From a virus, in the IMG/VR virus record IMGVR_UViG_3300027917_000161, positions 1 to 25,924 of that record: DNA of 25,924 bases. One strand, written 5' to 3'. The notes beneath the pieces were generated by a model. It ran no database searches. It saw only the letters and a list, made by a program, of their open reading frames with translations, and was not told where the DNA came from. The position numbers were made by a program, and so were the translations under genes. Shown here in pieces: positions 1-25,924 of the stretch. How positions within the stretch are numbered: position 1 is the first letter of the stretch; each line of letters begins with the position of its first letter.

Positions 1-78
1 CAAGATAAATACAATATCACAAGAGAAATTGTGAGTGAGGCATATCCAGATATCGTCTGGAATGATCGTAGTCGCTGA
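1..78 (+). CDS. C-terminal end of an unidentified gene (partial)
   Basis: The frame starting at base 1 is open for 25 codons and ends in TGA at 76-78; the start lies outside the window. The visible tail contains the segment EIVSEAYPDIVWNDRSR. It is too short for me to assign to a family. It lies on the same strand as the genes that follow, 15 bases before the next start, so it is probably part of the same rightward cluster. Confidence 0.5.
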   Translation, partial: QDKYNITREIVSEAYPDIVWNDRSR

Positions 79-93
79 ATTTACTAATTTATT

Positions 94-474
94 ATGGGAA
101 ATAAACAAAAAATGAAGACAGAAAAGGAAATGCAAGTAGAAAATTCTGAAGTATTGAATGAAGATTTTTCTGCTCCTATCTGGACTAAAGAAGAGAAAGA
201 ACTTTCAAAAAAACTTTATGGTTGTGAAATTATGCAGGAAAAGTGTACTCAACAAGAGTTGAAAAATACACAACTTCCTAGCGATACATATATTATCTCT
301 TATTATCAAAAGGGAACTCTTTTTCACGACTTAGTTAGGGGCAAAAGAGTTCGTATTTTTGATATGTATTACGATAAGATTGGCAATTGTATCCATAATA
401 TTGACTTTGGATACGGAAAAATCAGTCCTAAACTCTGGGGATACCAAGCACCAAAATCTAAAAAAAGAAAATAA
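94..474 (+). CDS. hypothetical protein, 126 aa
   Basis: I do not recognise this protein. It has a charged, Lys/Glu-rich N-terminus with no signal peptide or membrane segment. A more ordered C-terminal half follows, with aromatic-rich strands (IISYYQKGTLFHDL, IFDMYYDKIGNC) and a very basic tail ending in KSKKRK. No clear ribosome-binding site precedes the ATG at 94; in-frame ATGs at 112 and 130 are alternative starts, so the first 6-12 residues are uncertain. It ends 6 bases before speD and is probably translated from the same message. The basic tail would suit nucleic-acid contact, but that is only inference. Confidence 0.7.
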   Translation: MGNKQKMKTEKEMQVENSEVLNEDFSAPIWTKEEKELSKKLYGCEIMQEKCTQQELKNTQLPSDTYIISYYQKGTLFHDLVRGKRVRIFDMYYDKIGNCIHNIDFGYGKISPKLWGYQAPKSKKRK

Positions 475-480
475 ACAAAA

Positions 481-807
481 ATGGGTAAGCATTATTTACT
501 TAACTTGTATGGGTGTTCATTTGTTCTTTTGAACGATGAACACCTTCTTATTGACTTGCTGGAAAATGCTGCTGCAGCAAGTGGAGCAACAGTATGTCAA
601 ACGATATCAAAAAAGTTTGACCCACAAGGAGTTACAGTTTTGTGCTTACTCTCAGAGAGTCATATTAGTATTCACACTTGGCCTGAAGAAGGTAAAGCGG
701 CAGTAGATGTTTATACCTGTGGAGATTGCAATCCAAAGATTGGATGTGACATAATTATTCACCAGCTTTGTGCCACAGACCATACCCTTAGTTATATTGA
801 AAGGTAA
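481..807 (+). CDS. speD: S-adenosylmethionine decarboxylase proenzyme
   Basis: SpeD removes the carboxyl group of S-adenosylmethionine to give the aminopropyl donor for spermidine synthesis. The 108-aa protein has the length of bacterial class 1B proenzymes. The self-cleavage motif SESHISIHTWPE is intact: E59-S60 is the predicted cleavage pair, where Ser becomes the catalytic pyruvoyl group. H65 and C80 (in YTCGD) sit at the spacing of the processing and catalytic residues of the Thermotoga enzyme (Ser63, His68, Cys83). The second half, with CNPKIGCDIIIHQL, also fits the family. speD is a known auxiliary metabolic gene of T4-like cyanophages, where extra polyamine could help DNA packaging or host physiology (inference). 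It lies 6 bases after the 126-aa gene, is preceded only by an A-rich stretch, and no good terminator follows. Confidence 0.95.
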   Translation: MGKHYLLNLYGCSFVLLNDEHLLIDLLENAAAASGATVCQTISKKFDPQGVTVLCLLSESHISIHTWPEEGKAAVDVYTCGDCNPKIGCDIIIHQLCATDHTLSYIER

Positions 808-887
808 AATAAAAATCGACCTTTTACTTCAAAAAACGTCGAAAAAATTCTCCAGAAATTTTTTAGGTTCTTAAGATTTTATAAAAC

Positions 888-903
888 TGTAACATTTGTT
901 ACA
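888..903. promoter_or_regulatory. NtcA-like palindromic operator
   Basis: TGTAACATTTGTTACA is a perfect 16-base inverted repeat. It contains GTA-N8-TAC (889-902), the consensus of the cyanobacterial nitrogen regulator NtcA, which binds when 2-oxoglutarate is high. It ends 7 bases before the -35 box at 911. Its centre is about 50 bases before the predicted start site. Classical NtcA activation sites lie near -41.5, so the position is roughly one helical turn too far upstream and a full -35 box is present. Activation, or repression by some other dimeric regulator, are both possible. The palindrome itself is certain; the NtcA assignment is inference. Confidence 0.6.
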
Positions 904-910
904 AAAATAC

Positions 911-939
911 TTGACTATATATGATATTAGGGGTATAAT
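911..939 (+). promoter_or_regulatory. sigma70-type promoter of the riboswitch unit
   Basis: TTGACT (911-916) and a perfect TATAAT (934-939) are separated by 17 bases. The expected start is near 946, only a couple of bases before the 5' strand of the riboswitch P1 helix at 948, so promoter and aptamer positions support each other. Host RNA polymerase could read it early in infection. Confidence 0.85.
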
Positions 940-945
940 ACTCTT

Positions 946-1038
946 GTCGTTCATCTGCTATTTGCGAATAGCAAATAGAGACGGAAGTACCGAAAGGGAA
1001 GGAACGCAAATTTACTCATTCAGTAAAGGAGCAACCTT
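946..1038 (+). ncRNA. glutamine-II-type riboswitch (Downstream-peptide motif) leader
   Basis: The leader matches my recollection of the Downstream-peptide / glutamine-II aptamer of marine Synechococcus, Prochlorococcus and their phages. CGTTC (948-952) pairs with GAACG (1002-1006). A long hairpin CTATTTGC/GCAAATAG (958-965/971-978, loop GAATA) is extended by TCT/AGA around a bulged G. The conserved CGGAAGTA (982-989) follows, then a short CC-GAAA-GG hairpin (990-997) and GGAAGGAACGC (997-1007). Downstream, TTTACT/AGTAAA (1011-1016/1022-1027) forms a 6-bp hairpin whose 3' arm runs into the Shine-Dalgarno AAGGAG (1026-1031). That suggests control of translation of the 33-aa peptide starting at 1039. 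The known class binds L-glutamine. The ligand in this copy is inferred by family. Confidence 0.85.
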
Positions 1039-1140
1039 ATGAAAATCACTTTCGTACAATACCTAAAAGAAAAGGATAAAAAGCGGAAAAAACTTCATAA
1101 CGCCGAAATTAATATGGCTAAAAAGCCACAAGTAGCGTGA
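1039..1140 (+). CDS. 33-aa basic peptide under riboswitch control
   Basis: The gene begins at ATG 1039, 7 bases after a strong AAGGAG, and ends at TGA 1138-1140. The product (MKITFVQYLKEKDKKRKK at its start) has 9 Lys, 1 Arg and only 3 acidic residues, net about +7. The first half looks like a single amphipathic or basic helix. Short peptide genes directly after this RNA motif are what gave the Downstream-peptide motif its name. In cyanobacteria, glutamine riboswitches control gifB-type glutamine-synthetase inactivating factors, which are also small basic proteins, so a role in modulating host glutamine synthetase is a reasonable hypothesis. I see no convincing sequence similarity to IF7/IF17. 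Its stop overlaps the GTG start of the next gene. Confidence 0.8.
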   Translation: MKITFVQYLKEKDKKRKKLHNAEINMAKKPQVA

Positions 1141-1295
1141 TTAGTGAAGACTATTATCATGAAGAAAATATTGATGACAGAGAACCTGCTTGTTATCTTT
1201 TAACATATAGAGGTCAAAATTATTGGCACTGTTATGGCATTCATTTAATTGAGTGGTTTGAGCAAATTTATGATAAAAACTTTGAGGGGGGTTGA
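1137..1295 (+). CDS. 52-aa acidic protein, GTG start, translationally coupled
   Basis: An open frame begins at GTG 1137, overlapping the preceding stop as GTGA, and ends at TGA 1293-1295. No ATG is available in this frame. The composition looks coding: Tyr, Trp and His rich with short hydrophobic strands (ACYLLTYRGQNYWHCYGIHL, IEWFEQIYDKNFEGG). It has about 11 acidic and 3 basic residues, net about -8, opposite to the 33-aa peptide just upstream. I do not recognise the family. The core strand-turn-strand plus helix pattern could be a small folded domain. Its last codons form the 5' arm of the intrinsic terminator, which marks the end of the transcription unit. It is probably expressed only by coupling from the riboswitch-controlled gene. 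Confidence 0.7.
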   Translation: MISEDYYHEENIDDREPACYLLTYRGQNYWHCYGIHLIEWFEQIYDKNFEGG

Positions 1296-1311
1296 CTCCC
1301 TCTCTTTTTTT
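1284..1311 (+). terminator. intrinsic terminator of the riboswitch unit
   Basis: GAGGGGG (1284-1290) pairs with CTCCCTC (1296-1302), one G-T pair included, across the 5-base loop GTTGA. TCTTTTTTT follows. The hairpin starts inside the last codons of the 52-aa gene. Confidence 0.9.
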
Positions 1312-1320
1312 GTGTATGAT
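1292..1320 (+). promoter_or_regulatory. sigma70-type promoter superimposed on the terminator
   Basis: TTGACT (1292-1297) lies in the terminator loop and 3' arm, and TATGAT (1315-1320) lies just after the T-tract, with exactly 17 bases between. The predicted start near 1327 leaves a leader of about 15 bases before the ATG at 1342. It would restart transcription for the two small genes and thyX. Confidence 0.65.
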
Positions 1321-1341
1321 AGGTAGGTAAGAGTTTGAGGT

Positions 1342-1494
1342 ATGGACAGAGAAAAGGTAAAACTCATTATAAGGAATATGGAACTTCTTCTTGATTCATT
1401 AAAGGTTGAATTTTATGGTAAACAAAGTTATACAACAACTGATGAAGTTGAGTATTATGAAGAAGAAGATGGTCATTATGATTGGGAGATGTGA
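1342..1494 (+). CDS. 50-aa conserved-looking acidic small protein
   Basis: ATG 1342 to TGA 1492-1494. The N-terminal half (MDREKVKLIIRNMELLLDSL) reads as one amphipathic helix. The second half is acidic and aromatic (YYEEEDGHYDWEM). I recall similar short proteins next to thyX-type genes in cyanophages, but no function is known to me. The stop overlaps the next start by one base (TGATG), indicating translational coupling. It is the first gene after the promoter at 1292-1320. The ribosome-binding site is poor (GAGG only one base before the ATG), so initiation could be weak. Confidence 0.75.
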   Translation: MDREKVKLIIRNMELLLDSLKVEFYGKQSYTTTDEVEYYEEEDGHYDWEM

Positions 1495-1685
1495 TGACAA
1501 GACGAAATAAATTAGTAAAGATGCTCAAAAGATTGTTGAAACAAGAGCATCTTTTTTCGCCTGAAAAACTTCGGGAAATGAAAGTCCAACTAAGACAGTT
1601 GGAAGAAGAACTATCTACACTAGAGCAAAAAACATCAAAAGGATTTGGAAAATATGAAACCAGTAAAAGCAAAAGACCTTCTTGA
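1494..1685 (+). CDS. 63-aa basic coiled-coil small protein
   Basis: I place the start at ATG 1494, overlapping the previous stop as TGATG; a TTG at 1482 would add four residues but lies inside the upstream gene. The product is highly basic and predicted almost wholly helical. A heptad-like stretch runs through LREMKVQLRQLEEELSTLEQ (residues 23-42), and a flexible tail containing TSKGFGKYETSKSKRPS follows. It may be a small adaptor or nucleic-acid-associated protein; no function is recognised. Its last 32 bases overlap the start of thyX in another frame, so the three genes of this cluster are chained by overlaps. Confidence 0.75.
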   Translation: MTRRNKLVKMLKRLLKQEHLFSPEKLREMKVQLRQLEEELSTLEQKTSKGFGKYETSKSKRPS

Positions 1686-2406
1686 ACTGGATAACCGCCT
1701 TCAAGTTGTAAAACTTCAAGGATATCCTATTCCAGAGCAAGTTATCTATCAAGCAGGTAAAAACGATTACTCTGAGATTCCCATTCACGACCAAGAAATT
1801 CCTTCTCCACAAAAATGTGGTGAGTGGATTGTGGAGCAACTTCTTGCAAACGAACGTGGTCATTATGGCCCACTAGAGCATCCAGGTATTACCTTCTCAG
1901 TTTCTGGATATGTCCATAATGTTGCGATGCAAGCAAGAACTCATCGTGTTGGTGTAAGTTTTGATGTGCAGTCACAACGATACACTGGAAGGAGAGTTAT
2001 CAAAGTTGCTAAGAATGAACTTCCAGTTGATGATGTGTTCTACATCCGTCCTCCAGGGTACTACACCAACCGTAAGGGTAAAAAGTATGAATGGACTCTT
2101 TCAGACTATAATGATGAACTGGACTTCATCTATGAGGGATGTAAGAGGTATGCTGCAAAGTATGAAAAGGGTATGTGTGAAGAACACATTCGTGACTATC
2201 TTGCCCAAGCAATTCGTCAGAACTTTGTAGTTTCATTCAATCTTCGTTCTGTTCTGCACCTTCTTGACCTTCGTGCTAAAATGGATGCCCAACTTGAAAT
2301 CCAGGCACTTTGCGAACAGATTGCTCCAGAACTAGAAAAGTGGGCACCAAATGTATGGAAGTATTATGAAGAAAAACGCCTACATCGTGCTCGTCTGAGT
2401 CCATAA
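1654..2406 (+). CDS. thyX: flavin-dependent thymidylate synthase
   Basis: ThyX makes dTMP from dUMP using FAD, NADPH and methylenetetrahydrofolate, supplying thymidine for AT-rich phage DNA. The diagnostic motif is RTHRVGVSFDVQSQRY (residues 95-110). It is a variant of RHRxxSxNExSxRY, of the form I associate with cyanobacterial and cyanophage enzymes. Other fitting segments are the substrate-binding helix near FVVSFNLRSVLHLLDLR (residues 191-207) and QLEIQALCEQIAPEL. Length, 250 aa, is normal. I chose ATG 1654 over TTG 1645 because AAAGGA at 1638-1643 is better spaced for it. It overlaps the previous gene by 32 bases. The adjacent gene group suggests early or middle expression from the promoter at 1292-1320. 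Confidence 0.93.
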   Translation: MKPVKAKDLLELDNRLQVVKLQGYPIPEQVIYQAGKNDYSEIPIHDQEIPSPQKCGEWIVEQLLANERGHYGPLEHPGITFSVSGYVHNVAMQARTHRVGVSFDVQSQRYTGRRVIKVAKNELPVDDVFYIRPPGYYTNRKGKKYEWTLSDYNDELDFIYEGCKRYAAKYEKGMCEEHIRDYLAQAIRQNFVVSFNLRSVLHLLDLRAKMDAQLEIQALCEQIAPELEKWAPNVWKYYEEKRLHRARLSP

Positions 2407-2409
2407 ATA
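2402..2409 (+). promoter_or_regulatory. possible late-type promoter motif CATAAATA
   Basis: CATAAATA matches the NATAAATA form of T4-type late promoters and overlaps the thyX stop codon. It stands about 40 bases before the next start. A weak TTGTGC-N17-CATAAT pair (2413-2441) also occurs in this 43-base gap. Neither is strong evidence on its own. Confidence 0.3.
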
Positions 2410-2449
2410 ATTTTGTGCGTATATCCTAACATTTACATAATTTCTAATA

Positions 2450-2698
2450 ATGGCAACTTATCCCGTAATTAATAAAGTAACTGGTGAGCAAAAGGAAATA
2501 GTTCTTAGTGTTCATGACTGGGACCAGTGGAAAAAAGACAATCCTGACTGGGATCGGGATTGGTCAGACCCTTCAACTTGCCCAGGTTCTGGGGAGGTTG
2601 GTGACTGGCAAAACAAGCTAGTTGCCAGAAACCCTGGATGGAATGATGTTTTAGGACGTGCGGCAAAAATGCCTGGTTCAAGAGTAAAGAAAATCTAG
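2450..2698 (+). CDS. conserved marine-myovirus small protein, 82 aa
   Basis: The protein starts MATYPVINKVTGEQKE, which resembles the short strand-turn opening of small proteins found before phoH in marine T4-like phages; some are annotated as FmdB-like, but the CxxC zinc pairs of FmdB are absent here (only one Cys). It is Trp-rich (DWDQWKKDNPDWDRDW, residues 23-38) and ends in a basic PGSRVKKI segment. In many relatives the NPDW element recurs, which suggests a small structured domain. It lies one base before phoH, so the two are probably co-translated. Function unknown. Start ATG 2450 follows an AT-rich leader without a clear Shine-Dalgarno. Confidence 0.8.
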   Translation: MATYPVINKVTGEQKEIVLSVHDWDQWKKDNPDWDRDWSDPSTCPGSGEVGDWQNKLVARNPGWNDVLGRAAKMPGSRVKKI

Positions 2699-2699
2699 T

Positions 2700-3452
2700 A
2701 TGGCAAGAAAAAGAAGAGCAGAACAACCAATTGGAATTGGACTTACAGCAAAGCAAATGAAGAGGAAAAAACCTCTTAATTATGATTTTCTAATAGATAT
2801 TGACCCTCTTACAGAAAATCAAAAGAAGTTTTTTTCATCGTTTAAGGAGGGAAAATCGATTGTTGCTTATGGGTGTGCAGGTACGGGTAAAACCTTTATA
2901 ACCTTGTACAATGCACTCAAAGAAGTTCTTAACGAAAGGAGTCCATATGAAAAGGTTTATATCGTTCGTTCTTTAGTTCCTACTAGAGAAATTGGATTCC
3001 TTCCTGGTGACCATGATGACAAGTCAGCACTTTATCAAATTCCATATAAGAATATGGTAAAGTATATGTTTGAAATGGCATCAGATTCGGATTTTGAAAT
3101 GCTCTATGGAAATCTTTGTGCTCAAGATACAATTAAATTCTGGAGCACCTCATTCCTTAGAGGTGTAACTCTAGATAATGCCATTATTATCGTAGATGAA
3201 TTTCAAAACTTGAATTTTCATGAACTTGATAGTATAATGACAAGAGTTGGAGACAACTCAAAAATTATGTTCTGTGGAGATGCTACCCAGACGGACTTAA
3301 TCAAGACGAATGAAAGAAACGGTATCGTTGATTTTATGAAAATTCTGAGAAACATGTCATCTGTTGACATTGTTGAATTTGGGATTGATGATATTGTCCG
3401 CTCTGGATTCGTCAAAGAATATATTATTTCAAAACTAGAAGTAGGTATGTAA
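2700..3452 (+). CDS. phoH: PhoH-like P-loop ATPase
   Basis: The protein carries a classic P-loop: Walker A GCAGTGKT (residues 58-65) and Walker B IIIVDEFQN (162-170, D166/E167). Other PhoH-family segments are VYIVRSLVPTREIGFLPG (87-103), the FCGDATQTDL sensor motif (191-200) and DIVRSGFVKEYI (231-242), with a probable arginine finger at R234. Length of 250 aa is normal for phage PhoH. phoH belongs to the phosphate regulon in bacteria and is near-universal in marine phages, yet its molecular role is unsettled; RNA-linked ATPase activity is often proposed. No Pho box is evident upstream. Its stop overlaps the next start by one base (TAATG), placing it in a run with the nuclease, gp33 and gp59. 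Confidence 0.95.
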   Translation: MARKRRAEQPIGIGLTAKQMKRKKPLNYDFLIDIDPLTENQKKFFSSFKEGKSIVAYGCAGTGKTFITLYNALKEVLNERSPYEKVYIVRSLVPTREIGFLPGDHDDKSALYQIPYKNMVKYMFEMASDSDFEMLYGNLCAQDTIKFWSTSFLRGVTLDNAIIIVDEFQNLNFHELDSIMTRVGDNSKIMFCGDATQTDLIKTNERNGIVDFMKILRNMSSVDIVEFGIDDIVRSGFVKEYIISKLEVGM

Positions 3453-4135
3453 TGTTTCAACATGTTGATATTTCTCTTCCCCAACTTGAAAGGGAAACTA
3501 TTGATGGAGTTCGGTATTATAAAGTTCCCTCTGATGATGAACTAATTAAATTAGTATCAATCACTTCAGTCACTAGTCATTTTAATAAGCATATTTTTGA
3601 AAACTGGAGAAAAAAGGTTGGGGAAGAGGAAGCCAACAGGGTAACCAAGCAAGCAACCAGTCGTGGCACTGATATGCACACACTGGTTGAACATTATCTT
3701 CAGAATGATGACTATGATTCTGAAGTTCTTCCGATTTCCAAATTTCTCTTTCAAATTTTAAAACCAGAATTAAAGAAGATAAATAATATTCATGCTCTTG
3801 AGGGAGCATTGTATAGTAGAAGGTTAGGAATTGCTGGCACTGTAGACTGTATTGCAGAATATAATGGTGAACTGGCAATTATTGATTTTAAAACATCAAA
3901 GAAACCCAAACCGAGGGAATGGATTGAGCACTATTTTGTTCAGTGCATGGCTTACGGATGTATGCTATATGAACTCACAGGAATCTCTGTGAAAAAACTT
4001 GTAATTTTAATGTCCTGTGAAAATGGAGAATGTGTAGTTTATGAAGAATATGACAAATCAAAATACATCAGATTACTCTCCGAATATATTGGAAAGTTTG
4101 TTAGAGATAAATTGGAACTCTATGGAACAGAATAA
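3452..4135 (+). CDS. PD-(D/E)XK family exonuclease
   Basis: The 227-aa protein shows the RecB/Cas4-like nuclease pattern. A conserved His lies in RGTDMHTLVEHY (H76). GTVDCIAEYNGELAIIDFKTSKK (129-151) supplies the acidic D132 and the D145-F-K147 catalytic pair. VQCMAYGCMLYEL (163-175) is the motif IV-like QxxxY helix. Cyanophage proteins of this kind are annotated as exonucleases and probably process DNA ends in replication or recombination. Its neighbours gp59 and gp32 support that role. It is coupled to phoH by TAATG and overlaps the gp33 start by 14 bases. The specific substrate polarity cannot be told from sequence. Confidence 0.85.
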   Translation: MFQHVDISLPQLERETIDGVRYYKVPSDDELIKLVSITSVTSHFNKHIFENWRKKVGEEEANRVTKQATSRGTDMHTLVEHYLQNDDYDSEVLPISKFLFQILKPELKKINNIHALEGALYSRRLGIAGTVDCIAEYNGELAIIDFKTSKKPKPREWIEHYFVQCMAYGCMLYELTGISVKKLVILMSCENGECVVYEEYDKSKYIRLLSEYIGKFVRDKLELYGTE

Positions 4136-4388
4136 AGAAGAAAATTTAGAAACCGCAATAGAAAATAAATTTATGACTCCTTCAAAGTTTGCTTTGGAGA
4201 TTGAAAAAATTGTTATTGAGGAAAAAATTAATTATATTGACGCAATAATTTCTTATTGTGAATATAATAATCTTGAGATTGAATCCGTCACGAAACTTAT
4301 TTCAAAACCACTTAAAGAACGCCTTAAATGGGACGCAATTCAACTAAACTTTATGAAAAAGACAACTCGCGCTAAACTGCCTCTTTGA
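4122..4388 (+). CDS. 33: gp33-like late transcription co-activator
   Basis: T4 gp33 bridges RNA polymerase beta flap and the sliding clamp to activate late promoters. This 88-aa protein has the cyanophage gp33 look: a core around MTPSKFALEIEKIVIEEKIN, then YIDAIISYCEYNNLEIESV and LISKPLKERLKWDAIQ, and a short Pro/Leu end (TTRAKLPL). It stands immediately before gp59, as in T4 (33-59-32). I placed the start at ATG 4122, which overlaps the nuclease gene by 14 bases. ATG 4173 is a credible alternative giving 71 aa, since relatives often begin at MTP. Upstream in-frame ATGs at 4041 lie deep in the preceding gene and are unlikely. T4 gp33 is longer (112 aa), so assignment rests on partial similarity and synteny. 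Confidence 0.8.
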   Translation: MEQNKEENLETAIENKFMTPSKFALEIEKIVIEEKINYIDAIISYCEYNNLEIESVTKLISKPLKERLKWDAIQLNFMKKTTRAKLPL

Positions 4389-4403
4389 TAATCATCTTAT
4401 TGT

Positions 4404-5003
4404 ATGGTAAAAGTGACTCCTTTTGAAACTTATCAAACTTATCTTTCACTTAAAAGTCATTTTACGAACAGTAAATATGACTTTTTTAAGTATGGAGGAA
4501 AATCGAGAGCAACTGTCTCTTCTTTTAATAAGAGGAAGGATAAGTACTTCTTTGAAAAAACAAGTCGCAAAATGTCCGATGAGCAAATCATTGAATATTT
4601 TGTATCAAATTTTGTTTCTGCAAGTGACCCATCTAAAATTTGGATTGGTGAAATTATAACTTCTGGAGAAAGAACTTATACTGACTGGAAAAGACGACAG
4701 CAAAGTATGAGCTATGTCTTCAAAGAAGAATCGGAAAAGTTATTTGAGATGACTAATTTAGAAGATATATTTAAATGTTCTAAGGGCCATCCTCTTGTAC
4801 TGAAGAAATTTTTAGGTGGGGAAATTTCTCCAGAAACTATGGTAATCTATGATAAAGTATTTTCTTTCGTAAAAGATTACGATAAGAAACTTTTGGACCC
4901 AGTGTGGGAAACCGTAAGTTTAAAAATTAAAAAGTATTCCTCGTTCCTAAATATTGATGTGTTACAGTACAGAAAAATTCTGAGGCAAATTATAAATGTC
5001 TGA
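4404..5003 (+). CDS. 59: gp59-like loader of the replicative helicase
   Basis: gp59 loads the gp41 helicase onto gp32-coated forks and recombination intermediates. This 199-aa protein is close to the T4 length (217 aa). It has the N-terminal TPFETYQTYLSLKSHF helix, the YDFFKYGGKSR motif, and the later GHPLVLKKFLGGEISPETMVI segment that I associate with gp59. The rest is basic and alpha-helical, as expected of a fork-binding protein. It follows gp33 by 15 bases and overlaps the next gene by 8 bases. It lies two genes before gp32, its physical partner, the same grouping as in T4. Confidence 0.9.
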   Translation: MVKVTPFETYQTYLSLKSHFTNSKYDFFKYGGKSRATVSSFNKRKDKYFFEKTSRKMSDEQIIEYFVSNFVSASDPSKIWIGEIITSGERTYTDWKRRQQSMSYVFKEESEKLFEMTNLEDIFKCSKGHPLVLKKFLGGEISPETMVIYDKVFSFVKDYDKKLLDPVWETVSLKIKKYSSFLNIDVLQYRKILRQIINV

Positions 5004-5325
5004 TTTCTTTGATTCTGATATTATTCAAAATGAACTGAAGAATATTAATAGTCTTCAAGAAGACATTTATAAGAGTGTCTTAAATTTTGGATATATGAAT
5101 CGTGAAGATAAACTGAAACACATTGAAAAATTAAACACTTTAATTGAAAAACAGAAGATTATGTATACTCGTCTTTCACTTTCTGATGACCCAAAAGCAC
5201 TGGAAATGAAAGAGAATATACGGAAATCAATTGCTATTATGGGGTTTTCCCCAGACACAAACATCAACACATTATTTGATAGTATGAAGAAGACGATTAA
5301 TTCCCTCAAGGAATATCTTGACTGA
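4996..5325 (+). CDS. DUF1825 family protein
   Basis: The N-terminus MSDFFDSDIIQNELKNI and the segments MNREDKLKHIEKLNTLIEKQKIMYTRLSLSDDP and NIRKSIAIMGFSPDTNINTLF match my memory of DUF1825, a small family conserved in cyanobacteria (FFDSEIVQ... and FGM-P near the end). At 109 aa it has the usual length. It is predicted to be all helical, without membrane segments or cysteines. Function is unknown. Its insertion between gp59 and gp32, which are adjacent in T4, suggests acquisition from a host and perhaps a role at the replication fork (inference). The start overlaps the gp59 end by 8 bases. The gp32 promoter begins 5 bases after its stop. Confidence 0.8.
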   Translation: MSDFFDSDIIQNELKNINSLQEDIYKSVLNFGYMNREDKLKHIEKLNTLIEKQKIMYTRLSLSDDPKALEMKENIRKSIAIMGFSPDTNINTLFDSMKKTINSLKEYLD

Positions 5326-5329
5326 CCCC

Positions 5330-5358
5330 TTGACAACCGATCCGACACCTGCTATACT
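5330..5358 (+). promoter_or_regulatory. sigma70-type promoter of gene 32
   Basis: A perfect TTGACA (5330-5335) and TATACT (5353-5358) are spaced by 17 bases. The predicted start near 5365 gives a leader of about 35 bases, with a CGAGG ribosome-binding site (5389-5393) 6 bases before the ATG at 5400. It gives gp32 its own strong supply, in keeping with the stoichiometric need for this protein. Confidence 0.85.
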
Positions 5359-5399
5359 ATCCAAGTAATCCAACGAATCCAATTTATCCGAGGTATCTA

Positions 5400-6299
5400 A
5401 TGTCCTTTTCCAATCTTAAAAAGCAGTCCAAACTTGGTTCACTGACTGAAAAACTTGTGAAGCAAGTTGAGAAAATGAATAATTCTGCTGGTTCCGCAGA
5501 TGACCGTCTTTGGAAACTAGAGTGCGACAAAGCTGGTAATGGTTTTGCAGTCATTCGTTTCCTACCAGCACCAGAGGGCGAAGATATGCCCTTTGTCAAG
5601 ACTTATTCACACGCTTTCCAAGGAACTGGTGGTTGGCTAATTGATAACTGCCTTACCACTCTCAATCAAAAGTGCCCTGTTTGTGAGCACAATTCCTCTC
5701 TCTGGAACTCTGGAATTGATGCAAACAAAGAAGTTGCGCGAAAGCAAAAACGTAAACTGTCTTACATTTCCAACATCTATGTTGTGAAAGACCCAGCAAA
5801 TCCTGAAAACGAAGGTAAAGTCTTCCTGTTCAAGTATGGTAAGAAAATCTTTGATAAGATTCTGGAAGCAATGAATCCTGAGTTTGAGGATGATGCAAAA
5901 ATTGACCCATTTGACTTTTGGACTGGTGCAGACTTTAAACTGAAGGCAAAGAATGTTGCTGGTTATCGTAACTACGATTCATCTGCATTTGCAAATCAAA
6001 GTGCTCTAAATGATGATGATGAAGTTCTAGAAGCAATCTGGAAAAAGCAGCATTCTCTAAATGAGTTTGTTGACCCAACTATCTTTAAATCATATGAAGA
6101 CCTCAAGAAGCGTCTAGATAATGTTCTGGGCATTCAAGGTTCTACCTCCCGTCCTCGCCTTGACCCTGAAGTACAAGATGAAGATGAAGGTTCCGCACCT
6201 CCTCTGACTGACGAATTCCGCAGTGAACTCAGCAGTCTCAGTTCTTCACTTGAAGATGATGATGAACTCTCATACTTCGCACGACTTGCTGAAGAGTGA
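5400..6299 (+). CDS. 32: gp32 single-stranded DNA-binding protein
   Basis: gp32 coats single-stranded DNA and organises replication, repair and recombination enzymes. This 299-aa protein matches T4 length (301 aa). It has a basic N-terminal cooperativity region (SFSNLKKQSKLGSLTEKLV). The core OB-fold holds a zinc site: H71, C84, C92 and C95, with H-x12-C-x7-C-x2-C spacing close to T4's H64-C77-C87-C90. KIFDKILEAMNPEF and KSYEDLKKRLDNVLG are conserved core segments. The acidic C-terminal tail (SSLEDDDELSYFARLAEE) is the usual partner-binding tail. Codon choice is slightly less AT-rich than the tail genes further right, as expected of a highly expressed gene. It has its own promoter and an intrinsic terminator, so it can be made as a monocistronic message. 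Confidence 0.97.
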   Translation: MSFSNLKKQSKLGSLTEKLVKQVEKMNNSAGSADDRLWKLECDKAGNGFAVIRFLPAPEGEDMPFVKTYSHAFQGTGGWLIDNCLTTLNQKCPVCEHNSSLWNSGIDANKEVARKQKRKLSYISNIYVVKDPANPENEGKVFLFKYGKKIFDKILEAMNPEFEDDAKIDPFDFWTGADFKLKAKNVAGYRNYDSSAFANQSALNDDDEVLEAIWKKQHSLNEFVDPTIFKSYEDLKKRLDNVLGIQGSTSRPRLDPEVQDEDEGSAPPLTDEFRSELSSLSSSLEDDDELSYFARLAEE

Positions 6300-6311
6300 T
6301 TAGTTAATCAC

Positions 6312-6335
6312 AAGTCCCCGTAAGGGGACTTTTTT
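6312..6335 (+). terminator. intrinsic terminator after gene 32
   Basis: AAGTCCCC (6312-6319) and GGGGACTT (6324-6331) form a perfect 8-bp stem with loop GTAA, followed by a T-run to 6335. It runs just into the stop codon of the convergent gp53 gene. The opposite strand lacks a T-tract, so it should work mainly rightward. Confidence 0.93.
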
Positions 6336-7449
6336 ATGCCAGTTCTTGAATAATAACCTCAGTAGGTGCAGGTCTCTCAAAGGTTGAACCATATGGTATA
6401 GAAGTTCTAAGATTTTCTGTTTTAATAATGAGTTTCCCATCAGTATCTCTAACTGTTTGAGATGATTTCTTATATTTCATAATACTTCTAGTATCTCTTA
6501 TGAATTGTTGCAGATACTGTGGTCTTAGAACATAAATTGAACGTTTTTTATTATTCTCTAAAATTTCATATCCATAATTTGTTACTGGATTAGTTATATC
6601 AGTTTTAGTTACATAATTGTTTTGGGAATCGTCAAAAAATGTTACATATGAAGTTTCTGTTGAATCGAAGTTTACATTAATTGATGTTGTTAATGATGGC
6701 CCACTATCTTCAAGGACTACATTAATTTTAAATGTTTTTAAGTAACCATCTTCTGCAATGTATGAGAGTGTGTCAACATATGTTCCTTCATTCAAATTTT
6801 CAAGTTTTCCTAAATTAACATCATATGTCCAGGTTCCGCCATATCCAATATTTAAGTCTTGGTCAATTGAAAATTGCCCATAATTATCAGTACTTTTAAT
6901 TGTTGACGTATCAAGAATGTAAAGATTGGATTTTACATTCAATTCTTCATTACTTACACCTGAGTTTGGTGCTGAGAAAAAGTCCACAACTCCAATTTCT
7001 CCAGTTCCAGACTCATAAGATGGTAATGGAATTTGAATAACTTCACTTATATTTTTATCACCTTCAATTATAATTCTTCCATTAGAATCTTTTTGTTCTC
7101 TTGTTACAAAATGATGAATTCCATAAAGTTCTTCACCATATTTTGCAAAAGAATATCTATAAACATCAGCATCTGAGATTGGCCAGTCATTTTTTATGTT
7201 AGTAATTCCTGCACTGATTAAAACTACCCAATCATATTCAGCACTACCATAAAGTTCTTCTGCAACATTATCTGGTCTATATCCATCAGGTATTTGATAT
7301 TTTTCAAATACGATTAATGGGTTGATGATATCATCTCTTAATTTGGCTTTTCTGAATAAATTTTTAACTCTTACATACTCAGAAGAACTAGTTCTTTCTG
7401 GTAAAAATGACAGATATTCGATATCTGGTAACTCTGAAAAATATGCCAT
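6334..7449 (-). CDS. 53: gp53-like baseplate wedge protein
   Basis: T4 gp53 joins the wedges of the baseplate to each other around the hub. This 371-aa version begins MAYFSELPDIEYLSFL and contains RVKNLFRKAKLRDDI, IPDGYRPDNVAEELYGSAEYDWVVLI and DWPISDADVYRYSFAKYGEELY. These are the N-terminal LysM-like/gp53 core features I associate with cyanophage gp53. It is much longer than T4 gp53 (196 aa). Roughly residues 140-330 form an inserted beta-rich region (YDVNLGKLENLNEGTY and similar) before the conserved-looking RSIYVLRPQYLQQFIRDTRSIMKY end. It is the last gene of a leftward block and is coupled to gp48 by a one-base TAATG overlap. Its 3' end meets the gp32 terminator. Confidence 0.88.
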   Translation of the reverse strand: MAYFSELPDIEYLSFLPERTSSSEYVRVKNLFRKAKLRDDIINPLIVFEKYQIPDGYRPDNVAEELYGSAEYDWVVLISAGITNIKNDWPISDADVYRYSFAKYGEELYGIHHFVTREQKDSNGRIIIEGDKNISEVIQIPLPSYESGTGEIGVVDFFSAPNSGVSNEELNVKSNLYILDTSTIKSTDNYGQFSIDQDLNIGYGGTWTYDVNLGKLENLNEGTYVDTLSYIAEDGYLKTFKINVVLEDSGPSLTTSINVNFDSTETSYVTFFDDSQNNYVTKTDITNPVTNYGYEILENNKKRSIYVLRPQYLQQFIRDTRSIMKYKKSSQTVRDTDGKLIIKTENLRTSIPYGSTFERPAPTEVIIQELA

Positions 7450-8315
7450 TAGTATCCAACTCCCAGTTTTCCTTTTGCTTCTATAGTATAATCTTCTTGA
7501 TAAATTGGAGTAAGTTCTCTAAAAGCAAGAGTTAATATCATTGATACTGGAGTACCGTCATGGTAAGTTGCATATCCACTATCACTTAGGTCTAAACTCA
7601 ATCCTTCTAATGCACACAATTTAAAAGTATTTAGAAATGGGTGCGGTTCTGTTCCTCTCATATATTGAATATCGAATAGATTGGGAACACCAATAAGAAC
7701 TGCATTTCCACTAGAAATCGCATTTTTCTTTGGACTCATATTAATTTTTAAATATTTAACGATTTCTTTAATCCTATCACTTTCCTTTTTTTCTCTGGGT
7801 GTTAATTGAAATTGAAATTGTTGAGAATTCCTAAGTGTCATGCCACCAAAAGCAAGTTCAACATTTTCGTTAAATCTAACTCCAGCAAACCTTGATAAAA
7901 ATTGTTGTGGATTATTTCCTGTTGCTGCTGCGATTGCTGCTCCAACAGCACCAGTTTGTGCCGCTTGTACGGTAGTTCCGCTTGTCAATGTTCCTTTAAG
8001 AGCATCAAATGCTTTTTGCCCATAATTGCTTAATCCTGAGAATCCGCCAGTAATAAAAGATTCTACTGCTCCACCAACACCAGCTTCAAGAGGATTGAGA
8101 GTAGAACCATCCCAAGAAGTTGATACAGAGTTTACTGGCAATCTATAAGGCATTGGGAGTAAAATTGTTCCTAGAGTTTTACCTCCAGTTCCTTGAGGTG
8201 TTGATGCTCCAAAATCACCAGTGGACAATTTGCCAGGAACATATTCTATGACATTGATTTTAAACCAATCATCTTTATCTTTTGATTTTTTGATTGGATA
8301 TTCTAACGTTGCCAT
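7449..8315 (-). CDS. 48: gp48-like baseplate tail-tube cap protein
   Basis: T4 gp48 sits on the baseplate hub and starts the tail tube together with gp54. The 288-aa protein has an N-terminal YPIKKSKDKDDWFKINVIEY strand and a PYRLPVNSVSTSWDGSTLNPLE segment. A Gly/Ala-rich hydrophobic stretch follows (QAAQTGAVGAAIAAATG). Next comes a tail-tube-like part: FAGVRFNENVELAFGGMTLR and the QFQFQLTPREKKESDRIKEIVKYLK motif found in gp48 and in related tube-initiator proteins. The C-terminus (YATYHDGTPVSMILTLAFREL) is also typical. T4 gp48 is 364 aa. Start ATG at 8313-8315 lies 17 bases before the end of the preceding 131-aa gene. An AATAAATA on this strand at 8326-8333 is probably too close to be a useful promoter. 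Confidence 0.88.
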   Translation of the reverse strand: MATLEYPIKKSKDKDDWFKINVIEYVPGKLSTGDFGASTPQGTGGKTLGTILLPMPYRLPVNSVSTSWDGSTLNPLEAGVGGAVESFITGGFSGLSNYGQKAFDALKGTLTSGTTVQAAQTGAVGAAIAAATGNNPQQFLSRFAGVRFNENVELAFGGMTLRNSQQFQFQLTPREKKESDRIKEIVKYLKINMSPKKNAISSGNAVLIGVPNLFDIQYMRGTEPHPFLNTFKLCALEGLSLDLSDSGYATYHDGTPVSMILTLAFRELTPIYQEDYTIEAKGKLGVGY

Positions 8316-8331
8316 TTTTTAAAAGTATTTA

Positions 8332-8727
8332 TTAACTTATTTGGAATTTTGCAAATGGTAAAGTTCTAATATCATCTAACTCTTCTGGGCGCACTTCATA
8401 TAAATTGCCAAGAAGTTCTATGTATGTGTATTGTCTTGGTTCTCCCCAGTGAAAATTAATTCCTCTAAATCCCCATCGAAATACATCAGTTACTGCTACT
8501 AAAGGATGAGCATCATATTGAATATTTTCAGATTTTGGTTGATATAGAAATGTATAGAACTTGCCAACATCTGGAACTGGTGTCACATCAGTCAAGACAC
8601 CCATAATTTCCAACATTAAGTCGTCTGGGTCTTCTATACCAATTAGAACATCCAGAACTGGGGCAATTCTATTTTTACTATTATGAAGGATATTTTCCCT
8701 TCTTTGTTTTAGAGATTTTCTTGGCAT
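8332..8727 (-). CDS. hypothetical structural-cluster protein, 131 aa
   Basis: Function is not recognised. The basic N-terminus (MPRKSLKQRRENILHN) is followed by LDVLIGIEDPDDLMLEIMGVLT and a beta-rich aromatic domain with KFYTFLYQPKSENIQYDAHPL, FRWGFRGINFHW and QYTYIELLGNLYEV. I recall similar proteins at this place in other marine and large myoviruses, where they are unassigned. It is sandwiched between gp4 (stop/start overlap TAATG at 8727) and gp48 in the same transcript, so a role in baseplate, neck or head completion is likely (inference). No signal peptide or membrane segment is seen. Confidence 0.8.
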   Translation of the reverse strand: MPRKSLKQRRENILHNSKNRIAPVLDVLIGIEDPDDLMLEIMGVLTDVTPVPDVGKFYTFLYQPKSENIQYDAHPLVAVTDVFRWGFRGINFHWGEPRQYTYIELLGNLYEVRPEELDDIRTLPFAKFQIS

Positions 8728-9164
8728 TAATTAATACCTAATTCATCTTCCGTAAGAACCTTAAACTCCCAATTTCGGTCTTTACAAAATTCTTTTGCAG
8801 ATTCCCACTTTGCCATATTTTTAGCATATTCATAAACCTCACGAATGTATCCTTTGGTTTGTCTTTTGGGAGTTTTCGGTTTGACTGTTTGCTTTTTTGG
8901 TTTAACTTCAATCAAATATTTTTTAATATTTCCATTACTTTCTTTCACCTTAATATAAAAATCTGGAAAGTATCTATGTATTCTTCCATCAACTGGAGAA
9001 CGATAGGGAAGGGCAATTTCTTCACTTCCCCACTCAAGTACATTTTCATTTTTATCACAATAAACCATAAACTTTCGTTCCCATAAAGAACGATAGATTA
9101 TATTGGTTGGGTCTCCTTTATACTTTTCTGGAAATGACGGTTGATACTTTCCCTTATATGCCAT
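8727..9164 (-). CDS. 4: gp4-like head completion protein (nuclease fold)
   Basis: T4 gp4 is needed to complete filled heads before tail joining and has a restriction-nuclease-like fold. The 145-aa product agrees with T4's 150 aa. Conserved features are YQPSFPEKYKGDPTNIIYRSLWERKFMVYCD, NENVLEWGSEEIALPYRSP and the nuclease core E29 ... PDFY (D68) ... IEVKPKKQ (E86, K88). I chose the ATG at 9162-9164 (MAYKGKYQPS). A longer frame from 9221 would add 19 residues that overlap the divergent gene and look non-family. It heads the leftward block and is probably driven by the CTAAATA motif at 9191-9197. Confidence 0.93.
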   Translation of the reverse strand: MAYKGKYQPSFPEKYKGDPTNIIYRSLWERKFMVYCDKNENVLEWGSEEIALPYRSPVDGRIHRYFPDFYIKVKESNGNIKKYLIEVKPKKQTVKPKTPKRQTKGYIREVYEYAKNMAKWESAKEFCKDRNWEFKVLTEDELGIN

Positions 9165-9190
9165 TATACATAGTATAGATTCCATAGTAG

Positions 9191-9198
9191 TATTTAGA
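9191..9198 (-). promoter_or_regulatory. late-type promoter motif for the gp4-gp53 block
   Basis: On the minus strand this reads TCTAAATA, one base off T4's TATAAATA, and includes CTAAATA, a form reported for cyanophage late promoters. The predicted start near 9185 gives a leader of about 20 bases to the gp4 ATG. It is the only candidate in the 35-base divergent gap. Confidence 0.5.
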
Positions 9199-9199
9199 A

Positions 9200-9895
9200 A
9201 TGCCGCAGGGACCAGGCCCATTTAAGTGGGAAAAAGAGAAGGGAAAATATAAAGCAAAATCAATAAATTCTTTATATTTTCCTAAGGATTCTAAAAGAAA
9301 AACTATAAGTGATTTTGCTCCACTTTTTAGAAATCTTGCACAATCTTCACATTTTGAGGTTTCATTTTCTGGATTTTCTCAACAGATTGATTTGAGTAAT
9401 TATGTAGTAAGTAGGGGGGTTGATAGAAATTTTATTGTTGATGATTTGGGATTACTTTGTTACAATACATCTATTCCTGCAGGGTCTTCAACAACTGTAA
9501 GAAATAGTGGGAATAGGACAGGAATATTTGAAGAGTTTGCTCATGCAAGAACATATGATTCTTTGAAGTTAACATTTTATGTTGATAAAAAATATAAAGT
9601 ATTAACTTTTTTTGAAAGTTGGTTAGAGTTTATTCACAGTGGTTCAGGTTTTAATGAAGAAGATGATAATTATTTCGTTAGAAATCAATATCCAGAAGAC
9701 TATAAAATGGATTTATTGAAAATATATAAATTTGACAGAGATTATAGAACTGTAATTCCATATACATTTAAGAAAGTATTTCCTACAGGGGTGATTCCAT
9801 TACAGGTTGATTATTCGTCATCAGAAATATTAAAATTGACTGTGATTTTATCCTATGAAAGATTCATTTCTGATGATGTTGTCCGAATTTCATAA
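9200..9895 (+). CDS. 54: gp54-like baseplate tail-tube initiator
   Basis: The fold signature is that of the gp19/gp54 tail-tube family: HFEVSFSGFSQQIDLSNYVVSRGVD, GLLCYNTSIPAGSS, then FAHARTYDSLKLTFYVDKKYKVLTFFESWLEFIH and a late YTFKKVFPTGVIPLQVDYSSSEILKLTVILSYERF. The last of these contains the tube-protein pattern of a polymer strand followed by a terminal beta strand. At 231 aa it is longer than gp19 (163) and shorter than T4 gp54 (320). A basic N-terminal extension (about 50 residues, PFKWEKEKGKYKAK) is unlike gp19 itself. Position at the head of the hub genes and opposite gp48, with which gp54 starts the tube, favours gp54. A second tube paralogue remains possible. Confidence 0.75.
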   Translation: MPQGPGPFKWEKEKGKYKAKSINSLYFPKDSKRKTISDFAPLFRNLAQSSHFEVSFSGFSQQIDLSNYVVSRGVDRNFIVDDLGLLCYNTSIPAGSSTTVRNSGNRTGIFEEFAHARTYDSLKLTFYVDKKYKVLTFFESWLEFIHSGSGFNEEDDNYFVRNQYPEDYKMDLLKIYKFDRDYRTVIPYTFKKVFPTGVIPLQVDYSSSEILKLTVILSYERFISDDVVRIS

Positions 9896-9901
9896 TAAAT
9901 A
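9894..9901 (+). promoter_or_regulatory. late-type promoter motif AATAAATA before gp26
   Basis: AATAAATA fits NATAAATA and straddles the gp54 stop codon. The expected start near 9908 gives a leader of about 19 bases to ATG 9927. The surroundings are very AT-rich, so chance is not excluded. Confidence 0.45.
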
Positions 9902-9926
9902 AAAATAATATATTATTTCTTAAACA

Positions 9927-10643
9927 ATGCCTTTACCAAAGATTGCAACTCCATCATATGAGTTGACTATTCCATCAAATAAGAAAAAAATTAAGTTTAG
10001 ACCATTTCTAGTAAAAGAAGAAAAGATACTAGTTTTGGCACAAGAGACTGAAGACCCTAAACAAATTGCAAATGCAGTAAAAGATGTAATTTCAAATTGC
10101 ATTTTGACTAGGGGTATAAAAGTTGATACTCTATCAACATTTGATATTGAATACTTATTCTTAAACATTAGAGGAAAATCAGTTGGAGAAACTGTCGAGG
10201 TTCTAATAACTTGCCCTGATGATGGAGAAACTCAAGTTCCAGTGACAGTAAATCTTGATGACATTCAGATTAAGATTCCACCAAATCATACTAGAGATAT
10301 TAGATTGGATGATAGTCTTGTTCTAAGATTAAAATATCCATCAATGGATGAATTTGTAAAGACAAACTTTATTAATAATAGAGTTAATCTAAATGATACT
10401 TTTGATTTAATTTATTCATGTATTGAACAAGTTTTTAATAGTGAAGAGTCTTGGAGTGCATCCGAATGTACAAAGAAAGAGATTGAGGAATTTATTGACC
10501 AATTAAGTCCAACTCAATTCCAGCAAATTGAAACATTTTTTGACACAATGCCAAAACTGTCTCATGAAATTGAAATCACAAATCCCAATACTGGGATTAA
10601 GAGTACTGTAGTATTAGAAGGGTTATCATCTTTTTTCGCCTAG
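9927..10643 (+). CDS. 26: gp26-like baseplate hub assembly protein
   Basis: T4 gp26 belongs to the group of proteins needed to assemble the baseplate hub. The 238-aa protein (T4 208 aa) has the family opening PKIATPSYELTIPSNKKKIKFRPFLVKEEKILVLAQE. DIEYLFLNIRGKSVGETVEV and LITCPDDGETQVPVTVNLDD follow, as in a T4 baseplate protein of this family. The C-terminal part (SPTQFQQIETFFDTMPKL) is conserved as well. The open CPDD element has only one cysteine and is not a zinc knuckle. It lies 31 bases after gp54 with the late-type motif between, and only 2 bases before the gp51-like gene, so the two are probably coupled. Confidence 0.88.
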   Translation: MPLPKIATPSYELTIPSNKKKIKFRPFLVKEEKILVLAQETEDPKQIANAVKDVISNCILTRGIKVDTLSTFDIEYLFLNIRGKSVGETVEVLITCPDDGETQVPVTVNLDDIQIKIPPNHTRDIRLDDSLVLRLKYPSMDEFVKTNFINNRVNLNDTFDLIYSCIEQVFNSEESWSASECTKKEIEEFIDQLSPTQFQQIETFFDTMPKLSHEIEITNPNTGIKSTVVLEGLSSFFA

Positions 10644-10645
10644 CA

Positions 10646-10831
10646 ATGTTGCATGAGAGTCTTGCATCTTACTATCAAGTTAATTTTGCATTGATTCAGC
10701 ATCATAAATATTCTTTGACGGAGATTGAAAATATGATGCCTTGGGAAAGAGAAGTGTATATTACATTACTCCAACAATTCATTGAAGAAGAAAACCTGAA
10801 GTATCAGCAAAAATACGGAATACAACAATAA
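10646..10831 (+). CDS. 51: gp51-like hub assembly factor, 61 aa
   Basis: A short, all-helical protein with LIQHHKYSLTEIENMMPWEREVYITLLQQF. The MPWEREVY-type turn followed by a long helix is characteristic of small proteins encoded right after gp26 in cyanophages and annotated as baseplate hub assembly catalyst gp51. T4 gp51 is longer (249 aa) and overall similarity cannot be judged here. The same position, just before the tape measure, is filled in many other tailed phages by small GpE-type tail assembly chaperones, which also have a Trp-Pro element; that is the main alternative. It lies 2 bases after gp26 and 12 before the next gene. Confidence 0.65.
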   Translation: MLHESLASYYQVNFALIQHHKYSLTEIENMMPWEREVYITLLQQFIEEENLKYQQKYGIQQ

Positions 10832-10843
10832 TAGTTATCAACT

Positions 10844-12703
10844 ATGCGTTCACCACTCTCCAACATTGCAAATACTGTAGGTTCATTTTTTAATAGGTCT
10901 GCTGTATCATCTTCAGTTTTTACTGGACAAAGTGCAGATAACTCTCAGCAATTTGTTGCTCAAACTCAACAGTTTATACAAAATCAAAATCAGACACAGC
11001 AAGTATTAACTACTGTACAGCAACAAATTATAGGATTACAACAACAAGTTCAGGCTCTTTCACAGGGTCTTGAAAAAGTAGCAACTCTTTTGCAGCAAGA
11101 TACAAAGCAAGAACAAAATTTATTAAAACAAGAAGAAGAAAATAAAAGAAGAAATTTAATACAAAAAACTAGAACTGACAGAGAAAGTGCAATTGAATCT
11201 TCCATACAGAATGCACTAATAACTCCAGTACAAAGAGCAACTGAAAAAGTCCAAGGATTTTTTGGTAGAATTGGTGAAGCATTAAAAATAATGTTTATGG
11301 GATTTTTGGGTGTACAGGCACTCAAGTTCCTTAAAGCATTTAAAGAAGGTGATGAAAAAACGATGGGTGAGATTAAAGATCTCGTCCTAAAAAATATTAC
11401 TTATGCATTAGGCGCATTTGCTGCTTGGAAATTAGGATTGCCACTACTTGGCCAAGCATTGAAAGCAATGGTTGGTAAAGTAAAAGATATTGTTCTTGGA
11501 GGTCTTAAATCAATATTCAGAAGTGCATTTAATGCAATTAAAAATATGTTGAGTGGTTTAAAGCCACCCACAATAAGTAGTGGTGGGGTAAAACCACCAC
11601 CAGCAGCAACAACAAAACCTCCAACAGGAGCAGCACCTGATGCTACTAAACCTAAAGGAGGAAAACCTCCAACAGGAGCAGCACCTGATGCTACTAAACC
11701 TAAAGGAGGAAAACCTCCAACAGGAGCAGCACCTGATGCCACTAAACCTAAAGGAGGAAGACCACCAGTATCACCAGTACCAGGAACTAGTATTGGTTCA
11801 AGACTAGCTAGATTGGGTGGAAGACTTATTGCGCCAATTACTGGAGCACTAAGTTTCTTTGGTAGAAAGGAAGAAGGTCAATCTAATGTTCAAGCTGGTT
11901 CTGGTGCATTATCAGAAATGGCAGGAGCTTCAGCAGGTGCTAGTGCTGCAGCAACTGCAGCATCACCTTTATTGGCTGGTGGTCCAATTGGTATTGGTGC
12001 TTATGGATTGACTGTTTTAGGTGGTGGTGTTCTTGGTGGTCTTGGTGCGGGGAGGGTTTCTGACTACTTTACTGGTGCAGGAGAAGAGAATAGACAGGAA
12101 GGTCAAAAAGCAACATTAAATGGAAATCCTGTTGTTTGGAGTAAAGAAAAAAATGATTGGATTCCAGACCCAGATGCTCCTCAACCAGCACAAGTAACTC
12201 CAACTCAGACGATGACTGGAGAGTCGTTATCACCACAAAAAGAAAAGACTTCGGAACCTGCTACAGTGCCCGATGCATCTGAGCAGGCAAAAGTTACACC
12301 TACTGAAACAATGACTGGTCAGCAAGTTAGTGATGAAAAACTTAAAGAACCTTCTGATAGTAACGCTCCATTTATGGGAAAACCAGAATCTTCTATAGCG
12401 CAAATGTCTGCTCCATCAGAACAAACATTAGCATCTGGAGTTCCTGGGGCCCCAAATGCCTTTAATATGTCTACTTTACCTGTTAGTGCATTGAGTCCTA
12501 CTCAGGATAGAATTAAAAATGCTGGTATGATTCCTCCCATTGAGGAACCACCTACAAATGTCATTGTCAACAGCGTTCCAGTTGGACAGGAAGGGCCCCC
12601 CTCAGGAACACCACCATCATCTGATGTTCCTCACATTAACTCATCCAATTCTGATAATTTTTATGTTCTATATTCAAAATTAAACTATAATGTGGTAGTA
12701 TAA
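10844..12703 (+). CDS. large tail/hub protein, candidate tape measure (gp29-like)
   Basis: A 619-aa protein. Residues about 25-115 are Gln-rich and coiled-coil (QQQIIGLQQQVQALSQGLEK). Two hydrophobic helices come next, around IMFMGFLGVQALKFLKAF (149-166) and ITYALGAFAAWKLGLPLL. A Pro/Ala/Lys-rich linker holds three exact 16-residue repeats (258-305), then a Gly/Ala-rich hydrophobic stretch (around 370-405), and a Pro/Ser/Thr-rich low-complexity tail with the repeated pattern QVTPTQTMTG / KVTPTETMTG. Coiled coil plus membrane helices plus position after gp26/gp51 suits a tail tape measure. T4 gp29, 590 aa, is the counterpart by size. It shares this plan with the next gene, so which of the two is the true tape measure is open. 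Confidence 0.6.
   Translation: MRSPLSNIANTVGSFFNRSAVSSSVFTGQSADNSQQFVAQTQQFIQNQNQTQQVLTTVQQQIIGLQQQVQALSQGLEKVATLLQQDTKQEQNLLKQEEENKRRNLIQKTRTDRESAIESSIQNALITPVQRATEKVQGFFGRIGEALKIMFMGFLGVQALKFLKAFKEGDEKTMGEIKDLVLKNITYALGAFAAWKLGLPLLGQALKAMVGKVKDIVLGGLKSIFRSAFNAIKNMLSGLKPPTISSGGVKPPPAATTKPPTGAAPDATKPKGGKPPTGAAPDATKPKGGKPPTGAAPDATKPKGGRPPVSPVPGTSIGSRLARLGGRLIAPITGALSFFGRKEEGQSNVQAGSGALSEMAGASAGASAAATAASPLLAGGPIGIGAYGLTVLGGGVLGGLGAGRVSDYFTGAGEENRQEGQKATLNGNPVVWSKEKNDWIPDPDAPQPAQVTPTQTMTGESLSPQKEKTSEPATVPDASEQAKVTPTETMTGQQVSDEKLKEPSDSNAPFMGKPESSIAQMSAPSEQTLASGVPGAPNAFNMSTLPVSALSPTQDRIKNAGMIPPIEEPPTNVIVNSVPVGQEGPPSGTPPSSDVPHINSSNSDNFYVLYSKLNYNVVV
11615..11758 (+). repeat. three tandem 48-bp repeats (16-aa Pro/Ala/Lys linker)
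   Basis: Three consecutive 48-base units start at 11615, 11663 and 11711. They encode KPPTGAAPDATKPKGG each time and differ by only one silent base in the third copy (GCC for GCT). A degenerate partial copy (RPPV) follows. The near identity points to recent tandem duplication within the linker of the tail protein. Confidence 0.95.
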
Positions 12704-12704
12704 A

Positions 12705-14726
12705 ATGGTTACAATTAATCCAGTTTCTAATATACCAAAAATACGACCATTAAAATTTGACTTTGGTAAAGATGCAGAAAATTTAAATAAATCGTTTAAA
12801 AGTGTTTCGAGTGGATTGAAATCAAGTCAAGATAATATAAAAAGAATCAATGATACATTAGAAAAAAGAATCGTATCCAGAAGAACAAAATTTGCAAAAC
12901 TCTTTGATGCAGAGAGAATGCAGAGAACTTTCAATCTCAGAAAGCAAAGGGAAGATGAACTAGAAGCAACTAAGATTCCTCCACCAAATACAATGGAATC
13001 AATTACTAACGCGGCAGGAGCTGCTGGTGGTGGATTTTTAGGAAGATTGATGAAAGTAATTGGTTTTACTTTAGTTGGAGCATTACTAAAATATATTCCC
13101 CCATTAGTTGGTTATGCTGAAGAATTTATTGCAAGATTGGGAGAATTTGGTAGAATTATAGGAAGTTTTGTCAATAATACTGTTGATTTATTCAGGTCAA
13201 CTCTTACTTTATTGGATTCACTTAAAGAAAATTTATTGAGATTGGACTTTTTTGATAGTGAAAGAAAAGTAAGAAATTCTTTTGATGAACTTGTAAAAAG
13301 TATTGAGGGAATGGGAGATGATTTCCAAAGCACTGTAGATTTGTTCACTACTGATATTACAAAAGAAATTGATGGCGTAACCGTTGGTTCTTATAGTGGT
13401 AAAGAGATACCACCAGTGGGTGGGTATGAACAAGAAGAACCAACTTTGAGTGAGTCTGGAGGTGCTGTAAGTGGGACCCAAAAACAAAAAGCATTACTAG
13501 ATGCTATAGCATTTGCAGAAGGAACTACCAAAAGTTATGGAACTATTTCTGGTGGGGATGTTAATAAAGATTTGGAGGCTGGAAATTTAACAGTTAGAGA
13601 AGTAATTGCTTTAGGAAATACTTTTGGTCAACCAGGAAGTAAGCATAAGTGGAGTGGTGCCACTGGTAGATATCAATTTATGCCGAAAACTTTACAGTCT
13701 TTGGTCAATATGGGTGCTTTAACAATGGATGAAAAATTCACTCCACAAAAGCAAGATGAAGCTGCACTGGTTCTTGCCCAAAGAAGAGGTGTTTCCGCAG
13801 ATTTATTGGAAAAGGAAGGCATATCTGCAAATGTTGCGAATAAATTAGCTCCTGAATGGGCATCTTTTCCAACTTATAGTGGAAAAAGTTATTATGGCCA
13901 ATCAGTAAAATCTCTTTCTGATATTCAAAAAAATTACCAACAATCATTACAAAAACAACAAGCACAGATATCTCCAACAGGAACCGCAAAGGCATCGGGA
14001 ACATTAACACCACTTTCAGGAACTAGTGGAACTGCGGGAGTTGCTGGAAGAAGATTATCTACTCCATTGAGTCCATTTTTACCTGGAACGGGAGCAACAA
14101 TTACATCTGGAAAGGGATGGAGAACAAGTACAGGTAGTTATCATAGAGGTTATGATGTTGGTGCCGCGACTGGAACACCAGTATATTCATATTTTCCTGG
14201 AGTAGTTACTAGAGTTTTTATAAATGGACAGAGTGATGGTGGTTACGGTAATGCTATTGAATGGAAAGATGATATTTATGGACAAATTCATTTTTACGGA
14301 CATTTATCAAAACCACCAAGTTTGAGTGTTGGATCTAAATTTCAAGCAAATTCTTTACTTGGGTATGTTGGAGGTACTGGATATGGTCTTCCTAATAAAT
14401 ATGATCCACACTTACATTGGGAAATCGGACCTAGAGGTTCGGAACAAGACCCAGGAGAGTGGCTGAGGTCTGTTGAAGCAAAACCATCACCAGCACAAAT
14501 TGCAGCAACACCAAGTCAACAAAAGGGACAGCAAGTCGCACAGCAAATTACTCCAGAACAAAAATCAAAGAACGTTGTTGCAAATGTTCCTCAACCAGTT
14601 GCCCAACCACAACCAAGTCAGGGTGGGGCAGCATCTTCAGGTGGCCAAGGTAAAGGACCATCTATCGGTGATATGTTAAATAACTTTATGAAACAAAAAC
14701 TTCTTTTAGATACTTCCTTCCTCTAA
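12705..14726 (+). CDS. tail hub/tape-measure-like protein with lysozyme-like and M23 peptidase domains
   Basis: A 673-aa cell-wall-degrading virion protein. Residues about 20-90 are basic and coiled-coil. A hydrophobic helix (GGGFLGRLMKVIGFTLVGALL, around 106-126) resembles the helix in the preceding gene. A domain with lambda-lysozyme-like features runs from about 265 to 390: LLDAIAFAEGT (E272) and SGATGRYQFMPKTLQSL (A319-F325). A zinc M23 endopeptidase domain follows at about 455-590, with HRGYD (H480, D484), the HFYGHL strand and PHLHWE (H569, H571). A Gln/Pro/Gly-rich tail ends in IGDMLNNFMKQKLLLD. Together these would cut both glycan strand and peptide cross-links during DNA entry. gp5 in this phage lacks the T4 lysozyme domain, so the hydrolytic role appears to sit here. 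It overlaps gp27 by one base. Confidence 0.85.
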   Translation: MVTINPVSNIPKIRPLKFDFGKDAENLNKSFKSVSSGLKSSQDNIKRINDTLEKRIVSRRTKFAKLFDAERMQRTFNLRKQREDELEATKIPPPNTMESITNAAGAAGGGFLGRLMKVIGFTLVGALLKYIPPLVGYAEEFIARLGEFGRIIGSFVNNTVDLFRSTLTLLDSLKENLLRLDFFDSERKVRNSFDELVKSIEGMGDDFQSTVDLFTTDITKEIDGVTVGSYSGKEIPPVGGYEQEEPTLSESGGAVSGTQKQKALLDAIAFAEGTTKSYGTISGGDVNKDLEAGNLTVREVIALGNTFGQPGSKHKWSGATGRYQFMPKTLQSLVNMGALTMDEKFTPQKQDEAALVLAQRRGVSADLLEKEGISANVANKLAPEWASFPTYSGKSYYGQSVKSLSDIQKNYQQSLQKQQAQISPTGTAKASGTLTPLSGTSGTAGVAGRRLSTPLSPFLPGTGATITSGKGWRTSTGSYHRGYDVGAATGTPVYSYFPGVVTRVFINGQSDGGYGNAIEWKDDIYGQIHFYGHLSKPPSLSVGSKFQANSLLGYVGGTGYGLPNKYDPHLHWEIGPRGSEQDPGEWLRSVEAKPSPAQIAATPSQQKGQQVAQQITPEQKSKNVVANVPQPVAQPQPSQGGAASSGGQGKGPSIGDMLNNFMKQKLLLDTSFL

Positions 14727-16045
14727 TGTCAAATCTAAAGTCATTTTATGAAATTCTAACAATAGAATCAAACGATGGTTCGCAAAGTATCGACCTTATA
14801 GAAGGTGCAGTTGCATTTGATTACTATGAGGATATTTTTTCTCCTGTAATTACTGCAAAACTGAAAGTAATTAATGTTGGTAACACTGTTGGTGATGGTA
14901 ATAAAAGACAATCTTTATATGACGGACTACCTCTAAGAGGTGGTGAAAGATTGGCATTAAAAATGACACCTAATAAAGAAAATGTAGAAAGTTTTCTTGA
15001 TTTCTCACAACCAGACCAATACTTTGTTGTATCAAGTATTACTGATGTTATTATGGAACAGAACAGAGAGAGTTTTACTTTAAATTTGACATCAAGAGAA
15101 GCAATTACTAATGAAACTTCAAGAGTATACAAAAAATATCCTGCAGAAAATAAAATTAGTGACGCTGTTACAAGTATTTTAGAGGAAAATTTATTAACTG
15201 AAAAAATAAATGAAGTTGAAGGAACTTCAAATGTTTATGGATTTATTGGAAATTTGAGAAAACCATTTACAGTTTTGGTGTGGTTGGCGTCAAAGTCTGT
15301 TCCAGAATCTGAAGGAGGTAACGCTGGTTTTGTTTTCTATCAGACGAAACAAGGATTTAATTTTAGGTCCTTAGATTCTTTGACTCAGCAAGAACCATAT
15401 AAAGAAAAGTATGTTTATGCTCAGTCAAATCCAGCATTTTCTGAAAAAACTAAAATTAATAATGACTACAAAATTTTAAGTTATTTCATTGATAGAAACC
15501 AAAATTTAATTGAAAAATTAAGATTGGGAGCATATGCTAGTTGGAGAATGTATTTCAATCCTTTAGATTTTTCAGTTACTATTCCTGAGGCAGGATATTA
15601 CACATCAGAGGCTTATAAAGATACCGTTAAAACACTTGGAGCAAAACCAGTATTTCCTCCAATTTCTCCAGGTTCCGATAAAACTTTGGCAGATGTTCCC
15701 ACTAGAATTTTTAGTTCAATTCTAGATGTTGGAACTTTAACTCAAGAAGTGACCAAAGATAATAATGCAGATCCATCAGAATATCAAGCACAAACTTTGA
15801 TGAGATATAATTCTCTTCTTACTCAATCATTAAGTGTAATGATTCCTTGTAATGTTGATTTAAATGCTGGTGATGTTATTGAATGCTTATTTCCATTAGT
15901 AACAGATTCTGTTGACCAAAAAGAATATGATGAGGAAATAAGTGGACTATATATGATAAAAGAGTTGTGTCATCATTTTGATGCATCAAGTTCTTATACT
16001 TCCTTAAAATTAGTTAGAGATACATTTGGAGTTCAAGAAAAATGA
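14726..16045 (+). CDS. 27: gp27-like baseplate hub subunit
   Basis: gp27 forms the trimeric ring of the central hub holding the gp5 spike. The 439-aa protein (T4 391 aa) opens with FYEILTIESNDGSQSIDLIEGAVAFDYYEDIFSPVITAKLKVINVG and has LPLRGGERLALKM and YFVVSSITDVIMEQNRESFTLNLTSREAI. The C-terminal LMRYNSLLTQSLSVMIPCNVDLNAGDVIECLFPL (a tube-like barrel strand pair) and DEEISGLYMIKELCHHFDASSSYTSLKLVRD are hallmarks of hub proteins of the gp27/gpD family. It starts on the last base of the preceding stop (TAATG) and overlaps gp5 as ATGA. That is the expected hub order 27 then 5. Confidence 0.9.
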   Translation: MSNLKSFYEILTIESNDGSQSIDLIEGAVAFDYYEDIFSPVITAKLKVINVGNTVGDGNKRQSLYDGLPLRGGERLALKMTPNKENVESFLDFSQPDQYFVVSSITDVIMEQNRESFTLNLTSREAITNETSRVYKKYPAENKISDAVTSILEENLLTEKINEVEGTSNVYGFIGNLRKPFTVLVWLASKSVPESEGGNAGFVFYQTKQGFNFRSLDSLTQQEPYKEKYVYAQSNPAFSEKTKINNDYKILSYFIDRNQNLIEKLRLGAYASWRMYFNPLDFSVTIPEAGYYTSEAYKDTVKTLGAKPVFPPISPGSDKTLADVPTRIFSSILDVGTLTQEVTKDNNADPSEYQAQTLMRYNSLLTQSLSVMIPCNVDLNAGDVIECLFPLVTDSVDQKEYDEEISGLYMIKELCHHFDASSSYTSLKLVRDTFGVQEK

Positions 16046-18285
16046 TCGATGAATCATTATTAAGAAGTAATTTTATTGGGAGAGATGGATTTAGATGGTG
16101 GATTGGCCAAGTAGCACCATTTAATGAGAACCAATTAGTTCAAAATAATGGAGGTGGATGGGGTAATAGAACAAAAGTTCGTATTATAGGTTATCATCCA
16201 TTTTCTGAGGAAGAATTAAGCAATGAAGATTTGCCCTGGGCACAAGTTCTTCTACCAACAACTGCAGGATCTGGTGGTGCAAATGTTGCATCAAATGCAA
16301 AATTAAGACCAGCAGATTCAGTATTTGGATTTTTTCTTGATGGTGATAATGCACAAATACCAGTAGTAGTTGGAGTATTTGGGAGAACTTCTGAAGTTGA
16401 AACTGAACTTCCATATACTTTACCATTCCAACCATACACTGGATATACTGGTCAGATAGAAAGACCAGATGGTTCTGCTTCAATTCCAAGTGAAGCAAAT
16501 GAAAGTAATAGTCAGGCACAGAAATCTCCAAGAAGAGCACCACCAGAAGTAATTCAAGATATCAATAGTAATATTGATGCACTAAATGCAAATCTACCAG
16601 AAAACACGCCAAAATTCTGGAAAGAAACAACTTATTATACAGGAATTGGTGAAAAAGTAGTATTAGCAAATTCCTGCAACGATACTTCTATTGGTTCTAT
16701 TGTTGGGTTGGTCAATAATTTAGTTTCTTCAATAACTGGACCTGCTGGAGCATTTTTGAATACTGCACTTGAAGTAAGTAAAACTGTATCAGCAATTACA
16801 GCAGCAGCAAATGGTATTGTTGGGAATATGTTCTCATCAATTGCTGGTTCTTTGGGACCTTTAATGACAGAGGGGTTGGCAACTCTTTATAATGATGTTT
16901 TTGATGCAACTAAGATAATATCTGGAGGAGAAATTATAAACGAAGCAGAGGCAATTCTTGCTGGAGTTGCTGCCCAGACAAGTTTCTTAGAACCTGTTAA
17001 AGGCATTCAAGATGCATTACTTTGTGGAGTTGGTGCTATCACAAATTCTTTAGGTGGAATTGTTGAGGATTTATTAAATTCAGTTATAGATAATGTAACA
17101 AATTTTGTAAGTTGTATTGGAACACAATTTGTTGGGTCTTTAATTGGTTCAATAACTTCAAAAATAAGTGAATTTTTAGGTCCTTTGTTAGAAGGAGTAA
17201 CTGATATTCTTGGTGAAGGATTTGATATTTTGGGTGCTGCAACATCTTCAATTTCTAACATTGCATCAATCTTGGATTGTGGGCAGAATGATGAAAAGTG
17301 TGATGGAATGGTTGAAGAATATACAATAGGAAAAAGTGTTGTTGATTATATTGAGGATACTCAGCAAATTGTTGAAAATGCTAGAATATCTGCAGAGATT
17401 GGAGAAATAGCTTCTATCGTTGGTGATAATATTAATGATAGATTGGCAGAAGCTCTTGGTGCTGAACCTGGAACAAATTTTGGCCTTCCAGAATGCGATA
17501 CTTCTAAAGTATTTGAACCACCATTTGTTCGTATATTTGGTGGAGGAACTGCAACTAGAGGTGCTGAAACTGATGATAACAGGGGTGCCGGAACTGCAGA
17601 ACCAATAATGGGTGCTATAGTTAAAAATGCGGATGGAAGATTAACTGGAAGTGTTATTGATATACGATTAACAAATTCCGGAAGTGGATACAAATACCCA
17701 CCATTTGTGGAAATTGTTGATAATTCAAAAACTGGAATTGGTGCTGTTGCAAGAGCAAAGATAGAAAATGGGAGAATAACTGACATTTATATGGTATCAA
17801 TTGGTGAAAATTATCCAATTGGGGTTGGAAACTATGAACCTGATGATTATCAAATTATTGCTCCAGGTGGACAAGCATTAGACCCAGAAACATATGAACC
17901 AACAAATTATGTTATAAATTCTACTGTGGGAGTTGGAACTACTACAAATATTGGTATTTCATCAATTATTATTGTAAATCCTGGATTTGGTTATACTAGT
18001 GGTGATACTATTGTAGATAATAATGGAGTTGGTATAGGAACTACTGATGTAGATAATAATGGAGTTGGTATAGGAACTATTGATTTTGGACCAATAACTG
18101 TTATTCCAGATGATGAAACTGGTGCGATTATTGGATTTAGTCCATCTCCAGTTATTTTAGTTCCTAATGGAATACCACCGCAAATTAGAGTTAAAACATC
18201 TACGGGTTCTGGTGCAGTATTGAAACCATCGATAGGCATCATAACTTCAATATCAAGACTAACAAGAGTTATCGATTGTATCTAA
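16042..18285 (+). CDS. 5: gp5-like baseplate hub/spike protein lacking a lysozyme domain
   Basis: The N-terminal 115 residues are a gp5 OB-fold: FIGRDGFRWWIGQVAP, TKVRIIGYHPF, EDLPWAQVLLPTT, and ADSVFGFFLDGDNAQIPVVVGVFG. The T4-type lysozyme domain and triple beta-prism are missing. Instead, residues 216-412 form a long hydrophobic Ile/Val/Gly/Ser region with repeated amphipathic helices and scattered cysteines (C212, C328, C358, C413, C420). The last 250 residues are beta-rich, with GSGYKYPPFVEI/GRITDIYM-type repeats also found in the long fibre, and a 12-aa tandem duplication. It overlaps gp27 as ATGA and ends one base before the separate spike gene. The OB-fold makes the hub assignment firm; the functions of the middle and C-terminal parts are not known to me. 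Confidence 0.85.
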   Translation: MIDESLLRSNFIGRDGFRWWIGQVAPFNENQLVQNNGGGWGNRTKVRIIGYHPFSEEELSNEDLPWAQVLLPTTAGSGGANVASNAKLRPADSVFGFFLDGDNAQIPVVVGVFGRTSEVETELPYTLPFQPYTGYTGQIERPDGSASIPSEANESNSQAQKSPRRAPPEVIQDINSNIDALNANLPENTPKFWKETTYYTGIGEKVVLANSCNDTSIGSIVGLVNNLVSSITGPAGAFLNTALEVSKTVSAITAAANGIVGNMFSSIAGSLGPLMTEGLATLYNDVFDATKIISGGEIINEAEAILAGVAAQTSFLEPVKGIQDALLCGVGAITNSLGGIVEDLLNSVIDNVTNFVSCIGTQFVGSLIGSITSKISEFLGPLLEGVTDILGEGFDILGAATSSISNIASILDCGQNDEKCDGMVEEYTIGKSVVDYIEDTQQIVENARISAEIGEIASIVGDNINDRLAEALGAEPGTNFGLPECDTSKVFEPPFVRIFGGGTATRGAETDDNRGAGTAEPIMGAIVKNADGRLTGSVIDIRLTNSGSGYKYPPFVEIVDNSKTGIGAVARAKIENGRITDIYMVSIGENYPIGVGNYEPDDYQIIAPGGQALDPETYEPTNYVINSTVGVGTTTNIGISSIIIVNPGFGYTSGDTIVDNNGVGIGTTDVDNNGVGIGTIDFGPITVIPDDETGAIIGFSPSPVILVPNGIPPQIRVKTSTGSGAVLKPSIGIITSISRLTRVIDCI
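18013..18084 (+). repeat. two tandem 36-bp repeats in gp5
   Basis: Units 18013-18048 and 18049-18084 encode VDNNGVGIGTTD and VDNNGVGIGTID, with one base difference. They lie in the C-terminal beta-rich region of gp5 and show recent in-frame duplication of a turn-rich strand unit. Confidence 0.95.
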
Positions 18286-18286
18286 A

Positions 18287-19078
18287 ATGGCAGAAAGACC
18301 TAATCAAAATTGGGAAGAAAGATGTTATTCATCTTGGGGACCAAACTTTAGAATTGATTCTGGCAACCCTCAAATGGGAATTGCTGGAGAACATGTATAT
18401 ACAATATATGGTGTTACAAACACAAAAGACCAATCATCTATTGGACTTGACCAGTCTGGATTATTTTCAATTTCTTGCGATCGAGATATACAAATATCTG
18501 CAGGAAAAAAGAATGATACTGAAGGGGTTGATATTGCATTATCATCTTTTGATGGTGATATTACTCTCACTTGTCTTAGAAATGGTTCAGTTAGACTCAA
18601 AGGGAGAAATATTGTCTTAGATGCATTGGAAGATATTGATATTATTGCGGGAAGAAATATTTCAATTACTGCTGGAAGCACCCTTAAATTGAAGGGTATG
18701 AAGGTTGAACTGGATGAAAGTTCAGTTGCTGGAAATATTGTTGAAGCAGTATTGGGTTCTTTTGGTTCTCAAATTTTTGGTAGTCTTCCAACAGCAGCAG
18801 CAATTGGATTGGATGTTATTGGTGGAGTTTTTGGTGGTCCTATAGCAGGTACTGCGTTTGAGGCGGCTGCAGGATTTGTAGGAGATGCGGCATCTGTTGC
18901 AGGAGCTCCTGGTGAAATAGCAACAGAAAACTTAGAGGTTGGTCAATCAAATACCGAAACCCAACAACTTGCCGCTCAGGAACAGGATTTGATAGCAAGT
19001 CAGGAAGCTCAAACATTATTGGAGGGGGGAACTATTACTGATGCTGATGGTACAACCACATCATTTGAATTATTCTAA
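18287..19078 (+). CDS. beta-prism spike protein (gp5C/VgrG-needle-like)
   Basis: A 263-aa protein encoded right after gp5. Residues about 55-143 show a run of short strands with turn residues in register: LFSISCDRDIQISAG, GDITLTCLRNGSVRLKGRNIV, LEDIDIIAGRNISITAG, STLKLKGMKVELD. This resembles the roughly 8-residue repeat of the gp5 C-terminal beta-prism and VgrG needles. An Ala/Gly-rich hydrophobic stretch (residues about 150-215, LPTAAAIGLDVIGGVFGGP) follows, then an acidic Gln/Glu-rich tail. It could trimerise as the membrane-piercing tip that T4 builds within gp5 itself. The gene order and one-base gap to gp5 support this. Alternatives are another virion structural protein or a T4 gp5.4-like tip. 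Confidence 0.7.
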   Translation: MAERPNQNWEERCYSSWGPNFRIDSGNPQMGIAGEHVYTIYGVTNTKDQSSIGLDQSGLFSISCDRDIQISAGKKNDTEGVDIALSSFDGDITLTCLRNGSVRLKGRNIVLDALEDIDIIAGRNISITAGSTLKLKGMKVELDESSVAGNIVEAVLGSFGSQIFGSLPTAAAIGLDVIGGVFGGPIAGTAFEAAAGFVGDAASVAGAPGEIATENLEVGQSNTETQQLAAQEQDLIASQEAQTLLEGGTITDADGTTTSFELF

Positions 19079-19084
19079 TATTAA

Positions 19085-19092
19085 AATAAATA
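19085..19092 (+). promoter_or_regulatory. late-type promoter motif AATAAATA before the appendage genes
   Basis: AATAAATA lies in the 78-base gap between the spike gene and the 195-aa gene, one of the longest gaps in the structural half. The expected start near 19099 leaves about 58 bases of leader with AAAGGA (19142-19147) 9 bases before ATG 19157. Position makes this the best late promoter candidate in the window. Confidence 0.55.
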
Positions 19093-19156
19093 TAAGGAAC
19101 TAGTGTATGCTTCGTTGATTACTCACCAAAATATTGCTGTTAAAGGAAAATAATAA

Positions 19157-19744
19157 ATGGCGGATAATAAATTTACAGTATCAAACGAAGCATGGTTTTA
19201 TAATAAATCTAGATTTTTCAAAGATGTAAAATCTGAGGAAACCATTGATACTAAAAATATTAAAATCAATGGTTCAATATACGATAAAGATGGAAATGTC
19301 GGTGCTGCAACATCAGTACTGACTTCTGATGGTCAAGGTGGTTGGTATTGGGATATTGGTGGAATTAGAGTTTATAGACAATCAACACCACCAACATCAG
19401 CCAGAGTAGGAGACCTTTGGATAGATGATACTGATGGTATAGAGTATCTTTATTTTGATGATGGTAACAGTATTCAGTGGGTTGAATTTGGTCCAACTCC
19501 TAGAGTACAACTACTTAATGGAATTTATGTTGATAGTGAAAGGTTGGGTGGAGAATTACCAAGTTATTATCTAGATTATAATAACTTTACAAATACGCCA
19601 AACATTATATCTGGAACTGGGTCTCCTGAAGGAGTTGTGACTGCACCTGTAGGTTCAATTTATACAAGAACTGATGGTGGTGTTGGTACAACTCTTTATG
19701 TTAAAGAAACTGGGGCTGGCAATACTGGTTGGTCTGCAAAATAA
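19157..19744 (+). CDS. structural protein, probable tail appendage, 195 aa
   Basis: The N-terminal part is beta-rich and asparagine-rich (FTVSNEAWFYNKSRFFKDVKSEETIDTKNIKINGSI). The middle reads GGIRVYRQSTPPTSARVGDLWIDDTDGIEYLYFDDG, a phage fibre-type attachment/shaft module. The C-terminus (GVVTAPVGSIYTRTDGGVGTTLYVKETGAGNTGWSAK) is a widespread small domain at the ends of tail fibre and other virion proteins. No signal or membrane segment. It probably belongs to a short fibre or to the baseplate rim and is co-expressed with the very long fibre gene that follows 28 bases later. Function is inferred from these modules and position only. Confidence 0.75.
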   Translation: MADNKFTVSNEAWFYNKSRFFKDVKSEETIDTKNIKINGSIYDKDGNVGAATSVLTSDGQGGWYWDIGGIRVYRQSTPPTSARVGDLWIDDTDGIEYLYFDDGNSIQWVEFGPTPRVQLLNGIYVDSERLGGELPSYYLDYNNFTNTPNIISGTGSPEGVVTAPVGSIYTRTDGGVGTTLYVKETGAGNTGWSAK

Positions 19745-19754
19745 ATAATAAATA
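19740..19754 (+). promoter_or_regulatory. tandem late-type promoter motifs before the long fibre
   Basis: Two NATAAATA matches, 19740-19747 and 19747-19754 (AATAAATA), sit at the 3' end of the 195-aa gene. The second would start transcription near 19761, about 12 bases before the fibre ATG. The gap is only 28 bases and AT-rich, so this is suggestive rather than firm. Confidence 0.4.
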
Positions 19755-19772
19755 TAACAATTTTTAAATAAA

Positions 19773-22700
19773 ATGTATATTGAATTTCCATCAAACCCTA
19801 CAGTAGGTCTTACTACTTCTATTGGGGAGAAGACCTGGATTTATACTGGAAAGGGGTGGAAACTTCAATTTGTTCCAGCAACTCAAGGTACTCAAGGTAC
19901 TCAAGGTCCACTGAGTAATTTTCAGGGAACTCAAGGAAGACAGGGTTTACAGGGAATTCAAGGAAACCAAGGTCTCCAAGGAAATCAAGGTCTCCAAGGA
20001 AATCAAGGTCTCCAAGGAAATCAAGGTCTCCAAGGAAATCAAGGTGTTCAGGGCAATCAAGGTCTCCAAGGTGTTCAAGGACCTTTAAGCAATAATCAAG
20101 GTACTCAAGGTACTCAAGGTCTTCAAGGAAACCAAGGTGTTCAGGGTATCCAGGGCCCCCTAAGTAATTTTCAGGGAACTCAAGGATTACAAGGAAATCA
20201 AGGTCTTCAAGGACTTCAGGGCCTTCAAGGTCTTCAAGGAACTCAAGGTCATCAAGGTTCTCAGGGAACTCAGGGAACACAAGGTACTCAAGGAACTCAA
20301 GGAAATCAAGGTCTTCAGGGAAATCAAAGTTCTCAGGGAACACAAGGTACTCAAGGAACTCAAGGTCTTCAAGGCACTCAAGGCACTCAAGGTTCCCAAG
20401 GTTCTCAAGGTTCTCAAGGACTTCAAGGCACTCAAGGTTTACAAGGTACTCAAGGTACTCAAGGCACTCAAGGTTTACAAGGCACTCAAGGTACTCAAGG
20501 CACTCAAGGCACTCAAGGTACTCAAGGCACTCAAGGTTTACAAGGTACTCAAGGTACTCAAGGTACTCAAGGTTTACAAGGTACTCAAGGTTTACAAGGT
20601 ACTCAAGGTTTACAAGGTTTACAAGGAATTCAAGGTTTACAAGGTACTCAGGGTTTACAAGGTACTCAAGGTTTACAGGGTTCACAAGGAACTCAAGGTT
20701 CACAAGGTACTCAAGGTTTACAAGGTTTACAAGGAACTCAGGGTCTTCAAGGTCTTCAGGGTCTTCAGGGACTTCAAGGATCTGCTAATTTTGGATTTCT
20801 CATAGAAGAAGATAATGAAAATGAAATAAGATATATTGGTTTTGTTACAGATACAGTTGGTACAGCTTCAACACTATATGTAAATTCCTCCGAGGAAAAT
20901 GCTTTTGTATTCAACCCAAATCTTGGTAATGTTGGAATTGGGACAACAAATCCAACAGAAAAATTACAAGTATCTGGAAATGTTGAAGTTTCTAATAATG
21001 TATCAGCATTAGCATATTTTGGCGATGGTGTCAATTTAACTGGAATTGTTACTCAAATTGTTCCAAGTATTGGAATTAATATTCAGGAAACTGAAGTTCC
21101 TGGGAAAGGTGTTGTAACAATTGATGCATACAAACCAGTTGGAAAAACGATATATGTATCCCAAACTGGAGATGATAATAATACTGGATTTACTGAAAAC
21201 TATCCCAAGAGGACTATAAAAGGTGCTGCTTCAGTAGCAGTATTTGGGGATACAATTAAAGTATTTCCGGGTGTTTATGTTGAAGATAATCCAATTATTT
21301 TAAAGAGAACAGTTTCTGTTGAAGGAACAGAACTTCGTAACTGCGTTGTTACACCTGGGAATGTCAATCAAGATATTTTCTATGTAAATAACGGATGCCA
21401 TATTACTGATATGAGTTTTATTGGACCTGATATGACAGATGGTGCGGCAGTAGTTGCTCTACAACCACTACTGGGTGTAAATGTGGACAGATATTTTGAT
21501 GCTGCTAGAATGATTCGTTATAATTTAGAGTACATTGCACAAGAGTCTGTTGGATTTTTAACAAGTGGTTATAGTGGATTTGCTGGAGGGCATAGGTATC
21601 AAGACGCTGGAAACTTATTAGAATTAAATGCTGACTTTATTGCTGCCGAAACAGTTGGTTATTTGACTAGTACTGATTATAAGAATCCACCATTTCAAAT
21701 TGTTGACTCTTTAGGAAATCTTACTGAACCATCAAATTGCACTGATGATATCAAAGATATAGTGTTACAATGGGCAAATGACTTAAAAGCAAATAGTAAT
21801 AAAAAGTCTATTGGTGCAGGTCTTTCTTATTATGATGATGGTGGTTCATTGCTACACATTGTAGGAAATGATCCGAATACATATAGCGTTCGACAAGCAA
21901 CAGTTGATGCTATTGAATATGCTGTTGGAATTGCAACATTTATTGTTGATAATATTGATTACGAAAATCAACCAGGAATAACTACATATACAAATTTGTC
22001 CCAAAACTTTAGTTATTCGCCAATTTTGGTTGGTGGAGGTTGTACTGATGTTAGGAATGATTTGGTGAATCTTTCTGGAATTGTAACTTCAATTATTGGT
22101 ATAGGTACTGAAGAGGCACCAGAAACTATATTTGGCGTTAGATTGGAAAGTGAAAAGTGTGCAAAAGATGTAAAAGATATTTGGAAGTCAATTATATATG
22201 ATTTAACACGAGGAGGAAATTCAAAATCAATCAGAGCAGGAAAATTCTATTACGACGATGATTTTGTATTGAATCCAGAAATTCTTAAGAACCCTCAAGA
22301 AGTTGAACAAACAATTGCAACCCTTGACTATTCATTTAACATTGTAAGGTCTGTAGTGAATAATGTAAGTTGGGGAAGTTGGCCAGTTGGATTTGGAGTA
22401 AATCCACTTAATGTTACTAATGCAACTTATGATAATGTAACAGGATTAACTACAATAACTGTAAATGCGAATCATAATTTGCAGGTTGAGAGTGTCGTTA
22501 AGATAGAAGGATTGGAATTCTCTTGTCCCGATAGTCCGCCAAATCTAATCTACCCAACTGGAAGTCTTGGATATATCTTTGAGGTGCATAAATTAATTGA
22601 TAATGATACATTTGAAGTAATTGTTGGACAATCAACTCTTCCACATACATATGTTTCTGGTGGAACTGTTCAGCAATATAAAAACTTCTATAATAAATTC

Positions 22701-24563
22701 ACCCAATTAAAGGACCTTTCAATTCAGATTGACCCAGATACTGGATTTAATAATGGAATTAATGGATGCGTAAATGTTGTTTCTGCATTGCGAAGTGCTG
22801 TTGGTGTTGTAACAACAGTAATTGGTCTTGGAGCAACATCAGGAATTACTACAACATATCCCGGAAATAATGGATATGGATTTACCTCTACTGTTGCTAT
22901 AAGTACTGCAACATATGACCATATAAATGGAACTGCCACAATAACTGTGCCAGGATTATCAACAAAAGTTGGTGATTTAATTGAGATGTATGATTTAGTA
23001 TTTGAATGTAGTTCTGGATTAACAACTTCAACTCAAAAATTCCCATCAGGAACCTATGGATATGAATTTTATATTACAAAAGTAGTAGATAACAATACTT
23101 TCCAAGTTAATGTTGGAACTTCAACTCTTCCACATACATACGTTTCTGGTGGATTTATTATTGATCGTTCTATTGGAATTACATCGGCACTGTACGATAA
23201 TATTTCTGGAATAGCTACAATCGGAGCACCTGGAGCATATCTAAAAGTTGGTGATTTTGTTGGTCTTAGAGATATGGAATTCTCTTGCCCAGATAGTCCA
23301 CCAAATTTAATTTATCCATCAGGAAATAATGGTTATATATTTAAAGTTGAAAGTGTTGTTTCTTTAGGAAATACATTCACAGTTAATGTTGGAACTTCAA
23401 CTATCCCACATACTTATGTTTCGGGTGGACTTGTAATACCACCATACTCAAAAGGAGTTGGTCCAATTACTCAAGGTCCATATGTTAGAAACTGTACTAA
23501 TTTTATTCCAAAGAGTATTGGAATGAAAGTTGATGGATTTGATGCTGAACCAGGAGACCAAGATGATATTGGTGTGACTGGAACGATGAGTGTTGACTCA
23601 TACACTCAATACAATCAGGGTGGTATTGGAGTATCAATTACCAATGGTGCATATTCTCAGTTAGTGTCTATCTTCACTATTTGTGACGACATTGCAATTT
23701 ACACTGCTTCTGGTGGACAGTGTGACTTAACAAACTCCAACTCATCTTTTGGAAATTATGGTTTATGGTCAGATGGTGTTGGTGACCAAACAACTGGTTC
23801 AATTTACCACTATACTGGAAAGGTAGTTCAAGATGCTGAGTTAGAGCAAGATACTGTTGTAATAGGTGGAATTGGAACCTATAGACCTTATGATGGGCAG
23901 GCACTATTTTTTGATAAACTTTATTATTTTGTTGATGGTATTAAAATTACAAATAGTGGAGGAGGATATACAGTTCCCCCAGTTGTTACTTTTAGTTTCC
24001 CAGAGGGTCAAAATGGAATTCGTGCAGAGGGTAGTGCAAACATTGATTCATTTGGAAGAGTTACATCTATTGATGTAATTAGTAGCGGTACGCAATATCT
24101 AAACCCACCCACAGTTACTATTAGTGGTAATGGCACTGGAGCGACAGCGGAACCAATTATGTATCCAATTTATTACTCTATTCAATCTGCAACTTTACCT
24201 GAACAGGGTGTATCAACTGTAGTTCTCCTATCCAATCTAAATAATAATGTTAGTGCTGGAACAACAGTTTACTTTACTAGAGTAAGTCTACAAATTACAT
24301 CTTCCCATTCATTTGAGTGGGTCGGTTCTGGGGTAAATATTAATAATGCAAAACCTGCTTTAGGTGGTGTCGTAATTCAAGAGAATGAAGTAGTTAAAAC
24401 TAATGGTGGAATTATTGTATATACAAGTACTGATCAGGGTGGAAATTTCAAAATTGGAGATGATGTAACAATTAATCAGGTGACTGGAACAATTACTGGT
24501 AGAGCATTTAGTCAAAGTCTGTTAAATACAGTAACACCACTTATTATTGCTTTAGGTAAGTAA
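19773..24563 (+). CDS. long virion fibre with Gly-X-Gln collagen-like shaft
   Basis: A 1596-aa protein. Residues 1-35 (MYIEFPSNPTVGLTTSIGEKTWIYTGKGWK) form an N-terminal anchor. Residues 37-336 are about 100 Gly-X-Gln triplets. Next is NVGIGTTNPTEKLQVSGNV, a common fibre strand motif. A probable right-handed beta-helix follows (about 455-560, GKTIYVSQTGDDNNTG, GDTIKVFPGVYVED). Two similar helical modules come after (SNCTDDIKDIVLQWANDLK... and KCAKDVKDIWKSIIYDLT...). Then there are three tandem modules of about 85 aa ending in PHTYVSGG (about 883-966, 1044-1130, 1137-1222). The C-terminal part has GGGYTVPPVVTF/GRVTSIDVISSG repeats and a small end domain. A host-contact tail fibre or other long appendage is likely. 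The receptor cannot be inferred. Confidence 0.85.
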   Translation: MYIEFPSNPTVGLTTSIGEKTWIYTGKGWKLQFVPATQGTQGTQGPLSNFQGTQGRQGLQGIQGNQGLQGNQGLQGNQGLQGNQGLQGNQGVQGNQGLQGVQGPLSNNQGTQGTQGLQGNQGVQGIQGPLSNFQGTQGLQGNQGLQGLQGLQGLQGTQGHQGSQGTQGTQGTQGTQGNQGLQGNQSSQGTQGTQGTQGLQGTQGTQGSQGSQGSQGLQGTQGLQGTQGTQGTQGLQGTQGTQGTQGTQGTQGTQGLQGTQGTQGTQGLQGTQGLQGTQGLQGLQGIQGLQGTQGLQGTQGLQGSQGTQGSQGTQGLQGLQGTQGLQGLQGLQGLQGSANFGFLIEEDNENEIRYIGFVTDTVGTASTLYVNSSEENAFVFNPNLGNVGIGTTNPTEKLQVSGNVEVSNNVSALAYFGDGVNLTGIVTQIVPSIGINIQETEVPGKGVVTIDAYKPVGKTIYVSQTGDDNNTGFTENYPKRTIKGAASVAVFGDTIKVFPGVYVEDNPIILKRTVSVEGTELRNCVVTPGNVNQDIFYVNNGCHITDMSFIGPDMTDGAAVVALQPLLGVNVDRYFDAARMIRYNLEYIAQESVGFLTSGYSGFAGGHRYQDAGNLLELNADFIAAETVGYLTSTDYKNPPFQIVDSLGNLTEPSNCTDDIKDIVLQWANDLKANSNKKSIGAGLSYYDDGGSLLHIVGNDPNTYSVRQATVDAIEYAVGIATFIVDNIDYENQPGITTYTNLSQNFSYSPILVGGGCTDVRNDLVNLSGIVTSIIGIGTEEAPETIFGVRLESEKCAKDVKDIWKSIIYDLTRGGNSKSIRAGKFYYDDDFVLNPEILKNPQEVEQTIATLDYSFNIVRSVVNNVSWGSWPVGFGVNPLNVTNATYDNVTGLTTITVNANHNLQVESVVKIEGLEFSCPDSPPNLIYPTGSLGYIFEVHKLIDNDTFEVIVGQSTLPHTYVSGGTVQQYKNFYNKFTQLKDLSIQIDPDTGFNNGINGCVNVVSALRSAVGVVTTVIGLGATSGITTTYPGNNGYGFTSTVAISTATYDHINGTATITVPGLSTKVGDLIEMYDLVFECSSGLTTSTQKFPSGTYGYEFYITKVVDNNTFQVNVGTSTLPHTYVSGGFIIDRSIGITSALYDNISGIATIGAPGAYLKVGDFVGLRDMEFSCPDSPPNLIYPSGNNGYIFKVESVVSLGNTFTVNVGTSTIPHTYVSGGLVIPPYSKGVGPITQGPYVRNCTNFIPKSIGMKVDGFDAEPGDQDDIGVTGTMSVDSYTQYNQGGIGVSITNGAYSQLVSIFTICDDIAIYTASGGQCDLTNSNSSFGNYGLWSDGVGDQTTGSIYHYTGKVVQDAELEQDTVVIGGIGTYRPYDGQALFFDKLYYFVDGIKITNSGGGYTVPPVVTFSFPEGQNGIRAEGSANIDSFGRVTSIDVISSGTQYLNPPTVTISGNGTGATAEPIMYPIYYSIQSATLPEQGVSTVVLLSNLNNNVSAGTTVYFTRVSLQITSSHSFEWVGSGVNINNAKPALGGVVIQENEVVKTNGGIIVYTSTDQGGNFKIGDDVTINQVTGTITGRAFSQSLLNTVTPLIIALGK
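19881..20780 (+). repeat. 9-bp Gly-X-Gln codon repeat array in the fibre
   Basis: About 100 copies of a GGN-NNN-CAR unit, mainly GGTACTCAA, GGAACTCAA, GGTCTTCAA and GGAAATCAA. X is mostly Thr, Leu or Asn, with rarer Val, Ile, Ser, His and Arg. Four consecutive 18-base units (19962-20033) are nearly identical. Three GPLSN(F/N)Q interruptions occur (19905, 20079, 20154), and one Gly-to-Ser break (QSSQ near 20326). Confidence 0.95.
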
Positions 24564-24564
24564 A

Positions 24565-24912
24565 ATGGCAGCGGTTGCACTTAATAAATTTGTAACAATA
24601 AGATATAAGGTAACTACAGATTTGGTGGGAATATATACCTGCCCTATTGGAGTTGCTTCTATTATAATCTTGTCTCAGGTTACTAATATTTCTAATGGAG
24701 TCTCTAGTATAACTGCCACACATTCAAGAACAACAGATACGCAAGTTGACTTTAAACTCGCAAATGCTGTACCAATACCTCCAAATGATAGTTATAATAT
24801 AGTTTCTGATGGAAGATTGGCATTAGAAACAAACGATATTATTAAAATTCAAGGAACAGATAATAATAATTTAGAGTTGGTGTTGAGTATTCTTGAAACC
24901 GCAAAGCAATAA
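24565..24912 (+). CDS. small structural-region protein, 115 aa
   Basis: A compact beta-rich protein of unknown function. It starts AAVALNKFVTIRYKVTTDLVGIYTCPIGVASIIILSQVTNIS and later has DSYNIVSDGRLALETNDIIKIQG. The strand pattern and DGRLALETNDII-like ending resemble small virion proteins or receptor-distal parts encoded next to fibres in cyanophages. There is no signal peptide. It starts one base after the long fibre stop and ends 10 bases before the next gene, so the three form one operon. It might act as a fibre chaperone or cap, but nothing in the sequence decides. Confidence 0.7.
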   Translation: MAAVALNKFVTIRYKVTTDLVGIYTCPIGVASIIILSQVTNISNGVSSITATHSRTTDTQVDFKLANAVPIPPNDSYNIVSDGRLALETNDIIKIQGTDNNNLELVLSILETAKQ

Positions 24913-24922
24913 TTTAAAGTAA

Positions 24923-25924
24923 ATGGCAAAGTACAATTCCGGTAGAGTAAAAAGATTTGATCAGTTAGGAATTACATCGGATAGATATGAATTTCTTGGT
25001 TTGGAGCAGGCTGAACCAGATCTTGGCGACCCTTTAGTTGGTGTATCTTCCATTGGTACAAATCCATTCCCTCCAGGACAAACAGTTCCAGTCAATCACT
25101 ATGTTCTTATTGCGGCAGAAGGATATACTGGGGAGAGATTCTGGGTTCCATCTACTGATGTATATGCACAGGGTATTCAAGGTACTCAAGGTCTTCAAGG
25201 AACTCAAGGTACTCAAGGTACTCAGGGAAATCAAGGAACTCAAGGTGTTCAAGGACTCCAAGGAAATCAAGGACTTCAAGGTAATCAAGGTACTCAGGGA
25301 ACTCAAGGAACTCAAGGAACTCAAGGTTTACAAGGAAATCAGGGTAACCAAGGCAATCAAGGTACTCAAGGACTTCAGGGTCTTCAAGGAAATCAAGGAA
25401 ATCAAGGTGTTCAAGGACTCCAAGGCACTCAAGGTACTCAAGGAACCCAAGGACTACAAGGAAATCAAGGACTACAAGGAAATCAAGGACTCCAAGGACT
25501 ACAAGGAAATCAAGGACTACAAGGAAATCAAGGAACTCAAGGAACCCAAGGTCTTCAGGGTAACCAAGGACTCCAAGGTTTACAAGGAAACCAAGGACTC
25601 CAAGGAAATCAGGGTGTTCAAGGTCCATTAAGTAATTTTCAAGGCACTCAAGGAACTCAAGGAAATCAAGGACTCCAAGGAAACCAAGGAACTCAAGGTA
25701 CTCAAGGTACTCAAGGTACACAGGGATCTGGATTTCAAGGCACTCAAGGAACCCAAGGTCTTCAGGGTAATCAAGGTACTCAAGGCCTTCAAGGAAATCA
25801 AGGAAATCAAGGAACACAAGGTCTTCAAGGAAATCAAGGAAATCAGGGAACTCAAGGTACTCAAGGAACTCAAGGAACTCAAGGCCTTCAAGGAACCCAA
25901 GGTACTCAAGGAAACCAAGGAACT
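24923..25924 (+). CDS. second Gly-X-Gln collagen-like structural protein (partial)
   Basis: The frame opens at ATG 24923 and stays open to the last base, at least 334 codons. The N-terminal 82 residues are a unique anchor domain (MAKYNSGRVKRFDQLGITSD, then PFPPGQTVPVNHYVLIAAEG and TGERFWVPSTDVYAQ). It is unlike the anchor of the first fibre. From residue 84 on the protein is Gly-X-Gln triplets with X mainly Thr, Leu and Asn. Breaks are GPLSNFQ (25622-25642), shared with the other fibre, and a GSGFQ element near 25724. The C-terminal domain lies beyond the window. The other frames in this region are also open for long stretches, but those are by-products of the 9-base repeat. Confidence 0.85.
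   Translation, partial: MAKYNSGRVKRFDQLGITSDRYEFLGLEQAEPDLGDPLVGVSSIGTNPFPPGQTVPVNHYVLIAAEGYTGERFWVPSTDVYAQGIQGTQGLQGTQGTQGTQGNQGTQGVQGLQGNQGLQGNQGTQGTQGTQGTQGLQGNQGNQGNQGTQGLQGLQGNQGNQGVQGLQGTQGTQGTQGLQGNQGLQGNQGLQGLQGNQGLQGNQGTQGTQGLQGNQGLQGLQGNQGLQGNQGVQGPLSNFQGTQGTQGNQGLQGNQGTQGTQGTQGTQGSGFQGTQGTQGLQGNQGTQGLQGNQGNQGTQGLQGNQGNQGTQGTQGTQGTQGLQGTQGTQGNQGT
25172..25924 (+). repeat. second 9-bp Gly-X-Gln codon repeat array (continues past the window)
   Basis: About 83 triplets of the same GGN-NNN-CAR kind as the array at 19881-20780, with GGAAATCAA, GGACTACAA and GGTACTCAA common. It is still running at the window end. The similarity of both arrays at DNA level would allow recombination between the two genes. 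Confidence 0.93.

Follow-up and report, generated by a model that had tools for sequence, protein, structure and literature searches.

A putative NtcA operator upstream of a glutamine riboswitch promoter in T4-like cyanophages

A GTAN8TAC box located directly upstream of a glutamine riboswitch promoter was found in a 25,924-base virus record (the whole stretch of DNA analyzed, hereafter the window), for which cyanophage S-SKS1 was the best-covering named relative, followed by other T4-like cyanophages. The anatomy of this unit was read directly from the window, and in related viruses the box was observed to be conserved together with the glutamine leader. As many related viruses have retained this pairing, the nitrogen state of the host is probably sensed twice by the virus before a small protein is made. 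Although no binding or expression data exist, we cautiously favor the interpretation that the box is an NtcA operator acting in repression and representing one half of a two-input cyanophage unit, the other half being the riboswitch. NtcA as the binding factor, repression, the function of the aptamer as an ON switch, and an effect of the encoded peptide on nitrogen metabolism are inferred. Articles cited by accession number were available in part only, and statements based on them are limited to these parts.

Promoter, leader, and genes of the unit

The features of the unit, with positions in the window, are as follows:

481..807, + strand: speD (S-adenosylmethionine decarboxylase), 108 aa, upstream gene from the open reading frame list and locus anchor for the comparison
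888..903, no strand: palindrome TGTAACA-TT-TGTTACA (TGTAACATTTGTTACA), whose 7-base arms are perfect and flank a central TT
889..902, no strand: NtcA-type operator core GTAN8TAC, read from the sequence and conserved in relatives (no binding data)
911..916, + strand: -35 element TTGACT, starting 8 nt past the TAC of the box
934..939, + strand: -10 element TATAAT, 17-nt spacer from the -35 element, 31 nt past the TAC of the box
946, + strand: predicted transcription start, inferred from the promoter, 7 nt past the -10 element and coinciding with the 5' end of the aptamer
946..1010, + strand: type-1 glutamine riboswitch aptamer (RF01739), scored by cmscan at 42.4 bits versus a cut-off of 35
1025..1031, + strand: ribosome-binding-site-like AAAGGAG, read from the sequence
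1039..1140, + strand: ORF for a lysine-rich 33-aa peptide, assigned to a family of cyanophage peptides with the consensus LxLIKxKxxKExRLHxAQLxMA
1137..1295, + strand: 52-aa ORF, probably the second gene of the unit; its start overlaps the stop codon of the 33-aa ORF
1284..1304, + strand: hairpin resembling an intrinsic terminator, with a T run behind it, where the unit probably ends

The name speD was taken from the annotated gene at the same synteny in S-RIM32, with 80 relatives. With 11 of 12 consensus matches, the promoter behind the box ranked first among the 15 promoter-like sites of the initial 3 kb of the window, and, relative to its predicted start, the center of the box is inferred to lie at about -50.5. 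The first-pass annotation had described a perfect GTA-N8-TAC palindrome 5' of a -35 element, which was confirmed except for the two central nucleotides, these not being palindromic. Its glutamine aptamer behind the same promoter was recovered as well, since the RF01739 match at 946-1010 exceeded the curated cut-off; glutamine binding as such is inferred. The order of the 33-aa and 52-aa genes was repeated in three relatives (L007, L080, and L118), and a thyX-like and a phoH-like gene follow 3' of the unit (names according to the S-RIM32 gene order, for phoH also by matches).

As a separate observation, the loop of the terminator hairpin (window 1284-1320) contains TTGAC or a similar motif serving as the -35 element of the promoter that follows, whose -10 element lies after the T run. 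This compact terminator-promoter overlap recurs in L132, L145, L159, L189, L206, and L212.

The GTAN8TAC core required of an NtcA site is present at 889-902, but the motif in the window alone represents weak evidence, because TGTAN8TACA occurred three times versus 0.67 expected (at least three copies in 4 of 100 shuffles) and GTAN8TAC 13 times versus 4.09 expected. A copy arising by chance is thus possible from the window itself, and the RNA of the palindrome could also fold, at -5.1 kcal/mol, as a terminator hairpin of speD. Whether the box is more than chance is decided by the comparative data and not by the motif count.

Conservation of the box with the glutamine leader

Among the matches listed, 80 speD loci (81 including the window) were collected blind to the box; after 14 duplicates, one short sequence, and one locus without a readable speD (L191) had been left out, 65 remained. 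A glutamine-type leader was defined as CGTT[CT]A and the box as GTAN8TAC at -75 to -15. The box was present in 35 of the 36 distinct speD loci featuring a glutamine-type leader and, with 200 nt behind speD scanned, in none of the 29 leaderless loci (both among the matches listed). In L200, the sole exception, the CGTTCA lies at a distance of 359 nt. The letters of the box drift while the motif is kept (TGTATC..GATACA in L080, TGTAGC..GATACA in L007), and in many relatives the box lies across the speD stop or shortly behind it, where the sequence has changed and the motif has not. The check proposed in the first-pass annotation, namely that the palindrome should be kept where the aptamer is kept, was therefore passed among the matches listed. 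A stricter aptamer pattern had yielded only 11 of 80 loci (among the matches listed), since leaders that are nested or contain ORFs escaped it, as did boxes extending over the speD stop. The first aptamer scan detected the box at -58/-59 or -38 in 11 of 128 aptamers (among the matches listed); most of these box-bearing aptamers had a SpeD C-terminus in the upstream frame, and the remaining matches, judged by reading the sequences, look mostly like phages of other hosts.

A second set, likewise blind to the box, was assembled by means of the tandem glutamine aptamer pattern and comprised 98 distinct upstream regions among the matches listed, 14 matches without a 5' CGTTCAT, three near contig ends, and five duplicates having been left out. 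The box was found at -75 to -20 in 72 of these 98 regions (among the matches listed), compared to a mean of 1.88 and a maximum of 6 in 200 rounds of shuffling. Among 64 palindromic N8 dyads compared in this set, GTAN8TAC reached 72 and the next best 11, and GTA/TAC at spacings other than N8 occurred between zero and four times. Clustering at 60% identity left the box in 34 of 51 clusters (among the matches listed), versus 5 of 574 other promoter-like sites on the same contigs (Fisher 5e-38; without thinning, 60 of 85 versus 24 of 2016). The search range covered 56 positions at riboswitch promoters and 35 at control promoters.

In a set of 207 loci (L216-L422), the box accompanied 31 of 66 CGTTCA leaders and none of 47 loci without a leader (among the matches listed), a comparison not used as the main test because the scan included loci recruited by the aptamer pattern. 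The exact box was absent from 26 of the 98 tandem-aptamer leaders (among the matches listed) and from the isolates S-SKS1, ACG-2014b, and P-TIM40. Isolates found by protein (L206-L214) carried the box in six of nine cases, S-SSM4 and S-SSM6b being near-identical, whereas the isolates L121-L123 are biased, because they were found by DNA similarity to a box-containing query. In S-CREM1, the box is located at -38.

Taken against these counts (72 of 98 versus shuffles, 34 of 51 versus 5 of 574, and 35 of 36 versus 0 of 29, among the matches listed), a chance match was ruled out. The terminator of speD was rejected in addition, since an A run and not a T run follows the palindrome. An origin of the palindrome by chance or as a speD hairpin is accordingly considered hardly tenable.

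Binding factor and direction of control

NtcA is universal in cyanobacteria, and its ChIP consensus in Anabaena shows T at position 4, C at position 5, and A at positions 10 and 11 (PMC3898017). With regard to letters not used for selection, the phage sites carried T at position 4 in 49 and C at position 5 in 61 of 66 cases, with a flanking T in 50 and a flanking A in 59 of 66; the window box has C at position 5, but A instead of T at position 4. Among the matches listed, the box was present in 38 of 59 upstream regions of cyanobacterial type-1 glutamine aptamers and in none of 65 upstream regions of non-cyanobacterial type-1 aptamers, including those of SAR86 and SAR11. Type-2 aptamers were present in 54 of the 388 genomes available for the class and were preceded by the box, mostly GTAGC-N4-GCTAC, in all 30 loci fetched (more matches exist). 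The taxonomic expectation for an NtcA site, i.e., presence where NtcA exists and absence elsewhere, was thus fulfilled by the type-1 aptamers among the matches listed. Since, within this scope, cyanobacterial aptamers carry the box and non-cyanobacterial ones do not, an NtcA-type operator combined with a glutamine riboswitch appears to be a design shared by host and phage. The NtcA-like box proposed beforehand is supported in this sense, by a consensus fit beyond GTA/TAC, by the pairing in hosts, and by its absence from non-cyanobacterial aptamers, albeit without binding data. The same lack leaves room for another factor, for example a phage-encoded or other CRP-family regulator sharing GTAN8TAC, and position 10 of the phage sites is G or T, unlike the A of the ChIP consensus (PMC3898017). 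However, core, spacing, and positions 4 and 5 match NtcA, and the box accompanies cyanobacterial and cyanophage glutamine aptamers while being absent from the non-cyanobacterial ones among the matches listed, so that we regard another binding factor as improbable.

Classical NtcA boxes are separated from the -10 element by 22-23 nt. The center of such an activator box lies near -41.5, combined with a TAN3T -10 box (PMC9430850, PMC3898017), and a separation of 22 nt has been named for NtcA activation (PMC3898017). None of 72 phage sites featured the activator distance of N22-23, the window having 31 nt; 46 sites fell at 31-32 nt, 13 at 25-26 nt (centers near -45, the edge of the activator range), three at 40 nt, and the rest elsewhere. 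Canonical class II activation was ruled out by this distance. The earlier remark that the spacing deviates from the classical site was correct as to the offset, which, however, amounts to 8-9 nt or about 0.8 of a helical turn rather than one turn.

For E. coli FNR, which belongs to the CRP family as NtcA does, repression of ndh and pdhR from -50.5 and of cydAB from -53.5 has been described, and activation mostly from -41.5 ± 4 (PMC3688515). As the window box is centered at about -50.5, an FNR repression position, repression at high 2-oxoglutarate is favored. Mean -35 scores with and without the box were 4.60 and 4.62 of 6 (p 0.89), and the -10 elements were equally good; core promoters being equally near consensus in both groups, an activator is not obviously needed. 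In the absence of expression data, we consider it somewhat probable that NtcA would repress from the box.

Activation from -50.5 by a non-canonical contact remains possible, although we rate it as unlikely; transcription would then occur in the starved host, and the riboswitch would veto translation until glutamine rises. The box lies upstream of the -35 element, the usual place of an activator, non-canonical NtcA-activated promoters are known (PMC3898017, PMC6316151), and Sullivan et al. (2010) suggested that phages make use of NtcA to express their genes (PMC3037559). Moreover, 51 of the 72 phage sites had a gap of 7-9 nt between box and -35 element, a tight spacing as expected of a contact and counting against repression. 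A second class of 12 sites with gaps of 2-4 nt, however, is placed about half a helical turn away from the first, and activation is further opposed by the absence of sites at N22-23, by core promoters no weaker with the box than without it, and by the repression that FNR exerts from -50.5.

The proposed repression does not follow the host type either. NtcA-repressed genes named in the available part of PMC3898017 have the box downstream of the -35 element, an expectation not met by the window box, which ends 8 nt upstream of it. In favor of repression, host boxes straddle the -10 element or sit at the start; host-like positions of this kind were also found at a few phage sites (L221, L224, L316, and L324; L229, L240, and L327; P-RSM4 and S-SSM5). 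Also in its favor, both gifA and gifB are repressed by NtcA, gifB additionally featuring a glutamine riboswitch; against it, the site located at -77.5 upstream of gifA in Anabaena is thought to activate (PMC6316151).

Under repression, NtcA bound at about -50.5 would lower transcription from the near-consensus sigma-70 promoter in a nitrogen-poor cell with high 2-oxoglutarate, whereas in a nitrogen-rich cell it would leave the box and RNA would be made. Glutamine bound to the aptamer at the 5' end of the transcript may then permit the basic 33-aa peptide and the 52-aa protein to be translated. Together, both steps would make the unit an AND gate that requires low 2-oxoglutarate along with high glutamine, a logic known for host gifB.

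Two further types of sites were observed in this context. In L459, L467, L476, L511, L519, and L539, host promoters of the gifB type have a pair of GTAN8TAC boxes, at -77/-78 and at -31 with a spacing of 46-47 nt, and recall the two-site gifA promoter of Anabaena. A degenerate GTAN8AAC (e.g., GTATCnnnnTGAAC) was seen by eye approximately 60-75 nt upstream of the aptamer in picocyanobacteria (L543, L548, L549, L550, L556, and L566) and also in P-RSM4, ACG-2014b, and S-SSM5 (L208, L210, and L211); in the hosts, this site may sit at the classical activator distance.

Small proteins and relation to known systems

Alignment placed the 33-aa peptide in a family of short basic peptides that many phages encode behind this leader, in some cases (L012, S-CREM1, and Bellamy) as a fusion with a YRG stretch. 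No match to the 33-aa peptide was obtained in Pfam, NCBIfam, or PHROG, and the window product did not meet the test for an inactivating-factor or DUF4278 domain. Homology of the peptide family to the host glutamine synthetase (GS) inactivating factors IF7/IF17, plausible by eye, was not supported by hhalign (probability 0.1). The fusions of YRG stretch and basic helix in L012 and S-CREM1 resemble IF17 in layout only, and a PDB search with the L012 fusion gave no match. In sister units (L003, L010, L024, and L033), the same leader precedes a 45-aa DUF4278-like gene, the Pfam match for L003 (E 0.001) being below the cut-off, and genes of S-SSM5 and P-TIM40 are annotated as DUF4278 in their records. 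DUF4278 represents the N-terminal part of IF17, the product of Synechocystis gifB (PMC6316151). Due to these sister-unit genes and the dual control of gifB, a nitrogen-control role for the small proteins is plausible.

Synechocystis gifB (IF17) resembles the window in combining a promoter NtcA box with a type-1 aptamer in the 5' UTR (PMC6316151). However, gifB-type host boxes straddle the -10 element, whereas the window box lies upstream of the -35 element, and the host product has DUF4278 and inactivating-factor domains that the window peptide lacks. PMM1846-type picocyanobacterial genes also feature an NtcA motif and a glutamine riboswitch, before DUF4278 (PMC6316151), but they have a type-2 aptamer (RF01704) with the box at -18 to -14 of the aptamer and adjacent to the start, unlike the window. 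GTAN8TAC sites, 1-16 per genome, were reported for T4-like cyanophages by Sullivan et al. (2010); in the available part of that source, they were not tied to glutamine riboswitches (PMC3037559), while the studied box is specific to the riboswitch promoter. RF01739-type aptamers as in the window are known from the phages S-CREM1 and Melnitz (PMC9964418, PMC9004378; S-CREM1 annotation); the S-CREM1 paper text, as far as available, contains no mention of NtcA, and Melnitz infects a non-cyanobacterium, unlike the window virus. Thus, NtcA sites in cyanophages, glutamine riboswitches in phages, and the pairing in hosts are already in print, as far as the available parts of these sources go. In a literature search with incomplete journal coverage, no report tying NtcA sites to glutamine riboswitches in a phage was found, and the new aspects are the host two-sensor logic in phages and the operator moved upstream of the -35 element.

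If this interpretation holds true, a phage promoter integrates opposed host signals, 2-oxoglutarate via NtcA and glutamine via RNA, and the pairing has been kept by selection across many cyanophage lineages. The separate reports on phage NtcA sites and phage glutamine riboswitches would be joined into one unit, providing a concrete and testable route by which phage genes respond to nitrogen status in photosynthetic cells that are very abundant, and a family of tiny phage proteins would emerge as candidates for the regulation of nitrogen assimilation in the host. Speculatively, and with considerable doubt, T4-like cyanophages as a group may share or have copied the AND gate of host GS control, NtcA and the riboswitch licensing tiny proteins (DUF4278-like and lysine-rich peptides) that retune GS or the PII system of the infected host, and loop-encoded proteins in many relatives making translation and glutamine sensing mutually exclusive.

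Such loop-encoded proteins were noticed in tandem glutamine aptamers, in which small ORFs lie inside P2 hairpin loops (L208-L214, L121, L122, L206, and L216-L334). Of the 31 long first loops, 30 contained an ORF of at least 35 aa starting just after CGTTCAT, as did 70 of the 98 second domains (among the matches listed); its start codon is often within the P2 stem, and its stop was at the same place, beside the aptamer GGAACG, in 65 of 70 second domains. These aptamer-loop ORFs may be more novel than the pairing of box and riboswitch itself. A nested or tandem glutamine aptamer (..CGGAAGTAAGCCGACGCGGAACGGATCGTTCAT..) was also observed in L129, L133, L134, L135, L157, L172, L175, L177, and L180 and in isolates; where Rfam reports any family for it, this is RF01739, in part with a long insert. 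Finally, positions 19773-24563 of the window harbor a 1596-aa ORF with a long collagen-like QGTQGLQGNQ repeat, possibly encoding a tail-fibre-like protein.

Follow-up and report, generated by a model that had tools for sequence, protein, structure and literature searches.

The window, that is, the whole stretch of 25,924 nucleotides analysed here, belongs, judging from its sequence, to a Kyanoviridae-like cyanophage genome. The best BLAST matches of its thyX-phoH region are Synechococcus phages, with S-SRM01 at the top, and these matches together with the thyX-phoH synteny bear out the original prediction, made from the letters of the DNA, that the element under study lies in a cyanophage leader. 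Cyanophages infect the main phototrophs of oceans and lakes, where nitrogen is often limiting.

The element belongs to a compact unit in which promoter, aptamer, Shine-Dalgarno sequence, ORF1, overlapping ORF2 and terminator follow each other in this order (Table 1), with position 1038 as the final base ahead of the ORF1 start codon. The promoter predicts a transcription start near 945-947, in agreement with the earlier proposal that the RNA begins right at the 5' end of the aptamer. At the other end of the unit, terminator and following promoter are fused (1284-1320): the hairpin loop or 3' arm serves as the -35 of the next promoter (TTGACx) and the T-run falls in the spacer, an arrangement also present in relatives L006, L007, L080, and L104. 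Beyond it, thyX and phoH are located 0.5-2.4 kb downstream. Directly upstream of the unit, an ORF at 481-807 is, by its sequence, speD-like (S-adenosylmethionine decarboxylase), and in S-RIM44 an annotated speD precedes the glutamine element. Putative fibre genes with long collagen-like repeats (GTQGLQG...) occupy 19773-24563 and 25038-25924.

Table 1. Features of the leader and of the unit that follows it, in coordinates of the window.
Feature	Position	Strand	Basis
Palindromic NtcA-type box GTAACATTTGTTAC (GTA-N8-TAC)	889..902	+	sequence; consensus alone suggests NtcA
Sigma70-type promoter TTGACT-17-TATAAT	911..939	+	11/12 consensus bases
Glutamine-I aptamer	946..1010	+	RF01739, 42.4 bits vs 35
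P1 5' strand CGTTC, paired with GAACG 1002-1006	948..952	+	sequence, cmscan
P2 variable hairpin, 11 pairs, bulged G 957, loop GAATA 966-970	954..981	+	sequence, folding, covariation
Conserved junction CGGAAGTA	982..989	+	sequence, cmscan
P3 hairpin CC-GAAA-GG, GAAA-capped	990..997	+	sequence; relatives
Conserved 3' segment GAAGGAACGC, GAAG junction plus P1 3' strand	998..1007	+	sequence, cmscan
Platform hairpin TTTACT/AGTAAA, 3' arm overlaps Shine-Dalgarno	1011..1027	+	folding
Shine-Dalgarno AAGGAG, 7 nt 5' of ATG	1026..1031	+	sequence; conserved in relatives
CCTT between Shine-Dalgarno and ATG, pairs with 999-1002 (AAGG) or Shine-Dalgarno; candidate switching strand	1035..1038	+	folding, inference
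ORF1, 33 aa, MKITFVQYLKEKDKKRKKLHNAEINMAKKPQVA, basic helix-type microprotein	1039..1140	+	sequence, homologs
ORF2, 52 aa, GTG start overlaps ORF1 stop, contains LTYRGQNYW	1137..1295	+	sequence, homologs
Intrinsic terminator, 7-pair G+C-rich hairpin plus T-run	1284..1312	+	sequence/folding
Second promoter-like site TTGACT-17-TATGAT, -35 inside terminator hairpin, upstream of thyX-phoH	1292..1320	+	consensus match

Type and conservation of the aptamer

A cmscan search yielded RF01739, the type I (glnA) glutamine riboswitch, with an E value of 3e-6 for the whole window and a score above the family's gathering score (Table 1), and no other Rfam family exceeded its threshold in the window. The covariance model of the type II family, RF01704 (Downstream-peptide), gave no match at E<=10 on 880-1150. 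The original prediction had named both models for such a search and had assigned the element to glutamine-II; the glnA hit stands, the Downstream-peptide match does not exist, and the subclass is corrected to glutamine-I. This was the sole error in what had been observed, because P1 ends, variable hairpin, junction, GAAA-capped hairpin and 3' segment are all present at 948-1007. There they form the P1/P2/P3 three-way junction with CGGAAGUA and GAAGGAACGC that marks glutamine-I membership, and the element has the expected 5'-leader position, following a promoter and preceding a Shine-Dalgarno sequence and ORF1, with a predicted regulatory role. The leader is thus, as its sequence reads, a type I glutamine-riboswitch aptamer that presumably binds glutamine. 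That it might instead be a type II riboswitch is suggested by the short downstream ORF, which is the hallmark association of that class, by core sequences that both classes share (PMC2864571), and by composite marine relatives in which the two models are not cleanly separated, some of these scoring slightly higher with RF01704 than with RF01739; against the scores obtained for the window itself, however, we consider this very improbable. The RF01704 elements of marine picocyanobacteria resemble the window in preceding short ORFs, some with DUF4278, and differ from it in that the window lacks a match to their model.

The spaced aptamer core is present at a single place in the window and in none of 100 shuffles, and all conserved aptamer positions are intact. 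All eight scanned relatives of the ORF1 type carry RF01739 above its cut-off. Among distinct canonical cyanophage aptamers, the outer pairs of P2 are kept at 94.6%, compared with 69.4% when partners are shuffled; 0 of 2000 shuffles reached the observed 94.6%, the shuffling leaving in the relatedness among sequences. Across 17 distinct P3 hairpins from relatives, neither pair is ever lost, and G-C and C-G replace each other. In IMG/VR, the exact core pattern was found in at least 120 contigs, as was each of two leader-specific patterns (at least 120 each). That the aptamer is a host-derived relic that has decayed and lost its function is difficult to reconcile with the intact positions, with helices that covary in relatives and with this recurrence in viral contigs, and we give it next to no credence. 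In nearly all of the first IMG/VR set, a ribosome site and a tiny ORF follow about 20-35 nt past the aptamer; many of these contigs carry different upstream sequences and ORF families and probably do not come from cyanophages.

Phage-borne glutamine riboswitches are not new, as the original prediction had noted; they already appear in PMC9004378, PMC9964418, and PMC9602691. PMC9004378 places them in phages Melnitz, Mosig, and AG-345-P14, and PMC9964418 discusses glnA RNA for S-CREM1. Like the window, all four encode a glutamine aptamer, although the Melnitz element is described at a tmRNA gene, unlike that of the window. Compared with glnA RNA in general (RF01739), the window is alike in secondary structure, conserved core and 5'-leader position, whereas it is located in a phage, ahead of two unnamed microproteins and with an NtcA-type box upstream.

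The microprotein genes

Both ORFs are under purifying selection, with a pooled pN/pS of 0.229 for ORF1 (41 distinct 33-aa homologs) and a pN/pS of 0.24 for ORF2 (9 distinct homologs). ORF1 matched a wider family of phage helix microproteins with an hhalign probability of 94%. Several members of this family match PHROG 545, and in other phages its members lie beside YRG (DUF4278-type) modules or are fused to them; the marine fused helix-YRG form, T4-GC_937, has relatives in 372 phage records (E<=0.01). ORF2 gave no Pfam hit at E<=1 and no PHROG hit. Its assignment to DUF4278 (PF14105) was rejected, since hhalign aligned only the 9 columns of the YRG motif and a Pfam hit was lacking. The first ORF after the aptamer encodes a YRG protein in 163 of 209 cyanophage relatives.

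In cyanobacterial genomes, the glutamine-I aptamer precedes DUF4278 (YRG) and IF7-like proteins. Directly after the riboswitch, a free IF7-like small protein without a DUF4278 part is encoded at the cyanobacterial loci L164, L170, L188, L163, and L232. The two phage products could accordingly be read as glutamine-synthetase inactivating factors, a split IF17 in which ORF2 corresponds to the DUF4278 part and ORF1 to the IF7-like part. This is consistent with the host riboswitches that precede DUF4278-IF7 fusions as well as free IF7-like proteins, and with the adjacency or fusion of helix and YRG modules in phages; we nevertheless regard it as rather unlikely, given that the likeness of ORF2 to DUF4278 is limited to the YRG motif. 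Homology of ORF1 and the phage helix family to IF7 was rejected at an hhalign probability below 1%, and a PDB search with an approximate IF7 query sequence returned no useful match. Because glutamine riboswitches associate with DUF4278 proteins in hosts, host nitrogen metabolism appears the likeliest target of the microproteins.

Another possibility is that the aptamer is real and that it mainly controls the nucleotide genes thyX and phoH further downstream and not the microproteins. These genes are close here, and in S-SRM01, Bellamy, and S-SM2 they are neighbours of the element as well. A strong terminator and the second promoter-like site intervene in the window, however, and in DSL-LC03 and several marine isolates nrdB or talC adjoins the element in place of thyX-phoH while the microprotein genes stay with it, so that this explanation seems unlikely.

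The NtcA-type box and the proposed switch

The pattern GTANC-N4-GNTAC occurs a single time in the window. In classical NtcA-activated promoters, the site is located 22-24 nt 5' of the -10 element. The distance from the end of the box to TATAAT (934) is 31 nt, which departs from the classical activating geometry, and NtcA may therefore act in either direction. After clustering at 70% identity, the box was present in 76 of 87 non-redundant cyanophage relatives, compared with 2 of 488 stretches taken from the same loci as controls. Before clustering, of the 154 distinct cyanophage elements whose upstream sequence was long enough, 145 had a box within 90 nt upstream, and in 142 it lay on the 5' side of the aptamer at one of the two preferred distances, 38/39 or 57-62 nt. 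In an initial count of 119 loci, which came almost entirely from the first IMG/VR scan, enrichment was slight because most of these loci fall outside the cyanophage class; it is in the cyanophage set that the enrichment emerges. GTA-N8-TAC is the NtcA consensus for marine cyanobacteria and their phages, and cyanophages are known to carry 1-16 NtcA boxes per genome (PMC3037559).

This enrichment at fixed positions in relatives suggests that host NtcA, which responds to 2-oxoglutarate, and the aptamer, which responds to glutamine, probably both control the unit. We found no description in the literature of an NtcA box coupled with a glutamine riboswitch. The closest host counterpart is the leader of Synechocystis gifB (IF17), where NtcA represses and a type I glutamine riboswitch activates (PMC7760959, PMC6316151). 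The two leaders share the pair of sensors and a small-protein product, whereas the product in the window is not IF17 and the geometry of the NtcA site differs. The simplest guess is that the phage unit copies the gifB logic of NtcA repression and glutamine activation. The proposal that expression is timed by the nitrogen state of the host is plausible and gains strength from the finding of the NtcA-type box. If true, a leader joining a candidate 2-oxoglutarate input to a glutamine aptamer would let viral genes be read out by host nitrogen status.

Between the aptamer and ORF1, no terminator-like site was found on the plus strand, and control is therefore most likely exerted at translation. Predicted folds include one in which AAGG 999-1002 pairs with CCUU 1035-1038, excluding the aptamer, and another in which P1 is formed and the Shine-Dalgarno sequence is paired locally. 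Since the latter state combines P1 with a paired Shine-Dalgarno sequence and since the minimum-energy fold varies with the chosen ends, folding leaves the direction of switching unfixed. A pyrimidine tract at the CCTT position is conserved in most relatives; the TTTAC/GTAAA pairing of the platform hairpin is kept in part of them and lost in others. Both types of glutamine aptamer bind L-glutamine and raise expression in cyanobacteria (reviewed in PMC6316151), and by analogy with these tested family members glutamine would turn the unit on.

Together, these findings suggest, with a probability of roughly 80%, that the leader is a cyanophage glutamine-I riboswitch controlling translation of a unit of two microprotein genes. 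We infer that glutamine is the bound ligand, that CCTT is the switching strand and that NtcA is the protein binding the box. In the proposed mechanism, host RNA polymerase would start near 946, influenced by a site for host NtcA (889-902). Plentiful glutamine would bind the three-way junction (948-1007) and hold GAAGGAACG (998-1006) in the aptamer, freeing the Shine-Dalgarno region so that ORF1 and the overlapping ORF2 could be translated. When glutamine is scarce, AAGG 999-1002 would pair with CCUU 1035-1038 around the hairpin at 1011-1027 and hinder ribosome binding. The transcript of the unit would stop at the terminator at 1284-1312.

Probable composite, gene-bearing aptamers in relatives

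The window itself holds an ordinary single aptamer; a composite form was found outside it, in relatives. In this form, the aptamer is split into a 5' and a 3' half that lie apart, as seen in the freshwater phages S-SRM01 and DSL-LC03, in numerous IMG/VR contigs and in marine isolates. It is likely that the element of the window is the simple counterpart of a composite glutamine riboswitch, carried by many cyanophages of fresh water and the sea, whose aptamer has protein genes inside it. In this architecture, a 5' half (P1, P2a, ACGSAAGUA) and a 3' half (GAAGGAACG) would be joined by a long-range P3 that spans 44-222 nt in annotated isolates. The insert between them has the form GGAACG-loop-CGTTCA-P2b-ACGCAAA, a circularly permuted aptamer-like junction.

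Among the collected loci, 89 distinct composite elements were parsed, whose P3 strands fall into 17 combinations. The 15 combinations of standard length have on average 6.0 of 8 positions paired, compared with 5.44 after shuffling (1 of 5000 shuffles reaches 6.0), with exchanges from A-U to C-G, U-A to G-C, and G-C to A-U. RNAfold returned the composite dumbbell for the relative L374 and not for Bellamy. At its own cut-offs, Rfam detected none of the composite elements of the six isolates scanned; other composite elements score 20-34 bits. The interpretation of the composites as two independent tandem aptamers was rejected, as neither half is complete. Tandem glutamine riboswitches are known (157 doublets and 4 triplets; PMC9481103) and likewise combine two or more glutamine-aptamer-like units in one leader, whereas the composite halves are incomplete, have one long-range P3 in common and may hold ORFs in P2.

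In the proposed architecture, the P2b loop, the P2a loop or both contain a conserved microprotein ORF, with the AUG in or beside the P2 stem; reading of the inner ORF usually stops at the P3/GAAG junction. An ORF-sized insert with ATG at its start is held by 113 distinct P2 segments, and the stems closing ORF-bearing P2 segments have a mean of 5.49 contiguous pairs, compared with 3.77 in shuffles (0 of 2000). For the inner ORF of P2b, pN/pS is 0.21 and 77 of 85 frames are open; P2a segments are interrupted in 19 of 28 cases, and some P2a may be mis-parsed. The composite core was detected around T4-GC_430, which has relatives in 312 phage records, in 12 of the 13 marine isolates sampled through T4-GC_937; in the remaining one, ACG-2014f, it was not found with the pattern used. 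Syn9, Syn19, and S-CAM1 carry an extra ORF (gp196/T4-GC_936) in P2a, and in Syn9 both gp196 and gp197 lie inside one aptamer.

If true, ribosomes on the inner genes would have to open the sensor, directly coupling translation to glutamine sensing, and the composite form, of which laboratory phage Syn9 offers an example, would be unusual among riboswitch architectures. The hypothetical genes T4-GC_430 and T4-GC_937, each with more than 300 phage records, would then be tied to nitrogen sensing. In the open-licence literature that we searched, no account of ORFs lying within a riboswitch aptamer was found, which is weak evidence of absence, and the accessible parts of the accounts of phage glutamine aptamers (PMC9004378, PMC9964418) make no mention of a composite gene-bearing form. 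While phage glutamine riboswitches are already known, this form appears to be new. Both the composite form and the combination of NtcA box and aptamer can be tested in existing laboratory phage-host pairs.

Composite aptamers with one or two ORFs in P2 loops and a long-range P3 are found at L489 (Syn9) 320-760, L485 (S-SM2) 907-1140, L003 2610-2850, and L126-L132. In L127 and L129, an in-frame stop interrupts the inner ORF, with the aptamer's 3' half left intact. In Marine virus AG-345-L05 (L004, 3137-3545), a single composite aptamer has ORFs in P2a as well as in P2b and is followed by a YRG protein. In L486 and L004, the aptamer GAAGG is changed to AAAGG and the inner ORF stop from TGA to TAA, so that the stop is kept.

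Follow-up and report, generated by a model that had tools for sequence, protein, structure and literature searches.

Two small overlapping frames of a T4-like cyanophage-type virus, ORF1 and ORF2, are, on comparison with their relatives, real and conserved genes that are inherited together, and the theme conserved in the pair is, as far as the sequences tell, a basic helix combined with a YRG hairpin and not an opposition of charge. They lie behind a glutamine riboswitch aptamer in a 25.9-kb virus record (hereafter the window), the gene content of which is of the T4-like cyanophage type. In the best reading, the pair corresponds on the phage side to IF17 and to the small DUF4278 proteins that riboswitches control in the host. 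We propose, with a confidence that falls a little short of even, that the locus is a glutamine-switched mini-operon of T4-like cyanophages, the helix and YRG proteins of which would, at high glutamine, act jointly on a protein of host nitrogen assimilation. The features of the locus are collected in Table 1.

Table 1 Features of the riboswitch locus, in window coordinates
Feature	Position	Strand	Basis
Promoter of the sigma-70 type (TTGACT-17-TATAAT) directly before the aptamer	911..939	+	Consensus scan, 11/12 matches; predicted
Glutamine-I riboswitch aptamer (glnA RNA)	946..1010	+	RF01739, 42.4 bits; P3 pair changes in relatives
Probable expression platform, with a hairpin (TTTACT/AGTAAA) followed by the Shine-Dalgarno AAGGAG	1011..1038	+	Sequence and conservation; switching inferred
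ORF1, basic helical protein of 33 aa (net +7), corresponding to the N-terminal helix of phrog_545 as a separate protein	1039..1140	+	
ORF2, 52-aa YRG-hairpin protein, GTG start, net -8, coupled to the ORF1 stop	1137..1295	+	
Intrinsic terminator; 5' arm formed by the last ORF2 codons, stop codon in the loop	1284..1312	+	
Promoter of the next gene, TTGACT-17-TATGAT, -35 box inside the terminator loop	1292..1320	+	

Both frames were found where a preliminary description of this DNA had placed them, with an ATG start for ORF1 and a GTGA shared by the two genes at 1137-1140, and the charges of +7 and -8 that it gave proved correct when counted as K/R minus D/E. It had also set the pair between a riboswitch and a terminator. 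The aptamer does lie upstream, but the terminator does not simply follow ORF2: the 5' arm of the terminator-like hairpin at 1284-1304, behind which a T-run tail is present, consists of the ORF2 codons GAG GGG GGT TGA. The end of ORF2, the terminator and the next promoter (-35 box TTGAC) are thus superimposed within 1284-1320, and the same arrangement was seen at this place in L012-L035. In relatives such as S-RIM32 and S-SRM01, the equivalent site has speD and/or other small genes on one side and thymidylate synthase on the other. Elsewhere in the window, two large ORFs (19773-24563 and 24923-25924) contain long GTQG/GLQG collagen-like repeats and likely encode tail-fibre-type proteins.

The evidence that both frames are genes comes from their substitution patterns, which the preliminary description had proposed to compare across cyanophages. 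An intact ORF1, always of exactly 33 codons, is present in 24 loci representing 15 distinct DNA versions; among these versions, the differences at codon positions 1, 2 and 3 amount to 531, 367 and 1224 (sums over pairs of related sequences, so that the counts are not independent) and pN is 0.117 compared to a pS of 0.579. For the ORF2 core in the close group, pN and pS are 0.130 and 0.692. Both frames are therefore conserved with pN well under pS and, judged from these substitutions, purifying selection acts on both. Using tblastn, ORF2 relatives were found in 37 phage records; in viral contigs, 138 places were confirmed, of which 80 were kept. Across 34 ORF2 proteins, H8, R15, P17, C19, Y20, L22, Y24-R25-G26, Y29, W30, C32, Y33, L37 and F41 are invariant and H36 is nearly so. 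Most of the phage records carry no annotation at the place of ORF2, which belongs to no PHROG. The gene was missed because of its GTG and overlapping start, in keeping with the earlier remark that the GTG start makes it easy to miss; the statement that neither protein is recognised likewise holds for the window ORF1 and ORF2 in Pfam, PHROGs and NCBIfam. A scan of 84,980 genomes, limited to short patterns, gave no confirmed host-encoded relative of ORF2. No description of the two genes was found in the literature searched, and their novelty is meant within the searchable literature.

The match to RF01739 at 946-1010 scores 42.4 bits, above the gathering score of 35 for this family, and the P3 pairs CC/GG become GG/CC in relatives. 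The sequence suggests that this aptamer binds glutamine and switches expression. Its core occurs without exception in the 54 distinct ORF2 loci for which at least 420 nt of upstream DNA were available, a set on which the counts of helix and YRG genes given below are also based. The ribosome site of ORF1, AAGGAG at 1026-1031, can pair with CCTT at 1035-1038 in a region that is conserved in relatives; such a maskable site fits translational control, with the switching itself presumed from the sequence. Where another ORF precedes ORF2, its start codon shares 1 or 4 nt with the stop codon of that ORF in 51 of 54 distinct loci, and a Shine-Dalgarno is absent from 52 of the 53 tightly coupled starts. 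Because of this overlap without a Shine-Dalgarno, ORF2 is most likely translated by termination-reinitiation, that is by coupling. The same two observations would suit an ORF1 that is mainly a leader, passing riboswitch control on to ORF2 by coupling while its own product matters little. This we consider very improbable: the length of ORF1 is fixed, its pN is far below its pS, and helix homologues do not always adjoin ORF2.

The relatives of ORF1 and ORF2 share a gene neighbourhood. Usually the riboswitch is followed by genes for a YRG protein (phrog_5049), an ORF1-type helix, sometimes a hydrophobic peptide, and then ORF2; a basic helix of the ORF1 type is encoded in 50 of the 54 distinct loci and a two-YRG protein in 42, and ORF1 comes first in the window's lineage because the YRG gene is missing there. 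The hydrophobic peptide of 20-30 aa (e.g. MIAAIAGASTAFIYLIYIEVLLLNR), which overlaps the ORF2 start downstream of the helix gene in L041, L042, L060, L073, L083 and others, probably spans the membrane. Profile-profile tests connected ORF1 with a family of 32-aa proteins (MKKLNVLQLIK..) and with the first 26 residues of phrog_545, and in both cases none of 200 column shuffles reached the score; on these profiles, ORF1 is homologous to the phrog_545 N-terminal helix. The latter family, found in 375 phage records, consists of this helix fused to a YRG/DUF4278-like half, the helix being separate in other phages, and its C-terminal half is related to phrog_5049 and, under the cut-off, to DUF4278. 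The YRG motif of ORF2 matches the C-terminal half of phrog_545 as well as phrog_5049 at a score reached by 0 of 60 shuffles, over 8-11 residues only. The window ORF2 gave no match to the DUF4278 model (PF14105), which 6 of 34 ORF2 relatives match weakly (best E 0.0078) without reaching the curated cut-off. A structure model of ORF2 (mean pLDDT 73.5, pTM 0.43) shows a beta hairpin that turns at the RG, together with a helix at the C-terminus. A structure search with it returned only two high-probability matches, namely a relative from S-RSM4 and an unnamed viral protein of 52% identity, and no solved structure; a sequence search of the PDB was empty as well.

The proteins of phrog_545, 54-55 aa long and found in cyanomyoviruses, are among the closest comparisons to the window pair: their N-terminal helix is homologous to ORF1, they have the YRG motif in common with ORF2, and in sampled isolates they too stand behind glutamine-type aptamers. 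They differ in being a single fused chain with two YRG motifs, and several isolates carry an ORF2 homologue behind phrog_545. In the pattern-limited scan of the 84,980 genomes, the sole match to phrog_545 was a phage-like contig in a marine MAG. The fusion of helix and YRG parts in phrog_545 supports a joint action of ORF1 and ORF2. Alternatively, the two genes could share regulation only and form no complex, ORF1 having one role and the ORF2/YRG proteins another, such as attachment to a metal, to nucleic acid or to an enzyme of the host. The upstream neighbour of ORF2 indeed varies (helix, phrog_545 or hydrophobic peptide), and the invariant H8, C19 and C32 together with the nearly invariant H36 are possible metal ligands; with a helix gene in 50 of the 54 loci and the helix-YRG fusion in phrog_545, however, we regard independent roles as rather unlikely.

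The preliminary description had drawn attention to the strongly opposite charge of the pair and had suggested that the two proteins could bind each other. While ORF1 is always clearly basic among relatives, the net charge of ORF2 over 60 distinct proteins ranges from -8 to +2 with a median of -2, and -7 or -8 occurs only in the closest relatives of the window. This range rules out opposite charge as a defining property of the pair; it is peculiar to the window's lineage. Binding between the two proteins finds indirect support in phrog_545, where an ORF1-like helix and a YRG half are fused, whereas an electrostatic basis for it is unsupported, because the acidity of ORF2 is not conserved and some relatives have a third, hydrophobic peptide between the genes. 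The loss of acidity also weighs against a toxin-antitoxin pair of basic toxin and acidic antitoxin, which small overlapping genes of opposite charge, as present in the window's lineage, could bring to mind. PADLOC gave no match to a known family of toxin-antitoxin or defence systems, Pfam and NCBIfam gave none of relevance, and metabolite control in apparently lytic phages follows no addiction logic; we consider such a pair extremely improbable.

A second suggestion had been that ORF1 acts like a glutamine synthetase inactivating factor with ORF2 as an acidic modulator, a role in which ORF1 would dock by its basic residues. Like IF17, ORF1 is small, basic and under glutamine control, and a short stretch of it, QYLKEK, resembles QFIKNR of IF7. 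Neither ORF1 nor ORF2, however, matched the IF7A model NF052599, which found no match in the ten genomes or records searched either. When the ORF1-family profile was compared to a sequence which we take to be that of IF7, an identity supported by its match of 123.6 bits to NF052599 as a positive control, the score was reached by 4 of 60 shuffles and hence lies within shuffle range. The negative HMM and profile tests speak against ORF1 as an IF7 homologue. With these results, and with an ORF2 acidity that is not conserved, ORF1 acting alone as an inactivating factor appears quite unlikely, and the suggestion found no support.

Two host systems resemble the phage locus. In Synechocystis, a glutamine-I riboswitch controls IF17 (gifB), the N-terminal part of which is DUF4278, and in marine picocyanobacteria glutamine-II riboswitches precede small DUF4278 proteins, for which a role as inhibitors of glutamine synthetase has been considered (PMC6316151). 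In both cases the host riboswitches are ON switches (PMC6316151; PMC6698751). With IF17 the phage unit shares the aptamer class and the presence of a DUF4278-type and a basic module in one regulatory unit, but it is smaller, consists of two genes and lacks a match to the IF7 inactivating module. With the downstream-peptide (glutamine-II) loci, such as PMM1846 (PMC2864571, PMC6316151), it shares a glutamine aptamer directly before a conserved ORF of 17-100 aa, an arrangement that characterises this type and was found at the window locus with a coding ORF, as well as a YRG/DUF4278-type protein in the unit. The window differs from these loci by its phage location, its glutamine-I aptamer and the placing of helix and YRG on separate overlapping genes, and its ORF2 scores under the DUF4278 cut-off. 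Phage-borne glnA-type aptamers have likewise been described in Melnitz (PMC9004378), but there located with the tmRNA gene, and in S-CREM1 (PMC9964418), for which no description of a small-protein operon was found.

Because the layout of the phage operon matches that of the host and phrog_545 fuses its pieces, we infer a joint action on nitrogen assimilation at high glutamine. Binding of glutamine would free the ribosome site of ORF1, making the element an ON switch as in the host, and ribosomes would re-initiate at ORF2, such that high glutamine would lead to the production of both proteins. The helix and YRG modules would then work together, as the phrog_545 fusion suggests. Their partner would be a protein of host nitrogen assimilation, with glutamine synthetase or a regulator of this enzyme as the most plausible candidate, and by binding it they could keep the flow of nitrogen suited to phage production. 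The host target is the weakest step of this explanation and taken by itself doubtful; it is the context of the locus that suggests glutamine synthetase.

Whereas the leader in the window has a single aptamer, that of most relatives contains two glutamine-aptamer modules in tandem (L017, L026, most of L037-L093, L001-L009). The 52 distinct elements in the fetched loci follow the pattern CGTTCA..CG(C/G)AAGTA-J1-GGAACG-n-CGTTCA..CGCAAA-J2-(G/A)AAGGAACG, by which the canonical aptamer parts AAGTA and GAAGGAACG sit in different modules. J1 can pair with J2, by AG/CU, GG/CC or CG/CG on the outside and CG/CG, CU/AG or GG/CC on the inside; this holds for 36 of 36 positions in nine distinct combinations and was reached by 0 of 2000 shuffles, a count that overstates the case somewhat as the pairs were picked after viewing the sequences. 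The pattern appears to fit two interlocked aptamers, of which the inner one is permuted and lies within the P3 arm of the outer one. Computed energies are lower for this nested fold than for the side-by-side fold in 32 of 34 elements, neither being the computed minimum. Simple side-by-side tandem aptamers are disfavoured by these energies and by the J1/J2 covariation across modules. The CGTTC/GAACG pairs are invariant in the double elements, which may therefore also switch between both topologies.

Inside the P2 loop of the inner aptamer, 19 fetched loci (18 distinct) contain a complete ORF of 51-64 codons (L001 at 1176-1343, L002-L009, L063, L077, L091, L092, L094-L097, L099 and L100). Its start codon, a few bases past CGTTCA, falls within the P2 stem or next to it. 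Since the stop codon is placed inside the aptamer core or close to it, the encoded protein usually has ..DAND or ..DAKAD as its last residues. In the 64-aa group the nested ORFs are conserved at the amino-acid level (pN 0.195, pS 0.549). The stem that closes around the ORF varies in a compensatory way (CCCATG/CATGGG, CCTATGC/GCATAGG, TCTATG/CATAGA), and its summed length of 81, compared to a shuffle mean of 58.8, was reached by 0 of 2000 shuffles. Because of this stem, the folded aptamer should close the nested gene. It is conceivable, though we advance it with reserve, that folding of the interlocked aptamers on glutamine closes the nested gene and opens the downstream pair, one sensor thereby giving two opposite outputs. 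No description of a gene inside a riboswitch aptamer was found in the literature searched. One locus with this architecture, L091 (NHGE01000043.1), is a MAG contig assigned to 'Euryarchaeota archaeon TMED129'; it carries a cyanophage-type double aptamer, the nested ORF and phrog_545, and is probably a misbinned phage contig.

Together these observations give a functional entry point to gene families that many cyanophages carry, mostly without annotation. An interlocking of aptamers around a nested gene would, if true, be an unusual way to build a riboswitch. Marine picocyanobacteria may or may not regulate their glutamine synthetase through small proteins (PMC6316151), and the phage proteins could be used to probe this. 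More broadly, the locus suggests that phages may read the glutamine level of their host and answer it with their own version of the small nitrogen-control proteins of the host.
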